From Terriglobales bacterium (GTDB lineage: Bacteria; Acidobacteriota; Terriglobia; Terriglobales; Acidobacteriaceae): a stretch of DNA of 64,000 bases. The notes beneath the pieces are model-generated. The model was not told where the DNA came from and did no database searches. It saw only the letters and a program-made list of their open reading frames with translations. The translations under genes were made by a program, and so were the position numbers. Of the stretch, positions 1-64,000 are shown piece by piece. The stretch spans positions 62,001 through 126,000 of the forward strand of contig JAOAPE010000001.1 of the NCBI GenBank assembly GCA_025462725.1, in the 5' to 3' direction. Position 1 is the first letter of the stretch; every line of letters starts with the position of its first letter.

Positions 1-2
1 GG

Positions 3-1487
3 GCTACTGAGTTGAATCCGCGCGACTGGGCGTACTGGTACAACATGGGACTCAGCGCAATGCACAACAATGACCATGATGCCGCAATTGCCGCAAACCT
101 GAAAGCCAAAGAGCTGTACCCTAATTCGCTGGAAGCCCGCCAGAACCTGGGCGCAGAATACTGCGAAACGAAGAGACACGCGCAGGCTATCAGCGAGTTT
201 CGTGAACTACTAAAGATAGATCCGGCGTGGAACATGGCGCGGCCTTGCTTGATGATGTCGCTGAGAGCGATAGACGACATTGATGGCGCCATGAAAGTAG
301 CTGAGCAGTCACTTCGCTATGAGCCCGAAGACGCTTGGACCCTACAGTTCCTGGCTCAGATGTATGTCATCAAACATCGTGAACCTGAAGCAGAAGCACT
401 TTACCAGCGGATGATCAACGTTGCAGAAAGGAGCAACCCAGAAACCAACCTGGTCCTAGCTGGGAACCTTGTCAACCGCGCCCAACTGTATGCTTCAGAG
501 GCAAAGTTCCAGCAGTCTGACGAGGATTTCAAGCGGGCCATCGCCATCCTGCAGAACGCCAATCCAGAAGTAACGCGAAACAAACTGCAGGCCACAATGC
601 AATCTCATCAAGCGATGCTGCAGAAATGGCATTCGCAACCGCAGACATTAGCAGGAAAGAAATCTGCCTTGATCCCCAGCCCCGCCGCGAACAGCCCGGT
701 GAATGGGCCTCCGATGCCGCCAGTTGCTATGTTTCCTGAAGAGCGTTGGCGAACGGACCTTATGGCAGCCAAGAAAGCGGGATTCGAGCGAAGATTTGCG
801 GATGCTGAGCGTCTATTTGCGGAAGCTCTGAATGATGCTGAAAGTATTGTTCCCGCCTCAAACCATATGGTGCTCACGACCCAAGAATTTGCAAACATTT
901 ACATGGTGCAGCACAAGCTGCCGGAAGCAGAGCAGCTGCTGAAGAAAGCTCTCGATGACCTCTCAGCGCGTGCTGGGACGCAACCCCTGGATGCAGTGTC
1001 ACTTACAAACACGATGGCTATGCTCTACACCTTGCAAAGCAAGATGCATGATGCGGAATTGTTGTACGCGAAGAACTTGAGCGCCGTCGAAGCGAATGTC
1101 GGGTGGCGAGATCCCCAGCTCGAGAGTGCATTATCCAACCTGGAAAACTCCTACTTACTGCAACGCAAGTACGCTGAAGCCGAACCCATAGCCAAGCGCC
1201 GTCTGAAAATCGCGGAGGAATTCTACGGGGTAGATGATGTTCACCTGGAAGTGCAACTTGATTCCCTCGCTGGCATGTATGTTTCGTCGCACAAATATGA
1301 ACTCGCGGAACCGCTGTATCGGCGCGCATTGGCAATCAAAGAGAAAGCATATGGGATGAACAGCACCCGCTTGAGCGGGACGCTCTCCTCCCTGGAACAA
1401 ACGTTGAGAAATCTGGGCAAGCCGGATGAAGCGAAGCTGCTGGAAGCAAGGCGAGAGGCGATTGGGAATAGTGGGGCCAGGAATTGA
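3..1487 (+). CDS. TPR repeat protein, 5' end outside window
   Basis: The gene is cut by the left window edge. The frame is open from the first bases and begins with residues ATELNP, which read as the closing helix of a TPR unit; the first TTG (base 12) has no ribosome binding site, so the true start lies upstream. About 494 residues are visible: TPR units in the first 150, a Pro/Ser-rich linker near residues 210-240, then a second block of longer, kinesin-light-chain-like TPR units to about residue 480. TPR arrays are protein-protein contact scaffolds; no enzymatic domain is visible and the partner is unknown. Any signal peptide would be in the missing part. The next gene on this strand begins 243 bases later, and that gap holds no gene that I can support. 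Confidence 0.8.
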   Translation, partial: ATELNPRDWAYWYNMGLSAMHNNDHDAAIAANLKAKELYPNSLEARQNLGAEYCETKRHAQAISEFRELLKIDPAWNMARPCLMMSLRAIDDIDGAMKVAEQSLRYEPEDAWTLQFLAQMYVIKHREPEAEALYQRMINVAERSNPETNLVLAGNLVNRAQLYASEAKFQQSDEDFKRAIAILQNANPEVTRNKLQATMQSHQAMLQKWHSQPQTLAGKKSALIPSPAANSPVNGPPMPPVAMFPEERWRTDLMAAKKAGFERRFADAERLFAEALNDAESIVPASNHMVLTTQEFANIYMVQHKLPEAEQLLKKALDDLSARAGTQPLDAVSLTNTMAMLYTLQSKMHDAELLYAKNLSAVEANVGWRDPQLESALSNLENSYLLQRKYAEAEPIAKRRLKIAEEFYGVDDVHLEVQLDSLAGMYVSSHKYELAEPLYRRALAIKEKAYGMNSTRLSGTLSSLEQTLRNLGKPDEAKLLEARREAIGNSGARN

Positions 1488-1730
1488 TTCAGCTCTCAGC
1501 CTCAGGTTTTCAATGACGTCGAATGATCTCTAGTCGCAGATAAAGGACAGATCTCAGAGCCAAAGCCTCAGCCGCACATTTCGCACGAATGAACACGGAT
1601 AAAAGGTGACTTCACTAATTTCCCTAGTCTCTCGCGACCTCCTGCCGCCTACTTCAGCATCAGTTAAAATTGAGTATCGCTTAACAAATCAGCGCAACCC
1701 GCGTTCATCCGCGGCCGAAAAGTTCCTTAT

Positions 1731-4349
1731 TTGAATCAGCTACTGGAAAAATTGAATCCGCAGCAGCGGGAGGCCGCTGAAACTGTCTATGGGCCGCTGC
1801 TGATCCTGGCTGGCGCCGGGTCGGGGAAGACGCGCGTCATTACTTATAGGATCGCGCACCTTGTCGAGAACATGGGCAAACCGGCGGATTCGATCCTGGC
1901 AGTCACGTTTACCAACAAAGCGGCGGCGGAGATGGGAGAGCGTGTCAGCAAGTTGATCGCCGGGCGGTCACTGGCGCAGCCTACGCTTTCTACTTTCCAT
2001 TCGTTCTGTGTGCGGGTGTTGCGCAGGGACATTGAGACGCTGCGAATCGGGGACAGCGGATTCAAGCGCGATTTCGCTATCTACGACGAGAGCGACCAGC
2101 AGGCGATCATAAAACAAGCAATGAAGCGGCTGGGCATTGATGATAAGCAGTTGAAGCCGCGGGCTGTGTTGTCACAAATTTCGTGGGCGAAGAGCCACAT
2201 GCTCGATCCGCAGGAAGTGTATTTGCGGTCGGCTGATCCGAAGACAGAGCGCGTGGCGCACATCTATGAGATCTATCGGCAGGAGTTGAGGAAGGCGAAT
2301 GCGCTGGACTTCGATGACCTGCTGCTGGAGACAGTGCGGTTGTTGAAGTCGAATGCCGAGGTGCGCGAGAAGTACAACCGCAGATACGAATTCATTTTGA
2401 TCGATGAGTACCAGGACACGAACAGGCCGCAATATGAGTTGGTGAAATTGCTGGGCGCGGGACACCAGAATGTTTGCGTGGTCGGTGACGAAGACCAGAG
2501 CATTTATTCATGGCGCGGTGCGGACATCAAGAACATTTTGGAGTTCGAGAAGGACTTCCCCAACGCGAAGGTAATCCGCCTGGAACAGAACTACCGGTCA
2601 ACGCAGAATATTTTGGAAGCGGCGTCGGCGGTGGTGGCGCATAACCAGCAGCGCAAGGGCAAGAACCTGTGGACAGCTCGGCAAGGTGGCGGGAAGATCG
2701 GGTACTACGAAGCGCCGGATGGCGAGAATGAATCGCTGTTCGTGGCCGACTACATCTCGAAATACATGAAGATGGCGATGCGCGATAACGGCGCGAATGA
2801 AGATCCGCCGCGTGCTGCGGTGCTGTATAGGACAAACTCGCAGTCGCGGTTGTTTGAAGAGGCATTGCGGCGCTACGGGCTGAAGTACAACGTGGTGGGC
2901 GGATTCTCGTTCTATGAGCGCGCTGAGATCAAGGACATGATCTCTTACCTGAAGCTCGTGAACAATCTTGATGATTCGATCGCGCTGATGCGCGTGGTGA
3001 ATACTCCGGCGCGCGGCATTGGCAAGACCACAATGGAGACGATCGAGCGGATTGCGCTGGAGACGGGTCTGACATTGTGGGCGTCAATCGGACATGCGGT
3101 AAAAGAAAAGCTGCTGCAACCACGAGCGTGTTTGGCGCTGAAGAACTTCAAAGAGATCATCGAAGAGGCGCGAGCGATGTTGTTCGGAAATTTCACCGAG
3201 CAGCTAACAGCGAGCATTGCGACGGAAGATGACACGTCCTTCGGGCCGCCGACTCTGGCGTCGCAAGTAGATGAAGTGGAAGATACGGCATTCGGATTCG
3301 GCAAGCTGGCATTCGATGACCACGAGCCGGAGATGATCCGCGCAGAGGCGAGTGGGCCGAAGCAGGATGCGGAGGAATCGGACGAAGTAGCAGAGGCAGT
3401 GCCGGGATTCCGCGCGCCAGCGAGTGCGGCGACATTGCCGGAAGCACTGAAATTCCTGATCGACCGCACGGGCTACATCAAGGCGCTGGAAGAAGAAGCG
3501 ACACCGGAAGCATTGTCGCGGATTGAGAACCTGCAGGAATTAGTAAATGCGGCGCGGGATTCGCGTGACCGCGGTGAGACGCTGGAAGAATTCCTTGACC
3601 ATGCGGCACTGGTGAGTGACGTTGACCAGTACGACGCTGGCGCGAACATCACATTGATGACGCTGCATGCGGCGAAGGGACTCGAATTTCCGCTGGTGTG
3701 TCTGGTGGGACTGGAAGAAGGATTGTTTCCGCACTCGCGCACGCTGATGGATCCCGATGGCCTAGAAGAAGAGCGAAGGCTTTGTTATGTAGGCATGACG
3801 CGGGCGATGGATGCGCTGATCGTGAGCAGGGCGCGGTATCGGCGGCGGTATGGGAATGACATGCCTGAAGCGAGTATCCCATCGAGATTTCTGGAGGAGA
3901 TACCGCCACACTTGTTTCAGGACTTGGGCGGGAGCAAGAGACAGAGTTCAACTCCACTGCCGAGCTACGATTACGGTGACGCGCAATACAGCTACGAAGA
4001 CGAAGACCAGAGCGCAAACAAATATGCGCAGCAGCAGGCGGCGAGAACTAAGCCGAAGAGTTCCTTCACTGGCGGGAACACATACAACTCGGTGGACAAT
4101 ATCGCCGAATTTTTTGCGTCGCGGGGAAAAAAATTCAATTCGCCCATCGCACAGTCCAAGGCAGAAGCGCCGAAGGGCGGGCGCGCGTTTCGTCCGGGAC
4201 AGAAGGTGCGGCATCCGAAATATGGCGAGGGCACGGTGTATAAACGCGAAGGTGAGGGAGATTCGGCGAAGATTACGGTACAATTTCCTCGCTTCGGTTT
4301 AAAGAAATTAGTGGAGAAGTACGCGCAGTTGGAGAAGGTCAGCAGTTAG
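1731..4349 (+). CDS. pcrA: ATP-dependent DNA helicase, PcrA/UvrD type
   Basis: Superfamily 1A 3'-5' DNA helicase of 872 residues, expected to act in nucleotide excision repair, mismatch repair and removal of recombinase from DNA. Walker A GAGSGKT is at residues 28-34, motif II DEYQDTN near 225-231, followed by motif III VVGDEDQSIYSWRGAD and the late motifs TLHAAKGLEF and YVGMTRA. The last 50 or so residues form the small Tudor-like domain (GQKVRHPKYGEGTV) that in PcrA contacts RNA polymerase. The start is TTG: it gives MNQLLEKLNPQQREA, the usual N-terminus of the family, and no better start precedes it. Length is typical to slightly long, with an acidic insertion around residues 500-565. Assignment to PcrA/UvrD is firm; which of the two names applies is convention. 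Confidence 0.95.
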   Translation: MNQLLEKLNPQQREAAETVYGPLLILAGAGSGKTRVITYRIAHLVENMGKPADSILAVTFTNKAAAEMGERVSKLIAGRSLAQPTLSTFHSFCVRVLRRDIETLRIGDSGFKRDFAIYDESDQQAIIKQAMKRLGIDDKQLKPRAVLSQISWAKSHMLDPQEVYLRSADPKTERVAHIYEIYRQELRKANALDFDDLLLETVRLLKSNAEVREKYNRRYEFILIDEYQDTNRPQYELVKLLGAGHQNVCVVGDEDQSIYSWRGADIKNILEFEKDFPNAKVIRLEQNYRSTQNILEAASAVVAHNQQRKGKNLWTARQGGGKIGYYEAPDGENESLFVADYISKYMKMAMRDNGANEDPPRAAVLYRTNSQSRLFEEALRRYGLKYNVVGGFSFYERAEIKDMISYLKLVNNLDDSIALMRVVNTPARGIGKTTMETIERIALETGLTLWASIGHAVKEKLLQPRACLALKNFKEIIEEARAMLFGNFTEQLTASIATEDDTSFGPPTLASQVDEVEDTAFGFGKLAFDDHEPEMIRAEASGPKQDAEESDEVAEAVPGFRAPASAATLPEALKFLIDRTGYIKALEEEATPEALSRIENLQELVNAARDSRDRGETLEEFLDHAALVSDVDQYDAGANITLMTLHAAKGLEFPLVCLVGLEEGLFPHSRTLMDPDGLEEERRLCYVGMTRAMDALIVSRARYRRRYGNDMPEASIPSRFLEEIPPHLFQDLGGSKRQSSTPLPSYDYGDAQYSYEDEDQSANKYAQQQAARTKPKSSFTGGNTYNSVDNIAEFFASRGKKFNSPIAQSKAEAPKGGRAFRPGQKVRHPKYGEGTVYKREGEGDSAKITVQFPRFGLKKLVEKYAQLEKVSS

Positions 4350-4419
4350 CATCTAGCATTTAGTTTCAGCTTGAGTGTGCTGCGATCAAATCTGAGTTCA
4401 ATCGATAAGAAAAGGAATT

Positions 4420-4572
4420 ATGGCAAATACGAAGAAACTGGAAAAGACAGAACGTAAGGCAGCAAAGCGCACGTCGCGCAAGAAAGCTGCTCCTAAAGGC
4501 AAGCGCACGGGTGCGCGCGGTGCAGCGAAACAGAAAGTGAAGAAGCTGTCACGCGGACAGTCGAAGCGGTAA
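4420..4572 (+). CDS. Small lysine/arginine-rich protein, 50 aa
   Basis: A 50-residue open frame starting at ATG 4420 with an AAGGA ribosome binding site six bases upstream. It begins MANTKKLEKTERKAAKRTSR and is made almost wholly of Lys, Arg, Ala, Gly, Thr and Ser, with no acidic patch beyond the two early Glu residues. This composition suggests nucleic-acid binding (histone-H1-tail-like or ribosome-associated), but no named family is recognisable to me. It follows the helicase by 70 bases on the same strand and may be co-transcribed. The good ribosome binding site and the biased composition support a real gene; the function is unknown. Confidence 0.65.
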   Translation: MANTKKLEKTERKAAKRTSRKKAAPKGKRTGARGAAKQKVKKLSRGQSKR

Positions 4573-4744
4573 AGCAGCTATCAGCCGTCAGCCTTCAGCT
4601 TGAATCCCTAGTCTAGAGATTTTGCTGAAGGCTGCGGTCGTGTAATTCGTGATTTCGAAAAGGCTCACACTAAGGACACGAAGTAAGCACGAAGGGTGCA
4701 GACCAGCTGGTAGCTGGTAGCTATTAGCCTTTAGCTCTTAGCTT
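4573..4744. repeat. Intergenic AGC-type repeat islands
   Basis: No gene is visible here. Bases 4573-4602 and 4704-4744 are built of short reiterated units of the form TAGC, TTAGC and CAGC (for example AGCTGGTAGCTGGTAGC at 4705-4721). The same type of island recurs at 9862-9914 and 14077-14106, always just after a gene. Between the two blocks (about 4667-4700) lies a degenerate copy of the ACACTAAGG/CACGAAGG repeat also seen near 9930, 26402 and 47885. These look like slippage-prone or mobile intergenic repeats, not coding sequence. Confidence 0.6.
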
Positions 4745-4767
4745 GAACACTTTGGAAGCATCCGGCA

Positions 4768-4840
4768 GGAGCCCGCGTGAAACCCGCCCCAGCAGAGTTA
4801 GGACGGGACACCTATTGAGCGGGAGTTTGCGTGAGACCCG
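4768..4840 (+). promoter_or_regulatory. Possible structured leader with two 19-nt repeats
   Basis: Two imperfect copies of a 19-base unit, GGAGCCCGCGTGAAACCCG (4768-4786) and GGAGTTTGCGTGAGACCCG (4822-4840), lie 54 bases apart in the leader of the amino-acid permease. The segment between them can also pair (CCCG near 4783 with CGGG near 4804). A tandem arrangement ahead of a transporter recalls tandem aptamers or a tandem operator. I could not match it to a riboswitch class that I know, so this is only a candidate. Confidence 0.3.
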
Positions 4841-4888
4841 TTGTTGAGGTAGGCACCAGTCGTAACTCAGCGCTTTTCAGGAGCGTCC

Positions 4889-6457
4889 ATTATTTCCACT
4901 CAAAATCAAGTCTCGGCGAAGCAGAACCAACTGTTCGCGAAGAAGTCGATCGACAAACTGATATCGGATTCAGAGCGGCCGGAGACTCGGCTGAAGAAGA
5001 CGCTAGGGCCAGTGGCGTTGACGTCGCTGGGGATCGGCGCGGTTATCGGGTCGGGAATCTTCACCGTGGTGGGAACGGCGATCGCGGGGCAGCAGTTTGA
5101 AGTGAAGTCGATCTTGAACGCTCCGTTGCTGGATTATCTGATCCATCACTCGGGGTCGTTCGGTCGGCCGGGTGCCGGGCCGGCAATCGCATTGTCGTTC
5201 GTGCTGGTGGCGATCGTGTGCGCGTTCACGGCGCTGTGCTATGCGGAGTTAGCGTCGATGATCCCCATCGCGGGCAGCGCGTACACGTATACATACGCAA
5301 CGCTGGGCGAGTTGATTGCGTGGATCATTGGCTGGGACCTGATCCTGGAGTATGCCGTCAGCAACATTGCGGTGAGCATTGGATTCGCGGCGCACGTTGT
5401 TGACCTGCTCGATTGGTTCGGCATGCATCCGTCATTGCGGTGGATATCGCCGGCGTACTTGCCCGGCGGCCTGACGGACCTTGCAGGCAATACGCTTTAC
5501 GATCCAGGATGGCATTTCGGATTCAACATTCCGGCGTTCGTCATTGTGATGGCATTGACGGTGATCCTGGTGCGCGGGATACGCGAATCGGCGGAGACGA
5601 ACAACATTATGGTGCTGCTGAAAATCGCGGCCATCATCATCTTTGTGGGATTCGCGGCGCGGTACATCAATCCGAACAACTATCATCCGTTCTCGCCGAA
5701 TGGATATAGCGGCATTCTTACGGGTGGCGCGATCATTTTCTTCACGTATATCGGATTCGATTCGGTTTCGACGGCGGCGGAAGAGGCGAAGAATCCGCAA
5801 CGCGATCTGCCGATCGGCATCATTGCGACGCTGATCATCTGCACCATCCTCTATATTGCGGTGGTCGTGGTGCTGACCGGATTGGTGCCGTGGCAATCGC
5901 TGAGAGACAACGCAGCGCCGGTAGTGAACACGTTGAAGGTGTTGACAGGGATACATCCGCACATGGCGTGGGTACGGCTGGCAGTGTTGATAGGCGCAAT
6001 GCTGGGAATGATCTCATCGCTACTGGTATTCCAGTTGGGCCAAGCGCGCGTGTGGTTTGCCATGTCGCGCGACGGATTGCTGCCGCGATTGTTTGGCAAA
6101 GTGCATCAGCGGTTCCGAACGCCGCATGTGGCGACGTGGATCGCGGGATTCGCAGTGGGAATCCCGGCGGGATTGCTGGACATTGGCACGGTGGCTGACT
6201 TGGCGAATATCGGAACGCTGTTTGCGTTTGTGCTGGTGGCGATTGGCGTGTTGATATTGCGGTATCGTGAGCCGGAGAGGCCGCGAGCTTTTCGCGCGCC
6301 GGGAGGGCCATTCGCTCCGATCATGACGATTGTTACGTGCCTGTTACTGATGGCGGGATTGCCAATCTTGAATTGGCTGCGGTTCTTCGGGTGGATGGCT
6401 ATCGGGTTGGTGATTTATTTCGTTTACAGCAGGCGGCATAGCGAGTTTGCGGGGTAG
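4889..6457 (+). CDS. APC-superfamily amino-acid permease, probable AUU start
   Basis: Integral membrane amino-acid transporter of the APC superfamily, cationic amino-acid transporter (CAT) type, with about 12 hydrophobic segments and the family signature GIGAVIGSGIFTVVG in the first helix. The nearest standard start is GTG 5012, but the frame upstream of it encodes QLFAKKSIDKLI and RPETRLKKTLGPVALTSLG, the cytoplasmic N-terminus that this family has before helix 1. Between the in-frame stop at 4850 and 5012 there is no ATG, GTG or TTG. The best candidate is ATT 4889 (or 4892), six to nine bases after CAGGAG. I give the gene from 4889 by inference; a conservative annotation would use 5012. The substrate cannot be told from sequence. 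A strong terminator follows at 6553. Confidence 0.85.
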   Translation: MISTQNQVSAKQNQLFAKKSIDKLISDSERPETRLKKTLGPVALTSLGIGAVIGSGIFTVVGTAIAGQQFEVKSILNAPLLDYLIHHSGSFGRPGAGPAIALSFVLVAIVCAFTALCYAELASMIPIAGSAYTYTYATLGELIAWIIGWDLILEYAVSNIAVSIGFAAHVVDLLDWFGMHPSLRWISPAYLPGGLTDLAGNTLYDPGWHFGFNIPAFVIVMALTVILVRGIRESAETNNIMVLLKIAAIIIFVGFAARYINPNNYHPFSPNGYSGILTGGAIIFFTYIGFDSVSTAAEEAKNPQRDLPIGIIATLIICTILYIAVVVVLTGLVPWQSLRDNAAPVVNTLKVLTGIHPHMAWVRLAVLIGAMLGMISSLLVFQLGQARVWFAMSRDGLLPRLFGKVHQRFRTPHVATWIAGFAVGIPAGLLDIGTVADLANIGTLFAFVLVAIGVLILRYREPERPRAFRAPGGPFAPIMTIVTCLLLMAGLPILNWLRFFGWMAIGLVIYFVYSRRHSEFAG

Positions 6458-6552
6458 CGGGTAGACCAAAGTCAACACCTGCACGAAGCTCACAAAGATT
6501 TTTGGTCGGTCGGGCATAGCTAGCTACTTGGTTCATGCGAAGAGTTAAAAGC

Positions 6553-6590
6553 AAAGGCAGAGTCGTTCGCGGCTGTGCCTTTTTCTTTTT
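6553..6590 (+). terminator. Rho-independent terminator after the permease
   Basis: The stem AAAGGCA (6553-6559) pairs with TGCCTTT (6576-6582) and continues inward, past a G/G mismatch, with AGTCG/CGGCT closed by a TTCG tetraloop (6566-6569). The run TTTTTCTTTTT follows. It lies about 95 bases after the permease stop and before the adenosine deaminase gene. Confidence 0.85.
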
Positions 6591-6636
6591 GCGCAGAAAC
6601 TTTCTCCGCCTTGGGCACGTCTAACAACCCATCCTC

Positions 6637-7728
6637 ATGTCAGGCCTTTTTTTTAACGTCTCTCCTTTTATCCGCGCGCTGCCGAAGGCCGAATTGCATT
6701 TGCATCTTGAGGGGACGGTGTCTCCGCAGACGCTGTCTGAGTTGAGCCGGAAGCACAACACCCCGATGCCGGTGGAAAACAATCGTTATGCGATAAATCC
6801 GGATAGCGGGAGCGAGTTGACGGTAGCGGATGTGGAACGGCTGTACGAGTACACGGATTTTCAGGGCTTCCTGATGGCTTTCAAGGCAGTGACGGAGCGG
6901 CTACGCACTCCGGAAGATTACGAACTGATCACGTATCGGATGCTGCAGCAGTTGCGCGATGAGAACGTGTTTCATGCCGAGGCCTTTGTGTCCGTTGGAG
7001 TGATTCATTGGCGCGGGCAGGAATTCGAACACATATTTGAAGGGCTAGAGCGCGGGCGGATTACGGGAGAGCGGGATTTCGGCGTGTCACTGCTGTGGAT
7101 ATTCGATGCGGTGCGCAACTTTGGCGCGGATGAAGCGTACAAAGTGGCGGATGAGGCAGTGGCGTATCGCGAGAGGCAGTTGGCGGAAACAGGAAAGAGC
7201 AGCGTGGTAGGGATCGGGATCGGTGGGGACGAGTTGCGGGGCGCGCCGGAGTTGTTTCGGAATACATATCGCTACGCGGCCAACCATGATCTGCGATTGA
7301 CGGCGCACGCGGGAGAGAACGCGGGGCCGGGATCAATCTGGGGAGCGTTGAATATCGGCGCAGAAAGATTAGGGCACGGGTTGAACGCGTTCCAAGATGC
7401 CGAGTTGATTGAACATCTCGCGGAGAAACAGATTCCGGTGGAAGTTTGCATCAGCAGCAACTTGCGGACGGGATGCTGCAAGCGGATCGAGGACCATCCG
7501 GTGAAGAAGATGTTCGATGCCGGAGTGATGATTACGCTGAACACGGATGATCCCGCGATGTTTGGGACTTCGTTGAACAAGGAATATCAGTTGGCGCAGG
7601 ATGTGTTTGGTTTCAGCGACGAGCAATTGCGGGAGATCGCAAGAAATTCGTTTGAGGCGAGTTTTTTGGGAGCGGAAGAGAAGGTGGGATTTCTGGATTT
7701 ACTTGACGCCCAAAGCACCAAAGCTTAG
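6637..7728 (+). CDS. add: Adenosine deaminase family amidohydrolase
   Basis: Zinc-dependent purine deaminase of the amidohydrolase superfamily, 363 residues. Metal ligands HLHLEG are at residues 21-26, the catalytic HAGE motif is near 223, and the metal-binding aspartates sit in NTDDPAMFGTS near 301. These are the hallmarks of the adenosine/adenine deaminase family, which hydrolyses the 6-amino group of a purine. The same fold also includes aminodeoxyfutalosine deaminase of the futalosine menaquinone route, and I cannot separate these from sequence alone. No clear ribosome binding site precedes ATG 6637. The stop codon lies inside a dispersed repeat that begins at 7725. It stands alone between a terminator and a repeat region. 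Confidence 0.85.
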   Translation: MSGLFFNVSPFIRALPKAELHLHLEGTVSPQTLSELSRKHNTPMPVENNRYAINPDSGSELTVADVERLYEYTDFQGFLMAFKAVTERLRTPEDYELITYRMLQQLRDENVFHAEAFVSVGVIHWRGQEFEHIFEGLERGRITGERDFGVSLLWIFDAVRNFGADEAYKVADEAVAYRERQLAETGKSSVVGIGIGGDELRGAPELFRNTYRYAANHDLRLTAHAGENAGPGSIWGALNIGAERLGHGLNAFQDAELIEHLAEKQIPVEVCISSNLRTGCCKRIEDHPVKKMFDAGVMITLNTDDPAMFGTSLNKEYQLAQDVFGFSDEQLREIARNSFEASFLGAEEKVGFLDLLDAQSTKA

Positions 7729-7758
7729 CCGCAGATGAACGCAGATTTGCGCAGATTA
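7725..7758. repeat. Dispersed GCCGCAGAT-ACGCAGAT repeat
   Basis: A unit with three spaced CGCAGAT-like motifs. It overlaps the stop codon of the preceding gene. Related copies are at 8773-8804 and 26332-26362, the latter beginning eight bases after the comEC stop; a decayed copy may be at 47802-47830. It is a short non-coding dispersed repeat, not a tandem array. Confidence 0.65.
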
Positions 7759-7826
7759 AGAGCGGGTTCACCGCGGAGAGGCGGAGGAATTCCAATTAAG
7801 AAATGGCCGAGAACGGCATGTGCCAC

Positions 7827-7960
7827 CTGATTGCAGAACGATAAGGATCCTTCGATTTCGCTGCGCTCGCTCAGGACGAAAGGTGGTAGTGCTGCGGCTG
7901 GGTTGCAGAGTCGTAGGGATCCTTCGACTTCGCGCTGACTCGCTCCGCTCAGGATGACAA
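7827..7960. repeat. Two copies of a dispersed CCTTCG-CTCAGG repeat
   Basis: Two copies (7827-7882 and 7901-7960) of an element whose core is GGATCCTTCGACTTCGCGCT followed by a CGCTCAGGATGACA-like end, preceded in each by GATTGCAGA or GTTGCAGAG. Further copies are at 10646-10682, 14191-14251 and 21103-21139. The element is partly self-complementary and REP-like. No gene is visible in the whole gap 7729-8004. Confidence 0.75.
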
Positions 7961-8004
7961 CTTATGAGCGATATCCTTCCACAACTACGGCCTCCCGATT
8001 ACAC

Positions 8005-8670
8005 CTAAGAAGCGGTGGCGCGGACGTGCGACAGCAGTGTGCCGATCTTTTCCAATAACAATTCAGGCTCTTCTGAGGTGGAGATGTATCCGTCCACCAT
8101 GGCGATCACCAATTCCGGCAATGTGAGCGCGCCGGAGAAGATGATGATGGGCACGTTGGGGCGGAGACGTCGCATCTTGGTGGCGACTGCACCGCCGTCC
8201 ATGCTGGGCATGTAGTAATCCAGAATGACGAGGTCGATGGGTTCGGCGAGAAATAGTTCGAGGCCGCGAAGGCCGCTGTCGGCGGTGAGGACGCGGTATC
8301 CGGTGGATTCGAGGACGGCTTTCAAGACGACGAGGCGCTCGGGCTTGTCGTCGATATAGAGCAGCGTTGGTTTGTGTGGGTCAGAGAGTTTGTACTTGTC
8401 GAACGAAGACATGCGCTGCTCCAGCTTTCCAGAACTAAGTTGTGTCTCGATAAATCGTGGCGCGTGCGAAGGCAAATGCGCGCGGTTTCCCTCTACCAAT
8501 TTGTGAACTAGGGGAATGGCGCTGCGGATGTCGGCACAGATCTCATCGACAGCGTGGCGGAGCGGGTCCCAAGCCTCAAGCGAGTTCAGCAGATGCTCAC
8601 TTCTGCTGCCGAGCAATTGCAGCACGTCATTCAAGTCGTGTGCGGTGCGGGAAAACTCAGCGGAGTCCAT
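8005..8670 (-). CDS. Receiver-domain protein with atypical active site
   Basis: A 221-residue protein. Residues 1-90 are helical and resemble a histidine-kinase dimerisation (DHp) or HPt-like region without a catalytic ATPase. Residues about 98-215 are a CheY-type receiver with the acidic pair in LLYIDDKPE and a phospho-acceptor Asp in LVILDYYMPSMDGG. The switch Ser is present (IIFSG), but the position usually held by the conserved Lys-Pro reads GYISTSEEPE, so the Lys appears lost. No DNA-binding output is present. A two-component signalling role is likely, with altered phosphorylation chemistry or a protein-contact role. It stands alone between repeat regions, with no kinase next to it. Confidence 0.75.
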   Translation of the reverse strand: MDSAEFSRTAHDLNDVLQLLGSRSEHLLNSLEAWDPLRHAVDEICADIRSAIPLVHKLVEGNRAHLPSHAPRFIETQLSSGKLEQRMSSFDKYKLSDPHKPTLLYIDDKPERLVVLKAVLESTGYRVLTADSGLRGLELFLAEPIDLVILDYYMPSMDGGAVATKMRRLRPNVPIIIFSGALTLPELVIAMVDGYISTSEEPELLLEKIGTLLSHVRATAS

Positions 8671-8772
8671 ACCTTTACCTCAGGAGTAATTAGATTCGCT
8701 CCAGAGGTGGAGCTCAAGTTACGGAGATACAGTGTCCGTGGAGTGGGATATGTACTTTCGTGCAAGACAACC

Positions 8773-8951
8773 TTAGCCGCAGATTAACGCAGATTTTCGC
8801 AGATCAGTCTGTGGGTGCCGCCAGTTAGTCGCGAGCCAAAACCTGAGAACACACAGACCGGTCACGTCAGTCGTCCCTACGGGACTTGGCTGGTGAGGCG
8901 TGCGTACCCGGCACTGAAGTGCCGGGCTAATATCGGTCGTCCCTACGGGAC
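8773..8951. repeat. Cluster of small inverted and dispersed repeats
   Basis: This gap holds no gene. It contains a copy of the GCCGCAGAT repeat (8773-8804), two identical palindromes GTCCCTACGGGAC (8873-8885 and 8939-8951) and the hairpin CCCGGCACTGAAGTGCCGGG (8907-8926). The hairpin ends 44 bases before the rsmI stop codon, downstream of that gene on the minus strand, so it may help end that transcript, although no T-run accompanies it. Confidence 0.65.
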
Positions 8952-8970
8952 GCAATCGGATGGGCTTCTT

Positions 8971-9810
8971 TTATTTTTTCTTGCGCTGGACTTCGCGGTA
9001 GACCTCGCTTTTGGAGACTCCTTTTTCTTTGGCGAGGATTTTCAGGGCAGCTTTTTCGTCGAGATTTTGTGAGGACATAATCTCGGCGAGGCGCTGGGCG
9101 GTGTTTATCTTTGGCGAGGCGGCGGCGCTGGCTGCGGTGGGTTCCGCTTTGGCGATCATCAGGGTGATCTCGCCGCGGACTTCAGCGTGTCGCATGCGCT
9201 CGAAGACGTCGGCGGCGGTGCCGCGGATAAATTCTTCGTACATCTTGGTCACCTCCCGGGCGACGACGACGTGTCGCTCGGGGCCGAGGACTTCGGCGAC
9301 ATCTTCCAGTGTCTCGATGATGCGGTGCGGAGCTTCGTAAAAGATCTGCGTGGATTGCGAATCTTTGATTTTCTCGAGTTCGGTGCGGCGCTGTCCGCGT
9401 TTGGAAGGGAGGAATCCGGAGAACTGGAATGAGTCGGTGGGCAATCCACTGGCTACGAGCGACGAGAGGAACGCCGAGGCGCCGGGAATGGGGACCACGG
9501 GGATGTGGTGTCGAATGGCAAGCGTGATCAGGCGGTAGCCGGGATCGGAGATGCCGGGAGTGCCGCCGTCAGAGACGAGCGCGACGGATTCTCCGCCTTC
9601 GAGTTTTACGATCAGCTCGGCGGAGCGAGTCATTTCGTTGTGGTCGTGATAGCTGACGAGTTTGGTGTGTATGTAGTAATGGTTCATCAGCTTTTGCGTC
9701 TGGCGGGTGTCTTCGCAAGCGATGACGGAGACTTCTTTGAGAATGCGGAGGGCTCGGAGGGTGATGTCCTCAAGATTGCCGACGGGAGTGGCGACGACGT
9801 AGAGAGGCAT
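8971..9810 (-). CDS. rsmI: 16S rRNA (cytidine-1402-2'-O)-methyltransferase
   Basis: SAM-dependent methyltransferase of the tetrapyrrole-methylase fold that modifies the 2'-O of C1402 in the ribosomal decoding centre. The 279-residue protein opens with the family signature LYVVATPVGNLEDITLRALR, followed by CEDTRQTQKLMNHY and the glycine-rich VALVSDGGTPGISDPGYRL. The C-terminal 50 residues form the small helix-turn-helix-like tail typical of RsmI (AALKILAKEKGVSKSEVYR). Length and motif order match the family fully. It is a single-gene unit flanked by repeats. Confidence 0.95.
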   Translation of the reverse strand: MPLYVVATPVGNLEDITLRALRILKEVSVIACEDTRQTQKLMNHYYIHTKLVSYHDHNEMTRSAELIVKLEGGESVALVSDGGTPGISDPGYRLITLAIRHHIPVVPIPGASAFLSSLVASGLPTDSFQFSGFLPSKRGQRRTELEKIKDSQSTQIFYEAPHRIIETLEDVAEVLGPERHVVVAREVTKMYEEFIRGTAADVFERMRHAEVRGEITLMIAKAEPTAASAAASPKINTAQRLAEIMSSQNLDEKAALKILAKEKGVSKSEVYREVQRKKK

Positions 9811-9845
9811 GGGGAGTATTAAAGCATTAATTGTGATGGGCGAAT

Positions 9846-9957
9846 TGTGATTTGTGATTTGCAGCCGTCAGCCGTCAGCTTTAGCTCTTAGCTCTTACCT
9901 GTTAGCTTTTAGCCAGGAACAAAGCACAAGCCCCACGAAGGTTTCACGAAGGGGCAC
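9846..9957. repeat. Short-unit repeat region upstream of fmdB-like gene
   Basis: TTGTGATTTGTGATTT (9846-9861) is followed by an AGC island of CAGCCGT and TTAGCTC units (9862-9914), then by a CACGAAGG-TTTCACGAAGG repeat (9937-9956). There is no coding potential. A TATAAAAT box at 9971-9978 may be the -10 of the next gene, but I see no convincing -35. Confidence 0.55.
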
Positions 9958-10017
9958 AACCACCAATTGATATAAAATTGAGAGAAGCCTACCAACTCCT
10001 ATCTGCAGCAGGAATGA

Positions 10018-10383
10018 ATGCCCCTATACGAATATCAGTGTAAGAAGTGCAAACATCGGTTTGAGAAGATACAGACGTATTCTGACAAGCCGATCAAGAA
10101 GTGTCCGGAGTGCGGTGGCGCGGTGGAGAAGTTGTTGTCGGCGCCGGCGATCCAGTTCAAGGGGTCGGGATGGTATGTGAACGATTACGCGAAGAAGAGC
10201 GGTTCATCGTCGGACGGTGAAGGCTCGTCGGCGAAGCCCGCCGAGGGGACGAAGAGCGAGGACAAGAGCGAGGCGAAGTCGGATGGAGATGGTGGGAAGT
10301 CAGAGAAGAGTGAGAGCAAAGAGTCGAGGGATTCCAAGCCTAAGAGTGAGACGGCGGCATCAAGTGGGAAGAAGAAGAAATGA
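10018..10383 (+). CDS. FmdB-type zinc ribbon protein with charged tail
   Basis: A 121-residue protein with an N-terminal FmdB/CxxC regulatory-protein zinc ribbon. Cys8, Cys11, Cys29 and Cys32 form two CxxC knuckles in MPLYEYQCKKC and KKCPECGG, followed by the usual KFKGSGWY-like segment (here FKGSGWYVNDY). Residues 62-121 are a disordered Lys/Ser/Glu/Asp tail. Family members are often annotated as putative regulatory proteins; biochemical function is unsettled. GCAGGAAT gives a ribosome binding site before ATG 10018. It is probably monocistronic. Confidence 0.85.
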   Translation: MPLYEYQCKKCKHRFEKIQTYSDKPIKKCPECGGAVEKLLSAPAIQFKGSGWYVNDYAKKSGSSSDGEGSSAKPAEGTKSEDKSEAKSDGDGGKSEKSESKESRDSKPKSETAASSGKKKK

Positions 10384-10775
10384 GACGCTTGTCAGCCCTC
10401 CAGGGCTGAAGCCCGTCAATTGTACTGAAGTGACGCGGGGCTAAAGCCGCGCTCTCCCACCCGAGCCGCTGTCGCGGCACAAAAACAAGCGCGTGAAGGC
10501 TCCTTGCTCTCCGTAAGCGCAGCTGCGATCCCACCCTTTGCGTCATTTTGTGGAGCTCAGAGTGGGGCACCCGGTTCTGCAATGAATCCCACGTTAGCTT
10601 CGCGAACGTGGGGCACCCTAAGCGAAGTGAAATGCAAATGCATTGCCCTTCGACTCCGCTGCGCTTCGCTCAGGGCGACAAAAGCCGTTTGTCGGTTGTG
10701 ATTTGAAAGGATGTCAAGAGGTGATCCCACCCTTTGCGTCACATTGTGGCGCTCAGAGTGGGGCACCCCAACAAG
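10384..10775. repeat. 392-base gap filled with repeats
   Basis: There is no gene. A 46-base direct repeat occurs at 10527-10572 and 10723-10768 with 43 of 46 positions equal (both start GATCCCACCCTTTGCGTCA). Between them are an inverted repeat CCCACGTT/AACGTGGG (10588-10612) and a copy of the CCTTCG-CTCAGG element (10646-10682). The segment 10587-10616 is also found, 27 of 30 bases identical, inside the lpxK coding region at 31205-31234. Small GGGGCTAAAGCC-type palindromes occur near 10398-10452. Confidence 0.8.
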
Positions 10776-11159
10776 CTAAGCAGCTTCTTCCTGTTCCATG
10801 CCTTCGCCGGAGAGCAGTTCCCGCAAGCATTGTGTCAGGCGTTGCACGTGCTCCTGGTCCTGGTCGCGGATCTCTTCGAGGATGTCGCGCACTTCTTCGC
10901 GGCCTTGTGCGTCCTGCAAGTACTTGTCGTACGCCTCGAGGGCCTTCGATTTTTTGTGCAGCACGGTGATGATGTCATAGGTAAGGTTGTCGATCATGCC
11001 CTCGCCGCCGCTACGGCTGCCTTGATTTCCACCGGTGCGGCCACTGCTTCGGCCTCCGCCGCTTTGACTGGCACTTCGGTTTCCACCACCCCGATTTCCG
11101 CCGCGACTGCTGATGCTCTGTGTCTTGCCAGCTGATCTGGATCCACTTTTCTTCGCCAT
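10776..11159 (-). CDS. Gly/Ser/Arg-rich small protein with helical C-terminus
   Basis: A 127-residue protein of unknown function. Residues 1-52 are low-complexity, rich in Gly, Ser and Arg with RGG-like spacing (SRGGNRGGGNRSA), suggesting a flexible nucleic-acid-binding or phase-forming tail. Residues 55-127 are predicted helical, acidic and amphipathic (YDIITVLHKKSKALEAYDKY onward, then REEVRDILEEIRDQDQEH), compatible with a small helical bundle or ferritin-like pair. A GAAAGGAACT ribosome binding site precedes ATG. It sits next to two other small basic or stress-like genes. I do not recognise a family. Confidence 0.7.
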   Translation of the reverse strand: MAKKSGSRSAGKTQSISSRGGNRGGGNRSASQSGGGRSSGRTGGNQGSRSGGEGMIDNLTYDIITVLHKKSKALEAYDKYLQDAQGREEVRDILEEIRDQDQEHVQRLTQCLRELLSGEGMEQEEAA

Positions 11160-11224
11160 ATTTTTAGTTCCTTTCTATTTTCGTAATTCAAATTCGTTGC
11201 TCAAGTATTCCGTATGCGACCCCG

Positions 11225-11902
11225 TCAAGCAGCGGCGCGTGATTCTGCCAAGGCTGAATGCTCGTAGTGCTCCAGCAAGTCCGCGGGGTTGCGAAAGACT
11301 TCGATGCATCCCATCTCGCGCAACTGCGGTTCTGTCCACGGGCCGCCGAGAATCCCGATGGTGCGCAGATGAACGGCGGCTGCGGCTTCCGCGTCGTATG
11401 GCGTATCCCCGACGGCGATAGCCTCATCACCGTGTATGCCGAGTTCGTGCAGCGCTGCGCTGAAAATGTCAGGGAACGGTTTTGAACGATTCGCATCGTC
11501 CGCAGTCACTGACTCCTCCACGAGGTCCTCCACATTCATGATGCGCTTGTAATATTGGACTTCATCTTTGTGCGCCGAAGATGCCAGAGAAATCTGCCGT
11601 CCGTCACTGTGGATGCGCAGCAACAACTCCCGCACACGCGGGAACGGTTTTGCCGTGTGCATGAACTCGCGTTTGTAGAGGTCGCCGCGATATTGCTCCA
11701 ACTCAGAGCCGAATCGTTCTAGTTCTTCGAGCGAGAAGAAAACCGGCAAGAACTGATCTGAGCCCTTGCCGATCTGAAGACGTATCTTGTCGAGGGAAAC
11801 GTGCCGTCCGAAATGCTGGAGAGCTTGCTGCCAAGCATGCGCGTGGAGTTCCACGGTGTCCATCAGCGTGCCGTCAATATCAAAGATCACTGCTTTCAGC
11901 AT
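11225..11902 (-). CDS. HAD-family hydrolase, beta-phosphoglucomutase-like
   Basis: A 225-residue haloacid-dehalogenase superfamily phosphatase. Motif I is FDIDGTLMDT with nucleophile Asp8 and acid/base Asp10; motif II is SLASSA; motif III Lys is in RSKPFPDIF; motif IV is AVGDTPYDAEAA. A helical cap follows motif I (class C1), as in phosphoglycolate phosphatase and beta-phosphoglucomutase. The substrate is not predictable. Its stop codon is about 65 bases from the neighbouring small-protein gene and its start is 22 bases from the DUF6496 gene, so 12161-11225 may be one minus-strand transcript. Confidence 0.85.
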   Translation of the reverse strand: MLKAVIFDIDGTLMDTVELHAHAWQQALQHFGRHVSLDKIRLQIGKGSDQFLPVFFSLEELERFGSELEQYRGDLYKREFMHTAKPFPRVRELLLRIHSDGRQISLASSAHKDEVQYYKRIMNVEDLVEESVTADDANRSKPFPDIFSAALHELGIHGDEAIAVGDTPYDAEAAAAVHLRTIGILGGPWTEPQLREMGCIEVFRNPADLLEHYEHSALAESRAAA

Positions 11903-11924
11903 TTGCGGGTTCCCGTTCGTTGGA

Positions 11925-12161
11925 TCAAGCAGCTCTCTTGTTTGGGACCTTCGCGCCTTCTTTGCGCGCTTTTGAAAGCCCGATGGCGATGGCTTGCTTG
12001 CGGCTCTTCACTTTTCCACCTTTGCCGCCGGGGCCGCTGCGGGCTTTGCCACGCTTGAAATCGTGCATTTCTTTTTTGACGTCAGCTTGGGCCTTCGGAC
12101 CATATTTGCGTCCGGTAGAGCGTTTTTTGGAGCTGCTGGATTTCTTCTTTGTAGCTGGCAT
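11925..12161 (-). CDS. DUF6496-type small basic protein
   Basis: A 78-residue, highly basic protein. Residues 18-60 carry the pattern seen in DUF6496 proteins (YGPKAQADVKKEMHDFKRGK, then KVKSRKQAIAIGLSKARKEG). It opens with a Lys/Ser-rich tail. The function of the family is not established; composition suggests nucleic-acid association. A GGAGAC ribosome binding site precedes ATG. It is followed 22 bases later by the HAD hydrolase on the same strand. Confidence 0.8.
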   Translation of the reverse strand: MPATKKKSSSSKKRSTGRKYGPKAQADVKKEMHDFKRGKARSGPGGKGGKVKSRKQAIAIGLSKARKEGAKVPNKRAA

Positions 12162-12302
12162 GTGTCCCGTCTCCTTTGTTCTCTTTGTGAGACGCGAGTG
12201 GGATGGGGGCAGTTGTGTGGAACAGTGGGTAGTGGATGGTCCGGCTGGGGCGACTAAGTGATACCCCTATGGGAGTTCAGGCTCCGATTCCATTGACTTA
12301 CG

Positions 12303-12330
12303 TTGCGCAAAACAGTAGTTTTGCTATGAA
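12303..12330 (+). promoter_or_regulatory. Candidate promoter with inverted repeat in spacer
   Basis: TTGCGC (12303-12308) and an extended TGC-TATGAA -10 (12325-12330) are 16 bases apart, upstream of the receiver gene that starts at 12357. The inverted repeat GCAAAAC-AGTA-GTTTTGC (12307-12324) fills the spacer, a plausible repressor or activator site. A GAAGGA ribosome binding site follows. Confidence 0.4.
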
Positions 12331-12356
12331 TTTCTGCCTCCACGAAGGATACGTCC

Positions 12357-14078
12357 GTGCCAATGAAGATCCTGCTCGCCGATGACAGCATGACTGCCCA
12401 AAAGATGGGTAAAGAGATATTGACCGCCGCCGGCTATGAAGTCACTGCTGTGAGCAATGGCGCGGCCGCAGCCAAGAAGCTCGTAGACAAGTTCGACGTC
12501 ATCATCTTGGACATCAACATGCCCGGATACAGCGGTTTTGAAGTTTGCGAGAAGGTGCGCGCGAACATGGATATCGCCAAGACCCCGGTGTTGCTGACCA
12601 GCGGCAAGATGGAACATTACGAGCCGGCGGATGTGCAGCGGGTAAAAGCCGATGGCGTGATCATCAAGCCATTCGAGGCGACCGACCTGATCGCGGTAGT
12701 GAAGAAGCTGGCAGCCAAAGCTGCAGCAGCGGCAGCTCCGCCGCCAGAAAAACCCGAGTACGAAAAGACAATGGTGTTTACCGCTCCGCAGATACAGGAG
12801 TTCAAAGACCAAAGCTACGCGGATTGGAAGACTGACTCGCCGAGCGATGAACCCGCAGCAGAAACAGCACCGGCAGCGTTCGAGATGAGCCATGCGGAGG
12901 CTTCAGCTCCGGCCTTCGCGATGGACATGGGGACGTCATCGCCGACGTTGTCGACCGACGAGACGGCTGGATTTGCGCCGGTTCCTGCGTCGGCTGCGAT
13001 GGATTTTGGAAGTTCCGCGGCAGCTGCTCCGGCGTTTGATATGTCAGGGTCGTCGCCAGCGATGGATTTTGGAAGCTCTGCAGCGGCAGCACCGGCCTTC
13101 GGGATGGAAGCAGCAGCACCGGCTTTTGAGATGCCGACGAACGCAGCTGCGAGTGGATTCGACCTGAGTCCGGTGGAGTCGCAGAGAGTTGAGTCATTGC
13201 TGGAACCGACTGCGCCCTCGTTCGAGGCGGCTGCCGTCCCGATGCGCGACCCAAGTCTGGATGTAATGCCGGCGGTGCATGTGGCACCAGTGGTGGATCC
13301 TTATTTGGAAGAAGCGCCGGTGGAAGAAGCCGTAGCGTATGCAATTCCGGCGCAGGATCCGGCGCTGGCATCGCGAGTGGACATGGCCAGCGATGAGTTT
13401 GTGACGAAGATCGGCGCGTCAGAACCCGTCGCAGAAGTTGAGCCAGTAATAGAAGCTGCGGCACCGGCAGTTGCAACGGATGATGATTTTGAAGCGCGAG
13501 TGGCAGCTGCGATGTCCGGATTTGAGGCGCCAGCGGAAGCATTGGAAGTCCCGGAGTTAATCGAGCCGGAGCCGATGTTGGCTACGGAACAAAACATCAT
13601 CATCGAGGCGATCCACACGGAAACCAGAGTGGAACCGCCTGCTTACGAGCGCACACAGAAATTGGAAGCAGTACCGGAGCCAGAGCCGGAACCTGTCGCT
13701 GTGGTGGAACCGGTGGTGGAATCTTCGCAAGCTGCTCCGGAAGGAATGCACGATGCGGAGTTAGTCGAACAGATGCATGCAGCATTTGCTGATCTACCTG
13801 TCGAAACGGAACCGCACGTTGTAGAAGAACCAGTCGCGGTCGCCGAACCTGAGCCTATTCCCCTGGCAGTGGCCGAAGCGCCTGCTGCGAGTGGTCCGGA
13901 TCTGGAATTGGCATCGGCACTGGCGGCGGCGGTAGGTGGCGAGTCTGCTGCAGCCGCGCACGCTACCGGACTCGATCATGCGTCGTTAACTTCAGTCGTG
14001 AGTCGTGTGATGGAGCGGATGATTCCCGTAGTGATGATGGAGATAGCGAAAGAGATCGAGGCGAAGAAGAAAGGCTAG
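12357..14078 (+). CDS. Response regulator with long low-complexity tail
   Basis: A 573-residue protein. Residues 3-120 form a complete CheY-like receiver: acidic pair in LLADDSM, phospho-acceptor Asp52 in IILDINMPGYSG, Thr/Ser switch in LLTSG, and Lys104 in IIKPFEA. Residues 130-520 are Ala/Pro/Glu-rich and probably disordered, with near-exact internal duplications of AMDFGSSAAAAPAF. The last 40 residues form an amphipathic helix ending in MERMIPVVMMEIAKEIEAKK. This layout (receiver plus long tail, no DNA-binding domain) recalls polarity or motility adaptors such as FrzS, but that is analogy only. The start could be GTG 12357 or ATG 12363; ribosome binding site spacing favours GTG. Confidence 0.85.
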   Translation: MPMKILLADDSMTAQKMGKEILTAAGYEVTAVSNGAAAAKKLVDKFDVIILDINMPGYSGFEVCEKVRANMDIAKTPVLLTSGKMEHYEPADVQRVKADGVIIKPFEATDLIAVVKKLAAKAAAAAAPPPEKPEYEKTMVFTAPQIQEFKDQSYADWKTDSPSDEPAAETAPAAFEMSHAEASAPAFAMDMGTSSPTLSTDETAGFAPVPASAAMDFGSSAAAAPAFDMSGSSPAMDFGSSAAAAPAFGMEAAAPAFEMPTNAAASGFDLSPVESQRVESLLEPTAPSFEAAAVPMRDPSLDVMPAVHVAPVVDPYLEEAPVEEAVAYAIPAQDPALASRVDMASDEFVTKIGASEPVAEVEPVIEAAAPAVATDDDFEARVAAAMSGFEAPAEALEVPELIEPEPMLATEQNIIIEAIHTETRVEPPAYERTQKLEAVPEPEPEPVAVVEPVVESSQAAPEGMHDAELVEQMHAAFADLPVETEPHVVEEPVAVAEPEPIPLAVAEAPAASGPDLELASALAAAVGGESAAAAHATGLDHASLTSVVSRVMERMIPVVMMEIAKEIEAKKKG

Positions 14079-14387
14079 CTCTCGGCTGTCAGCTATCAGC
14101 TCTCGGTAAAAACGTTGGACATGGCACGGCAGAAGCCGTGCCATTGCTGTTTGTGCAGGTGGGGCAGTCCTGGCATTAGTTGACGCAAGCTGATTGCAGA
14201 GAAATAGGGATCCTTCGGCTTCGCGCTGACGCGCTTCGCTCAGGGTGACAAACCCGGAAACATACACGTGGATGTGTTGATCTGTGGGACCGCTTAGCAA
14301 TGGTCATGGCACCCTACACTCCCCGCGTTCCTGCCTGCGTGTTGTATGATTTTTGTTTAGCCTCTCACGTCAGGAATTCACATACAG
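14079..14387. repeat. 309-base gap with hairpin and dispersed repeats
   Basis: No gene is seen. It holds an AGC island (14077-14106), a perfect 10-bp hairpin ATGGCACGGC/GCCGTGCCAT with loop AGAA (14121-14144) that may end the preceding transcript although it lacks a T-run, and a copy of the CCTTCG-CTCAGG element (14191-14251). TATGAT at 14345-14350 could be the -10 for valS; no clear -35 is present. Confidence 0.65.
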
Positions 14388-17135
14388 ATGTCGTCGCACG
14401 AACTTCCTAAGTCCTACAATCCGGGCGCGATTGAAAGCCGCTGGGCCGAATACTGGGTCGCGGAAAAGCTCTTCCACGTTGATACACCGCCTACATCCGA
14501 CAACGTGTTTGACCTGCTGCTGCCGCCACCGAACGTCACTGGGCGACTGCACATGGGGCACATGCTCAACCAGACGGAGATGGACATCATCATCCGATGG
14601 AAGCGCATGAGCGGCATGAATACGCTGTGGCTGCCGGGGACCGATCACGCGGGCATCGCGACGCAGATGATGGTGGAACGGCAGCTTGCCACCGAAGGCA
14701 AGAAGCGCCAGGAGTTGGGGCGCGAGAAGTTCATTGAACGCGTGTGGGAGTGGCGCGGACATTACGGCGGCGCCATCCTTGACCAGATGAAGCGGCTGGG
14801 CGCGTCAGTCGACTGGCAGCGCGAATACTTCACCATGGACGAGAACCTCTCGGTGGCGGTGCGGGAGGCGTTTGTCCGACTACATGAGCAAGGCCTGGTC
14901 TATCGCGGAAATTACATTGTGAATTGGTGTCCGCGATGCGTCACGGCAATCTCCGATCTCGAAGTTGTGCACGAAGAGATGCAAGGCAAGCTGTACGAGA
15001 TCAAGTATCCGATCGTGGGCAGCAAGGATTCGATCACGGTGGCGACGACGCGTCCGGAGACGATGCTGGGCGATACCGCAGTGGCGGTGAATCCGAACGA
15101 CGAGCGTTACAAGCACCTGATCGGACGAGTCGCAAGAGTGCCGCTCATGGATCGCGAGATACCCATCGTTGCCGATGACTGGGCGAATCCGGAGTTTGGC
15201 ACCGGTGCGGTGAAGGTGACACCCGCGCACGATCCAAATGATTTTGCGCTAGGCAAACGGCACAATCTTCCGCAGATCAACATCATGGACGAAAACGCGC
15301 GGATGAACGAGAACGCCGGAGCCTATGCGGGGCTGGACCGTTTCGCGGCGCGGTCGAGAGTCCTGGAAGATTTGGACAAGCAGCATCTTCTCGTTCGCGT
15401 GAAGGATCACACGCTTTCGGTTGGAAAGTGCGACCGTTGCAAGACTATCGTGGAGCCTCGGCTCTCAATGCAGTGGTTCGTGAAGATTGCTCCGCTGGCG
15501 CAGCGGGCGATTGAAGTAGTGGACAAGGGCTACATCAAGTTCACCCCTGACAATTACAAAACGATTTACCTGAACTGGATGCACAACATCTATGACTGGT
15601 GCATTTCGCGACAGTTATGGTGGGGGCATCGCATTCCCGCCTGGCATTGCGCCGATTGCAAGCAGGACACGGTTGCGCGTGAAGCTCCGAAAAAGTGCGT
15701 GCACTGCGGCAGCGTCAACATCGAGCAAGACACCGACGTGCTCGACACGTGGTTTTCGTCCGCGCTGTTGCCATTCACGACTTTCGGATGGCCGCAGAAG
15801 ACGAAGGATTTGGAAGTATTTTATCCGACGTCGCTGCTGATAACGGGATTCGACATCCTGTTCTTCTGGGTGGCGCGCATGATTATGATGGGCACATGGT
15901 TCATGGGCGACGAAGACAAACTCGATTCTTCCAATGAGGTCGGGCAGAAGAAACTCGCAGCAAGTGTTCCCTTCCGCGAGGTTTATATTCACGCGCTGGT
16001 GCGCGATGCGGATCGGCAGAAGATGTCGAAGACCAAAGGCAACGTGCTCGACCCGATTGAAATCATCGAGCGATTCGGCACGGATGCGGTGCGCTTCACG
16101 CTGGCGTCCATGGCAGCTCCGGGGACGGACATCGCCTTCAATGAAGATCGCACAGAAGGATATCGCGCATTCGCGAACAAGATATGGAATGCCGCGCGCT
16201 TCATCTTCATGAACGTGGACCGGGCGCAGGAATCGGGCGCGTGGTCGCTTTCGGCATTTGATTTTTCAGTGACTCCGAAGGCGTCAACCCTGGAAGACCG
16301 CTGGATATTGTCGCGATTCCATGCAGTGACGCAGCAAGTGGATGAGTCGCTGAAGGCGTATCGCTTTGACGATGCGGCGAATGCGATTTACCGGTTCTTC
16401 TGGGGCGAGTTCTGCGATTGGTACATCGAGATCGTGAAACTGCGCTTGAATGCGGGCGATTCCGCTGCGGACAAGGCAGCCACAGCAGCTGCGCTTGATT
16501 TCGTGATGCACATCTTCGAAGGGTCATTGCGCTTGCTCTCTCCATTCATGCCCTTCATCACGGAAGAGATATGGCATGCAATCTACGATGGAAATCCGCC
16601 GAAGAAGTCGATCGCGCTGGCGGGCTATCCGAAACCTTCGGCCGAAGCTGTGGCTACTGATGCGGAATCGGAGATGGCGCTACTTCAGGCGTTAATCGTT
16701 GACGTGCGCACGATCCGCGCGGAGTTGAAGGTCGAGAACAAGTTGAAGACTCCGATTGAAGTCCATGCGAATTCGGGTTCTCGCGTTCGGGACATAATTC
16801 AAGCAAACATGAATTCCGTGCTCAAGCTGGCTAACGTTGAGCAGGTGGCGTTCACGCCAAGTTCCCTGTCGAACGCGGCGGGGACGAAGGTTTCGCCAAA
16901 CTATGAAGTCCGCGTAGTGTACGAGCAGAAGATCGACGTAGCGGCCGAGCGAGAACGTCTTACAAAAGAGTTGAAGAAGTTCGGGACGGAGATGGCAAAC
17001 GCGCAACGGCAGCTATCGAACGAGCAGTTCATGGCCAAGGCCCCGGAGAAAGTTGTGGAGGGGATTCGTCGACGCTCAGGCGAGTTGACCGGGCTCATTG
17101 AGAAAATCACGAAGGCATTGGGGGAGTTGGGGTAA
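14388..17135 (+). CDS. valS: Valyl-tRNA synthetase
   Basis: Class I aminoacyl-tRNA synthetase that charges tRNA-Val; 915 residues, normal for the family. The HIGH-type motif is HMGH at residues 55-58 and the KMSKS-type motif is KMSKT near 545, within the ValRS context RQKMSKTKGNVLDP. The editing domain (CP1) lies between them, with TTRPETMLGDTAVAVNP. The anticodon-binding domain occupies about 650-800, and the C-terminal 65 residues are the ValRS coiled-coil arm (ERERLTKELKKFGTEMANAQ). The gene faces a VOC gene tail to tail with only four bases between the stops. Confidence 0.97.
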   Translation: MSSHELPKSYNPGAIESRWAEYWVAEKLFHVDTPPTSDNVFDLLLPPPNVTGRLHMGHMLNQTEMDIIIRWKRMSGMNTLWLPGTDHAGIATQMMVERQLATEGKKRQELGREKFIERVWEWRGHYGGAILDQMKRLGASVDWQREYFTMDENLSVAVREAFVRLHEQGLVYRGNYIVNWCPRCVTAISDLEVVHEEMQGKLYEIKYPIVGSKDSITVATTRPETMLGDTAVAVNPNDERYKHLIGRVARVPLMDREIPIVADDWANPEFGTGAVKVTPAHDPNDFALGKRHNLPQINIMDENARMNENAGAYAGLDRFAARSRVLEDLDKQHLLVRVKDHTLSVGKCDRCKTIVEPRLSMQWFVKIAPLAQRAIEVVDKGYIKFTPDNYKTIYLNWMHNIYDWCISRQLWWGHRIPAWHCADCKQDTVAREAPKKCVHCGSVNIEQDTDVLDTWFSSALLPFTTFGWPQKTKDLEVFYPTSLLITGFDILFFWVARMIMMGTWFMGDEDKLDSSNEVGQKKLAASVPFREVYIHALVRDADRQKMSKTKGNVLDPIEIIERFGTDAVRFTLASMAAPGTDIAFNEDRTEGYRAFANKIWNAARFIFMNVDRAQESGAWSLSAFDFSVTPKASTLEDRWILSRFHAVTQQVDESLKAYRFDDAANAIYRFFWGEFCDWYIEIVKLRLNAGDSAADKAATAAALDFVMHIFEGSLRLLSPFMPFITEEIWHAIYDGNPPKKSIALAGYPKPSAEAVATDAESEMALLQALIVDVRTIRAELKVENKLKTPIEVHANSGSRVRDIIQANMNSVLKLANVEQVAFTPSSLSNAAGTKVSPNYEVRVVYEQKIDVAAERERLTKELKKFGTEMANAQRQLSNEQFMAKAPEKVVEGIRRRSGELTGLIEKITKALGELG

Positions 17136-17139
17136 TTCG

Positions 17140-17532
17140 CTAGCGTTTCACTTCTGACATTAGCGCGAGCATGTTGTTTTCCGAATCGCGGAAGAAGGTC
17201 ATCCAGAGATCGTAAGTGGGCATAGGGGCGACGAGGTGCGGCTTGTCTTCGAATTTCACGCCGCGCGATTGCATGGTTTCGTATTGCTGGTTAATGTCGG
17301 CCACCTTGAAATAGAGAATCGAGCTGGGATGGTCAAACTCGGCGTTCTCTGGAGGCGAGAGCATGAGCCGCACTCCGTCACAATCAAAAAAAGACAGCTT
17401 GCCTGCGGAGAACAGGTGTTTCATGCCGAGTTGGTCACGATAAAACGCGGTGGCGCGGTCGGAGTCATGCACGTTGATGGCGATTTGTCCGATGGTGGAG
17501 AGCATGCGGGTATTGTAGGTGCCGGAGGGCAT
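17140..17532 (-). CDS. VOC-superfamily (glyoxalase-like) protein
   Basis: A 130-residue vicinal-oxygen-chelate protein. It shows the paired beta-alpha-beta-beta-beta layout, beginning IGQIAINVHDSDRATAFYRD and with a second half starting SILYFKVADINQQYETMQS. Family members include glyoxalase I, dioxygenases and resistance proteins. The first His-like ligand position is replaced in INVHD context and the C-terminal Glu/Asp is in FRDSENN, so metal binding is plausible but unproven. Substrate is unknown. It converges with valS. Confidence 0.8.
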   Translation of the reverse strand: MPSGTYNTRMLSTIGQIAINVHDSDRATAFYRDQLGMKHLFSAGKLSFFDCDGVRLMLSPPENAEFDHPSSILYFKVADINQQYETMQSRGVKFEDKPHLVAPMPTYDLWMTFFRDSENNMLALMSEVKR

Positions 17533-17629
17533 TACGTCATCCCGCTCCCTCCGCCACGCAAAAATTGTTTGCGTGCCCTGTATATACTGTCTGCGAAGCC
17601 GAAATCACTGAAAGACTGACTGCGAACCC

Positions 17630-18508
17630 GTGGACTGGCACAGCCGACGCATTACAGCAATCCTGGAAAACGCGCTCCTCGAAGACAAAGCCACGCGTGA
17701 TGCCACGACCTATGCGACCATCGACCCGCAACAGCGGGCGACGGCGACCGTGATCGCGAAACAGGATTGCATCCTCTCAGGGATAGGCGCGGTGGCGCGC
17801 ATCATCGAGGTTTTTGAACAGCTTGATGGCGCGGTGATCGGCCACTCGGAAGTGACGAGTCATCCGGAGATATTCGACGGGATCAAGCTGCATCCGGGCC
17901 AGCCGATCGCGGTGATACGGCACAATGCGCGGGTGATCCTCTCTTGCGAACGCGTCATATTAAATGTGCTGCAACGGATGAGTGGCGTCGCGACGCTGAC
18001 ACGCAAGTTCACTGATGCGATAGCGGGGACGCATGCGCGAATCCTCGACACGCGAAAGACTTTTCCCGGCTTCCGTGTTTTAGATAAGTATGCGGTGCGG
18101 TGCGGCAACGGATTTAACCATCGGCTGGATCTTTCTGACGGCGTGCTGATCAAGAACAACCACATTGCGCTTGGCGGCGGGATCGCGGCGGTGCTCGAGA
18201 AGGCGCATAGGAATCGGCGGGGCGAGCAGCCGATCGAGATCGAAGTCCGAAACCTTTCTGAGTTGGAACAGGCATTGAGCAGCGGAGCGGAAGCGATTCT
18301 GCTGGATAATATGTCGCCGGAGATGGTGCGGCAGGCGGTGGAGCGGGTGAAGACTCATTCGCGTCGAGTTCCGCTGGAATGTTCAGGTGGGATGAAGCTG
18401 GAGAATGTCCGGGCCTATGCGGACACCGGTGTGGATTACATTTCGGTTGGCGCGTTGACCCATTCGGCGACGGCGGTGGATATGAGCATGCGGATTGTGG
18501 CAGCTTAA
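17630..18508 (+). CDS. nadC: Nicotinate-nucleotide pyrophosphorylase (carboxylating)
   Basis: Quinolinate phosphoribosyltransferase, which makes nicotinate mononucleotide from quinolinate and PRPP in de novo NAD synthesis. The 292-residue protein shows the family core: ILSCERVILNVLQRMSGVAT, then DTRKTFPGFRVLDKYAVRCG with the substrate Arg/Lys residues, HRLDLSDGVLIKNNHI, and the phosphate loop EAILLDNMSPE and LECSGGM. GTG 17630 is the only usable start, because an in-frame stop lies at 17609. nadA and nadB are not in this window. It is probably transcribed alone. Confidence 0.95.
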   Translation: MDWHSRRITAILENALLEDKATRDATTYATIDPQQRATATVIAKQDCILSGIGAVARIIEVFEQLDGAVIGHSEVTSHPEIFDGIKLHPGQPIAVIRHNARVILSCERVILNVLQRMSGVATLTRKFTDAIAGTHARILDTRKTFPGFRVLDKYAVRCGNGFNHRLDLSDGVLIKNNHIALGGGIAAVLEKAHRNRRGEQPIEIEVRNLSELEQALSSGAEAILLDNMSPEMVRQAVERVKTHSRRVPLECSGGMKLENVRAYADTGVDYISVGALTHSATAVDMSMRIVAA

Positions 18509-18513
18509 GAACC

Positions 18514-18551
18514 TAGTTTCGAGTCTCGAGTTTCAAGTTTCAAGTTTCAAG
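18514..18551. repeat. AGTTTCA heptamer tandem repeat
   Basis: AGTTTCA is repeated three times exactly at 18529-18551, with degenerate copies back to 18514. Similar AGTTTCT arrays lie at 21043-21063 and 61635-61649. All three are just after genes. Probably a slippage-generated minisatellite. Confidence 0.7.
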
Positions 18552-18681
18552 AGCAAGACCTTGAACCACCAATGCACCGAGCCAAAGAAACAAAGTGTAT
18601 CCGGCGGTGAAGTGAGACAATCCAAAGAAACACCAGCAATTCTGGAATCCTAAGACAATTTGAATCAGGAGAGTTTTTTCT

Positions 18682-19326
18682 ATGCGTATTAAGTCCTCTG
18701 TAATTTCAGCGCTGGTGCTCGCATTGGCGTTGTCCACGGCCGCGTTCGCTGCGGATTACAAGATCGATCCAGCCCATTCTTCCGCAACGTTCAACGTGCG
18801 GCACATGGTGATCAGCAACGTTCCCGGCAGGTTCCAGGATGTTTCCGGCACCATCAACTATGACGATGCTGATGTCACCAAGTCATCCGTCGAAGCTACG
18901 ATCAAGGCATCAAGCATCACGACCGACAACGAAAATCGCGATAAGCACTTGAAGAGCGCTGATTTTTTTGACGTCGAAAAATTCCCGGAGATCACGTTTA
19001 AGAGCAAGAAGATCGAGAAGCGCGGCAACCAGCTGGTGGCAATCGGAACGTTCACAATGAAGGGCGTAAGCAAGGACATTGAGCTTCCGTTCGAGCTGAG
19101 CAAGCTGAATACCCCGCGTGGCACCTTGATCGGCATTGTGGCAGAGACGGAAATCAACCGCATGGATTATGGCGTGTCATGGAACCGTGCGATCGAAGGT
19201 GGCGGTGCAGTTGTTTCAGAAAAAGTGAAGATTCAGTTGAGCCTGGAAGCGAAGCCGGCGGGTGCCGCGGCTCCGGCAAAGACGGGCGCGGCTGCTGCTC
19301 CGGCAGCGGCACCAGCGAAAAAGTAA
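18682..19326 (+). CDS. YceI-family periplasmic lipid-binding protein
   Basis: A secreted lipocalin-like protein of 214 residues. A signal peptide covers residues 1-23 with a cleavage site after AFA. The mature part begins DYKIDPAHSSATFNVRHMVI and continues with the YceI pattern GTINYDD, LKSADFFDVEKFPEITFKSK, GTFTMKGVSKDIELPF and MDYGVSWNRAIEGGG. Family members bind polyisoprenoids or related amphiphiles in the periplasm. The last 25 residues are an Ala/Pro/Lys tail. AGGAGAG gives a strong ribosome binding site. A very strong terminator follows at 19348. Confidence 0.92.
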   Translation: MRIKSSVISALVLALALSTAAFAADYKIDPAHSSATFNVRHMVISNVPGRFQDVSGTINYDDADVTKSSVEATIKASSITTDNENRDKHLKSADFFDVEKFPEITFKSKKIEKRGNQLVAIGTFTMKGVSKDIELPFELSKLNTPRGTLIGIVAETEINRMDYGVSWNRAIEGGGAVVSEKVKIQLSLEAKPAGAAAPAKTGAAAAPAAAPAKK

Positions 19327-19347
19327 GCAGTTTGAAATTGATGCGAG

Positions 19348-19376
19348 GGCGTACTCTAAGCGAGTACGCCTTTTTT
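19348..19376 (+). terminator. Rho-independent terminator abutting birA
   Basis: The perfect 9-bp stem GGCGTACTC/GAGTACGCC (19348-19356 and 19362-19370) with loop TAAGC is followed by six T residues (19371-19376). The run ends one base before the ATG at 19378 assigned to the next gene. Confidence 0.95.
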
Positions 19377-19377
19377 C

Positions 19378-20184
19378 ATGACAGACGATTTGCTCACGCC
19401 CGAAAACTTGAAGCCGTTGTTGGGCGGAGCTATGTTTCGCGAGATCCATCATTTTACGGCGATTGATTCCACGAATTCTGCCGCGATGCAGGCGGCAGCG
19501 GCGGGCGCAGAGGAAGGCAGCGTATTCATTGCAGAGCAGCAACATTCCGGGCGCGGGCGCGGCGGACACTCGTGGCACTCGGCACCGGGGACGGGGATAT
19601 ATGTGTCAGTGGTGCTGCGGCCGAAGTTGAGTCCCGGAGATGTGTTGTGGCTGTCACTCATCGCAGGGCTGTCAGCGCATGAGGCGATTGAATCCGTGGT
19701 GAGCGTTGCTCCGGACCTGCGCTGGCCGAATGACATCATGTTCGGTCAGCAAAAGCTCGGCGGGATCCTGACGGAGTTGAATGCGGATGTTCATCGCGTG
19801 AACTATGCGGTGGTGGGGATCGGCATCAATGTGAACCAGGCTGAATTCCCTGCTGACATCCGCGAATTGGCTACATCGCTTAGGATTGAGACTGACCGCG
19901 AGTGGCCGCGCGTGGAGATTACCGCTGCTTTGCTAAAATCGGTTGACCGTGAGTATCGGGCGCTGAATGTTGCTGGCCATCCGGCGGCGGCGATTTCATC
20001 GATCACCGAGAGGTTCGAGAAGGCTTCATCATACGCACGAGGCGCGCAGGTACGAGTGGACGAGGATGGCGGATACTCGGGACGGACGGTCGGACTTGAT
20101 GCGCGAGGATTCTTGCGAGTGGAAAGTGCGGCGGGACTCAAGACCGTATTGAGTGGTGGAGTCCGCAAGTTGGTCGAAAAGTGA
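19378..20184 (+). CDS. birA: Biotin-[acetyl-CoA-carboxylase] ligase, no HTH domain
   Basis: Biotin protein ligase, which activates biotin with ATP and attaches it to the carboxyl-carrier protein of acetyl-CoA carboxylase. The 268-residue protein has the catalytic domain only: STNSAAMQAA, the biotinyl-AMP loop SGRGRGGHSWHS, then DLRWPNDIMFGQQKLGGIL and AVVGIGINVNQ. The N-terminal DNA-binding domain of the E. coli type is absent, so it should not repress biotin genes. The annotated ATG 19378 sits one base after a terminator T-run and has no ribosome binding site; ATG 19432 (MFREIHHFTAIDSTN), after GGAG, is an alternative. coaX follows by 10 bases. Confidence 0.92.
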   Translation: MTDDLLTPENLKPLLGGAMFREIHHFTAIDSTNSAAMQAAAAGAEEGSVFIAEQQHSGRGRGGHSWHSAPGTGIYVSVVLRPKLSPGDVLWLSLIAGLSAHEAIESVVSVAPDLRWPNDIMFGQQKLGGILTELNADVHRVNYAVVGIGINVNQAEFPADIRELATSLRIETDREWPRVEITAALLKSVDREYRALNVAGHPAAAISSITERFEKASSYARGAQVRVDEDGGYSGRTVGLDARGFLRVESAAGLKTVLSGGVRKLVEK

Positions 20185-20194
20185 AAAGGGACGC

Positions 20195-21034
20195 ATGCTG
20201 CTGTTGATCGATGTTGGAAACACGAATACGGTGCTCGGGCTGTATTCTGCCGCCGAGAATGACGCGGAAAAGTACTCGAAGCTCATCGCGCATTGGCGCG
20301 TGGCCACGATCAAAACGCAAACTGTGGACGAGTACGGCGTGCTGTTCCGCAACCTGTTTGCGATGGACAACATTGAAGTGAAGAATGTGCAGGGCATCGG
20401 GATATCTTCGGTGGTGCCGCCGATGGACAGCACGTTGCGCGAAGTGTGCGAGCGATACTTCCATCTCAAGCCGCTGTTCATCGAACCGGGAATAAAGACG
20501 GGGATGCCGGTGCAATATGACAATCCCGCGGAGGTTGGGGCGGACCGTATCGTCAATGGAGTTGCGGCCTTCGAGAAGTTTGGTGGGCCATGCATCGTGG
20601 TGGATTTCGGAACAGCGACGACGTTCGACGCGGTGTCAAAAAAAGGCGAGTACATGGGCGGAGTGATCGCGCCGGGAATCGGTATATCTGCTGAGGCGCT
20701 GTTCGAGCGCACAGCGCGGCTGCCGCGAGTGGATATCCGCAAGCCGCAACGCACGAGCGTGATCGGCACGAACACGGTGGGCAGCGTGCAGTCGGGCCTG
20801 TATTACGGATATTTGGGTCTGGTGGATGGAATCCTGGAGCGACTGGTCGCGGAGATGGGAAGCGAGACAAAAGTTGTTGCTACCGGCGGACTGGCAGCGC
20901 TTATCGCTTCGGGATCGAAGTACATCACCGCCGTCGATGACCTGCTCACGCTCGACGGCCTGCGAATAATTTGGGAGCGGAATGCTCATCTGAGGCCGCG
21001 GGCGGCTGATGCGGCGGGTGCGAAACGTAAGTAG
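20195..21034 (+). CDS. coaX: Type III pantothenate kinase
   Basis: First enzyme of coenzyme A synthesis (ATP-dependent phosphorylation of pantothenate), type III (CoaX), of the ASKHA fold. I start it at ATG 20195, which has AAAAGGGA seven bases upstream and yields MLLLIDVGNTNTVLGLY, the standard N-terminus; a longer GTG frame would overlap birA. Other signatures are NPAEVGADRIVNGVAA, the catalytic VVDFGTATTFDAV and the late VVATGGLAALIA. Length (279 residues) is normal. It is surely co-transcribed with birA, a pairing seen in many bacteria. Confidence 0.95.
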   Translation: MLLLIDVGNTNTVLGLYSAAENDAEKYSKLIAHWRVATIKTQTVDEYGVLFRNLFAMDNIEVKNVQGIGISSVVPPMDSTLREVCERYFHLKPLFIEPGIKTGMPVQYDNPAEVGADRIVNGVAAFEKFGGPCIVVDFGTATTFDAVSKKGEYMGGVIAPGIGISAEALFERTARLPRVDIRKPQRTSVIGTNTVGSVQSGLYYGYLGLVDGILERLVAEMGSETKVVATGGLAALIASGSKYITAVDDLLTLDGLRIIWERNAHLRPRAADAAGAKRK

Positions 21035-21042
21035 TTCAAAGC

Positions 21043-21139
21043 AGTTTCTAGTTTCTAGTTTCTCGCAAGCTCAACCGAGCTTTCTTTAAATGAAATACAT
21101 ATATCCTTCGGCTCCGCTGCGCTACGCTCAGGATGACAG
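21043..21139. repeat. AGTTTCT repeat and CCTTCG-CTCAGG element
   Basis: Three AGTTTCT heptamers (21043-21063) and one copy of the dispersed CCTTCGGCTCCGCTGCGCTA type element (21103-21139) fill the gap after coaX. No gene is seen. Confidence 0.7.
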
Positions 21140-21167
21140 TCGCAGAGAGTAGTTCCTATTCACCTTC

Positions 21168-21863
21168 GTGGAAAATTACTTCAATTACTTCACAGAGATC
21201 GAAGAGCATTATCAGCGGCGTCGCGGGACGGTGCTGTTGATGTCCACGTTGGATTGGGCGTTGATTGAAACTTGGAAGGATGCGGGGATCCCGCTGGAGG
21301 CGGTGCTGCGCGGGATTGATTCTGCATTTGATTCGTATGACAGCAAGCCGGCCCGCGCGAAGACGCGCAAGGTCAACAGCCTGACATATTGCTCGCAAGA
21401 GGTGCTCGCGGCGGCGGAAGAGATGAAGGAAGCGGCGACCGGTGCGGCGAAGCAGAGTGACACAGCAACGGCACCGGGGATGGATGCGGGCGCGGTGGTT
21501 GCGTACCTGAAGAAGAATTCGGATGCATTGGGGAACGACGCGGTGCCGGATGGGGCACAAGTGCTGGCGCGGGAATTCAGAGATACGCTCAGGTCTATGG
21601 CGGAGAAAATGGCGGATGCTGTGCCGAAGCTGGAAGATGTCGAGCGGCAGCTTACGGTAATGGAAGAAAAGTTGTTTGCTGTGTTACTTACATCAACGCC
21701 GGACGGTGAGCTTGTCGAAATCCGCGCACAGGCGGACCGTGACATTGCGCCGTATAGAAGCAAGATGATATCGGCGCAGATCGAGCAACTGCACCGGCAA
21801 TACGTCAACAAGAGACTGCTGGAGCGCGCCAAGCTGCCGCGCCTTAGCCTGTTCTACATGTGA
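21168..21863 (+). CDS. Conserved hypothetical protein, helical
   Basis: A 231-residue protein that I do not recognise. It starts at GTG 21168 and begins with an aromatic-rich segment, YFNYFTEIEEHYQRRRG, followed by LSTLDWALIETWKDAGIPLE-like helices that resemble a small winged-helix fold. The middle (residues 80-105) is Ala/Thr-rich and the C-terminal half is a long helix, rich in charged residues, ending in an R/L-rich tail. There is no signal peptide or membrane segment. Its stop overlaps the start of the RlmD-like methyltransferase gene by four bases (GTGA), so the two are translationally coupled and the product may act in RNA metabolism. Confidence 0.75.
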   Translation: MENYFNYFTEIEEHYQRRRGTVLLMSTLDWALIETWKDAGIPLEAVLRGIDSAFDSYDSKPARAKTRKVNSLTYCSQEVLAAAEEMKEAATGAAKQSDTATAPGMDAGAVVAYLKKNSDALGNDAVPDGAQVLAREFRDTLRSMAEKMADAVPKLEDVERQLTVMEEKLFAVLLTSTPDGELVEIRAQADRDIAPYRSKMISAQIEQLHRQYVNKRLLERAKLPRLSLFYM

Positions 21864-23194
21864 GCCAATTGAAACAAGCAAATCTGAAAATCGAGAAACT
21901 GATCTATGGCGGCGATGGACTTGCGCGCTTGCCAGCTACTGAGGCCAATGCAGGCAAAGGGAAGACTGTGTTCGTGCCATTCGTGCTCGAAGGCGAAGAG
22001 GTTTCCGCGAAGATTGTTGGGGAGAAATCGGGTTTCGCGCGGGCTAGGGCTGAGCAGATTGTTTCGGCGTCGCCGTTGCGGATTGAGCCGGGGTGCCCGT
22101 ACTTTCTACGCTGCGGTGGATGCCATTATCAGCATACGAGCTATGAGCATCAGCTTGAGATCAAGAGGAACATCCTGCTGGAAACGCTGAGGCGGACGGC
22201 GAAGCTGGATTGGCAGGAACCGGTCGGCGTGCATGCGTCGCCGCCGTGGAACTATCGCAATCGCACACGGATGAAAGTGAGTGCGGCGCAGGCGGGCGAA
22301 TTTGCCATGGGCTACTACAGGTTTGCTTCGCATCAATTGTTGCCGGTGGAGCAGTGTCCGATCAGTTCATTATTGATCAATCGCGCAGTCGCGGTGATTT
22401 GGGAGATTGGAAAAAGGGGCGGTGTTCCGGGGGCGATTCGGGAGGTTGAGTATTTCGCGAATGCAGATGATTCGGAGTTGATGCTGGAGCTGTATTTGCA
22501 TCCGACGTCGGCAGAGGAGTCGCAAGAGTCGCTACAAGGTTTTGCGGAGGCGTTGAAAAAGAGGTTGCCGGAGCTGATCGGAGCGGCGGCGTTTGTGAGC
22601 GCGGAAGGCGAGCACCTGGATTCGGCGAAGCCGGTTTGGAGTTTTGGACAGACAGAGATGGTGTACCGGACGAAGAGTGATTCGTATCGAGTGCGCGCGG
22701 GATCGTTCTTCCAGACGAATCGGTTCATGACGGAAAAGCTGGTGGAGTTGGCGACTCAGGGGCGAAGCGGTGAGTTGGCGCTCGATCTATACGCGGGAAC
22801 AGGGTTGTTCTCGCTGGCGCTGGCGCGGAGTTTCGAACGAGTGGTGGCGGTGGAAGCGGCCCCGGCATCGTTCGCGGACCTGCGCGCGAATGCGCCGGAG
22901 AAGGTGGAGAGCGTACGGTCCACGACGGAAGAATATTTGCGGAAGGCGAGTGGGTCGGGACGTCCAGATTATGTTTTGGTTGACCCACCGAGGGCGGGGC
23001 TGGGGGAGAAGCTCTCGCGAAGTTTGGCTGGGGTGATATCTCCGCGAATCGGGTACGTCTCGTGTGATCCTTCAACGCTGGCGCGGGACTTGCGCGTGCT
23101 GATCGAGGCTGGATATCGGGTGGAGTCGATCGATATGGTGGACCTGTTTCCGCAAACATTTCATATAGAGACAATCGTACAGCTGGTGCGATAA
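21860..23194 (+). CDS. rlmD: RNA uracil-C5 methyltransferase, TrmA/RlmD family
   Basis: SAM-dependent 5-methyluridine methyltransferase of 444 residues. It has an N-terminal TRAM domain (residues about 8-70), an iron-sulphur cysteine cluster CPYFLRCGGCHYQH, and a Rossmann methyltransferase domain with LALDLYAGTGLFSLALA and PDYVLVDPPRAG. The catalytic Cys lies in YVSCDPSTLARDL. The Fe-S cluster and TRAM domain fit RlmD (23S rRNA U1939) or RlmCD instead of TrmA; the exact site is inferred. The gene overlaps its upstream neighbour by four bases. Confidence 0.9.
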   Translation: MSQLKQANLKIEKLIYGGDGLARLPATEANAGKGKTVFVPFVLEGEEVSAKIVGEKSGFARARAEQIVSASPLRIEPGCPYFLRCGGCHYQHTSYEHQLEIKRNILLETLRRTAKLDWQEPVGVHASPPWNYRNRTRMKVSAAQAGEFAMGYYRFASHQLLPVEQCPISSLLINRAVAVIWEIGKRGGVPGAIREVEYFANADDSELMLELYLHPTSAEESQESLQGFAEALKKRLPELIGAAAFVSAEGEHLDSAKPVWSFGQTEMVYRTKSDSYRVRAGSFFQTNRFMTEKLVELATQGRSGELALDLYAGTGLFSLALARSFERVVAVEAAPASFADLRANAPEKVESVRSTTEEYLRKASGSGRPDYVLVDPPRAGLGEKLSRSLAGVISPRIGYVSCDPSTLARDLRVLIEAGYRVESIDMVDLFPQTFHIETIVQLVR

Positions 23195-23260
23195 CATCCA
23201 CATGCGTTTCTGCAGGCACTGGGGCGTGCAAACCGCTTTGCAAAATCCTGAAGGAGAGCA

Positions 23261-23557
23261 ATGCCGTACGCAATCGGAATCATTCGTTATCGTCGCCCCA
23301 TAGAAGAAGTGTTGGCGCATGTGGAAGAGCATCGCGCGTATTTGCGCGCTCTGAACGAGCAAGGAATCCTGCTGGTGTCCGGGCCGCTGTCGCCGCGGAA
23401 TGGCGGCGCACTGTTGCTGCGGTTGCCGGAAGGCAACGTGGAAGCGCGGCTCGACGAGATTCGCGACAATGATCCATATGTGAAAGCTGGCGTTGTTCAA
23501 TACGAATTGTTGGTATGGCAACCCGGCATTGGACTCGAAGCGCTCGACGAACTCTAA
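23261..23557 (+). CDS. YciI-family protein
   Basis: A 98-residue protein of the YciI-like, ferredoxin-fold family, with the usual layout: RPIEEVLAHVEEHRAYLRAL, then GILLVSGPLSPRNGGALLL and a C-terminal DNDPYVKAGVVQYELLVW. The His in EEHRAY is the proposed active-site residue of this family. Its reaction is unknown. GGAGAGCA is a good ribosome binding site. It lies 18 bases before comEC and is likely co-transcribed. Confidence 0.88.
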   Translation: MPYAIGIIRYRRPIEEVLAHVEEHRAYLRALNEQGILLVSGPLSPRNGGALLLRLPEGNVEARLDEIRDNDPYVKAGVVQYELLVWQPGIGLEALDEL

Positions 23558-23575
23558 CCGATTGCTCCGCGAACC

Positions 23576-26323
23576 GTGGAGCCTGAAGCAAATCCCGAAA
23601 TAAGTCAGCCCGATCAGCGGCCGAGTGAGCATCCCCTGTTCCTCACGGCGGTGGCGTTCTCCATGGGAACCACTTGGGGAACGTATGCGATATCGCCGAT
23701 GTCATGGTGGGTGGCGGCGTTCTGCTTGCTTGCGGCGTACGGAATCTATTGCTGTCGCGCGAGGATAGGCGTTGCACTGTATGTCGCGTTGGCGGCGATG
23801 GCTGTGCTGGGCGCAATCCAGGTGCAACTGGAGCAATCGGCGACCGGTAGCACTCCTGACCTCTCGCGATTCACTACCGGCGACCAAGTCACAATCATTG
23901 GACACATCACGCGGAGCGGATTGATGCGTGAACAGGAGTCCTTGGCGTTTCGCACGGGGAATCCGCAACAAGAGCAGCGGCAGACCATCGACATTGAGAC
24001 GGAGAAGATCGTCATCTCGCAGGAGAGTGGGGATGAGAGTGTGCCGATGGAGATTGGCATACGGGTGAATGTCCATTCGCAGGAAGAGTTGGCGAGCAGC
24101 GATGATGAGCCGGGGCGCGCCGCGAAGACGGATGTGGCGGCGGCGGAGTTTGCGTATGGGGAACGAATCCAGTTTGCCGCGAAGTTGCGTGAGCCGAGGA
24201 ATTATGGGAATCCGGGGTCGATGGATTTCCGCGGTTACTTACAGGCGAATGGGATTGCGGCGCTGGCGTCGGTGAGAGCGGACAGAGTGCAGAAGCTCCC
24301 CGGATTTTCCGGAACTCGATTTGGTTATTCGCGAAGCTGGATGCGGCGCAGCATCGTGAACCACATGCTCGGGTTCGCGGAGGCGAAGCCGGGCTGGGCA
24401 TCGATGAGCCGCGAAGAGGCGGCGGTGCTGGTGGCGATGATCATCGGCGAACAATCTCTGATTCAGCGCGACACGCGAACGGATTTCCAACGGACGGGGA
24501 CTTATCACATTCTTGTGGTGTCGGGGATGAACGTGGGCATCCTCGCGTTTGTGATCTTCTGGCTGGCGAAGCGTCTGCGAGCGAGTGAAGTGATTGCGAC
24601 GCTGGTGACAATCGGACTGTCGCTTTTTTATGCGTACATGACGGATCTGGGATCGCCGATCGTGCGGGCGGCGGTGATGCTGTCACTTTATCTGGCGGCG
24701 CGGCTGCTATATCGTGACAAGTTTTCGCTTAACTCGATCGGGACTGCGGCGTTGATCATGCTGCTTGCGTCGCCGAAGACGCTGTTCGAAGCGAGCTTTC
24801 AACTTACATTCTTGAGCGTAGTGGTGCTGGGAGGAATCGTGCAGCCGTTGTTCGAACGGACGACCGCGCCGTATCAGGAAGCAACGACTGCGATTGGATC
24901 CATCGGCTATGACGCGATGCTGGCACCGAAGCTGGCGCAGTTCCGCCTTGATTTGCGAATGATCGGAGCGCGAATGTCGAAGTTGCTGTGGGCTGGATGG
25001 ATGACGCCCATGATGCCGCAGAGTTTTGACGCACAGGTTTGGGGGTATCGGATCGCGATGTGGATGGTGGTTGCGGCGGTGCGCGCGGCGGTCGCGGTGT
25101 TCAACTTGATGATGGTGACGACAATCATCCAAGTAGCGCTGGCACTGCCGATGGTCATCTATTTTCATAGGATGGCACTACTGGGGCTGCCGAGTAATAC
25201 GGTGGTGGTTCCGTTGACCTCTGTGCTGATGCCGGTGGGAATCTTGGCGACACTACTGAGTTATGTTTCACAGTCGCTGGCCGCGCTTCCGGTTGCGCTG
25301 ACGGCCGTAGTGCTGCACGGGATCACGGGAACGGTGCGACACCTAGGCGGAGTGCGATTCGCGGAGGTGCGCGTAGCGATGCCGACGTTTGCAGTTTTTC
25401 TAATTGCGGCAGCAACGTTTGGGTTTGCGATGATAGCGGCGCGGAGCAAGAAGGGTTGGGTCGCGGGCTTGAGTGTCGCCGGACTGTTTGCGGCGGCACT
25501 GTTGCTGGTGTTTCCATCTACTCCGCGAGTACGAGCGAATGTTGCGGAAGTAACGGCAATCGATGTGGGACAGGGTGATTCCATTCTGGTGATCTCGCCG
25601 GATGGACACACGTTGCTGGTGGATGGTGGCGGGCCGGTGGGTGGCGCACATTCGGATTCGTTCGATATTGGCGAGGATGTGGTATCGCCGTATTTGTGGT
25701 CGCGCGGGATCACGCGGCTCGATGCTGTGGCGCTGACACATGCGCATTCCGATCATCTGGGCGGATTGCATAGCGTAGTCGCAAATTTCAAACCTCGCGA
25801 GTTGTGGGTTGGGAAGAATCCGGAGACGGCGGCGTACCGGAGTTTGCTTCGGCAGGCGGCAATCGAAGGCGTGAGCGTAATTCAGCGCAGCGCTCCGGAC
25901 AAATTCACTTTTGGGCGATTGCAGTTCGAGGTGCTGGCGCCGGCGGCGGATTACGTCCCGGGAGCGCAAGCGAAGAATGACGACTCTGTAGTAATGGAAA
26001 TTGCTTATGGGAAGAATTCAGCGTTGCTGGCGGGGGATGTCGAAAAGAGAATCGAGACGCGTATCGCGGCGGCTGCGCACCATGCAGACTTGCTGAAGGT
26101 GGCGCATCACGGGAGTGCAACGTCCACGACTCCGGAGTTGTTGAACGCCGTGCATCCGCAGTTTGCGGTGATCTCGGTGGGATACCAGAGCATCTATGGG
26201 CACCCGAAGGCGGTAATCCTGTCGCGACTGATGGCAGCGAGAGCGCGGACGTTCCGCACCGATATGCAAGGCGTGGTGACGTTCTATATGGATGGCGAAA
26301 AGGTCGTGCCGGCGAGCGAGTAA
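23576..26323 (+). CDS. comEC: ComEC/Rec2 DNA-uptake channel protein
   Basis: Inner-membrane channel for single-stranded DNA entry during natural transformation; 915 residues from GTG 23576. Residues 20-90 are membrane segments, about 100-250 form the OB-fold (DUF4131), 300-640 are the Competence domain with many helices (TYHILVVSGMNVGILAF), and 680-910 are the C-terminal metallo-beta-lactamase domain with VDVGQGDSILV-like IDVGQGDSILV and the metal site THAHSDHLGG near 720. All three domains are present, so the protein looks complete. The window has no other clear com or pil gene. Confidence 0.93.
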   Translation: MEPEANPEISQPDQRPSEHPLFLTAVAFSMGTTWGTYAISPMSWWVAAFCLLAAYGIYCCRARIGVALYVALAAMAVLGAIQVQLEQSATGSTPDLSRFTTGDQVTIIGHITRSGLMREQESLAFRTGNPQQEQRQTIDIETEKIVISQESGDESVPMEIGIRVNVHSQEELASSDDEPGRAAKTDVAAAEFAYGERIQFAAKLREPRNYGNPGSMDFRGYLQANGIAALASVRADRVQKLPGFSGTRFGYSRSWMRRSIVNHMLGFAEAKPGWASMSREEAAVLVAMIIGEQSLIQRDTRTDFQRTGTYHILVVSGMNVGILAFVIFWLAKRLRASEVIATLVTIGLSLFYAYMTDLGSPIVRAAVMLSLYLAARLLYRDKFSLNSIGTAALIMLLASPKTLFEASFQLTFLSVVVLGGIVQPLFERTTAPYQEATTAIGSIGYDAMLAPKLAQFRLDLRMIGARMSKLLWAGWMTPMMPQSFDAQVWGYRIAMWMVVAAVRAAVAVFNLMMVTTIIQVALALPMVIYFHRMALLGLPSNTVVVPLTSVLMPVGILATLLSYVSQSLAALPVALTAVVLHGITGTVRHLGGVRFAEVRVAMPTFAVFLIAAATFGFAMIAARSKKGWVAGLSVAGLFAAALLLVFPSTPRVRANVAEVTAIDVGQGDSILVISPDGHTLLVDGGGPVGGAHSDSFDIGEDVVSPYLWSRGITRLDAVALTHAHSDHLGGLHSVVANFKPRELWVGKNPETAAYRSLLRQAAIEGVSVIQRSAPDKFTFGRLQFEVLAPAADYVPGAQAKNDDSVVMEIAYGKNSALLAGDVEKRIETRIAAAAHHADLLKVAHHGSATSTTPELLNAVHPQFAVISVGYQSIYGHPKAVILSRLMAARARTFRTDMQGVVTFYMDGEKVVPASE

Positions 26324-26331
26324 CAGCTCTT

Positions 26332-26441
26332 CGCCGCGGATGAACGCAGTTTTACGCAGATATGCCCTTACGACTTGTTGGGCGCGAGCTTCAAAGCTTG
26401 CACACGAAGGACACTAAGGTTTGACGAAGGACGCACAAAGC
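26332..26441. repeat. Two dispersed-repeat copies after comEC
   Basis: A copy of the GCCGCAGAT-type repeat (26332-26362) begins eight bases after the comEC stop. A CACGAAGGACACTAAGGTTT-type repeat follows (26402-26437). No gene is seen. Confidence 0.6.
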
Positions 26442-26444
26442 GCG

Positions 26445-26756
26445 CTAGGCCAGAGATTCGTCGCTGCTGTCCGACTGGTCGGACTGGTCCTGCGCGATAA
26501 CTTCGCTCTCGTTGCTGGAGCGATAGTCTTCGATCAACCTGCGGGCCTCGTCGGCGGATTCGGCGGGGACGCGGATGAAAACGCTGCCTACTCCAGGCAG
26601 GACGTCCTGCGGGCCGACTTCAGAGGCGATGAGCGTTTCGATTCCGGCTGAATCGAGAAGTCCCTGCACGACGAGGGCTTCCGATTCTTGCGCCGTTTCA
26701 AAAACCTGGACTAATTCACGATGATCTTGGGAATCATTGATGGGCTGTGTCGCCAT
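26445..26756 (-). CDS. DUF2007-type putative signal-transducing protein
   Basis: A 103-residue protein. I start it at ATG 26756 (MATQPINDS), preceded by CGGAGGCC, and not at the upstream in-frame ATG. The core HRELVQVFETAQESEALVVQ, then AGIETLIASE and VFIRVPAESADEARRLIEDY, matches the small ferredoxin-like DUF2007 domain, described as a putative signal-transducing (PII-like) fold. The tail is Ser/Asp-rich. It is the last gene of the minus-strand envelope block, with a 59-base gap to the DUF3108 gene. Function unknown. Confidence 0.8.
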   Translation of the reverse strand: MATQPINDSQDHRELVQVFETAQESEALVVQGLLDSAGIETLIASEVGPQDVLPGVGSVFIRVPAESADEARRLIEDYRSSNESEVIAQDQSDQSDSSDESLA

Positions 26757-26815
26757 TGAGGGCCTCCGCTTCAAAGCTTACACCTGCTTGGATGCGAGTG
26801 GCGGGGTTGCGGACA

Positions 26816-27619
26816 TCATTTTGCGGCCGTGTTATCGATCTTTTGTAGATGAAAGACGAGCGTGCCCCAGAAAAGGCGAGCTTTCATCTGGATGGGCGTG
26901 TGCTGCGCGTCGTCGGTGTACCAGATCCAGATCTGCCCTTTGTCTTTAAGTGGGCCCGATTCAGCGGCGGCGTGTATACGGACAGTCTTGTAAGTACCCA
27001 AAGTCGTTTTCACTTCTTCGCGGCCTTCGACGGTGACTTTCACCTCCGCCGTCTTGCCGCCATCATTCATAGGAAAGCGATAAATGGAGTTGGCGGTCAA
27101 GGGCAACGAAGCGATGTAATAAGGCGAGGTCACAACGTCAGTGACGCATCCGGGAATGTCATTCTCCACCTGCTTGTTCTGGTTGGTCTTCAGATTTTTT
27201 TCGGAGAGCACACTCTTCTTGCGAGCTTGGTCAAAGGTGATGTTGGTATCAAGGCGGCGGAAGCCTTCTTCGGTGTGTTTACTGAGTGTGATGGAGCAAT
27301 AAGTCTTGGGATCGACAAAGGATTCGAAGCGGTCTTGAACGTGGTAAAGGAGGGCGACGAAGCCGATGGCATCCGCAGTGGCGAGGACCCGCTGCTCTTG
27401 TCCGGCTTTTTCCATGCGCATGGTCGCGGTACCGGCGTTGAAGAGACGCCAATCGGTGGAATAGGTGAGGGTTTGTCCGTTGGGGAACTTGTAAGCGGAT
27501 TCTGGGGCGATGATGCGAGCTTCGTCAGCATTCGGAGTAGGCGCTTTTGGCGTTGACTGCGCGTAGGCGCAGAAGGACAGAGCGCAAACCAGGAAAATCT
27601 TTTGTATTGGATTGGGCAA
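26816..27619 (-). CDS. Exported DUF3108 protein
   Basis: A 267-residue protein with a signal peptide (residues 1-20, cleavage near AYA). The mature part carries a DUF3108 domain: FPNGQTLTYSTDWRLFNAGT, then RFESFVDPKTYCSITLSKHT and a late TYKTVRIHA and GQIWIWYTDDAQHTP. DUF3108 proteins are periplasmic beta-rich proteins of unknown role, often near envelope genes. Here it ends one base before the stop of the methyltransferase gene upstream and so belongs to the LPS-core transcription unit. Confidence 0.85.
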   Translation of the reverse strand: MPNPIQKIFLVCALSFCAYAQSTPKAPTPNADEARIIAPESAYKFPNGQTLTYSTDWRLFNAGTATMRMEKAGQEQRVLATADAIGFVALLYHVQDRFESFVDPKTYCSITLSKHTEEGFRRLDTNITFDQARKKSVLSEKNLKTNQNKQVENDIPGCVTDVVTSPYYIASLPLTANSIYRFPMNDGGKTAEVKVTVEGREEVKTTLGTYKTVRIHAAAESGPLKDKGQIWIWYTDDAQHTPIQMKARLFWGTLVFHLQKIDNTAAK

Positions 27620-27620
27620 A

Positions 27621-28208
27621 TTAGAAAGCGCCTCTGGTCTTAGTCGCGCTCCAAACCAGTTTCAGGGCCAACGCCAGCATCATCAGCAATGAACCCACCA
27701 AGGCATTGTACTCGCGATGCTTTGCGTAAAGCTCGCGCGAAAAGAGACCGCGAGTGGAATCCTTTTCTGCGGAAAATCTTGGGAAAAGCCGGGGGACGGT
27801 TTTGGCGTAGTTGCCGAACTCCGGAAACGCTCCCCGCAGGAAACTCTCTTCGGATTTGATCACCGGGAGATAGATTGCAAGAAAGAGAACGACAATGCCG
27901 ATGGCGATCCATGGGCTGCGCGAGGCCACGCCGAATCCGAGCGCAATGATGATGGAACCGAGATAAAGCGGATTGCGCGTGTAAGCATAAGGGCCGCTGG
28001 TAGTGAGCTCGGTGTTCTTCTTCACGTGTCCTGAGGCGATGGCGCGCAGCCAGACGCCGGGAGCAGCGATGATGCAGCCGATCGCGATGGACGTCCAACT
28101 GGGATTTGCGAGCCAGATGTAAAGTGTGGCGAAGACGAATCCAAGGGGCACGCGTATCCGGCGCGCAATGCGGCTCCAAGTCCAGCGCGGATTTTGCGGT
28201 TCGCTCAT
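27621..28208 (-). CDS. Isoprenylcysteine/phospholipid methyltransferase-like membrane protein
   Basis: A 195-residue polytopic membrane protein (about four to five segments). The signature GPYAYTRNPLYLGSIIIALG, followed by EESFLRGAFPEFGNYAKTVP, is that of the ICMT/PEMT-like family of SAM-dependent membrane methyltransferases. The bacterial substrate is unknown; prenyl or lipid acceptors are likely. Its start overlaps the waaC stop by four bases, so it is translationally coupled to LPS core genes, which hints at an envelope lipid substrate. Confidence 0.85.
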   Translation of the reverse strand: MSEPQNPRWTWSRIARRIRVPLGFVFATLYIWLANPSWTSIAIGCIIAAPGVWLRAIASGHVKKNTELTTSGPYAYTRNPLYLGSIIIALGFGVASRSPWIAIGIVVLFLAIYLPVIKSEESFLRGAFPEFGNYAKTVPRLFPRFSAEKDSTRGLFSRELYAKHREYNALVGSLLMMLALALKLVWSATKTRGAF

Positions 28209-29242
28209 TTGCTCAAGAGTGTACGTGCTGCGGTGACGACTTCGTCCGAATTGATGCTCATCAAACCTTCGTGAGCGCGGTCATGATGAGAATAGCTGGT
28301 CTGGCTGTCTTCATGGCGTAGGACGACAAATGGTGAATAGAACGGGCCGTTGCGCGCGGGATTCGTGGGACCAAAAATCGCGACGACGGGCACTCCGAGG
28401 AGATTGGCCATGTGCATGGGGCCGGTGTCTCCGCCGATGAAGAGTGAGGCACGGCGCATCCAGGCGATCAAATCACTGATGGAGCCGGATAGCCGCACAG
28501 TGGAGTTGTTACTGGTGGATTCCACTCGCGCGGCGAGTGCGTCTTCGTTGGGACCGAGGTTCAAGATGCTGGTGATTCCTTCTTTCGCGAGTTCGCGGGC
28601 GACTTCGCCGTATCGTTCTGCGGGCCATTCCTTTGCCCCCCATCCAGCGCCGGGATTGAGGATTGCAAATCTTGGATGCGCAAGATTCTTCACTTCTGCT
28701 TCGCAGCGGCACTCAGCGGCATAATCGCGGGGAAGCATTTCCGTTTCTCGCGAAGGCACCGGCAATGCTGCGAGGCTGACATTCTGTTCGATGATGTGCA
28801 CGCCCTGCGCTGGCACGCGTTTGTTATAGAGATATTTGGCTTGCGGTTCACGCGGTTTTTCAAATCCAACGATGCGTGGAGCACGAGAGAATTTTGCGAT
28901 CACTGCGGAGCGGATCGCGCCCTGGACATCGATGACGGTGGTGTACTGTTTTTCGCGGATAGTTCTTCGCAAAGCGAGTATCTGATTTCTGGTTCCCGAC
29001 GAAAAGGGACTGTCGCGCCAGGCGCGTGTGTTCACGGTGTAGATGTTGTTGACGAGCGGCTTCTGCGGAGAGCGGTGGACGTCCGGCGAAGTTCCACGGG
29101 CGCAGAGCAACTCCTGCCAACGCTCCTCGATGACCCAATCGATTGTTGCATCAGGATGGGCAGCTTGCAGCGCAGCGGCGACAGGCAAGCTGTTGAGGAT
29201 GTCGCCCATTGCGCTCAGCCGGACGATTAAGATTTTTTCCAT
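28205..29242 (-). CDS. waaC: LPS heptosyltransferase I-type glycosyltransferase (GT9)
   Basis: Transfers the first L-glycero-D-manno-heptose to Kdo in the LPS inner core. The 345-residue GT9 protein begins ILIVRLSAMGDILNSLPVAA and contains WVIEERWQELL, FAILNPGAGWGAKEWPAERY and the donor-binding FIGGDTGPMHMANLLGVPVV. These are closer to heptosyltransferase I (WaaC) than to II. It overlaps the end of the upstream adenylyltransferase gene by 16 bases and is followed by the membrane methyltransferase. The neighbouring heptose activation genes support the assignment. Confidence 0.9.
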   Translation of the reverse strand: MEKILIVRLSAMGDILNSLPVAAALQAAHPDATIDWVIEERWQELLCARGTSPDVHRSPQKPLVNNIYTVNTRAWRDSPFSSGTRNQILALRRTIREKQYTTVIDVQGAIRSAVIAKFSRAPRIVGFEKPREPQAKYLYNKRVPAQGVHIIEQNVSLAALPVPSRETEMLPRDYAAECRCEAEVKNLAHPRFAILNPGAGWGAKEWPAERYGEVARELAKEGITSILNLGPNEDALAARVESTSNNSTVRLSGSISDLIAWMRRASLFIGGDTGPMHMANLLGVPVVAIFGPTNPARNGPFYSPFVVLRHEDSQTSYSHHDRAHEGLMSINSDEVVTAARTLLSK

Positions 29243-29709
29243 TTATTAATAAGTTCAGTGGAGGAGTGGTCTTTGGGATCTCCGACAATGGCGACGCGCC
29301 CGCCGACTTCCTTGATGACGTCACGCTCGGGAACGGAATCAACAGTGTAGTCAGTTCCCTTGGCATGGAAGTTGGGGCGAAGCTCGCGAATCAAAGCGCG
29401 GACATCAGGCTCGGGGAAAATAATGACGGCATCAACGTCGGCGAGGGCGGCCACGACTTCGGCGCGTTCGGACTCAGGAGTTCGCGGGCGTCCTTCACCT
29501 TTGAGTGTGCGAACGGTGCTGTCAGCATTAATGGCGACGACGAGCTTGCCGCCGAGTTCTTTGGCCCCACGGAAGTAGCGGATGTGTCCGACGTGAAGGA
29601 GGTCGAAGCATCCGTTGGCAAGCGTGATGGACTCGCCCGCTGCGCGCCATTCGGCGACACGCTTGCGGAGAGATTCGCGATCCTCGATCTTGTTTTTCGT
29701 ATCAGCCAA
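29227..29709 (-). CDS. hldE: D-glycero-beta-D-manno-heptose 1-phosphate adenylyltransferase
   Basis: A 160-residue nucleotidyltransferase corresponding to the C-terminal half of E. coli HldE. It makes ADP-heptose from heptose 1-phosphate and ATP. The signature TLANGCFDLLHVGHIRYFRG contains the HxGH site, and later FPEPDVRALIRELRPN and SSTELINKW match the family. In this organism it is a separate gene, 37 bases after the kinase gene. Its 3' end overlaps waaC by 16 bases. Supplies donor for WaaC. Confidence 0.92.
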   Translation of the reverse strand: MADTKNKIEDRESLRKRVAEWRAAGESITLANGCFDLLHVGHIRYFRGAKELGGKLVVAINADSTVRTLKGEGRPRTPESERAEVVAALADVDAVIIFPEPDVRALIRELRPNFHAKGTDYTVDSVPERDVIKEVGGRVAIVGDPKDHSSTELINKWKKS

Positions 29710-29746
29710 AGTGAGTGGTTTTCTGTTCTAACCCGAAAAGCTGAAA

Positions 29747-30781
29747 TCAGTTCTTGTCAGTCATAAGACAGTTGCGAAGTTCTTCGGCAGAGACGGTTGC
29801 GGTGCCTCGCTTCATGACGACGATCCCGCCCGCGTAATTTGCAAGACGCGCCGCATCTTCCGCGTCAGCGCCGGCTGCGAGTGCGGCAGTGAACGTGGCG
29901 ATGACCGTATCGCCCGCACCGGTGACGTCAGCGACGTCGTCAGTGCCGTGAATGGGAATCTCGACGGGAGCGGTGCCGCGTCCGAAGCTCACCATGCCGT
30001 GGCGTCCGCGGGTGATGAGAAGCGAATCCATTTTCATTTTTTGCAAAATGGATTTTCCGGCGGCGTAGAGGCGATCGGTATCCGCGCCAATTTTTATCTT
30101 GAGCGCTTCTTCAACTTCAGGTTCATTCGGAGTGGCGGCGGTGATGCCGGTGTACTCGAGCATGCGGTATCGCGAATCAAGCGTCACAGCCATGCCGTTG
30201 AGGCTGTTCTTGCGGCGGAGTGTGTTCAGGATGTCAGGGGTGGCAGCGCCGTATCCGTAGTCAGAGACGAGAAGCGCGTCCGCGGCGCGCGCATATTGAT
30301 TGGCGGCGAGCACGAGTTCGCGCGTGGTGTGTGGATCGAGTCCGTTCTCGGGTTCGCGATCGATGCGAACAACTTGCTGGCGCGAAGAATGTGTTTGTCC
30401 CGCGAGGATTCGGGTCTTGGTGACGGTGGAGCGTCCCTTGATCTTTATGATGCCGCTGATGGGAATGTGTTTCTGGCGAAAGGCCTTGAGGAGCAGGCGT
30501 CCGGGTTCGTCGTCTCCAACGATGCCGACGGGAAGGACATTCACACCGAGGTCGGCGAGATTGTAGATGGCGTTTGCGCCAGCCCCAGGAACGACAGTGC
30601 GCTCGCGATGTTTGAGAATGAGCACGGGAGCTTCACGGGAGACGCGGGCAATCTCTCCGTAGATGAATTCGTCCGCCACGAGATCTGCGAGGACGGCGAC
30701 GCTGACCCGGGGAAAGGATTCGACGATCTTGAGGAGCCGTTGATTGGGATTCGACTTTGGAGCCTTTGCATTCTTGGTCAT
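29747..30781 (-). CDS. hldE: D-glycero-beta-D-manno-heptose-7-phosphate kinase
   Basis: A 344-residue PfkB-family sugar kinase corresponding to the N-terminal half of E. coli HldE (RfaE1 type). It phosphorylates heptose 7-phosphate at C1 for ADP-heptose synthesis. The family pattern is clear: VLADLVADEFIYGEIARVSR, GAGANAIYNLADLG, LLVSDYGYGAATP and the anion-hole DVTGAGDTVIATF near residue 290. GmhA, GmhB and HldD, which would complete the route, are not in this window. It lies between lpxK and the adenylyltransferase gene on the same strand. Confidence 0.92.
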   Translation of the reverse strand: MTKNAKAPKSNPNQRLLKIVESFPRVSVAVLADLVADEFIYGEIARVSREAPVLILKHRERTVVPGAGANAIYNLADLGVNVLPVGIVGDDEPGRLLLKAFRQKHIPISGIIKIKGRSTVTKTRILAGQTHSSRQQVVRIDREPENGLDPHTTRELVLAANQYARAADALLVSDYGYGAATPDILNTLRRKNSLNGMAVTLDSRYRMLEYTGITAATPNEPEVEEALKIKIGADTDRLYAAGKSILQKMKMDSLLITRGRHGMVSFGRGTAPVEIPIHGTDDVADVTGAGDTVIATFTAALAAGADAEDAARLANYAGGIVVMKRGTATVSAEELRNCLMTDKN

Positions 30782-30799
30782 TGAGGGTGAGGAATTGTC

Positions 30800-31819
30800 T
30801 CAGCGAGTGAGGTGCGAGTGCAAGTTTCCGGAAAGAGTGCCGAGAAGGATGTCGAGGACTTTTTCTGAATCGGCAAGTTCCATCTTCAAAGCAGCGGCTG
30901 TGAGTGGCTGAAGTTGGGCGCGAAGATCGGCGCGGAGACGCTCGAGGTTGATGGCGTCTTTTTCAGTGGTAATGAATCCATTCGCTGTTTTTTGTAGGCG
31001 GAGGGAGAGCAGATTGCGGATGTCGGTTTCGGTGTAGGCGTGGTGGTCAGGGAACGTGAGCTCGCCTGCGGGTTCGATTCCGGCAGTGCGGAGATCGCGA
31101 AAGAAACGCTCGGGGCGGGCGATTCCGCAGAAGGCAATTGGATGTGAAGGCGCGCCGTTTGTCTCGATATGGCGAGTGACACACCAGACGTGCTCGTTGT
31201 TGATTCCCACGTTCGCTTCGCGAAGCTGGGGCACATCGAGTGATGCGCCGTCGGTGAGAACGATGGCATGCGCGCGGCGGAGAGAAGTGAGTGGCTCGCG
31301 TAATCGGCCCACGGGTAGAAGCGAATCCTGTGCGTCAGAGGGCGTGACGATGACAATGTCAAAGTCGCGGTGAAGCTGGCGGTGCTGAAAGGCGTCATCA
31401 AGAAGATGAACCCAGGTACCGCCGTGGGCGGGGCGGAGATTGGAAAATTCTTGTTCAGCGAATTGGCCAGCAGCGAAACGGTCGGCTCCGACAATGACAG
31501 GGACACCGAGTTTCCGCGCCATGAGAAGAGGCTCGTCGCCGAAATCGGCGGAGGAGCCTTTGTCGTCTACGAGACGGATGCGAGTGTCGGAGCGGCCGTA
31601 TCCGCGAGAGAGGATATCGAAGGGTATCTGGCGCGATTGCAGCAGCTCGCCAAGGAGGATGGTGAAGGGCGTCTTCCCTGCTCCGCCGACGCTGAGGTTT
31701 CCGATGCTGATGACAGGCCACTTTAAGCGACGAACGTGAAGAATTCCGCGATCGTAAAGTGCATTGCGCGCGGCAACGCCTGCGCCAAAGAGCGCGGACA
31801 AAGGCGCTAAGGCGCTCAT
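30800..31819 (-). CDS. lpxK: Tetraacyldisaccharide 4'-kinase
   Basis: Phosphorylates the 4' position of the lipid A disaccharide at the inner membrane. I start it at ATG 31819 (MSALAPLSALFGAG), overlapping the waaA stop as ATGA; a longer frame would run back into waaA. The product is 339 residues, with an N-terminal membrane helix, the P-loop SVGGAGKTP, HLLDDAFQHRQLHRD and GIARPERFFRDL, all typical of LpxK. The segment encoding VPQLREANVG (31205-31234) is 27/30 identical to a non-coding dispersed repeat at 10587-10616. The gene lies in the Kdo/heptose operon. Confidence 0.92.
   Translation of the reverse strand: MSALAPLSALFGAGVAARNALYDRGILHVRRLKWPVISIGNLSVGGAGKTPFTILLGELLQSRQIPFDILSRGYGRSDTRIRLVDDKGSSADFGDEPLLMARKLGVPVIVGADRFAAGQFAEQEFSNLRPAHGGTWVHLLDDAFQHRQLHRDFDIVIVTPSDAQDSLLPVGRLREPLTSLRRAHAIVLTDGASLDVPQLREANVGINNEHVWCVTRHIETNGAPSHPIAFCGIARPERFFRDLRTAGIEPAGELTFPDHHAYTETDIRNLLSLRLQKTANGFITTEKDAINLERLRADLRAQLQPLTAAALKMELADSEKVLDILLGTLSGNLHSHLTR
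31205..31234. repeat. Dispersed palindromic repeat in frame within lpxK
   Basis: This 30-base stretch matches the intergenic repeat at 10587-10616 at 27 positions and includes the CCCACGTT-GCTTCGCGAA core. It is read in frame by lpxK on the minus strand as VPQLREANVG. See findings. Confidence 0.6.
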
Positions 31820-33126
31820 CGCGTGACCTGCTGGTACCGCTGCTTGATGGTGGAGGGCATCCACATGAGGACTTCCAGTGCGTCTTGCGTGCGCTGTGTG
31901 GCGCCGGATTGTGCGCGGAAGACTTCTAGCGCGCACTGTCCCATGGCTTGCCATTGAGGCTCGAACATGGAGAGCATCTGGGAGTTCAGATCAGAGGCAG
32001 TAATGACGTGCACGGCATTTTCGCGCTGGAAGATGCTGATGATGTCGCGGAAATTTTCTGTATACGGGCCGACGAAGATGGGCTTGCCGAATTGAGCGGG
32101 CTCGAGAATGTTGTGTCCGCCGCGGGGGACAAGGCTGCCGCCGACGAATGCGGCGGTCGCGAGTGAGTAAATCGATGCGAGTTCACCGATTGAGTCGAGG
32201 AGGAAGACGGCGTTCTGAAGGGGCGCGCCGTTCCATTCTGTGCGGCGGACGAACGGGAGGCCGCATTCAGTGAGCATCTGCGCGACTGCGGAAAAGCGTT
32301 CGGGGTGACGTGGGGCCAGGATCAGCAGCGCGTCGGGATGCTGCTGGCGGAGATTCTTGAAAGCTGCGACGAGAAGCGCTTCCTCGTCTTCCACGGTGCT
32401 GCCGCAGACTAGGACGGGTGATGTGGGCGCAATGGCGGCGCGTAGTTGGCGGAGCAGAGGAGTCTCGTCGGGAGCAACGACGTCGAATTTCAGATTGCCG
32501 GTGACTTGAATACGGGCTGGGTCGGCACCTATAGCGCTTAATCGGTGGCGGTCCTGCTGGCTTTGCGCGAGGAAAATGTCCACATTGCGGAGGATGTTCG
32601 CCAGCGGAGCCCGGAGGCGCTGGTATCGCGGATAGGAGCGGTCAGAGATACGAGCGTTTACGACTGCAATACGCGCACTGGATGTGTGCGCAATGCGCAG
32701 GAAGTTCGGCCAAAATTCTGTTTCGGCGAGGATGACCAGCTTGGGGCGGAGTAATCGGATATACGGTCGGACTGCGAACGCGAAATCCAGCGGGAAGTAG
32801 AAGACGTTGGAATCGCCGAATTTTTCGCGAGCGAGTTTTTGACCTGTTGCGGTGGTAGTGGTAACCAAGATGCGCCATCCTTGGGCGGCGAATCGGGATT
32901 GTAATGATGTGATCAGCTTGCTGACGGCGATCACTTCGCCCAGGGAGACGGCGTGGACCCAGATACAGTTTTCATCCGGGCGAGTGGGGCGAACTCGCGA
33001 GGGGACGCGGCCCAGGCGTTCGTTCAGTCCCGCGCGATACTTCCCTTTTTTTGTGGCTTGGACGAGCCAATACGGCAGGGTGAGTAACAAAGCGAGGACC
33101 AGTCCGGCGCTGTAGAGGAAGTACAT
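31816..33126 (-). CDS. waaA: 3-deoxy-D-manno-octulosonic acid transferase
   Basis: Adds Kdo to lipid IVA at the cytoplasmic face of the inner membrane. The 436-residue GT30 protein has an N-terminal membrane anchor (residues 3-22), then YRAGLNERLGRVP, WVHAVSLGEVIAVSKL, the acceptor and donor motifs AETEFWPNFL and NARISDRSYPRYQRL, and the C-terminal FVGGSLVPRGGHNILEPAQF. All are family hallmarks. It is the first gene of the minus-strand envelope block and overlaps lpxK by four bases. Confidence 0.95.
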   Translation of the reverse strand: MYFLYSAGLVLALLLTLPYWLVQATKKGKYRAGLNERLGRVPSRVRPTRPDENCIWVHAVSLGEVIAVSKLITSLQSRFAAQGWRILVTTTTATGQKLAREKFGDSNVFYFPLDFAFAVRPYIRLLRPKLVILAETEFWPNFLRIAHTSSARIAVVNARISDRSYPRYQRLRAPLANILRNVDIFLAQSQQDRHRLSAIGADPARIQVTGNLKFDVVAPDETPLLRQLRAAIAPTSPVLVCGSTVEDEEALLVAAFKNLRQQHPDALLILAPRHPERFSAVAQMLTECGLPFVRRTEWNGAPLQNAVFLLDSIGELASIYSLATAAFVGGSLVPRGGHNILEPAQFGKPIFVGPYTENFRDIISIFQRENAVHVITASDLNSQMLSMFEPQWQAMGQCALEVFRAQSGATQRTQDALEVLMWMPSTIKQRYQQVTR

Positions 33127-33240
33127 GTGTCAGAGTGGACATTCTAAATGTGCGGCCGGAACACGCCGTGATTATTCGCGTTTATGTCGGTAGGTATCTA
33201 AAGATTGCAGTATTCCCAACAACTCAGGATAATCACAGTC

Positions 33241-33903
33241 ATGAGAAACATGCGTCCCCTCGCGCTTGCAGTTCTTGTCGCTGCTCTTTCGTTTGCCGCC
33301 GTTCATGCCTTCGGCAAAGACAAAGTTTTTTCGTTCCCGCGCGCTTATCACCCCAAGACGTATCCGGCGTTTGAGGCGCATGAGGATGAAAAGCTCGCCA
33401 TCGCAGCGGACCCTTACGACATGCCGGAAAAAGTTGTGGGCGTGTTCACCGTGGATTACAAGAAAGAAGGCCTGCTGCCCATTCACCTGATCATTGGCAA
33501 TGATGGGGATAAAGCGGTGTCGCTGGCCGACATGAACGTGACGCTAATCACGAAGAAGCGCGTGAAGATTCCGCCGGCGACGGTGGATGATATCTATCGG
33601 CGGATATCGAAGCAGACATCGCGGGGCGATGAGCCGCAACGGCCGTTCCCACTGCCGAAACGGAAATCAAAGACGATCAGCGACGAGGCACGTGAGGAAG
33701 TTAAGAATTCGCAGTTCATGGCGCGGGCAGTGGAACCACATGGGATCCAGTCGGGATTTGTTTACTTCGATGTGGATGACATTGAGTCTCCGCTGGCAGG
33801 TGCGAAGTTGGTGATCACGGGGCTGAGCGACTCAAATGGTCACGAGCTGTTCTTCTTTGAGATTCCGATGGAGAAGTATTTGAGTTATCGGGCGGTGAAG
33901 TGA
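33241..33903 (+). CDS. Secreted hypothetical protein
   Basis: A 220-residue protein started at ATG 33241, which gives a signal peptide (MRNMRPLALAVLVAALSFAA, cleavage near VHA). A longer frame from 33205 would spoil the signal peptide. The mature part has a beta-rich look: VGVFTVDYKKEGLLPIHLII, then a basic loop PLPKRKSKTISDEA and a late GIQSGFVYFDVDD and HELFFFEIPMEKY. It reads like a periplasmic immunoglobulin-like or jelly-roll domain. I do not recognise a family. It is divergent from waaA and followed nine bases later by a small membrane gene. Confidence 0.75.
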   Translation: MRNMRPLALAVLVAALSFAAVHAFGKDKVFSFPRAYHPKTYPAFEAHEDEKLAIAADPYDMPEKVVGVFTVDYKKEGLLPIHLIIGNDGDKAVSLADMNVTLITKKRVKIPPATVDDIYRRISKQTSRGDEPQRPFPLPKRKSKTISDEAREEVKNSQFMARAVEPHGIQSGFVYFDVDDIESPLAGAKLVITGLSDSNGHELFFFEIPMEKYLSYRAVK

Positions 33904-33912
33904 GGCCGGAAA

Positions 33913-34101
33913 ATGCCCAAGTTCTCTGACTGGCCGGAGTGGCTTCAAGTCGCCGTTCTCTTTCCCCATGCCATGTTGGGGTTCGTGGCCACTTGGTTAT
34001 GGTGGCCAAAGACGGATAAAGAATGGTCTAGGTTCGGGCTGGTAGCGGCCTACTTGCTTGTCTTCTTCTTGGTTATGCATTTCGTATTTGGGTTGAAATA
34101 A
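33913..34101 (+). CDS. Small two-helix membrane protein
   Basis: A 62-residue open frame nine bases after the secreted protein gene. It shows two hydrophobic stretches (about residues 11-30 and 40-60) with aromatic belts, WLQVAVLFPHAMLGFVATWL and FGLVAAYLLVFFLVMHFVFG. Its last 29 bases overlap, tail to tail, the end of the metallo-hydrolase gene on the other strand. Function unknown; expression is plausible through coupling to the upstream gene. Confidence 0.6.
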   Translation: MPKFSDWPEWLQVAVLFPHAMLGFVATWLWWPKTDKEWSRFGLVAAYLLVFFLVMHFVFGLK

Positions 34102-34957
34102 CCGGCACTTCCCCGACTACGATCTTTCCTGGCTTGGGCGATTCGAGATATGCCCAGGGAGTAGTGTGGTCGTGGGTAAAGATGGTGAGCCAGCGCTCTG
34201 AAATGGCGGGGCTGTAATAGCGCTTGCGGCTCTCGATGGTGTCGAGGGGGAAGACGTCATAGGACATCACCCAGGTGAGATCGATGTGCGAGCTCGTGGG
34301 GATGAGATCGGAGATGTAGCAGGCGGTCTGGCCGCCGCTTTCGATCATGACGGCTTGCATGTGGCGGGTGTGTCCGGGATAGACGACAACGGAGATGCCG
34401 GGAGTGATTTCCACGTTTCCGTTGAGCAATTCCATCTGGCCGCTCTCGATGAGCGGATCGTAATTGTCACTGATGTAGCTGATTTTGTCGCGCTCTAGCT
34501 GCCTGCGTCCGTGTTCCCATTCGCCGTGCTGGGCGTAATACTTTGCATTCGGAAATGTGGGGACCGGTTTGCCGTCTTTGTAGATGGTGTTCCATCCGCA
34601 GTGGTCAAAGTGCAAGTGCGAATTGATGACGATATCGATTTCTTCGGGCGTAATCTTTGCGGCGGCGAAGCTGTCCATGAGGAGTTCGTGCGGTTCGTAG
34701 ATTGATTTGAGTTTGTCGGAGAGTTTGTTACCGATGCCAGTCTCAATGAGGATGTTCTTTTCGCCGGTGCGGATCAGGACGGAGTTGAGGCCGCAATCCA
34801 TGAGATTGCGGTCATTGGCTTGAACTTTTTTGCTCCAAAGCGATTTGGGAACCACGCCGAACATGGAGCCTGCATCGAGAAAATAAGTTCCGTCAGTGAG
34901 GATGCTGAGTTCGAAATCGCCGAGAGTGAGCTTTGGAATGCTTGGGGAACTTGTCAT
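34073..34957 (-). CDS. Metallo-beta-lactamase-fold hydrolase, lactonase-like
   Basis: A 294-residue binuclear zinc hydrolase. The metal site NSHLHFDHCGWNT lies near residue 112, with further ligands in VVYPGHTRHM, CYISDLIPTS and the C-terminal IFTHDHTTPW. The combination resembles AiiA/AttM N-acyl-homoserine lactonases and related lactonases, but the same subfamily contains many enzymes of unknown substrate, so quorum quenching is only a possibility. No signal peptide; probably cytoplasmic. It stands alone on the minus strand. Confidence 0.82.
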   Translation of the reverse strand: MTSSPSIPKLTLGDFELSILTDGTYFLDAGSMFGVVPKSLWSKKVQANDRNLMDCGLNSVLIRTGEKNILIETGIGNKLSDKLKSIYEPHELLMDSFAAAKITPEEIDIVINSHLHFDHCGWNTIYKDGKPVPTFPNAKYYAQHGEWEHGRRQLERDKISYISDNYDPLIESGQMELLNGNVEITPGISVVVYPGHTRHMQAVMIESGGQTACYISDLIPTSSHIDLTWVMSYDVFPLDTIESRKRYYSPAISERWLTIFTHDHTTPWAYLESPKPGKIVVGEVPVISTQIRNA

Positions 34958-35040
34958 TTTTCTGGTCGTTTTCTACGGGGGAATAGGTATTTAACCTTAT
35001 TGAGGCGCGAGTTACGAATGGGCTAAAGTCCAGACTCCGC

Positions 35041-35271
35041 ATGATATTAGATATAGCAAGATTAGTCGTGGCACTGGGAATCCTGTGCTTTCACAAGCCG
35101 ATAGGGACGTTCGTCCTTGAACATGAGCGCCGGTTCGCCACGCTGCTGAGCGAGCGTGGGGTATTCCTTCCAAACCTGCCGAGCCAGAAACTCACACATG
35201 ACCTGTACTTCAGCATTGGAGCCATCGCTTCAGTGGCGTGTGTTGTGCGTCTCTGGGTAGCACACGGCTGA
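35041..35271 (+). CDS. Small hypothetical membrane protein
   Basis: A 76-residue open frame with hydrophobic stretches at both ends (ILDIARLVVALGILCFHKP and FSIGAIASVACVVRLWVAHG) around a charged middle. It has no clear ribosome binding site before ATG 35041, so its reality is uncertain. It precedes the zinc ribbon gene by 46 bases on the same strand. No family recognised. Confidence 0.45.
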   Translation: MILDIARLVVALGILCFHKPIGTFVLEHERRFATLLSERGVFLPNLPSQKLTHDLYFSIGAIASVACVVRLWVAHG

Positions 35272-35317
35272 TTGCGCGAGCAGCGGCTGAAAGTGCTACA
35301 ATTTGTTTACCCCGCCT

Positions 35318-36391
35318 ATGAACCCCGATTTGCAGAAATTGATCGAACTAGACAAGATAAGCCAAGAAGTGTCCCGCCTAAAGGAAGAAATTGCCGCCCT
35401 CCCGAAACGAGTGGCGGAGATAGAGACCAAGCTATCCGCCGCCAAAGCCCAAGTGGAGGCCGCCAAAACGGCGATCAAGACACAAGAGGCGGGGAAAAGA
35501 AAGCTTGAGTCCGACATTCAAGATTGGCAGCAAAAAATATCCAAGTTCCGCGAACAATCCCTCGCAGTAAAAACCAACGAACAATACAAAGCATTAATGA
35601 CCGAGATTGAATTCGCGGAGAAGCATATCCGCGATTGCGAAGAGCAGATCCTGGTGGGAATGGACTCAGCGGAAGGCTTGGCCAATACGCTGAAGACCGC
35701 GGAAACAGAGCTTAAGTTCGAAGCCGCTGAGATTGAAAAAGAGATGGCGCATGCCCGCGCAGTCACCGCAGAAGACGAGAAAAAACTTGCGGAATTGAGC
35801 CAGCAGAAACAAGGGCTACAGGCAGGGGTTGAGCCCAGCATGCTGTCCCATTACGAGCGCGTTGCCACGAAGCGCAAAGGTGCCATTGCTGCCGCGTACG
35901 ATCACAAGTGTGGCGCGTGCAATGTGATGATGCGTCCGCAGAAATATAACGAACTGTTATCCAATTCAGAGTTGGTGACCTGCGATTCTTGCGGAAGGAT
36001 CCTGTATTACGACGCTTCAAAACAGCCAGAAGTGTTGCAGGGCGGTAAAGCCGGCAAAGCCGGTTTACGCGCCAATGAGCGGGCTTGGTTCTATCTGCCG
36101 ACAGGCGGCGAGAGTGGAAGGTTCGCCTACTTCGCGAATTCCAAGGGCGGATGCACGATGCGCATATTCGACGCCCTCTCAGGCCAGTCCATAGAAAAAG
36201 CAGCGAAGAAGAAGACAACGTTCCGGGAGGCGTTCTCTGAGTACCTTACAGATGCACTGCCGCTGCACCCGGAGCATCTCAATATCCAGCAAGATTTTGA
36301 TGAGCAGCTCCCGGCAGACATGCTGGAAGAGTTCCAACTGCAAGCCCGTATCGCGCCCGGTACGACGGCGGCAGTGCCCACGGCCCAATAA
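35318..36391 (+). CDS. Coiled-coil C4 zinc ribbon protein with extra C-terminus
   Basis: A 357-residue protein from ATG 35318 (MNPDLQKLIELDKISQEVSR); the upstream TTG is less likely. Residues 1-175 form a long coiled coil, then a C4 zinc ribbon with CGACNVMM and VTCDSCGRILYY. This is the DUF164/HP0958-like layout, tied to RNA or flagellar control in some bacteria. Unusually, about 120 further residues follow the ribbon (from about residue 240), starting QGGKAGKAGLRANERAWFYL and ending in a Pro/Thr-rich tail; family members normally stop soon after the ribbon. The function of the extension is unknown. A TPR gene follows 21 bases downstream. Confidence 0.85.
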   Translation: MNPDLQKLIELDKISQEVSRLKEEIAALPKRVAEIETKLSAAKAQVEAAKTAIKTQEAGKRKLESDIQDWQQKISKFREQSLAVKTNEQYKALMTEIEFAEKHIRDCEEQILVGMDSAEGLANTLKTAETELKFEAAEIEKEMAHARAVTAEDEKKLAELSQQKQGLQAGVEPSMLSHYERVATKRKGAIAAAYDHKCGACNVMMRPQKYNELLSNSELVTCDSCGRILYYDASKQPEVLQGGKAGKAGLRANERAWFYLPTGGESGRFAYFANSKGGCTMRIFDALSGQSIEKAAKKKTTFREAFSEYLTDALPLHPEHLNIQQDFDEQLPADMLEEFQLQARIAPGTTAAVPTAQ

Positions 36392-36412
36392 GACGGACGC
36401 TCCGGTGATCGG

Positions 36413-37417
36413 ATGCAAAGTCGTTGTAACTTCCGCGCAGTAATCTTCCTCGCAGCAATCTGGGCGATGTGTAGCAGCCCTGTGAACGCCCAGCGAAGTC
36501 CCTCCAGACCAAGCAATCGAGGCATCGAGGTAGATATCCGCCTGACCATGGAAGACTCGCGCAGCGCGCCTGAACAGATCCGTGTCCTACTGATGACCAC
36601 CTCCGGTTCTATCGTGGCGGATCGCTTTACGGGATCTTTGGGAAATGTCACATTCAGCGGAATCCCAGCTGGAAACTACCGGGTGAAGGCGAGCGGAATG
36701 GATATAGAGGATTCGGAAACCACGTTTTATGTGGATGCGAATGATCAACATCACTTTGAAACGATGCAGATCAAGATGAAAACGACGGGCCAGCCGAGCA
36801 GTAACCGGGGAGCAATCTCCGCCGCGGAGTTGAACATCCCCGAGAAGGCACATAAGGAATTCGACAAGGGAATCGCCAATATGGAACAAAAGGATTTTGG
36901 CGAAGCTGAAAAACACTTCACGAAAGCGACGGAGATCTACCCGCAGTACGGGGCGGCGTTCAACAACCTGGGCGTGCTGGCGATGAGGGCGGGCCACAAT
37001 GAAGATGGAAAGCGTTTTTTTGAAACGGCGCTGCGGGCTGACGGTAATAATCCGGGAGCAAATGTAAACTTTGCCCGCTGCCTGATCATGGAAGGCAATA
37101 TCCCAGATGCAGAACAATACCTGCAAAAGGCGAGCACCTTGGCTCCGCGTGATGCTGAGCCCCTCGCGGTTTTAGCCAATACGCAAATGCAAGCCGGCCA
37201 GCTTGATCTTGCGCTCGATAATGCGCGCAGGGTACATACGCTGGAGCACCAGCGCTTCACAGTGGCGCATTTGATAGCGGCACGCATCCTGGAATCGAAG
37301 AACCGGCCGGACGAAGCAGCGGCCGAGTACAGATTATTCCTCAAAGAAGCTCCGGACAGCCCTAAAGCGGAGAACGTCCGCGCAGCTTTGCAGTCCTTGG
37401 AAAACCGCGTAAAGTAA
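36413..37417 (+). CDS. Secreted TPR protein with Cna-B-like domain
   Basis: A 334-residue protein with a signal peptide (residues 1-26, cleavage near VNA). Residues 35-120 look like a carboxypeptidase-regulatory or Cna-B-like beta sandwich (GNVTFSGIPAGNYRVKASGM). Residues 145-325 hold about five TPR units (EKAHKEFDKGIANMEQKDFG, FNNLGVLAMRAGHNEDG, PGANVNFARCLIMEG, DAEPLAVLANTQMQAG). It should act in the periplasm as a protein-contact scaffold. It lies between the zinc ribbon gene and rlmI, 10 bases before the latter, so the three are probably one operon. Confidence 0.85.
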   Translation: MQSRCNFRAVIFLAAIWAMCSSPVNAQRSPSRPSNRGIEVDIRLTMEDSRSAPEQIRVLLMTTSGSIVADRFTGSLGNVTFSGIPAGNYRVKASGMDIEDSETTFYVDANDQHHFETMQIKMKTTGQPSSNRGAISAAELNIPEKAHKEFDKGIANMEQKDFGEAEKHFTKATEIYPQYGAAFNNLGVLAMRAGHNEDGKRFFETALRADGNNPGANVNFARCLIMEGNIPDAEQYLQKASTLAPRDAEPLAVLANTQMQAGQLDLALDNARRVHTLEHQRFTVAHLIAARILESKNRPDEAAAEYRLFLKEAPDSPKAENVRAALQSLENRVK

Positions 37418-37427
37418 AACCCTCCAG

Positions 37428-38639
37428 ATGCCCACCCCTTTGAAAGTTCATACCATTGCTGTGAATTCTCGCGCCGCGAAGCGGTTGCGCGGCGGGCATC
37501 CCTGGGTGTATCGCTCAGACCTCTCAGAAAAAACTGCGGGGGCAATACCAGCCGCTTCGCTTGTGCATGTGACGGACGAGCGCGGAAAGCTGTTGGGCTC
37601 CGCGCTGGCAAGTTCCTCTTCGCAAATCGCGTTACGGATGATCTCAGAACAGGCGATTGAGGACGAACAGTTGCCACAGCTTGTTCGCGAGCGCATTGCA
37701 AAAGCGGCGGCATATCGTACGAAATTCGTGCGCGAGAGTGATGCGTATCGCGTGGTGTTCAGCGAAGCGGATGAGCTTCCGGGCACTGTGGTGGACCGCT
37801 ACAACGACGTGTTCACGCTGCAGGTATTGACGCAAGCGATGGACCGGGACGATCTGCGAACGTCTGTTGTGGACGCCCTAATTGAACAGTTCGGAAAGAA
37901 GATCAACGTGGTGGAACGGAGCGAGCCGCGCATCCGGCAGTTGGAAGAATTGCCTGCTCTTGAAAGCAGGGCCCTGCACGGGAAGAAGACATCCACAACA
38001 TTCGCGATGAATGGATTGACCTTTGAATTTGACGCGGTGTCTGGACAAAAAAGTGGGGCTTTCCTGGATCAGCGCGAGAACTATGCGGCGGCTGCATCCT
38101 ATGCGCACGGTGAAGCGCTGGACGTTTTTTGCTACCAAGGTGGATTTGCACTTCACCTAGCGCGAGTGTGCGAGAAGGTGACCGGTGTCGATTCCTCACG
38201 TGCAGCATTGGAAGTAGCAGATCAAAATGCCACGCGAAACGCGGGGTCGTTCAAGTCCGGAGAGATCGAATGGATAGAAGCCAATGCATTCGACCTGCTG
38301 CGTGATTACTCTGCCGAAGGAAAGCAGTACGACACGATCGTGCTTGATCCACCGGCGTTTGCGAAGAGCAAGCGTGCGCTTTCAACAGCGATGCGGGGAT
38401 ACAAGGAGCTGAACCTACGGGCGCTGAAGATGCTGCGTCCGGGCGGGATTTTGGTGACGAACTCCTGTTCGCACCACGTCAGCGAAAGCGACTTCTGCGA
38501 GATGTTGACGGGTGCGGCTGTGGACGCGAATCGAAGGGTGAAAATCCTGGAAAAACGCAGCCAGTCGAAGGACCACCCCGTGGTTGCGACGATACCAGAG
38601 ACAGGATATTTGAAGTGCTTTGTTTGCTATGTCGACTAG
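37428..38639 (+). CDS. rlmI: 23S rRNA m5C methyltransferase RlmI-like
   Basis: A 403-residue SAM-dependent methyltransferase. The N-terminal PUA domain (AAKRLRGGHPWVYRSDL) is followed by a linker domain and a Rossmann domain with EALDVFCYQGGFALHLA, VTGVDSSRAALEVADQNA and TIVLDPPAFAKSK. The cysteine-containing VTNSCSHHVS matches RlmI, which makes m5C1962 in 23S rRNA. Exact site specificity is inferred from family. It starts 10 bases after the TPR gene. Confidence 0.9.
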   Translation: MPTPLKVHTIAVNSRAAKRLRGGHPWVYRSDLSEKTAGAIPAASLVHVTDERGKLLGSALASSSSQIALRMISEQAIEDEQLPQLVRERIAKAAAYRTKFVRESDAYRVVFSEADELPGTVVDRYNDVFTLQVLTQAMDRDDLRTSVVDALIEQFGKKINVVERSEPRIRQLEELPALESRALHGKKTSTTFAMNGLTFEFDAVSGQKSGAFLDQRENYAAAASYAHGEALDVFCYQGGFALHLARVCEKVTGVDSSRAALEVADQNATRNAGSFKSGEIEWIEANAFDLLRDYSAEGKQYDTIVLDPPAFAKSKRALSTAMRGYKELNLRALKMLRPGGILVTNSCSHHVSESDFCEMLTGAAVDANRRVKILEKRSQSKDHPVVATIPETGYLKCFVCYVD

Positions 38640-38650
38640 AATTTTTCACC

Positions 38651-38711
38651 TAAGTACTTGAAATATAAGCACATCCAAGTACTTGACAGTAAAACGCTCA
38701 TATTTTATGAT
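38651..38711 (+). promoter_or_regulatory. Near-consensus promoter of hsp20 with twin palindromes
   Basis: TTGACA (38683-38688) and TATGAT (38706-38711) are 17 bases apart, a near-perfect housekeeping promoter. Two palindromic boxes, TAAGTACTTG (38651-38660) and CAAGTACTTG (38676-38685), lie 25 bases centre to centre; the second covers the -35 box. This is a strong candidate operator for a repressor of the heat-shock gene; it is neither CIRCE nor a HAIR box. Confidence 0.7.
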
Positions 38712-38781
38712 TCGATTGTTGATACGCCAGCATCAAACGGCTGTGCGAACCACTTAATTCCCAATTGAGAGGACAACAATC

Positions 38782-39279
38782 ATGGCAACAATTTCTCGTT
38801 TAGACCCCTATCGTGAACTGAACAGCCTGCAGTCAAACCTAAACCGCATCTTCCAGGACTATGGCCGTGGAAGCGATGAGCTGATGACCAGCGGAACGTT
38901 TGTTCCGCCGGTGGATATCTACGAGGATGACCACAGCATCGTCTTGAACATGGAAGTGCCGGGAGTGAACCAGAACGACATTGAGATCACGCTGGAGAAC
39001 AACACCCTGACGGTACGCGGCGAGCGCAAGATCGAGAAAGACATTAAGGAAGAGAACATCCACCGCGTGGAGCGGCGTTACGGATCATTCACGCGTTCCT
39101 TCAGTTTGCCGAACACGGTTGATCCGGAGAACGTGACGGCCAACTTTGAAAATGGCATTTTGAAGATTAAGCTGGCGAAGCGCGCAGAAGCGAAGCCGAA
39201 GCAGATCAAGGTGACTGGCGGCACGAGCTCCGGCAGCGACAAGAGCAAGGAGATCAAGGGTTCCGGTCAGGCGGCCTAA
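38782..39279 (+). CDS. Hsp20/alpha-crystallin small heat-shock protein
   Basis: An ATP-independent holdase of 165 residues. The alpha-crystallin domain spans about residues 45-140: PPVDIYEDDHSIVLNMEVPG, NDIEITLENNTLTVRGERK and GSFTRSFSLPNTVDPENVTA, closing with ENGILKIKLAKR. The C-terminal tail is Lys/Ser/Gly-rich and lacks a clear IxI/V motif except in IKV. A strong promoter with palindromes lies upstream and a terminator follows at 39332; clpB is next. Holdase and disaggregase in tandem makes functional sense, since clients held by Hsp20 are extracted by ClpB with DnaK. Confidence 0.95.
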   Translation: MATISRLDPYRELNSLQSNLNRIFQDYGRGSDELMTSGTFVPPVDIYEDDHSIVLNMEVPGVNQNDIEITLENNTLTVRGERKIEKDIKEENIHRVERRYGSFTRSFSLPNTVDPENVTANFENGILKIKLAKRAEAKPKQIKVTGGTSSGSDKSKEIKGSGQAA

Positions 39280-39331
39280 GAAGTTCGGGTGAGGATGTAG
39301 AGCACGTCAATAATAATAATCTGTATGGGAG

Positions 39332-39362
39332 CGGGAGGCGGGCTGTCTGTCTCCCGTTTTTT
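39332..39362 (+). terminator. Rho-independent terminator between hsp20 and clpB
   Basis: CGGGAG (39332-39337) pairs with CTCCCG (39351-39356) and is followed by six T residues (39357-39362). clpB starts 36 bases later, so it either reads through or has its own promoter. Confidence 0.85.
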
Positions 39363-39397
39363 ACGTTCTAAATAACGAAACTCAGGGACACAAAATT

Positions 39398-42058
39398 ATG
39401 GCAATACGTTGGGACAAACTCACGATAAAAGCACAGGAAGCCATCCAGGCCGCAGGCGAGATTGCGGCTGAGCATGGCAATCCGGAAATCATGCCCTTGC
39501 ACTTGCTGGTGGCGCTGGCGCGCGACCAAGAGGGCGTGGTCGCACCGGTGTTGGCAAAGCTTGGAACCACGATGGAGGTGGTCTATTCGGCGGCGCTGCG
39601 GGAGATCGAGCGGTTGCCGAAGCTGAGTGGCTCGTCGGCGCAACCGACGTTGTCACAACAGCTTTCAAAAGTTATGGACCAGGCGTTCAAGGAAGCCGAC
39701 TACTTCAAGGACGAATACGTTTCGACCGAACATCTGTTGCTCTCAATCGCGCAAGCCAAAGGCGATCCTGCGCAGAGAATCCTTGCAGAAAACGGCGCCA
39801 CGCACGGAGCAATCCTCAAGGCCCTGACGGGAGTACGTGGATCGCAGCGGGTGACCGATCAAAATCCTGAGGCGAAGTATCAGGCCTTGGAGCGTTACGC
39901 GAAGGACCTGACAGAACTGGCGCGGCGCGGCAAGTTGGATCCGGTGATCGGGCGCAATGACGAGATACGGCGCGTGATACAGGTGCTGTCTCGCAGGACG
40001 AAGAACAATCCGGTGCTGATCGGCGAGCCGGGTGTGGGTAAGACGGCCATCGTGGAAGGCTTGGCGCAGCGAATCATCTCCGGTGATGTGCCGGAGGTGC
40101 TGAAGAACAAGCGGCTGATATCGCTCGATCTGGGTGCGATGTTGGCGGGAGCGAAGTTTCGCGGCGAGTTTGAAGACCGCTTGAAAGCTGTTTTGAAAGA
40201 GATTGAGGAATCCGCAGGCGAAATCGTTCTGTTTATTGACGAGTTGCACACCCTGGTGGGAGCAGGCGCTGCGGAGGGCGCGATTGACGCTTCGAACATG
40301 CTGAAGCCGGCGCTGGCGCGCGGTGAATTGCGGGCAATCGGCGCGACGACGTTGAATGAGTATCGCAAGTACATTGAGAAGGACGCGGCACTGGAACGCA
40401 GGTTCCAGATCGTGATGGTGGGCGAACCGACGACGGAGGACACCATCGCCATTCTGCGCGGGCTGAAAGAAAAGTACGAAGTGCATCATGGAGTGCGCAT
40501 CAAGGATGCGGCGATAGTGGCGGCGGCGACGCTGTCCGCACGATACATTGCCGACCGTTTTCTTCCCGACAAGGCGATCGATCTTGTGGATGAAGCGGCG
40601 GCTTCGTTGCGAATCCAGATCGATTCAATGCCGACGGAGATCGATCAACTGGAGCGCAGAGCGACGCAGCTTGAGATCGAGCGTCAGGTGTTGAAGAAGG
40701 AGACGGACCCGAACTCGCGTGAAAGGCTGGCTATCGTAGAGCGCGAGCTTGCGGAATTGCGTGAGCAGGCGAACACGCTGAAGCTGCGCTGGCGGCAGGA
40801 GAAGGAAGGGATAACGCGTATCCGCGAGTTGAAGGAGCGGATCGAGCAGTTGAAGCTTGAAGAGCAGACGGCGGAGCGTGAAGGCAATCTGCAACGCGTG
40901 GCGGAAATCCGCTACGGATTATTGCGGCAGGCGGAGGCGGAACTCGCAAAGCTGAGCAGCCAGGCTGATGGCGAACAGTCACGCATGCTGAAGGAAGAAG
41001 TGGATGAAGAGGATATTGCGACGATCGTTTCAAAGTGGACGGGGATCCCGGTCTCGAGAATGCTCGAAGGCGAAGTGCGGAAGCTGATCGAGATGGAAGA
41101 CCGGCTCCGGCAGCGTGTGGTCGGGCAGGATGTGGCGATACAGCGGGTGTCAAACGCAATCAGGCGTTCGCGCGCGGGATTGAGCGATCCGCGAAGGCCG
41201 ATCGGCTCATTCATCTTCCTGGGCCCGACGGGAGTGGGAAAGACGGAACTGGCGCGGGCGCTGGCGGAATTTATGTTCGACGATGAACACGCGATGATAC
41301 GCATCGACATGTCTGAATACATGGAGAAGCATGCGGTGGCGCGGCTGATCGGCGCGCCTCCGGGATATGTGGGCTATGACGAGGGTGGGCAGTTGACGGA
41401 GGCGGTGCGTCGGCGTCCGTACTCGGTGTTGTTGTTCGACGAGATCGAAAAGGCGCACGGTGATGTGTTCAACATCATGCTGCAGATACTTGATGACGGC
41501 CGACTGACGGACTCAAAGGGCCGGACGGTGGACTTCAAGAACACGGTGATCATCATGACGTCAAACCTGGGGTCGGCGTTCCTGAACAGCGAAGGGCTGC
41601 GGTCTCCGGAAGAGTTCGATGCTGCGCAAGCGCAGGTGATGACGGCACTGCAAGCGCATTTCAAACCAGAGTTCCTGAACCGCATCGACGACATTGTGAT
41701 CTTCAGACCATTGGGCGAAGAGGAGCTCACGCACATCATTGACCTGCGATTGGAAGACCTGCGGCGCATTCTTGCGGAGCGAAAGATTTCAATCGAGCTC
41801 ACGCCGGCGGCACGAGAGTTGCTGTTCGTGATGGGATATGACAGGGCGTATGGCGCTCGTCCGTTGAAGCGCGCGATTCAGCGGTTGATGCAAGATCCGC
41901 TAGCGTTAAAGTTGCTTGATGGGGAAGTTAAGCCCGGCGACCATCTGATCGTGGATGGGAATCTGGAGACACAACAGATGATTTTCCAAGCGGTGCCTGA
42001 GAGAAAAGAGCCTGCGGCCGAGGTGGAGACGGCAGGCGGGAAGCGAAGGAGCGCGTAA
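39398..42058 (+). CDS. clpB: ATP-dependent chaperone ClpB
   Basis: Hexameric Hsp100 disaggregase, 886 residues. The N-terminal Clp domain covers residues 1-145; AAA+ module 1 has Walker A GEPGVGKT near residue 209 and Walker [13 protein letters not shown]; the long coiled-coil middle domain is at about 405-525 ([17 protein letters not shown]); AAA+ module 2 has GPTGVGKT near 609 and [12 protein letters not shown]. The middle domain separates ClpB from ClpA/ClpC. It works with DnaK and, here, presumably with the upstream Hsp20. Both ATPase sites look intact. Confidence 0.97.
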
Positions 42059-42067
42059 TAGGAGTGC

Positions 42068-42083
42068 GGGGGCTAAAGCCCCC
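42068..42083. repeat. Small GGGGGC-TAAA-GCCCCC hairpin
   Basis: A perfect 6-bp hairpin between the convergent clpB and bamD genes. It has no T-run. The same GGCTAAAGCC-type palindrome appears in other intergenic regions here (near 10440), so it may be a repeat that also helps end transcription. Confidence 0.5.
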
Positions 42084-42119
42084 ATAAAGAAATCAAAGCA
42101 TAGCTTGCCGCACGGCTGT

Positions 42120-43454
42120 TTAGAAGGGGATCAGTTTTCTGATTCCCTTCTTCTTTTTCTGCTTGCTGCTTGACTCCTGATCTTTGGTGTCTTTCGAATC
42201 CTTGGCATCTTTCGAGTCTTTTTGAGCAGTTGAACTCGAGGACGAATCGTTGGTTGCGGCAGCGTCGGTCTTTGCCGCACCTTCGGCGGTCACGTCATTC
42301 ACTTGAGTCGGAGGTGGCGCAGTGCCAGCATCCGATCGCGGAACGGGGTCACTCTGTTTCGAACCATTGGACTTGATGATCTCGCCTGAGGCCTTGCCAT
42401 TGATGTCCTTGGTGGCTGCGTCTGAGACTTGCTTCATGACTTCCTGAGCGTTGGTAGGCTTGGCGTCTTCCATGATGGGTTCAACACCTTGCACAGCCTG
42501 CGCCATGTCAGGACGCTTGTGCAGGTTGCCCATTATGCGGCCCATGCGGCCTGTCTGTCCGCGACTGGCTTCTTCGGCCTTGTTCTGCGCCAGAGCTTCA
42601 GGAGTTGGAGTAGGTACGGGGCGGTTCAATGCTTTCAAGCGCGATTTGGCGTCTTCGAAGCGTTCCATTGCGGGGTATCTGGTGACGATTTTGGCATAGC
42701 TCTCTGCGGCGCGATTGGTGAGATCGTTCAAGATGTTGGATTTCGCGACCTCGCCAAAATTCGCCTTGCGTATGTTGTTCAGCTCGGCTTCATAAGCCTG
42801 GCCGAGGGTGTAAAGAGCTTCGTCCGCCTGACTGTAGAACGGGTAAGAGTCCGTCAGGGAGCGTAGTCGCGCAATTGAGGCCGGATACGACTGGCGAATG
42901 AAATAGAACTTGCCGATACGGAATTCTCGTTCCGCTAACACTTCCTGCACTTGCAAGAGTTTCTGTTTGGCTTCTGGAACGAGTTTGCTGTCAGGGTATT
43001 GCTGGATCAACTGACGGTATTCATCTTCCGCACGCTTGGCATGCGTGTAATCGCGGTCCGGCTTTTCCATCTGCCGGTAGTGGATGCCGGCGACCTTCAA
43101 CTGAGCTTCAGCGGCTTCTGGCATGTTGGGGAAGAAGGTCTGGAAATCCTTGTATTCGGCTTCTGCCTGTTGCAACGCAGCGGAGGTGTTTTCCGCGTAC
43201 CAGGAGTCACCGACTGCTAATTTGGCGCGGGCTATGTACTCGGAATCAGGATAGGTGTTGATGAGGGTCTGCAGAGTAATGCGTCCTTGATCGAACCTGT
43301 TGTGCTGAATGTCATTCATGGCGCGGTCAAAGAGGACTTTGTCCGGCTGCTTGGAGTCGATCTGTGCGATGGGATTGACTGTCTTGTTCTTGCGACAGCC
43401 ACCGGCCAAAGCAACAACAGCGATCAATAAAACGAGGGTTGTACGACGAAACAT
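42120..43454 (-). CDS. bamD: Outer-membrane assembly lipoprotein BamD with long tail
   Basis: Lipoprotein of the BAM complex that folds beta-barrel proteins into the outer membrane. A signal peptide ends in the lipobox LAGGC (Cys near residue 20). TPR-like units follow over residues 35-280 (RFDQGRITLQTLINTYPDS, AEAEYKDFQTFFPNMPEA, AEDEYRQLIQQYPDSKLVPE). The remaining 160 residues form a low-complexity, Ser/Thr/Lys/Asp-rich tail ending in a basic patch; BamD of other phyla normally ends near 250-300 residues. The tail may reach peptidoglycan or partners, but that is speculation. Rpe lies 16 bases upstream on the same strand. Confidence 0.85.
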   Translation of the reverse strand: MFRRTTLVLLIAVVALAGGCRKNKTVNPIAQIDSKQPDKVLFDRAMNDIQHNRFDQGRITLQTLINTYPDSEYIARAKLAVGDSWYAENTSAALQQAEAEYKDFQTFFPNMPEAAEAQLKVAGIHYRQMEKPDRDYTHAKRAEDEYRQLIQQYPDSKLVPEAKQKLLQVQEVLAEREFRIGKFYFIRQSYPASIARLRSLTDSYPFYSQADEALYTLGQAYEAELNNIRKANFGEVAKSNILNDLTNRAAESYAKIVTRYPAMERFEDAKSRLKALNRPVPTPTPEALAQNKAEEASRGQTGRMGRIMGNLHKRPDMAQAVQGVEPIMEDAKPTNAQEVMKQVSDAATKDINGKASGEIIKSNGSKQSDPVPRSDAGTAPPPTQVNDVTAEGAAKTDAAATNDSSSSSTAQKDSKDAKDSKDTKDQESSSKQKKKKGIRKLIPF

Positions 43455-43470
43455 TAGCTACCCCAAATTC

Positions 43471-44166
43471 CTAAACTTGCACCAAATTTGCTTCGCGCCC
43501 TTTTTTCAGCAGGCGCTCAGTGTTGATCTTGATATCGCCAGCGCCAAAGATGGCATTGCCGGCGACCAGAACTTCTGCCCCGGCGCGGACGATGTCGGCG
43601 ACGTTTTCCAGCGATACGCCACCATCGACTTCAATCTTAAAGCCAGTGCGGATCGTCGACTTGATTGCCGCCAGCTTGCGAATCTTCTCCAGGCAGGAGG
43701 GGATGAATTTCTGTCCTCCAAAGCCGGGGTTCACGGTCATTACCAGCACGTAATCCACGATGTCGAGCACTTCCGTCAGAGTCCCAATGGGAGTTGCCGG
43801 ATTTATCACTACCCCTGCCTTAACCCCGTGACTCTTGATGAGTTGCAGAGTGCGGTTAAGGTGAGTGCAGGCTTCTTGATGCACCGAGATCCAGTCAGCG
43901 CCAGCGTCGGCGAAGGCGGGAATGTACTGGTCAGGGTTCTCGATCATGAGATGACAATCGAGAGCCACATCCGTACTTACGGCCTTACGCAACGATGCGA
44001 CCACGGGCGGCCCGACTGTGATGTTAGGAACAAAATGGCCGTCCATAACGTCGACGTGCAAGAGGCTGGCGCCACCTTCGATAGCTTCCTTGACGCTGGC
44101 TGCAAGACGAGCAAAGTCAGCGGAGAGGATGGAAGGCGCGATTTGAATCACATGGTTTTCAGGCAA
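43471..44166 (-). CDS. rpe: Ribulose-phosphate 3-epimerase
   Basis: Interconverts ribulose 5-phosphate and xylulose 5-phosphate in the pentose phosphate pathway. The TIM-barrel protein has 231 residues with IAPSILSADFARLAASV, the metal-binding LLHVDVMDGHFVPNITVGPP and the phosphate-binding VLVMTVNPGFGGQKFIPS, and the late IEVDGGVSLENV and ADVLVAGNAIF-like motifs. Active-site Asp residues and metal His are intact. It precedes bamD by 16 bases on the same strand and the pair is probably one operon. Confidence 0.95.
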   Translation of the reverse strand: MPENHVIQIAPSILSADFARLAASVKEAIEGGASLLHVDVMDGHFVPNITVGPPVVASLRKAVSTDVALDCHLMIENPDQYIPAFADAGADWISVHQEACTHLNRTLQLIKSHGVKAGVVINPATPIGTLTEVLDIVDYVLVMTVNPGFGGQKFIPSCLEKIRKLAAIKSTIRTGFKIEVDGGVSLENVADIVRAGAEVLVAGNAIFGAGDIKINTERLLKKGREANLVQV

Positions 44167-44272
44167 AAAGAGGGCCTTCTACTTGCGTCTAAACAGCCGA
44201 GAATTACTGAAAATTGTAGCATGGGGAGAGCGGGCTGGGGCGTGGATTAGGGCTGTTTTGCTTGCCTCTTGG

Positions 44273-45928
44273 CTATTTGCTTCCTGGGTCAGGAGACAGG
44301 TCCAAAACAGTTGATACTGTCCCGATCTTTTGCGAGAGATTGTCGCGCACGAGGACGCGAAGTACGTAGCGGCCGGGAGCGAAAATCATGCTCCTGTGAT
44401 ACGAGAATCCGCTGGTGGCGAATTTCTCCTGCTGCTGCGGAGAGAGTTTTAGGCGAATGTGCTCCGGAACTACTTCGCCGCCCTTCCGGTTTATTGCACG
44501 TATTGAGGCGAGCATATCCAGATCCAGCTTTTTGCTTTCAGGTTCAAGCAGCACGCCGCCAACGGGTGACGAAAGAGCAAGCTCAATCTGCGTGTTTTCT
44601 CCTTGCCGCGTTTTCTTTGACCATTGCAGACGAAGCGGAACGGAGGTGTAGTCGACAGGAGAAGCAAGCGCTACGGAAGCAGTATCGATTCTGTGGATAG
44701 ACGGCTGCGCAGACTGCCTCTTGCTTTCGTCATGTGCCAGGACTTTCAGTGATATGACTTTGTCAGCAGACGGCGGGATCACCATGAAACCGTTCCTAGT
44801 TCGTATCGAGTATTTCTGTTCCGCTCCTTTAACCTTCAGTTGATGCCACCCAGGATGCGCTTCGGGGGCCAGATAGAACCCGAGCAAGTAATAGTGCTTA
44901 GCGTCATCATCGATTCGCTTGATACACCGGTCAGGTAAATCGGTGCAATTCTGGCCGCCAGTCTTTTGCGCCACTCTTAGCATGGAACTCTGGTCTGACT
45001 GCGGTTCGTCAAGTACATAGCTAAACAGACTATTGAACCTGGGTCCTGCAAAGGAGCCACTGAAATTGGTTGCTGGCTGTCCCTCGGTCGTGGGCCAAAC
45101 CTCGCGCGAATCCCAAACAGGATTCTTTACGCCGTTCATATCGATGGGATAGACAGCTACATTGGCGTCACTCATCGCCTTCCACGCCTGCTCTGAATGT
45201 TCGGCCATTTGAAAACTGCGCAGGACGACAATCGCGGAGAGCATGGAATTGAAGCTGGGTGCCTCCATAAAGTTTGTGGAGACCCAAATAAGCTTTTTTC
45301 TTCCGGCGATGCCGCGATACGCCTGCGCCAGGGTTGTGATGGGGTCCAGCAGGGACTTTGGCTGCAATCTGATACGGTCAAAGTCGGCAAAGTTTTGCGC
45401 ACGCGTTGCTTCGGGCAAAGCCGCAGGGGGCGGATTTTTGGAAATCCAGGAATCTACGACGCGGGTCAAGTCGTCTGGAGAAGAACTGAAGGAGTGAATC
45501 TGCTGTAAGCCGGAGTAGGTCAGCAGCAATACAGCAACTGGTGTGCGCGCTTGAGCAAAATACTTGCACATGTCCCGGATGTAACTATGGATCTTCGCGT
45601 TGACCAATGCATCATTTCTGAGATCAAGCACCAGAATCACCACGTCGCCTTGGGTTTTTGGCGCATAGTTCTGAACGGTATTGGCGGACAGGGGAAGTTC
45701 CTGATGAACCACTGCGGCCTGATCTACCTCTTCAAAAACCGCAATGTTTTCTGGCTTGCCGTCGTGCAAGAGGACAAAGTCCTTTTTGCTCAGCCCGCGT
45801 ATTAGCTGTCCATGGGTTGTAACGACTGCCGGGACTAAGACGAGTTCAGACCTGCTTGTAAATGTTGGCGAATCCTGCGTTGCAGCAGAAACCGAGAAAA
45901 GCAGCACGCACAATAGGGTCCGGCACAT
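44273..45928 (-). CDS. VWFA-related acidobacterial secreted protein
   Basis: A 551-residue protein started at ATG 45928 (MCRTLLCVLLFSVSAATQ), which has GGGAG six bases upstream and yields a signal peptide; a longer frame would not. The mature part opens FTSRSELVLVPAVVTTHGQL and KDFVLLHDGKPENIAVFEE, the pattern of the acidobacterial VWFA-related family. The MIDAS position reads LVLDLRNDALVNAKI, so the usual DxSxS is not intact. The C-terminal region is beta-rich (LRVLVRDNLSQKIGTV). Function unknown; the family is expanded in Acidobacteriota and is a useful taxonomic hint. Confidence 0.85.
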   Translation of the reverse strand: MCRTLLCVLLFSVSAATQDSPTFTSRSELVLVPAVVTTHGQLIRGLSKKDFVLLHDGKPENIAVFEEVDQAAVVHQELPLSANTVQNYAPKTQGDVVILVLDLRNDALVNAKIHSYIRDMCKYFAQARTPVAVLLLTYSGLQQIHSFSSSPDDLTRVVDSWISKNPPPAALPEATRAQNFADFDRIRLQPKSLLDPITTLAQAYRGIAGRKKLIWVSTNFMEAPSFNSMLSAIVVLRSFQMAEHSEQAWKAMSDANVAVYPIDMNGVKNPVWDSREVWPTTEGQPATNFSGSFAGPRFNSLFSYVLDEPQSDQSSMLRVAQKTGGQNCTDLPDRCIKRIDDDAKHYYLLGFYLAPEAHPGWHQLKVKGAEQKYSIRTRNGFMVIPPSADKVISLKVLAHDESKRQSAQPSIHRIDTASVALASPVDYTSVPLRLQWSKKTRQGENTQIELALSSPVGGVLLEPESKKLDLDMLASIRAINRKGGEVVPEHIRLKLSPQQQEKFATSGFSYHRSMIFAPGRYVLRVLVRDNLSQKIGTVSTVLDLSPDPGSK

Positions 45929-46080
45929 AGGAAACTCCCGGCAAGGCTGGTTTGCTCCCCATGATACAGACCTGCTCGACTGACAACTCTGAAAATTGGA
46001 AATTTCCTGAATTCGTAAATTGGGCCGGGACCGCATTCTGCGATTGCAACACCGGCTGCTTACATTCCATCTAACGGCGA

Positions 46081-46500
46081 GTGATCAGTGTACGCACAAT
46101 CCGCAAGTTCTTGGCCCTCACGTCGCTTATGGTGTTTGTAAGTGTTGCCGGGGTGGCGCTACCGATCAAGCCGAAACTTTCCGACATCATCAAGGAAGCG
46201 CAGAAGCCGCAAGTGCACTATCCGCCGGCGCGGGCGGGATGGAATGGGCCGGAGGAGAAGTCGGCGGTGGGACATCCGAATGCGGTGTATGACCAGATGC
46301 GGTATGCGATGTCAGCCGAGGCAGCGCGAGCGCATCTTGTTCAGGCGGCGACGCCGGATTGGCGTGTGCTGGTGCTGTTGGCCACGGTCGTCCTGTTCTG
46401 GCGATACAAGCTGGAGCGCGGTTTGCGCAGCGGAGTCCGACATAAGAACAACGTGATCACGATGCCGAGTCCCTCGGTCACAGCGGAACGAGCCGCGTAA
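46081..46500 (+). CDS. Small protein with signal-anchor and one TM segment
   Basis: A 139-residue protein from GTG 46081. Residues 7-27 are a signal peptide or anchor (FLALTSLMVFVSVAGVAL) and about residues 97-107 form a second hydrophobic segment (RVLVLLATVVLFW), followed by basic residues. The stretch between is hydrophilic (PQVHYPPARAGWNGPEEKSA). I do not recognise a family. It is divergent from the VWFA gene and 105 bases from the pseudo-receiver gene. Confidence 0.6.
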   Translation: MISVRTIRKFLALTSLMVFVSVAGVALPIKPKLSDIIKEAQKPQVHYPPARAGWNGPEEKSAVGHPNAVYDQMRYAMSAEAARAHLVQAATPDWRVLVLLATVVLFWRYKLERGLRSGVRHKNNVITMPSPSVTAERAA

Positions 46501-46605
46501 GTTCGCGCGTGACTCGCTACTACGATTGAATTAGAGTGAATCCGCGCTAAGTGTTAATCTTAGCTGCATTCAAACCCCTGCTAAGTGCGCGAGAGGTGTA
46601 AGAAA

Positions 46606-46968
46606 GTGCCTCGAATACTGTCAATCTACTACGACAGCAGTACTGGACCATCGCGCGACGAGATACTGACCAAGGTAGGCTACGAAGTCAGTTCAGCTAC
46701 GAATCCATCTCAGGCATTCGATCTGCTGGACCAGGGCGAATTCGCCATGGTGATCATTGGGCAATCAATCCCCACCGCGGAACGCCGATTGCTTTTCCTG
46801 GAGATAAACCGCAAGTGGGGAACGCCAGTGATGCTGGTGGATTCGGGAGGAGAGCCTGATCCGCTAATCCGCGCACGTGCACATGTGAGCGATACAGCCA
46901 CCCCAGAGCAGATAGTGGCAGCGGTGGCTTCCGTTGTTCCGCAGAAGAGATCGCGCCAGCCTTTGTAG
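46606..46968 (+). CDS. Pseudo-receiver domain protein
   Basis: A 120-residue CheY-fold protein. I prefer GTG 46606 (MPRILSIYYDSSTG) because AGAGG lies nine bases upstream; GTG 46585 is in frame as an alternative. The phospho-acceptor Asp expected at the end of strand 3 is absent: FAMVIIGQSIPTAERR has Gly there. The acidic pair after strand 1 reads YYDSS, with one Asp, and the Lys is also not evident. It is therefore likely a phosphorylation-independent receiver. It stops 12 bases before an ABC ATPase gene, so the two are probably co-transcribed. Confidence 0.75.
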   Translation: MPRILSIYYDSSTGPSRDEILTKVGYEVSSATNPSQAFDLLDQGEFAMVIIGQSIPTAERRLLFLEINRKWGTPVMLVDSGGEPDPLIRARAHVSDTATPEQIVAAVASVVPQKRSRQPL

Positions 46969-46980
46969 TCCTCAACCTCT

Positions 46981-47787
46981 ATGCCATTGGTGGAAATCCG
47001 AAATCTGATAAAGGTCTTCCCCGTTAGCGAAGGTGTTTTGGGAATTCCGTCGAAACGCGCGACGAAGGCGACCGAGGTGCGCGCGGTGGATGACGTGTCG
47101 CTGAGCATTGAAGCGGGCGAGACATTGGGGCTGGTTGGTGAATCAGGCTGCGGGAAGACGACACTAGGGCGAATGGTGTTGCGGCTCATCGAGCCGACAT
47201 CCGGCAGTGTTTTGTTCAACGGACAGAACGTTCTTGCAGCTAGCAGTAGTGAGATGCGCAAGCTGCGGCGCGATATGCAGATCGTCTTCCAGGACCCGTT
47301 CGGATCGCTGGATCCGAGGATGCGCGTGTTCGATATTGTGAGTGAGCCGCTGGTGATCCATGAGAAGCATTCAAAAGTTGCGCTTAGGCAGAGGGCGGCA
47401 GAGTTGATGCGAGCTGTGGGGCTGGAGGAATCAGCGCTGTTGCGGTATCCGCATGAGTTCTCCGGAGGACAGCGGCAGAGGATCGGGATTGCGCGGGCGT
47501 TGGCGCTGAAACCGAGATTCATCGTGGCTGACGAGCCGGTGTCGGCTTTGGATGTGAGCGTGGGCGCGCAAATCGTGAACCTGCTGGCAAAACTTCAGCG
47601 GGAGTTAGGGCTGACTTACCTGTTTATATCGCACTCGATGCCGATCGTGCGGTATCTCTCGACGAGGATCGCAGTGATGCGAGGCGGAAAAATCGTGGAA
47701 CTGGGAGAGACGGAGCAGGTGACAGGCAATCCGCAGCATGAATATACCAAAACGCTGTTGGCGGCTACGCCGGAGCTAGTTTTGTAA
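46981..47787 (+). CDS. ABC transporter ATPase, OppF/DppF type
   Basis: A 268-residue peptide-type ABC ATPase. Walker [11 protein letters not shown]-loop [14 protein letters not shown], signature [15 protein letters not shown], Walker B/D-loop [13 protein letters not shown] and the C-terminal peptide-transporter extension ([14 protein letters not shown]) are all present, as in the second ATPase of oligopeptide/dipeptide importers. No permease or substrate-binding protein is adjacent, so its partners lie elsewhere or it has another job. The stop is followed by a 230-base gap containing decayed repeats. Confidence 0.88.
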
Positions 47788-47799
47788 ACCCTGCAAACC

Positions 47800-47920
47800 T
47801 TTAGCCGCAGGTAAAAGAAAGATTAAAGAAGGATTATGTAAGTGGTTCGGCAGCTTGGGAGTAGAATGCCGTTCATATTCTGTTTCACGCGAAGGAACAC
47901 TAAAGTTTCACGAAGTGTTT
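47800..47920. repeat. Decayed dispersed repeats between ABC and Yip1 genes
   Basis: A degenerate GCCGCAGGT-type unit (47802-47832) and a CACGAAGG/TTTCACGAAG-type unit (47887-47919) are recognisable. Further on, CCGTA-AG-TACGG (47998-48009) forms a small hairpin that overlaps the GGAGG ribosome binding site of the next gene. No gene in this gap. Confidence 0.5.
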
Positions 47921-48017
47921 CGTGCAACTTTTCAGAGACCTATTCGTAATCTAGGCTCGTAGCCCAAGTGCGCAGACCCCTAAGTGCGCCACCTCAACCG
48001 TAAGTACGGAGGAACAA

Positions 48018-48776
48018 ATGAGCACAGCAGTAACTCCAACGCCCGAGCAAGGCGCGCCATTGTCGCAGATAGAGCGAGTCACGAACGTGTTTTTCGCTCC
48101 AACGAAGACGTTTTCCGACATACGGAGGAGCGCAAATTGGCTGTTGCCATGGGTAGTGATGGCCCTCTTTTCTTTGGCATTCACAACCGTAGTTGCCAAA
48201 AAAGTGGGATTTGAGCAAGTATCAAAGAATCAGATGAAGCTTGCCCCCGCTTCGCGAGTAGCGCAGATCGAGGCGTTGCCTCCTGAACAGCGGGCCGGTG
48301 CCGAGCGCAACAGCGTGACGGTCACGAAAGTGATCTCGTATGGCTTCTCTATTTTTACCCTGATATGGTTGGCTATCGTCGCATTGGTCCTTTGGGGGAC
48401 GTTTAGTTTTGGTCTGGGCGCGGAGGTCAGCTACGGGCAGTCGTTGGCAATAGTGATGTTCGCAAGTGTGGTGGGAATAGTGAAAACATTGCTGGGCATT
48501 GCGGTGATCATGGCGGGATTGGATCCGGAGTCATTCATGATCCAAAACCCGGTGGGCACAAACCCTGGCTACTACTTGAGCTTCGCTGACACCCCACGGT
48601 TCCTCTATACAGTGGCCTCATCAGTGGACATTATCGTCATCTGGACGCTGATCCTAACGGGCATTGGATTTGCGTGCGTGTCGAAAGTGAAACGCGGAAC
48701 TGCAATTGTTGTGGTACTCGGGTGGTATGCATTATTCACACTTTGCAGCGCAGCACTAGGCGCAGCATTCTCGTAA
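48018..48776 (+). CDS. Yip1-family membrane protein
   Basis: A 252-residue integral membrane protein with about five hydrophobic segments after a short cytoplasmic N-terminus (IERVTNVFFAPTKTFSDIRR, the usual Yip1 opening that ends before helix 1). Helices follow near residues 42-60, 107-130, 140-165, 195-220 and 230-250. Yip1-domain proteins in bacteria have no settled function. A strong GGAGGAACAA ribosome binding site precedes ATG 48018, partly inside a small hairpin. A 28-base palindromic terminator follows and separates it from ftsH on the other strand. Confidence 0.85.
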   Translation: MSTAVTPTPEQGAPLSQIERVTNVFFAPTKTFSDIRRSANWLLPWVVMALFSLAFTTVVAKKVGFEQVSKNQMKLAPASRVAQIEALPPEQRAGAERNSVTVTKVISYGFSIFTLIWLAIVALVLWGTFSFGLGAEVSYGQSLAIVMFASVVGIVKTLLGIAVIMAGLDPESFMIQNPVGTNPGYYLSFADTPRFLYTVASSVDIIVIWTLILTGIGFACVSKVKRGTAIVVVLGWYALFTLCSAALGAAFS

Positions 48777-48794
48777 AAGACTGCATAAGCAAGA

Positions 48795-48828
48795 AAATGG
48801 CGACGCATATGCGTCGCCATTTCTTTTG
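48795..48828. terminator. Bidirectional terminator, 28-bp perfect palindrome
   Basis: AAATGGCGACGCAT (48795-48808) is followed directly by its exact complement to 48822, with CTTTT on the + side and a run of A upstream on the other. It can end transcripts of both the Yip1 gene and ftsH, which converge here. Confidence 0.85.
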
Positions 48829-48842
48829 GCGTAAATGTTTAC

Positions 48843-50738
48843 TTATGCTGGAGCCGGTTCGCCGCCAGTTACTGGCTTGCGCTCTGGCTTTAGCACTTGC
48901 TGAAGCGGAGGATTCGGATCGTCAGGCTTGTTCATCGGTGGCAGGTCTTTATCATCGATGAGCAGCTTAATCTCGACGGCGTCCAAGACCTCGCGTTCGA
49001 GCAGCGCTTCTGCAATGCGGATCAGCGCGAGGCGCTCTTTGGTGATGAGGTCCTTGGCTGAGGTGTACGCATTGGTGATCAACAGGTTTACCTGCTGGTC
49101 AATCTTAATGGCAGTGTCTTCACTGTAGTCGCGATGCTGGTTGATCTCGCGGCCGAGGAATATCTGCTCTTCCTTCTTTCCGAAGGTCAACGGTCCAAGT
49201 TCGCTCATGCCGAATTCGCAGACCATCTTGCGGGCCAGTTCAGTGGCACGTTCAATGTCGTTTCCGGCACCGGTGGTCATCTCGTCGAGGAAGATCTCCT
49301 CGGCGATGCGTCCACCCATCAGGATTGCCAAGCGGGTCTGGAGATAGCTGCGTCCGTAGCTGTGCTGGTCAGTCTCCGGCAACTGCATGGTCACACCAAG
49401 CGCCATTCCGCGAGGAATGATGGTGACCTTGTGCAACGGATCGGAGTTAGGCAGCTTCGCGGCAACTAGTGCGTGTCCCGCCTCGTGATACGCGGTGTTG
49501 CGCTTTTCCTGATCAGTCAACAGAAGCGACTTGCGCTCCGCGCCCATCAGAACTTTGTCCTTCGCCATCTCGAAGTCATACATCATGACTTGCTTGCGGT
49601 TGAAGCGGGCAGCAACCAGCGCGGCCTCATTCACCATGTTGGCAAGATCAGCGCCGGAGAACCCCGGTGTACCGCGAGCCAAGACGCCAAGCTGAACGTC
49701 ATCTGACATAGGAATCTTGCGGGTATGAACGCGGAGGATCTCTTCGCGTCCGCGAACGTCAGGACGCGAGACCACGACTCGGCGATCGAAACGGCCAGGG
49801 CGCAGAAGCGCGGGATCGAGAACGTCAGGGCGATTAGTGGCGGCGACAAGGATCACGCCGTCATTAGATTCGAATCCGTCCATCTCAACCAGCAATTGGT
49901 TGAGGGTCTGCTCGCGCTCGTCGTGTCCGCCGCCGAGGCCTGCGCCACGATGACGTCCGACTGCGTCAATCTCGTCGATGAAGATGATGCAAGGAGCATT
50001 TTTCTTGCCCTGCTCGAAGAGGTCGCGAACGCGGCTTGCGCCAACGCCGACGAACATCTCAACGAAATCTGAACCGGAGATGGAAAAGAAAGGAACATTG
50101 GCTTCGCCGGCGACCGCGCGGGCAAGCAAAGTCTTGCCGGTTCCCGGAGGGCCTACGAGCAGAACGCCCTTGGGGATACGTCCGCCAAGCTTTTGGAATT
50201 TCTGCGCTTCACGCAGGAACTCGATGATCTCTTTCAGTTCCTCTTTGGCTTCATCCACGCCAGCAACATCTTTGAAAGTGATCTTCTTCTGCTGCATGGA
50301 GAGCAAGCGCGCGCGGCTCTTGCCGAACGACAGTGCCTTGTTTCCGCCGGCCTGCATCTGCCGCATCATGAAGACCCAGAAGCCGATGATGAGGACGAAG
50401 GGCAACGCATTTACGAGGATGGTGACCCACATGCCTGCTTGCTGATCGACTACATTGACCTGGACGTTCTTTTCGCGAAGCAGTTTGTAGATGTCGGGAT
50501 AATTGGCAGGAATGGTGGTGTGGTACTTGGCGTTATCATTACGCAGCTTGCCCGTCACTTCGCTGCCCCGAATGGTGGCGTCAACGACTGAGCCTTGCTC
50601 AACGTTGGCCATGAACTCCGTGAGGCTGATGTCCTTATCTTTCGCCCCATTGGTGCCGCGCTGCACAACTTGCCAGAGCACGATGGCTGCGACCGCTAGT
50701 ACCACCCAGGTAATGACCTGCTTTACTGTCGAATTCAC
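48843..50738 (-). CDS. ftsH: ATP-dependent zinc metalloprotease FtsH
   Basis: Membrane-bound AAA+ protease for quality control and for degradation of regulators such as LpxC. The 631-residue protein has a first membrane helix (residues 7-24), a periplasmic domain, a second helix (about 105-128), the AAA+ module with GPPGTGKT and [13 protein letters not shown], and the peptidase site HEAGH in [14 protein letters not shown]. The start is GTG 50738, with TAGGAG six bases upstream. An inverted repeat TTTACCC-N9-GGGTAAA lies upstream at 50905-50927, and a terminator of the hpt transcript sits between them and hpt. Gene order tilS-hpt-ftsH is an old conserved one. Confidence 0.97.
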
Positions 50739-50904
50739 TGATTACTCCTACTAGAAATCTGAAAAGACTTTCCCACGACAACCAACCTGTTCAAGCTGGA
50801 AGTGAAAATGAAACAACTAACAACCGCGTGGGGGATGAGTCCGTAGTTCTTCTCGCCTTATATAGATGCGAAAGGCGGGATTTCGATTGAATCACTACAA
50901 AGAT

Positions 50905-50927
50905 TTTACCCCTTTTAGACGGGTAAA
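50905..50927 (-). promoter_or_regulatory. Inverted repeat upstream of ftsH
   Basis: TTTACCC (50905-50911) and GGGTAAA (50921-50927) form a perfect 7-bp inverted repeat with a nine-base spacer, about 170 bases upstream of the ftsH start. The geometry is operator-like (the same spacer length as CIRCE, but a different sequence). No firm -35/-10 pair could be placed. Confidence 0.4.
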
Positions 50928-50976
50928 GTTCCCGTTTGACTATCTATTTCCACCTAAATTCCACCTGAGAAGACAG

Positions 50977-50999
50977 AAAAACGGGCGAAATTCGCCCGT
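50977..50999 (-). terminator. Terminator of the tilS-hpt transcript
   Basis: ACGGGCGAA and TTCGCCCGT form a perfect 9-bp stem with a single-base loop core (50981-50999). Read on the minus strand it is followed by TTTT (50977-50980). It separates hpt from ftsH. Confidence 0.85.
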
Positions 51000-51043
51000 C
51001 GTCTGTAAGTAGTTGGAAACACAAGAGCCGCTTTCGGGGTGTG

Positions 51044-51583
51044 TTAGTCCCTCGCTAATACGCCGATGTAAGGCAGGTTACGCCCCAGTTGCGGGGCTCC
51101 AAGTCCGTATCCGACGACAAAGGATTCGTCGAGCAAAAAGCCGAAGTATTCGGGATGAAGCATGACGCGCCGCTCGGATTGTTTGTCCAAAAGGGTGCAG
51201 ATCTTGACCGAAGCGGCACCGCGTGTGGTGAAATTGCGCACCAAGAACTCGCTGGTCACGCCAGATTGGATCAATGCTTCAACAAGCAGCACGTCTTTAC
51301 CGGTGACATCAGTCTCAGGCGTGTAGAAGATCTCAGTAGTGTTGGTGCTGCCCTGGCGGGTTTCGCGGGTGTCAGCGGTGACGAAGTTACAGACGACCGG
51401 AATCTCAAGTTGGCGGACAAAATCCGACATGAACATGAATCCGTTTTCGAGAACACAGATGACGTGCAAGGTCTTGCCGGCATAGTCCGAGCTGACTTGC
51501 TTGGCTATTTCAGAGACGCGCTTTTGGATCTGCTCTGCCGTGAAAACTGTTTTCTTGATCTTTAGCTTGTGGCCGTTATTCAA
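51044..51583 (-). CDS. hpt: Hypoxanthine phosphoribosyltransferase homologue, altered PRPP loop
   Basis: A 179-residue type I phosphoribosyltransferase by fold and context: FTAEQIQKRVSEIAKQVSSD, LHVICVLENGFMFMSDFVRQ, then the PRPP-binding region. That region normally reads V-E-D-I-I-D-T/S-G-x-T; here it is LLVEALIQSGVTSEFL. The second acidic residue is Ala and the catalytic-base Asp is Gln, so the usual ribose/Mg contacts and the base are missing. The late VGYGLGAPQLGRNLPYIGVL matches the purine-binding end of HPRT. It may be inactive, use another mechanism, or act as a regulator. Gene order tilS-hpt-ftsH supports the HPRT family assignment. Confidence 0.8.
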   Translation of the reverse strand: MNNGHKLKIKKTVFTAEQIQKRVSEIAKQVSSDYAGKTLHVICVLENGFMFMSDFVRQLEIPVVCNFVTADTRETRQGSTNTTEIFYTPETDVTGKDVLLVEALIQSGVTSEFLVRNFTTRGAASVKICTLLDKQSERRVMLHPEYFGFLLDESFVVGYGLGAPQLGRNLPYIGVLARD

Positions 51584-51615
51584 TCGGTCCGCCTTCGTAT
51601 CAGAATAGCTCTCGT

Positions 51616-53103
51616 TCAGCTTTGTGCGTGGGGCGATGTTTCAATGATCAGTTGCTGTAGTTTGCCGTTTTCTTCGAGCCAAAGCTTGTTCGACCGCGTC
51701 GCGTAAACCCAAATCAGTTTGTTCCCGAGCGCGAGCACGGGCCAATTCTGGCGGTCGCCCGAGGGAATTTGTAGGTCTTCCAGCAACTCCTTCACTTTCT
51801 TTTCAGAGCCGCTTTGCGCTTGCTTGAATCGATCGCCTGCACGCCAATTTCGCAGCGTGAGGCTATCCGCCGCGCCGAGTGGTTCCATTTTGCCATCTTC
51901 TCCAGAGAAAAGAATGGGCGTTCTCTGCGGGGAATGAGCTGAAGTTTTCTCGGCTAGCGTCGGGTGATTATACCTCCCAAGTTGCTGATTAGCAGGTAGC
52001 AAATGCGCATACACAACTAGGTTCCCGCCAGGGACCGCTGTCTCTCCGGGAACTGGAAACGGCAGTTCGAAGGCTTGACCTTGTGCTGATTTCTTTGCCC
52101 GCTCAAAACGAAGTTCACGAAACGAGCGCTCGACGCGCCACCCGCCGGGAAGTTCGCATTTCTTTCCACCAGCGACGAGGGCGAGAATGTCAGCCACATG
52201 GTGGATGTCTAGTGCAATGCCGAGGGATTCAGCCGCCGCGCGAATGAGTCGACGCTGCAGGGCGAGCGGTTGTTTTAGCAGAGCCTCAATGCTGAGCCCA
52301 GAGGCGTCAACCTTCCCTGCTGAGCTTCGTCCGCCGCCGCGAACGGGCTTACCGGGCAGAAGAACGAAAGGCAGGAGCCGCGCTGTTTCGGCAGTCCAGA
52401 AGTGTTCCTCGTCACGCGTCACCTCCGCGGTGCGGGCGAGTGTTTCCACGATCGCGGGATTGTAGTCTCGGGCAAGAAGCGGGAGCAGTTCGTGACGAAT
52501 CTTATTGCGAGCGTGAACCACGTCAGAGTTGGTGGAGTCGTTGCACCAAGGTTGATTGCGGGATTTCAAAAACGCTTCAACTTCGGTACGACACCCTTCG
52601 AGAAGCGGACGGATGATGTTCTCATCCAGTTCAGGATGGATGCCGCCCAAACCGCGCGTTCCCGCACCGCGCAGCAGGCGGAGCAGAACGGTTTCAGCTT
52701 GATCGTCCATTGTGTGCGCGGTTGCAATCTTGTCGAGCGTGTTGTCAGCGATCATCTTGCGGAAGAATGCATATCGCAGATCGCGAGCCGCGGTTTCGAG
52801 GCTGATCTTTTCTGCCGCTGCGTGGGCGGGAGCATCGCCGCATGAGTGATGGAACGGCAATTCGAGTTTATTCGCCAGCTCGGCAACGAAGCTCTCATCT
52901 GCATCGGCTTCTGTGCCGCGAATCTTGTGATTCAAGTGAACGGCGGAAATAATAATCCCCAGTTCTGATCGCAATTCCGCAAGTGCCAAAAGCAAGGAGA
53001 CCGAGTCAGCGCCGCCAGAAACGGCCACACCGAGGCGGTCGCCCGGCTTGAGCAGGGCGTGCTTGCGGATGTACTTGAGGACGGCTTCCTTCACCTCCGT
53101 CAT
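51616..53103 (-). CDS. tilS: tRNA(Ile)-lysidine synthase
   Basis: Converts C34 of the minor tRNA-Ile(CAU) to lysidine using ATP, so that it reads AUA. The 495-residue protein has the N-type ATP pyrophosphatase loop LGVAVSGGADSVSLLLAL near residues 25-42, AVHLNHKIRGTEADADESFV, IATAHTMDDQAETVLLRLLR and GIHPELDENIIRPLLEGCR. The C-terminal domains typical of long TilS follow (residues 250-490). It is followed 32 bases later by hpt on the same strand and is divergent from ispD. Confidence 0.95.
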   Translation of the reverse strand: MTEVKEAVLKYIRKHALLKPGDRLGVAVSGGADSVSLLLALAELRSELGIIISAVHLNHKIRGTEADADESFVAELANKLELPFHHSCGDAPAHAAAEKISLETAARDLRYAFFRKMIADNTLDKIATAHTMDDQAETVLLRLLRGAGTRGLGGIHPELDENIIRPLLEGCRTEVEAFLKSRNQPWCNDSTNSDVVHARNKIRHELLPLLARDYNPAIVETLARTAEVTRDEEHFWTAETARLLPFVLLPGKPVRGGGRSSAGKVDASGLSIEALLKQPLALQRRLIRAAAESLGIALDIHHVADILALVAGGKKCELPGGWRVERSFRELRFERAKKSAQGQAFELPFPVPGETAVPGGNLVVYAHLLPANQQLGRYNHPTLAEKTSAHSPQRTPILFSGEDGKMEPLGAADSLTLRNWRAGDRFKQAQSGSEKKVKELLEDLQIPSGDRQNWPVLALGNKLIWVYATRSNKLWLEENGKLQQLIIETSPHAQS

Positions 53104-53158
53104 GTTACAACGGCGGGCGACTGAGTTGCGTACCGGGCAAAACTTGGCTGCGGCTGCC

Positions 53159-53167
53159 TGCTATACT
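53159..53167 (+). promoter_or_regulatory. Extended -10 promoter candidate for ispD-ispF
   Basis: TGCTATACT (extended -10) lies 30 bases upstream of the ispD start. A weak -35 may lie near 53139-53144. Promoter assignment is by motif only. Confidence 0.35.
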
Positions 53168-53196
53168 TTGTGACCCTGCGACATTGCAGGCTCGAT

Positions 53197-53922
53197 ATGA
53201 AGGTTTTTGTCATCATTCCGGCGGCTGGATTGGGAACTCGGATGGCAGCGGGAACGGCCAAGGCGGGGAGTCCTGGGCGCTCGAAGCAGTTTGTGGAGAT
53301 CGGGGGCACGCCGATCTTGATACATACGCTGCGTCGTTTCGCGGAAGTCCCGCAGGTGCAGCAGATATTTGTGGCACTACGCAAAGCGGAGATTAAGCAG
53401 TTCCAACCGCGGTTAAATCAAGAACCATTCGCGGACCGCGTTCGATTGGTGGAAGGCGGGGACAACAGGCAGCAGTCGGTAGCTAATGCGCTGGCGCAAG
53501 TGAAGGCGGATCCAAATGATGTGGTACTCGTGCATGACGCGGTGCGTCCGTTTGTGGATGCGGAAGTGATTGCGAACGTGATCAACGCGGCGAAGAAGAC
53601 CGGAGCAGCAATTGCGGGAATCCCCGCAGTGGACACGATCAAACAAGTAGACCGCACGGCGCAAGGCGCAATCATCACCTCGACAATCCCACGCGAACGA
53701 ATCGTCTTGGCGCAAACGCCGCAAGGGTTTACCTACTCCGTGATCAAAAAGGCCTTTGACGAAGCACAGGCCGACAACTTCACCGGAACAGACGAAGCAT
53801 CGCTGGTGGAGCGCTCAGGACATGAAGTGGCAGTGGTGATGGGGTCGCCAAGAAATATAAAGATAACTACACCCGGTGATATGCGATTAGCGGATTTTTA
53901 CTTAAAGCAGGGACAAGAATGA
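53197..53922 (+). CDS. ispD: 2-C-methyl-D-erythritol 4-phosphate cytidylyltransferase
   Basis: Third enzyme of the non-mevalonate isoprenoid route, which makes CDP-methylerythritol. I start at ATG 53197 (MKVFVIIPAAGLGTRMAAGT), since the earlier in-frame start precedes the family N-terminus by nine residues. The 241-residue protein shows the nucleotide-binding PAAGLGTRM, SKQFVEIGGTPILIHTL, the ribose motif VLVHDAVRPFVD and TGTDEASLVE. Between PAAGLGTRM and the KQF motif there are a few more residues than usual. ispF follows with a four-base overlap (ATGA). Confidence 0.95.
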   Translation: MKVFVIIPAAGLGTRMAAGTAKAGSPGRSKQFVEIGGTPILIHTLRRFAEVPQVQQIFVALRKAEIKQFQPRLNQEPFADRVRLVEGGDNRQQSVANALAQVKADPNDVVLVHDAVRPFVDAEVIANVINAAKKTGAAIAGIPAVDTIKQVDRTAQGAIITSTIPRERIVLAQTPQGFTYSVIKKAFDEAQADNFTGTDEASLVERSGHEVAVVMGSPRNIKITTPGDMRLADFYLKQGQE

Positions 53923-54383
53923 GAATCGGTTTCGGTTGGGATTCACACGAATTCAAGCAAGGCGTTCCGCTAATGATCGGCGGAGTAAAGCTGCCGCATG
54001 ACAAAGGACTCTCCGGACACTCGGATGGGGATGTCCTGTTGCACGCCATTACCGATGCGCTGCTTGGAGCGGTTGCGGCTGGGGATATCGGAAGTTATTT
54101 TCCGCCTTCGGATCCGAAGTGGAAGGGCGCTGACTCCGCAATCTTTTTGCTGGAAGCGCTGAAGCAGGTCAAGGCCAAGGGCTACAGGATTGAAAACGTG
54201 GATTCGACGCTGATTTTAGATTCGCCCAAGATCGGGCCGCATGCCAAGGCCATTCAGAGCCGCGTGGCAGAGTTGTTGGGAATTGCGCCGGATGCGGTGG
54301 GAATCAAGGCCAAGACACCTGAAGGAATGGGAACGGACAATGCGGCCATCGCACACGTCGCTGTTCTGTTAGAGAAGGCTTGA
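53919..54383 (+). CDS. ispF: 2-C-methyl-D-erythritol 2,4-cyclodiphosphate synthase
   Basis: Fifth enzyme of the same isoprenoid route; trimeric, Zn-dependent, 154 residues. Metal ligands are in FGWDSHEFKQG (Asp8, His10) and SGHSDGDVLLHAITDALLGA (His42); FPPSDPKWKGADS and NVDSTLILDSPKI complete the signature. Length and motifs are normal. It overlaps ispD by four bases. IspE is not in this window. Confidence 0.95.
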   Translation: MRIGFGWDSHEFKQGVPLMIGGVKLPHDKGLSGHSDGDVLLHAITDALLGAVAAGDIGSYFPPSDPKWKGADSAIFLLEALKQVKAKGYRIENVDSTLILDSPKIGPHAKAIQSRVAELLGIAPDAVGIKAKTPEGMGTDNAAIAHVAVLLEKA

Positions 54384-54393
54384 CGCTAACGGG

Positions 54394-57300
54394 CTAGGGG
54401 CGGATTGCGCGCTCGCCTTTTAGCTGCTTGATGAGGATGCGGACGATCATGCCGTCAAATTGTGTGCCGCTGGAACGTTCGAGATCGAGCATCGCGTCCA
54501 CCGGGCTCTTGCCGTCGGCGTAGGCGCGGTCTGTAGTCATGTTCACGTACGCTTCTGCGACTGCGATGATGCGTGCTCCCAAAGGAATCTGTTCTCCCTT
54601 GAGGCCGTCGGGATATCCGCCGCCATCGAAGCGCTCCTGATGATGTAGAACAAAACTCTGCGCTTGCTGAGTTCCTGGGACTGGGGCAACAATCTGCGCG
54701 CCCACCGCGCTGTGCGACTTCACTAATTGATACTCATCGAAACTCAATGCTGAAGGCTTATTCAACAGGCGCTCGGGCAAGATGATCTTGCCGACATCAT
54801 GCACGTAAGCGGCGAATGTCAGTTCGTGCGCATCGGCTTCGGGCAAGTCGAGTTCGTCAGCGATGGCGCGAACGTAGCTGGCAACGGTGTCCCCGTGTCC
54901 GGTTGCGTGAAGCTCTTTGCCCTCGAGTGCGCGAACGATGGAGCGGACCGCGTCCATCAGGACGAGTTGCTTATCTTTCTCGGGAACAGCTTCGGCGATG
55001 GCGTCCAATGCGGTCACGAGCTCTGCTGCTGTGGGGACGTAATCGCGGCGCAGCAAGCCATCAAGGTGCGTGTTGATGAGCTGACGGTGCTGTCCAATGG
55101 CCTCGCCTTCGAGCGACGGCTCCATGCTGAAAACTTTATTTCCGCCGGCGTGCTTCGATTTGTACATCCCTGCATCGGCCACGCGGATGATCTCTTCGAC
55201 TGTTGAACCGTGAAGCGGAAATTCTGCGACTCCGAAGCTGCCAGTGACGTGTCGTTCGTTGAGCATGGGATCGGTGGCGATCCAAAGGCGTAAGCGTTCG
55301 GAAAGAATGCTGGCTTGCTCAACGCCGGTTTCCGGCATGAGGACGACGAATTCGTCTCCGCCGTAACGGGCAACAACGTTGGATTGACGGACCTTTTGAT
55401 CGAGCAGCCGGCCGATGCGCGCAAGCACGAGATCACCTTCGAGGTGTCCCATGCTGTCATTCACTTCTTTGAATTTATCCAAATCGATCAGCACAACAGA
55501 GAACGGGCGACCGGAACGCATGGCGCGCTTGGATTCAGAAAGCAATGCTTCATTGAAGAAGCGGCGCGTCTTGATTCCCGTAAGCGGGTCGGTGATGGAT
55601 TGCTGCTCCATCTTCTGGAAGACGAAAACGTTGTGCAACGCTGTAGCGAGAAGGTCGGCGAGCGTTTGCAGGATTAAAACTTCTTCTTGCGGGAAAGCGC
55701 TTTCGCGGCGGCTCTCGACGTTGAGAAGTCCGAGCAAGCTTTCGCCGTAGGAGATGGGAAGGCAAAGTACCGAGCGCGAACCAGGAATAATGCCAAGCAA
55801 GTGTTCGGAGTGTCCCTGCTCTAAAGCCATCTCATTCGATCGGGCGACGCGACCCATGATGCCGACTCCGAGCGGGATGCGCTTGCCGATGGCCATGTCA
55901 ACGCTGCCGGCTTCGGCCTTTATCTCAATGTCCTTAGTGTTGTAGTCAACGATGCCAACGCCGATGTGGTCAAAATTAAAATTCTGCTGGATCTGGTCGA
56001 CGATCTCTTCCAGCATCTTTTCCGCATTCTGGCTGGAGATAGCGACTTTGGAGACGTTATTTAGAAATGCGAGATAGCGGGCGCGCTTTTGTTCCTGTGC
56101 GAAAAGGCGCGCGTTTTCAGTGGCAATTGCGACTTGTCGCGCTGCGGTTTGCAATATCTCCATATCACGCGGGCTGTAAACATTTTCACGCTCATAGTGG
56201 ATGACCGCCATGACTCCGATCGCCTTGCCGCCGCGCACGACAGGAACGCCGCAGAAAGACTTCGCTGGACGGCCTAGGACCATCGCCCCGAGTTGCTCAC
56301 GTACATGCTCCAGGTCTTTTTCGATCAAGAGTGGTTGACCGGTGCGGATGATGTGCTCGGTAAACCCGTATGTCACAGCGCGCTCACGCTTGGGAATCAG
56401 TGCCCCTTCTTCCATCTCAAGCTCGAACGAGATTTTTTCGCCTTCTTGAAAAGCGACGTAGAAAGTTCGCGTGTCGAAAAGCTGACCAAGTTCTTTGTGG
56501 ATGGCAGTGAGTACTTCGTCCTGGTCGAGCCGCGAACTTACAACTTGACCGATCTCTGTAAGCAGTTCGAATTCTTTAGTGCGGCGTTGAGCTTCATGGA
56601 GCAGCGCATATTTTTCCAGCGTAGTAGCGAGCTGCACGGCAAGACTCTTGACCAGCGCGGCTTCCGAATCGCCGATCGCCGACGATCGCTTATGCGGAAG
56701 TAGCAGAAGCCCCAAGACCCGGTCGCGAGTGCGGATACTCATCACCGTGAGGGAACCTATTGCTTGCGCTTTCAGTATTTCGGCAAAGCGCACCAGGCGG
56801 GAATCAGCCTGGGAACGGAGGACAGAGACTGGCAGGTTCTGAATGTCAGAGGCATCATCCGGATTCTTGATACGAAGCAGCGAGTCTATGGATTGGCCCA
56901 CTTCGGCCTCAACGGTGTTTATGAAGTTTTCTGGAAGTCCCCATTGCGCCGATGGAAGGACATTGCGAAACGGTTCCAAGGCATAGAACGCCATCCGATC
57001 AGACCTGGTGAGATTCCCCAAGCGCTCAAGCACCTTGTTCATGCTGGGCTGCAACTCAGCGGGAGAGAGCACGCGACTGAAATCCACTTCCAGAGTGGAG
57101 AAGGCCAACAGGTTCTCTTGCACCGTGCGGCGCTCATTCTCGTAGAGCACCATCACCATGGCAATGGCGATGAGCATTTGCGGCACCGGGCCCAGAACGT
57201 GTCCGTAGGTTTGCAGGATATTGCCGGCAAAAATCGTGTGCATCTGTCGCGAAAGCAACAGCAACGCCCAAAAGACCAGCGAGGCTGACAACAACTTGAA

Positions 57301-57780
57301 TGCGGCAGAGTGCAACCGCTTTCCTATTCGAGCAAATCTGAACGCGCTATAAACGAGCAGCGCGGAGAATCCAAATGCCGGGTCGGCGGGAATTTGCCAG
57401 TTTGCAGAACCAATAACAACGGCTTGTCCTCTGGTTGCGAACTGCACGCTCCAAGTGGCCCACGCTACCAAGATCCCAGCGAACACCAAATATTGTTTGC
57501 GCCAGCGAAAGGTGTCTTCAATGAGCGAAGTAGAAACGAATACGCACAGGATGGTGGCAGCGAAGCAATATCTTCCTGCAAGAAGCAGTGCACGATTCTG
57601 AATCGCAAGAAAGTAGATGGAAAGAAAAAGGTAAGAGAGCGAGTATGCAGCCCATCCGACCTGCCAGGCGCGGAAGTACTCGCGGCGTGTCTGCTTGTAG
57701 AGGAACGAGAACACTCCGAGCAGCAGCAGGGCAATCATGCCCGGCACGACAATAATCATGATGTTGTTTTCAGTCGTCAT
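54394..57780 (-). CDS. Membrane sensor with GAF x3, GGDEF and HD-GYP domains
   Basis: A 1128-residue c-di-GMP signalling protein. Residues 1-230 hold about seven hydrophobic segments (7TM-like sensor). Three GAF-type domains follow, roughly 240-385, 400-560 and 575-735, then a GGDEF domain with an intact active-site RYGGDEFVVL near residue 810, and an HD-GYP domain with YVHDVGKIILPERLL and HHQERFDGGGYPDGLKG near 995-1060. The inhibitory I-site RxxD just before GGDEF reads RQSN, so feedback binding may be weakened. Intact synthase and phosphodiesterase motifs in one chain suggest a bifunctional switch tuned by its sensors. It shares a divergent region with gltX. Confidence 0.9.
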   Translation of the reverse strand: MTTENNIMIIVVPGMIALLLLGVFSFLYKQTRREYFRAWQVGWAAYSLSYLFLSIYFLAIQNRALLLAGRYCFAATILCVFVSTSLIEDTFRWRKQYLVFAGILVAWATWSVQFATRGQAVVIGSANWQIPADPAFGFSALLVYSAFRFARIGKRLHSAAFKLLSASLVFWALLLLSRQMHTIFAGNILQTYGHVLGPVPQMLIAIAMVMVLYENERRTVQENLLAFSTLEVDFSRVLSPAELQPSMNKVLERLGNLTRSDRMAFYALEPFRNVLPSAQWGLPENFINTVEAEVGQSIDSLLRIKNPDDASDIQNLPVSVLRSQADSRLVRFAEILKAQAIGSLTVMSIRTRDRVLGLLLLPHKRSSAIGDSEAALVKSLAVQLATTLEKYALLHEAQRRTKEFELLTEIGQVVSSRLDQDEVLTAIHKELGQLFDTRTFYVAFQEGEKISFELEMEEGALIPKRERAVTYGFTEHIIRTGQPLLIEKDLEHVREQLGAMVLGRPAKSFCGVPVVRGGKAIGVMAVIHYERENVYSPRDMEILQTAARQVAIATENARLFAQEQKRARYLAFLNNVSKVAISSQNAEKMLEEIVDQIQQNFNFDHIGVGIVDYNTKDIEIKAEAGSVDMAIGKRIPLGVGIMGRVARSNEMALEQGHSEHLLGIIPGSRSVLCLPISYGESLLGLLNVESRRESAFPQEEVLILQTLADLLATALHNVFVFQKMEQQSITDPLTGIKTRRFFNEALLSESKRAMRSGRPFSVVLIDLDKFKEVNDSMGHLEGDLVLARIGRLLDQKVRQSNVVARYGGDEFVVLMPETGVEQASILSERLRLWIATDPMLNERHVTGSFGVAEFPLHGSTVEEIIRVADAGMYKSKHAGGNKVFSMEPSLEGEAIGQHRQLINTHLDGLLRRDYVPTAAELVTALDAIAEAVPEKDKQLVLMDAVRSIVRALEGKELHATGHGDTVASYVRAIADELDLPEADAHELTFAAYVHDVGKIILPERLLNKPSALSFDEYQLVKSHSAVGAQIVAPVPGTQQAQSFVLHHQERFDGGGYPDGLKGEQIPLGARIIAVAEAYVNMTTDRAYADGKSPVDAMLDLERSSGTQFDGMIVRILIKQLKGERAIRP

Positions 57781-57990
57781 TCAAAGCTGCGTAGAAATGG
57801 GGTCGGTCTGCTGCGCTCGAGGGCCTTCCAGAGAGTGAGGCAGAATAGCATGGGAACGCGCTATATCGCTCCTACATTCGTTAGCACTTAAGTAACTGAA
57901 ACGGGACCATTTCGGGAATCGATTATGCTTGAAGTGGCAGAAAATAGGAGACTTACGTGGGCGCTGGCTGAGGTTGGCAGTGGCGGTTCC

Positions 57991-58035
57991 TTGACGGTCT
58001 TTCTCCCCCGACCGTAACATCAGAGGTTCTCCTCT
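57991..58035 (+). promoter_or_regulatory. Candidate promoter and short hairpin before gltX
   Basis: TTGACG (57991-57996) and TAACAT (58015-58020) are 18 bases apart, a plausible housekeeping promoter. Just after it, AGAGG-TTCT-CCTCT (58022-58035) can form a hairpin 11 bases before the gltX ATG, close to where a ribosome would bind. No canonical ribosome binding site is visible at the right distance. Confidence 0.4.
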
Positions 58036-58045
58036 AAACCATCCA

Positions 58046-59485
58046 ATGACAACCTCCGATTCCGTCCGCGTCCGCTTCGCGCCATCGCCCACTGGCTACC
58101 TGCACGTAGGTGGCGCCCGCACTGCTCTCTTCAACTGGCTCTTTGCCCGGCATGCCGGAGGGAAACTCATTCTGAGGATCGAAGATACGGATTTTGAGCG
58201 ATCGACTTCGGAGATGGTGGAAGGCATTGTCGAGGGAATGAAGTGGCTGGGGCTCGATTGGGACGAGGGTCCGTTCTTCCAGTCGCAGCGATTGCCGATG
58301 TATCGTGCGAGAGCGGAGAAGATGCTGGAATCCGGGCGCGCTTATCACTGCTTCTGCACGAAAGAAGAATTAGAAGCGAGGCGGGCGCGAGCGCAGGCAG
58401 AAGGGCGAACTCCGAAGTACGAAGGACTTTGCCGGAAGTTGCCGAAGGAGGAAGCGGAGCGTCGGCGCACAGCGGGCGAAGCGTGCGCTTTGCGCTTTGC
58501 GGTTCCGGAGACAGGAGTGACGGTGATTCCGGACGCAGTCTTCGGCAATGTGGAGTTTGCCAACACGGAACTCGAAGACTTCGTGCTGCTGCGGTCGGAC
58601 GGAATTCCGACTTATCACTTGAGCGTGGTGACCGATGACATTGATATGCGAATTACGCATGTGATTCGCGGGGCTGACCATCTTTCTAATACGCCGAAAC
58701 AGATGCTGCAGTATCAGGCGCTAGGAGCGCCGCTGCCGATATTCGCGCATGTACCGCTGATCCTCGGGCCGGACAAGACGCGCTTGAGCAAACGGCATGG
58801 GGCAACGAGCGTGATGTCGTATCGGGAAGAAGGCATTGTTCCGGAGGCGTTCCGGAATTTCCTGGCGCTGCTGGGATGGACTCCGGAGAATTCTGCGAAA
58901 GAAATCCTGGGCGATAAGGAATTGATTGCCGCGTTCAGCCTGGAGAACATTTCCCATTCGAATGCCGTATTTGATCGCTCGAAGCTGGATTGGTTTAACA
59001 CCGAGTACATACGGGCGTATCCGAGCGAGAGGCTGCTGCCACTGATTCGACACGAGTGGGAGTTGGCGGGATTGAAACCAGAGAGCAACGATGAATCGAA
59101 GTTGCTTTCGACAATTGATTTGCTGAAACCGCGGGCGCGCAATTTGAAAGATTTCGCGGGGGCGTTTCGCGGATACTTCACGGATGACTACCAGACTGAT
59201 CCGGCAGCCATTGAGAAATTCCTGAAAGACGATGCGGTTCGCGCGATGCTCGCGGAGATGGCTGAGAAATATGCCGCAGCATCGGAGTTCAGCGAACAGA
59301 GCACTGAACAAGTGCTGCGTGACTTCGCGACGGAGAAGAGCGTCAAAGCTGGCGCGCTAATAAATGGGTCCCGCGTAGCATTAACAGGGCAAGCTGTGGC
59401 TCCGAGTTTGTTTGCGGTGATGGTGGCGTTAGGAAAAGAGAAGACCGTTGCGCGATTGAGAAATGCGATGAAACTCAACGCGTGA
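58046..59485 (+). CDS. gltX: Glutamyl-tRNA synthetase
   Basis: Class I synthetase for tRNA-Glu (possibly also tRNA-Gln through the amidotransferase route), 479 residues. The HIGH-type motif lies in FAPSPTGYLHVGGARTALFN near residue 15 and the KMSKS-type motif reads DKTRLSKRHGATSV near 247. ITHVIRGADHLSNTPKQMLQ and the C-terminal anticodon-binding region match GluRS. The zinc-like site of some GluRS is not evident. Its end overlaps the dsbD-alpha gene, on the other strand, by 11 bases. Confidence 0.97.
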   Translation: MTTSDSVRVRFAPSPTGYLHVGGARTALFNWLFARHAGGKLILRIEDTDFERSTSEMVEGIVEGMKWLGLDWDEGPFFQSQRLPMYRARAEKMLESGRAYHCFCTKEELEARRARAQAEGRTPKYEGLCRKLPKEEAERRRTAGEACALRFAVPETGVTVIPDAVFGNVEFANTELEDFVLLRSDGIPTYHLSVVTDDIDMRITHVIRGADHLSNTPKQMLQYQALGAPLPIFAHVPLILGPDKTRLSKRHGATSVMSYREEGIVPEAFRNFLALLGWTPENSAKEILGDKELIAAFSLENISHSNAVFDRSKLDWFNTEYIRAYPSERLLPLIRHEWELAGLKPESNDESKLLSTIDLLKPRARNLKDFAGAFRGYFTDDYQTDPAAIEKFLKDDAVRAMLAEMAEKYAAASEFSEQSTEQVLRDFATEKSVKAGALINGSRVALTGQAVAPSLFAVMVALGKEKTVARLRNAMKLNA

Positions 59486-59966
59486 CATGGACAACAACTT
59501 CCACCGGAACGGTTTTCGGTGGGAAGCAGGAGTTGTCATTGCAAGCTTGGTAGCGCAGTTCGGCTTTGAGCGTATAGTCGCCCGCTGTTGCGCCTTTTAC
59601 GGCTGTGATCGGCGCTGAGAGTAGAACGTCTCCAGTGTAGACATCGAGTTTTTCTTTCGGATCGAATGCGAGCGCGAACTCTTCTCCGGCCGGATATGAA
59701 ACCTTGCCGACCGTGATTTTCTCTTCAGGCGCAAATTGGATCGTCGTAGGAATCAGCAATTCCGATTTCGGTTTGTTGGAATTGATGTGATATCCGGGAT
59801 TGACGCGGAACCGGATTTCCAGTTTGCCCGGCTTTCCTGCGGTGAGCGTGACGGGCGCGATGGGATCGACGGTGACGAAGCCCTTTGATTTGGGACGAAG
59901 GTCATCGGCGCTTGCAAAAATCGCAAACATACAAAGAATTGTGGTGAGCAGTCGGAATCTGGTCAT
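59475..59966 (-). CDS. Stand-alone DsbD alpha-domain protein
   Basis: A 163-residue exported protein with a signal peptide (residues 1-20, cleavage near SADD). The mature immunoglobulin-like domain matches the N-terminal (alpha) domain of DsbD: GKLEIRFRVNPGYHINSNKP and the redox-pair region AELRYQACNDNSCFPPKTVP, with two Cys. In most proteobacteria this domain is fused to CcdA-like and thioredoxin domains. Here it is the third gene of ccdA-tlpA-dsbDalpha and overlaps tlpA by four bases. It should pass electrons to periplasmic partners. Confidence 0.85.
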   Translation of the reverse strand: MTRFRLLTTILCMFAIFASADDLRPKSKGFVTVDPIAPVTLTAGKPGKLEIRFRVNPGYHINSNKPKSELLIPTTIQFAPEEKITVGKVSYPAGEEFALAFDPKEKLDVYTGDVLLSAPITAVKGATAGDYTLKAELRYQACNDNSCFPPKTVPVEVVVHVTR

Positions 59967-60592
59967 TTCACTTCCGCTTTTTTCTCGGGAGTAGGAGCGG
60001 CAGACAAGTTTTCTGCGGTTGCCATCGGCGTTCCTACTCCCTGCGCAAGAGCAGCCTTGATGTTGTCTTCAATCTCTTTGCGTCCTACGAGGCCGGCGCT
60101 CTGGTCAACAATCTTGCCGTCGCGTCCGATATAGAAGGTGGTGGGCAGGCCGAGCACGCCGCCGTAAGCTTCGCCAACCGCTTCCTTCCCTTTCAATATG
60201 GGATAGTTCACGCCCATCTCTTTCGCAAACTTGGCGATGTCTTCGTTCGAAGAGTCGTCCATGGCGATGCCGACGATGGTCAATCCTTGCGGGCCATATT
60301 GCTTTTGCAGGTCAACGAACCAGGGCATCTCGATCTTGCACGGACCGCACCATGTCGCCCAGAAATTCAACAGGACAGCTTTGCCTTTGAGTTCCGCCAG
60401 GCTCATCTTCTTGCCGTCGAGAGTGGCGAGTTCAAAGTTGGGAGCGGTCTTCCCTTTCAAGTCGCCTTGCAGCGCGGCGTCCTGCGCTTGCACGCGCGGA
60501 TCAGCGGCAGAGGCGCGTGAATTGCGGGCCCCGGTGTAGATCATCGCGGCCACAACGATCGCCACGATCGTAAGAACAATTGCGTTACGCAT
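59963..60592 (-). CDS. TlpA-like membrane-anchored thioredoxin
   Basis: A 209-residue thiol reductase, anchored by one N-terminal segment (residues 5-24) with the thioredoxin domain in the periplasm. The domain has KAPNFELATLDGKKMSLAEL, the catalytic WATWCGPCKIEMPWF and a cis-Pro region GLPTTFYIGRDG. It resembles TlpA/ResA. It begins directly after the ccdA stop and overlaps the dsbD-alpha gene. It likely takes electrons from CcdA and reduces periplasmic disulfides, for example in cytochrome c maturation. Confidence 0.92.
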   Translation of the reverse strand: MRNAIVLTIVAIVVAAMIYTGARNSRASAADPRVQAQDAALQGDLKGKTAPNFELATLDGKKMSLAELKGKAVLLNFWATWCGPCKIEMPWFVDLQKQYGPQGLTIVGIAMDDSSNEDIAKFAKEMGVNYPILKGKEAVGEAYGGVLGLPTTFYIGRDGKIVDQSAGLVGRKEIEDNIKAALAQGVGTPMATAENLSAAPTPEKKAEVK

Positions 60593-61345
60593 TTACGTGA
60601 ACAGCCTTTCCAACTTCAAAACAAAATTATTCAGGAAACCGAGGTACTGGTTCAAGACCGTGAACTTGTTGAATCCGATCAGCAGCCCCAGGCAGATGAG
60701 AAGCACTCCGCTGCCCACTTCCACTTTATGTAGATGCTGGCGGAATCGCGAGTAGAAAGCGAGGAAGCGCTCAATGCCCAGCGATGTAAGCAGGAACGGG
60801 ACAGCCAATCCCAGCGAGTAGATCGCCAGCAGAATGATTCCCTTGCTGACTGTGCCTTGCGATGCGGCAAGCGCGAGAATGGCGGAGAGAATGGGGCCGA
60901 TGCACGGCGTCCAACCAAAAGCGAAGGCGAATCCGACTGCGAAGGCGGCCCATATGGTGCTGCCACCGGTGACCGAGTGCATGCGCTTATCGGCGTAGAG
61001 CGCTTTGATCTGGAGAAGTCCCGTGAGGTGGAGTCCGAAGATGATGATGATGGCGCCGGCGACTATGCCGAGGACAGAATGATAGTTGCGGGTGAGTTGT
61101 CCGATCTTTGTGGCCGCGGCGCCGAGTGAGATAAAAACGACGCTGAATCCCAAGACAAAGCTGAGCGACTTGGCCATGACGGAGGCAAGAAGTTTGCTAT
61201 CGCGCGTGGCGGACTGTTGCTGCATCTCGTCAATGCTCGCGCCGGAGATGAGCGAGACGTATCCCGGCACCAGCGGAAGTACGCAGGGCGAGAGAAACGA
61301 AACTGTTCCCGCGACAAATGCCGCGACGGGGCTTAAATCGGCCAT
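60593..61345 (-). CDS. ccdA: CcdA-type thiol reductant transporter
   Basis: A 250-residue membrane protein of the DsbD/CcdA beta-domain family that carries reducing power from cytoplasmic thioredoxin across the inner membrane. I start it at ATG 61345 (MADLSPVAAFVAGTVSFLSP), since the longer frame adds an unlikely Pro/Ser-rich leader. The two redox Cys are in SFLSPCVLPLVPGYVSL and GWTPCIGPILSAIL, on two of about six helices. It is the first gene of ccdA-tlpA-dsbDalpha and ends exactly where tlpA starts. Confidence 0.92.
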   Translation of the reverse strand: MADLSPVAAFVAGTVSFLSPCVLPLVPGYVSLISGASIDEMQQQSATRDSKLLASVMAKSLSFVLGFSVVFISLGAAATKIGQLTRNYHSVLGIVAGAIIIIFGLHLTGLLQIKALYADKRMHSVTGGSTIWAAFAVGFAFAFGWTPCIGPILSAILALAASQGTVSKGIILLAIYSLGLAVPFLLTSLGIERFLAFYSRFRQHLHKVEVGSGVLLICLGLLIGFNKFTVLNQYLGFLNNFVLKLERLFT

Positions 61346-61439
61346 AGGGGCTGCTTTGATTCTACCAATCAGAGAGGAGTTGAAGTTAGGACTGGGTATT
61401 GGACTCGCGGGAAGCGCGAAAGTTGCTGAGAATCGCGGG

Positions 61440-61619
61440 CTATTCCAATTCGGCGGTAATAATGAATTGCTCGATGTCGGGATTAAAGGAGACGCGCAGC
61501 ACATTCGGCTTGCAGCAGACTTGGCAGTCCTCTACATACTGCTGTTGGAATCCACCGGTGTGGTCAATGACGGTGTCATTCCATTCGCCGCAGCCTGCGC
61601 ATTGGAAGCCGGATTCCAT
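61440..61619 (-). CDS. CPXCG-motif cysteine-rich protein
   Basis: A 59-residue protein, too short for most gene finders. It begins MESGFQCAGCGEWNDTVID and contains YVEDCQVCCKPNVLRVSFNP, the pattern of the CPXCG family: a CxxCG knuckle and a CxxCC knuckle, probably binding zinc. It ends in ITAELE. The start is ATG 61619. It lies 94 bases upstream of ccdA on the same strand, so a redox-linked context is possible, but the function of the family is unknown. Confidence 0.88.
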   Translation of the reverse strand: MESGFQCAGCGEWNDTVIDHTGGFQQQYVEDCQVCCKPNVLRVSFNPDIEQFIITAELE

Positions 61620-61634
61620 GTATCAAAACTTTTG

Positions 61635-61649
61635 GTTTCTAGTTTCTAG
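61635..61649. repeat. Short GTTTCTA tandem repeat
   Basis: Two GTTTCTA units, of the same class as the heptamer arrays at 18529-18551 and 21043-21063. Confidence 0.55.
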
Positions 61650-61700
61650 CTAAGGCAAAACTGATGGCCACTTCGAACTCGAATTCCAACGTTGCTGTAA

Positions 61701-62453
61701 TCACTTCTGGACGTCCAGTGAGTAAACGACGCCACAACTTCCGCCGGAATCGCCCCATTGCACAAGAAGCAGCGAACTCCGTTCGGCGGCAGCATCGAAC
61801 TTGATCAACAAGTCGTCGCTTTTAGGTTGATGTTCATTCGCATGTCCGCCTTCAATATGCAAAACATAAGTGCCCTTTAGTACAGAAGAGAAATCAAATG
61901 CGCCATTCTGATCCGACACGGTGCTGGATTCGTTTCCGGTAACGGGATCTTGCAGTTTCAAGCTGGCCCCTGCAATAGGTATTTCAACTCGATGAACGAA
62001 ATTCCATACCGAATTTTCGCTTCTGGCGGACTCAGAAACAATCAGCTTCCCAGCTATCCGAGATGAGGCTGGCGCGAGTTGACCCCACTCAACATTGAAG
62101 TTCCTTTGTGCCTTTCCTGTTGCGTGCTGGTTGATATGGAAACATTGCTGGACGGTACTGATCCCGAGCAATTCAGTCTTTAGCCAATATTTGCCACTCG
62201 GAACATTTCGCATCTGCAACTTTCCATTAGAGCCAGTCTTACCAGAAAGCGGCGTGCTATCACTTCCTTCTCTTGTCATCTGAACGCTCACTCCAGCAAG
62301 AGGGCTGCCCTCATGACTTACCAGGATCGTGAAATCGCGACGCATCTCTGTTGCATCGTGATTACAGAGCAATGCTAGCGAACAGGCTCTAGCCGGCAAC
62401 GGCGCGGCGCAGAGAGCAATTACAAAAGCAAGAAATGTAGTTAGTTTGTTCAA
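61701..62453 (-). CDS. Secreted carboxypeptidase-regulatory-like domain protein
   Basis: A 250-residue exported protein with a signal peptide (residues 1-23, cleavage near ARA). The mature part has two Cna-B/carboxypeptidase-regulatory-like beta domains: GSPLAGVSVQMTREGSDS with TGSNGKLQMRNVPSGKYWL, and IPIAGASLKLQDPVTGNESS with DQNGAFDFSSVLKGTYVL. There is no catalytic motif. Such domains stabilise or present surface proteins and are abundant in acidobacteria. Role unknown. Confidence 0.8.
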   Translation of the reverse strand: MNKLTTFLAFVIALCAAPLPARACSLALLCNHDATEMRRDFTILVSHEGSPLAGVSVQMTREGSDSTPLSGKTGSNGKLQMRNVPSGKYWLKTELLGISTVQQCFHINQHATGKAQRNFNVEWGQLAPASSRIAGKLIVSESARSENSVWNFVHRVEIPIAGASLKLQDPVTGNESSTVSDQNGAFDFSSVLKGTYVLHIEGGHANEHQPKSDDLLIKFDAAAERSSLLLVQWGDSGGSCGVVYSLDVQK

Positions 62454-62478
62454 TGACCATCCAAAGTACGAGATGGTA

Positions 62479-62865
62479 CTACATCCGCAATCCCATCCAG
62501 CCTTCGGCGATGACGATGGAGTTTCCGGGGTTCTGCGGATCGTATTTCACTGATGTGGGCACCCCGATACGGCAGGTGTGGAGGTCAACGAACTGGCGGA
62601 GGTTGGTGATGTCCTGCGAGGCTTCGTAGGAGACCCCGGCAACGTCATAGCGGTAGATGACGAGTTGCGCAGGCTTTTCGTTGACGTGCATCTCCTGCGC
62701 ATCAAGCACAGTGCCGTCAGTGATGCGTCCGGCGGCGGCGATGCGAAGGCGGCGCTCGCGTTCGTATTCTTCAGGAGTCTTGCGCCGACTGCGCAGCCAA
62801 GCGTAAAGCACGAGAGAAGCGATGGTGGTGGAACTGGCCAGGGCGAGAGATGCGATGCGGTTCAT
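62479..62865 (-). CDS. Membrane-anchored DUF3592-like protein
   Basis: A 128-residue protein with one N-terminal segment (residues 5-24) followed by basic residues, then a beta-rich domain: ITDGTVLDAQEMHVNEKPAQ, LVIYRYDVAGVSYEASQDIT and IGVPTSVKYDPQNPGNSIVI. The V-Y-Y-V-x-G-x-Y and YDPxNP patterns resemble DUF3592. Function unknown. It lies 25 bases upstream of the secreted protein gene on the same strand. Confidence 0.7.
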   Translation of the reverse strand: MNRIASLALASSTTIASLVLYAWLRSRRKTPEEYERERRLRIAAAGRITDGTVLDAQEMHVNEKPAQLVIYRYDVAGVSYEASQDITNLRQFVDLHTCRIGVPTSVKYDPQNPGNSIVIAEGWMGLRM

Positions 62866-62914
62866 TGAGGAAGTAGCGAGACCGAGAACTTACGATTACC
62901 TAGATGCAGTTTAA

Positions 62915-62936
62915 GGGCGACCGGTTTCGGCCGCCC
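62915..62936 (-). terminator. Hairpin after the transaldolase-like gene
   Basis: Read on the minus strand, GGGCGGCCG pairs with CGGTCGCCC (one G-T pair) with loop AAAC, followed by only a short TT. It lies about 30 bases past the stop of the transaldolase-like gene. It is a weak terminator candidate. Confidence 0.45.
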
Positions 62937-62967
62937 GATTCGATTCTGGACGGAACACCAAATCTTG

Positions 62968-63621
62968 CTAGCTTCCGGCGGTGTTGGCTTTCTTCCAATC
63001 GCTCAAGAATGTTTCAAGACCTTTGTCAGTGAGCGGATGTTTGAACATCTGGTCGAGCACCTTGGCGGGAAGCGTGCCGACATGCGCTCCGGCCAATGCG
63101 GCGTTGACTACGTGCATGGGATGTCGCAGCGATGCCGCAAGGACTTGCGTCTTGTAGTCGTAATTCTTATAGATTTGGACGATGTCTTTGATGACCTGCA
63201 TGCCGTCCTGGCTGATGTCGTCGAGGCGTCCGATGAACGGGCTCACATAAGTGGCGCCGGCTTTGGCGACGAGCAATGCCTGGCTGGGCGAGAAACATAA
63301 TGTAAGGTTCGTCCGCGTGCCTTCGGTCGTGAGGGCTTTGCAGGCTTTGATGCCGTCGCGGGTCGTGGGCAGCTTCACGACGATGTTCTTGTGCCACTTC
63401 GCGTAGTCGCGGCCTTGCTGCATCATGCCGTCAAAATCTGTGGCGATGACTTCGCAACTCACCGGCCCATTCACCTCATTGCAGATGGCGATAATGGTTT
63501 CCTTGAATGGCTTGCCCTCTTTCGCGATGAGCGATGGGTTGGTAGTGATGCCGTCAAGGATGCCGAGCGCATTGGCTTCATGTATCTCAGCGAAGTTGGC
63601 TGTGTCGAGGAAGAATTTCAT
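62968..63621 (-). CDS. fsa: Transaldolase / fructose-6-phosphate aldolase family
   Basis: A 217-residue class I aldolase of the short transaldolase family (FSA/MipB type). The N-terminus [20 protein letters not shown] is diagnostic; [12 protein letters not shown] and the Schiff-base Lys in [19 protein letters not shown] follow. The short members are either true transaldolases of the pentose phosphate pathway or fructose-6-phosphate aldolases, and sequence alone does not decide; with rpe in the window a transaldolase role is attractive. Single gene unit. Confidence 0.92.
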
Positions 63622-63676
63622 AGGCCTATTCTAGCCCCTCTCTAAAGGTGTGCAATCGTTTTCGTCAGCTGCGGGC

Positions 63677-64000
63677 CTATTTGTGTTGCGAGACCGAAAG
63701 CATGTTTCCATCGGGGTCTTTGAACCATGCGACTTTGGCGCTGCCGTCTGGCGCAGGCCAAATGCCGAGTTCGTCTTGTCCGAAGCCTTCGAATATTTCG
63801 AACTTGACGCCTTTGTCGCGGAGATCCGTCACGAGCTTCTCAATGCCAGTGACCTGCCAGCCGAGGATGGTAAACGGCCAGGGGTCATACTTGGAAACCT
63901 TTGCGATGCGGATCATTGTGCCGTTCGCGTCAAAGACCATGGCGAATCCGTCGTCGCTGACGAAGCGAAGTCCGAGAGTGGATTCGTAGAAGGCTTTCGC
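63677..64000 (-). CDS. VOC-superfamily protein, 5' end outside window
   Basis: Cut by the right edge: the frame is open to base 64000, so the start is beyond the window. About 107 residues are visible, from KAFYESTLGLRFVSDDGFAM to the stop. This is the glyoxalase-like fold with GWQVTGIEKLVTDLRDKGVK and the metal-binding Glu region WFKDPDGNMLSV. It resembles lactoylglutathione lyase-like proteins and is distinct from the VOC gene at 17140. Substrate unknown. Confidence 0.82.
   Translation of the reverse strand, partial: AKAFYESTLGLRFVSDDGFAMVFDANGTMIRIAKVSKYDPWPFTILGWQVTGIEKLVTDLRDKGVKFEIFEGFGQDELGIWPAPDGSAKVAWFKDPDGNMLSVSQHK

Follow-up and report, generated by a model that had tools for sequence, protein, structure and literature searches.

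Between tilS and ftsH in the window (i.e., the whole 64,000-nucleotide stretch of the Terriglobales contig JAOAPE010000001.1 that was analyzed) lies a gene for an HPRT-like protein that, judging from the residues replaced in its active site, has very probably lost its enzymatic activity. The protein is an HPRT by fold, according to its predicted structure, and its altered motifs mark it as a new, probably non-catalytic variant of the HPRT family. The reading that we prefer, whose chances of being right or wrong we put about level, is that this is a catalytically retired HPRT paralogue kept between its two neighbors for a non-enzymatic job. The features that bear on this reading are collected in Table 1.

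Table 1. Features of the window discussed in the text, ordered by position (residue numbers are those of the window protein, apart from D159).
Feature	Position	Strand	Basis
ftsH, AAA+ membrane protease, 631 aa	48843-50738	-	domain profiles
Block CCGTCTAAAAGGGGTAAAATCT, 181 bases before the ftsH frame; end resembles a -10 box by eye	50901-50922	-	genus conservation
Terminator-like hairpin, nine pairs then a T-run, directly after the HPRT-like gene	50980-51000	-	pattern match only
HPRT-like protein, 179 aa, TTG start, putatively non-catalytic	51044-51583	-	open reading frame, domain and family profile matches, model
Asp of VGYGLD (D159) replaced by Gly, residue 162 (YGLG)	51098-51100	-	alignment
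Altered PRPP loop V-E-A-L-I-Q-S-G-V-T, residues 101-110	51254-51283	-	ten codons; PDB alignments
Loop II, canonical S-Y replaced by T-R, residues 72-73	51365-51370	-	alignment
Loop I, canonical L-K-G replaced by L-E-N, residues 45-47	51443-51451	-	alignment
tilS, tRNA-Ile lysidine synthetase, 495 aa; ATP_bind_3, TilS, TilS_C	51616-53103	-	domain profiles
1128-aa protein, GAF repeats, GGDEF and HD; candidate cyclic-di-GMP enzyme beside ispD/ispF	54394-57780	-	domain profiles

The family assignment draws on both profiles and structure. The protein matches the Pribosyltran profile (PF00156) at 78.5 bits against a cut-off of 26.3, which assigns it a type I PRTase domain, and its score against the TIGR01203 equivalog, 147.6 bits, falls narrowly below the cut-off of 150. 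Solved HPRTs in the PDB were matched by phmmer with a best E-value of 8.6e-36 and with no gaps in the alignments shown; and the AF2 model, built from a 32-row alignment, has a pLDDT of 89.0, a pTM of 0.84, and as its best solved match the Hpt-2 of B. anthracis (3o7m; Z 25.5, rmsd 1.4 over 162 residues). Identity as PyrR was not supported: a second set of TIGR01203 matches, at about 32-54 bits, belongs to another gene, which looks PyrR-like as judged by eye from L004. In two genus relatives (L039 and L040), the open frames start with Val where the window protein has its TTG start.

To place the replaced residues we use the numbering of B. anthracis Hpt-1, whose D100/D103 numbering and ligand contacts are given in excerpts of PMC6783271; the number in the window protein is the Hpt-1 number plus three. 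A reading made earlier from the sequence alone had proposed that the PRPP loop is V-E-A-L-I-Q-S-G-V-T, with Ala for the ribose Asp and Gln for the base Asp, and both proposals were borne out: the loop occupies residues 101-110 of the frame at 51044-51583, and in the gap-free PDB alignments A103 and Q106 stand opposite D100 and D103, the two Asp of the EDIIDSG motif. The position then given, 51260-51310, overlaps the loop codons but clips the final Val-Thr, since the ten codons span 51254-51283; and the statement that the loop lacks its acidic residues holds for the two Asp but not for the leading Glu (E99, here E102), which is retained together with the S-G-x-T phosphate loop. The loss at the PRPP loop is thus real, but the damage is wider, in that loop I, loop II and the Asp of VGYGLD are also changed; the motif E/D-D-x-x-D-S/T-G-x-T with both of its Asp, and the Asp of YGLD, are all absent. 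By comparison, the purine Lys K131 (K134 of the window protein), F152, L158 and the last Arg, R165, are all retained.

We take D103 to be the general base of HPRT, D159 (D193 of the human enzyme) to hold a Mg ion, and the Ser-Tyr of loop II to have a catalytic role. On these assignments, the changes would affect ribose, metal and pyrophosphate binding and base catalysis together, and would leave the nucleotide pocket partly intact. Since all three Asp (of the ribose, general-base and Mg sites), canonical loop I and the Ser-Tyr of loop II are gone, we would expect the protein, although it keeps the fold and the 5'-phosphate loop, to make no IMP or GMP at a useful rate.

The replacements are not peculiar to this sequence. 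We aligned the window protein with 20 other rows from Terriglobia at 50-90% identity, whose sources include Acidobacteriaceae, Acidobacteriales, Acidobacteria, Terriglobia, Terriglobales and Candidatus Angelobacter, and in which two pairs of identical proteins (L039/L048 and L041/L049) are probably the same genomes drawn from two collections. In all 21 rows, D100 is replaced by A or G, D103 by Q, H or E, and D159 by G (once by S), and the Lys of loop I is replaced by E, such that the loop reads E-N or E-D; the A-x-x-Q and the Gly of YGLG are common to the genus members, at 74-90% identity. The sequence-only reading had allowed that the change might be confined to one sequence, but the same three Asp are gone from each of the 20 other rows, and chance or sequencing error as the source of the odd motif can thereby be dismissed.

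That earlier reading left two possibilities, i.e., that the chemistry differs or that the protein is non-catalytic and kept by selection, and we find the former to be less likely. The protein might still be an active transferase or hydrolase that works on a different substrate, with Gln, His or Glu standing in for Asp as the base; this could account for the strong selection on the gene and for residues such as E46 of loop I, C65 and Q135, which are invariant in the Terriglobia clade and unlike the letters of canonical HPRTs. The general-base position, however, varies among Q, H and E within a single clade, the ribose Asp has become A or G, the Asp of YGLD is lost, and no new conserved acid pair that might replace the lost Asp was seen in the clade alignment, such that we regard an altered chemistry as very unlikely.

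Another explanation is that the protein is a nucleotide sensor, which would no longer catalyze but would retain affinity for a purine nucleotide or (p)ppGpp through its S-G-x-T phosphate loop, the Lys and Phe of its base pocket and its last Arg, the ligand then switching the binding of a partner. According to excerpts of PMC6783271, ppGpp contacts E99, D100, the backbone of residues 103-107, K131, F152, L158, R165 and loop I of B. anthracis Hpt-1; and the Terriglobia clade keeps the equivalents of E99 (in 19 of 21 rows), G105, T107, K131 (K or R), F152 (F or Y), L158 and R165. Nevertheless, the window protein departs from canonical HPRTs at D100 and loop I, both part of the ppGpp site, and at the Asp of YGLD; and copies in four families (f16, f25, f34 and f40) also lack the phosphate-loop Thr and the Arg, which argues that no ligand is common to all degenerate copies. 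A sensor role is, in our judgment, unlikely.

A further possibility is that the gene is a duplicate in decay that will eventually disappear. We estimated dN/dS by the method of Nei and Gojobori in the genome pair with low dS (0.33-0.40), G297/G298 (L040 vs. L048, identical to L039; canonical hpt copies L046 and L047), and obtained 0.050 for the HPRT-like gene, 0.141 for tilS, 0.020 for ftsH and 0.024 for canonical hpt. In the pair G299/G300 (L049 vs. L042; L043 and L044), where dS is higher, the values were 0.010 (dS 1.62), 0.133, 0.046 and 0.082, respectively; other pairs were near or at saturation in dS. The HPRT-like protein is constrained about as firmly as working enzymes, and a dN/dS of about 0.05 indicates that its gene is not decaying. 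Because TilS evolves faster than the HPRT-like protein within the genus, these values do not suggest a tightly co-evolving pair. The gene is absent from 11 of 15 surveyed genomes of family f1, as decay might produce; but the frame is open across the whole domain in all 21 clade rows, and linked copies that have lost at least two acids are retained in 12 family codes. With purifying selection contradicting it, we give the decay hypothesis almost no credence.

The window's own genome (91 contigs, 100% complete) holds a second, canonical hpt: The sequence-only reading had suggested looking for such a gene, and one (L001) is present on another contig, C56, with the motifs SSYGS, VEDILDTGFT and VGYGMD, a score of 211.4 bits against TIGR01203, and 34% identity to the window protein. 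The host is a soil bacterium. Together with the 20 orthologue rows that share the Asp losses and a dN/dS of about 0.05, this canonical copy supports the view that the window protein is non-catalytic and kept by selection, and purine salvage would then be left to the hpt elsewhere in the genome.

That tilS, hpt and ftsH are neighbors, as had been read from the window itself, also applies to the clade at large. The order tilS-hpt-ftsH, on one strand, occurs in the window and at all 20 other clade loci (15 of 15 checked for their flanks, and then five more: L133, L134, L138, L246 and L247). The gene is not universal in family f1, where a match above 190 bits was found in 6 of the 31 listed genomes, and the survey of tilS loci found no linked HPRT in 11 of 15 f1 genomes, implying that the protein is dispensable in this family. 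The TilS_C domain is present in all four surveyed f1 genomes with the pseudo-HPRT and in 2 of the 11 without it, and TilS_C and the linked HPRT may have been lost together in members of f1. At nine f1 loci with no linked HPRT (L130-L132, L135-L137 and L139-L141), TilS mostly has no match to TilS_C, and the frames span 358-490 aa.

To view the gene across the Acidobacteriota, we surveyed 149 sampled genomes, 142 of which have tilS (at E 1e-20). Among 116 tilS loci besides that of the window, 95 have ftsH within 3.5 kb downstream, and 41 of these 95 have an HPRT-like gene there as well; of the rest, four have a linked HPRT with no ftsH in view, and 17 have neither. The phylum alignment comprised 65 linked rows (50 from surveyed genomes, including the window's own, and 15 others), 31 unlinked rows and 13 outgroup rows. 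At least one of E99, D100, D103 and D159 is lost in 41 of the 65 linked rows, and in none of the 31 unlinked and none of the 13 outgroup rows; none of these 31 unlinked rows has tilS or ftsH in flanks of up to 1.5 kb. With four copies added later (L279-L282, from G012, G019, G110 and G259), whose residues were read by eye from translations, the counts become 42 of 67 linked vs. 1 of 33 unlinked. Linked copies that lack two or more of the four acids occur in 12 family codes, and the replacements at E99-D100-D103 differ among families, for example G-T/S-D in f7, E-A-A in f10, K-D-S in f25 and f40, V-G-D in f35, Y-G-G in f43 and K-D-H in f45.

The rule that unlinked copies are always canonical, which held for the first 31 of 31, was broken by one of the later additions. 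This copy (L281 in G110, at 1810-2484) has no tilS or ftsH in view, a Gly for the general-base Asp and an insert near its N-terminus, so that degeneration also occurs away from the locus; the other unlinked addition (L282) is canonical, with no acid lost. As to the two linked additions, L279 adjoins a second tilS and keeps D-D-D, in a genome that is 75% complete and 3% contaminated, and L280, with Asn in place of E99, belongs to a second hpt-ftsH pair at the start of a contig. Outside the phylum, we compared 69 relatives, assigned to other groups by their titles (that of L080 says only 'bacterium'); all four acids are kept in 68 of them, and 34 of the 69 have tilS and ftsH in view. The exception is a Nitrospirae HPRT (L075, 246-803), with Asn at the general-base Asp.

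The degeneration of linked copies goes with the presence of another HPRT. We searched 50 genomes with TIGR01203 and counted matches above 80 bits: a second HPRT was present in 21 and absent in 5 of the genomes with a degenerate linked copy, and present in 4 and absent in 20 of those with an intact one (Fisher p 1.2e-5, which ignores kinship). Counted by family, the same association holds (28 families; 11/3/3/11, p 0.007). The second copy is canonical and, as far as its flanks show, unlinked in all 21 of the degenerate cases and in one of the four intact ones (G066); a recount on this basis, made post hoc, gives 21/5 vs. 1/23 (p 1.9e-8), and we rest on the first count. Of the five degenerate copies with no second HPRT found, those of G022, G035 and G010 lost one acid, that of G005 two, and that of G016 three. 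In the last two (L146 and L156), the degenerate gene is linked to tilS and the genomes are nearly complete: Either salvage has been lost, or the second copy lies in a gap, or these degenerate proteins are still active.

These counts might also arise if the degenerate protein were a pseudoenzyme subunit that joins the cell's canonical HPRT in mixed oligomers and thereby regulates it. A second HPRT does accompany 21 of the 26 degenerate copies, always unlinked and canonical, and a less active phosphoribosyltransferase paralogue is known from the trypanosome APRT isoform described in excerpts of PMC8836349; for PRTFDC1, excerpts of PMC3144895 mention unvalidated evidence of an interaction with HPRT. 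The association with copy number would, however, look no different if the second copy did nothing more than relieve the linked one of catalysis, and 5 of the 26 degenerate copies have no second HPRT that we found (three of them having lost a single acid). Moreover, the window protein is just 34% identical to its own canonical HPRT, and mixed oligomers leave the place of the gene between tilS and ftsH unexplained; we hold this explanation to be a genuine alternative, but quite unlikely.

A second association involves TilS itself. At 46 linked loci, TilS_C (PF11734) accompanies 20 of the 22 degenerate HPRTs and 11 of the 24 intact ones (p 0.0015, again with kinship ignored), and its link to the presence of any linked HPRT across all 117 loci is weak (31/36/15/35; p 0.087). 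The former association fits a role linked to TilS but may reflect shared descent.

How often the active site was lost bears on all of these counts, and independent-pair tests offered just three to five usable pairs (five on starred branches in the copy-number test). Parsimony places five changes on the HPRT tree, three on the FtsH tree and three on the FtsH+TilS tree, which together with the differing replacements suggests many independent losses; we claim no more than one, since a single clade of the strongly degenerate rows was not rejected by the AU test (p 0.605 for HPRT with 38 rows, 0.221 for FtsH with 22 rows, and 0.598 for FtsH+TilS). For HPRT and for FtsH+TilS, the constrained tree in fact outscored the free 'quick' tree. 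The HPRT tree groups 63 of the 65 linked rows together (SH-aLRT 90), the exceptions being L150 and L152. Because one clade of degenerate rows was not rejected, the pattern may represent one ancient change that has been kept since.

In the gap before ftsH, the hairpin that follows the HPRT-like gene points to a transcript of its own for ftsH; there are six such terminator-like sites in the scanned stretch vs. 3.8 expected in shuffles. The first 16 bases of CCGTCTAAAAGGGGTAAAATCT have zero or one mismatch at all six other genus loci (from four genomes), and four to eight mismatches at 24 other loci of the family, i.e., the block was not found there. A 7-bp repeat, TTTACCC/GGGTAAA, overlaps CCGTCTAAAAGGGGTAAAATCT and is absent from L048. 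A sigma-70 scan of the gap detected no promoter-like site. As a general promoter element, CCGTCTAAAAGGGGTAAAATCT was rejected: the 17-base pattern GAACNNNNNNCGTCTAA, derived from it, occurs once in the genome, and a control pattern seven times. It is possible that CCGTCTAAAAGGGGTAAAATCT is a promoter or operator specific to ftsH, and a separate ftsH promoter appears likely from the layout of this region.

We can then state the preferred explanation, that of a retired paralogue with a non-enzymatic job, more fully. Retention between tilS and ftsH would be due to a job at this locus, most plausibly one in which the protein partners TilS and/or helps to control an ftsH with a promoter of its own. 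The second job, of the kind held by the HprT of B. subtilis, would have outlived the first, such that in genomes with another HPRT the linked copy gave up its chemistry and kept its fold, its place and the selection on it. If activity has indeed been lost, the position of the gene makes a TilS/ftsH role nearly, perhaps fully, an even proposition. Gene order may nonetheless be a matter of mere inheritance, and the relatives outside the phylum, half or so of which (34 of 69) share these neighbors and 68 of which are intact, count against such a role. The most specific version, in which a tilS-linked HPRT was relieved by a second canonical copy and became, in part of the Acidobacteriota, a dedicated non-enzymatic TilS partner and/or ftsH regulator, we put forward tentatively, as somewhat likelier to be wrong than right.

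HPRT is a textbook enzyme of purine salvage, and for its link with tilS and ftsH, which many bacteria share, the one explanation that we found is a single report from B. subtilis. A conserved pseudo-HPRT at this locus accompanied by a normal HPRT elsewhere would, if true, mean that what counts at the locus is the protein itself rather than its catalysis; nature would have separated two functions that are mixed in the HprT of Bacillus, and the pseudoenzyme family could be used to test the moonlighting claim. There is also a consequence for annotation, in that metabolic models may list genes of this kind among the enzymes of purine salvage.

We found no earlier description of a non-catalytic HPRT at the tilS-ftsH locus in the open-access literature (papers behind subscription lay mostly outside the search), and the closest systems each share only part of its properties. 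Like other bacterial HPRTs, the window protein has the phosphate loop, the purine Lys and Phe, and the last Arg, and it resembles Hpt-1 (6d9q and 6d9r) and Hpt-2 (3o7m) of B. anthracis in fold (Z 23.5 to 25.5); unlike them, it has loop I, the Ser-Tyr of loop II, the Asp pair of EDIID and the Asp of YGLD replaced. Compared with the (p)ppGpp-binding HPRT in excerpts of PMC6783271, it keeps E99, K131, F152 and R165, but with D100 and loop I changed the set of contacts is incomplete.

Engineered enzymes offer a partial parallel. In T. cruzi HPRT, mutants of 'an invariant aspartic acid' carry Gln (1i0i), Ala (1i13), Glu (1i14) or Asn (1i0l); this residue, if it is the base Asp, presumably corresponds to position 106 of the window protein. 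Each mutant has one engineered residue, whereas five sites are changed together in the window protein. The human PRTFDC1 (2jbh) is likewise an HPRT paralogue beside an active copy, and its base Asp is, we believe, lost too. It is, however, a vertebrate protein that scores only 54.8 bits, and we know of no link between it and tilS or ftsH. Excerpts of PMC3144895 describe its biologically relevant activity as not known.

The nearest functional parallel is in B. subtilis, and shares with the window the same three neighbors; the hairpin and CCGTCTAAAAGGGGTAAAATCT hint that ftsH may have a separate promoter here. The sequence-only reading had named this system, and it is real: in excerpts of the review PMC8152036, which cites Lin et al. 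2014, the TilS-HprT complex binds upstream of ftsH and activates it, the gene order is tilS-hpt-ftsH as in the window, TilS and HprT have no known DNA-binding motif, and the two sites upstream of ftsH share no consensus. In B. subtilis, HprT holds its second job in addition to a working enzymatic activity, whereas the window protein, to judge by its residues, seems to have shed the enzyme function.
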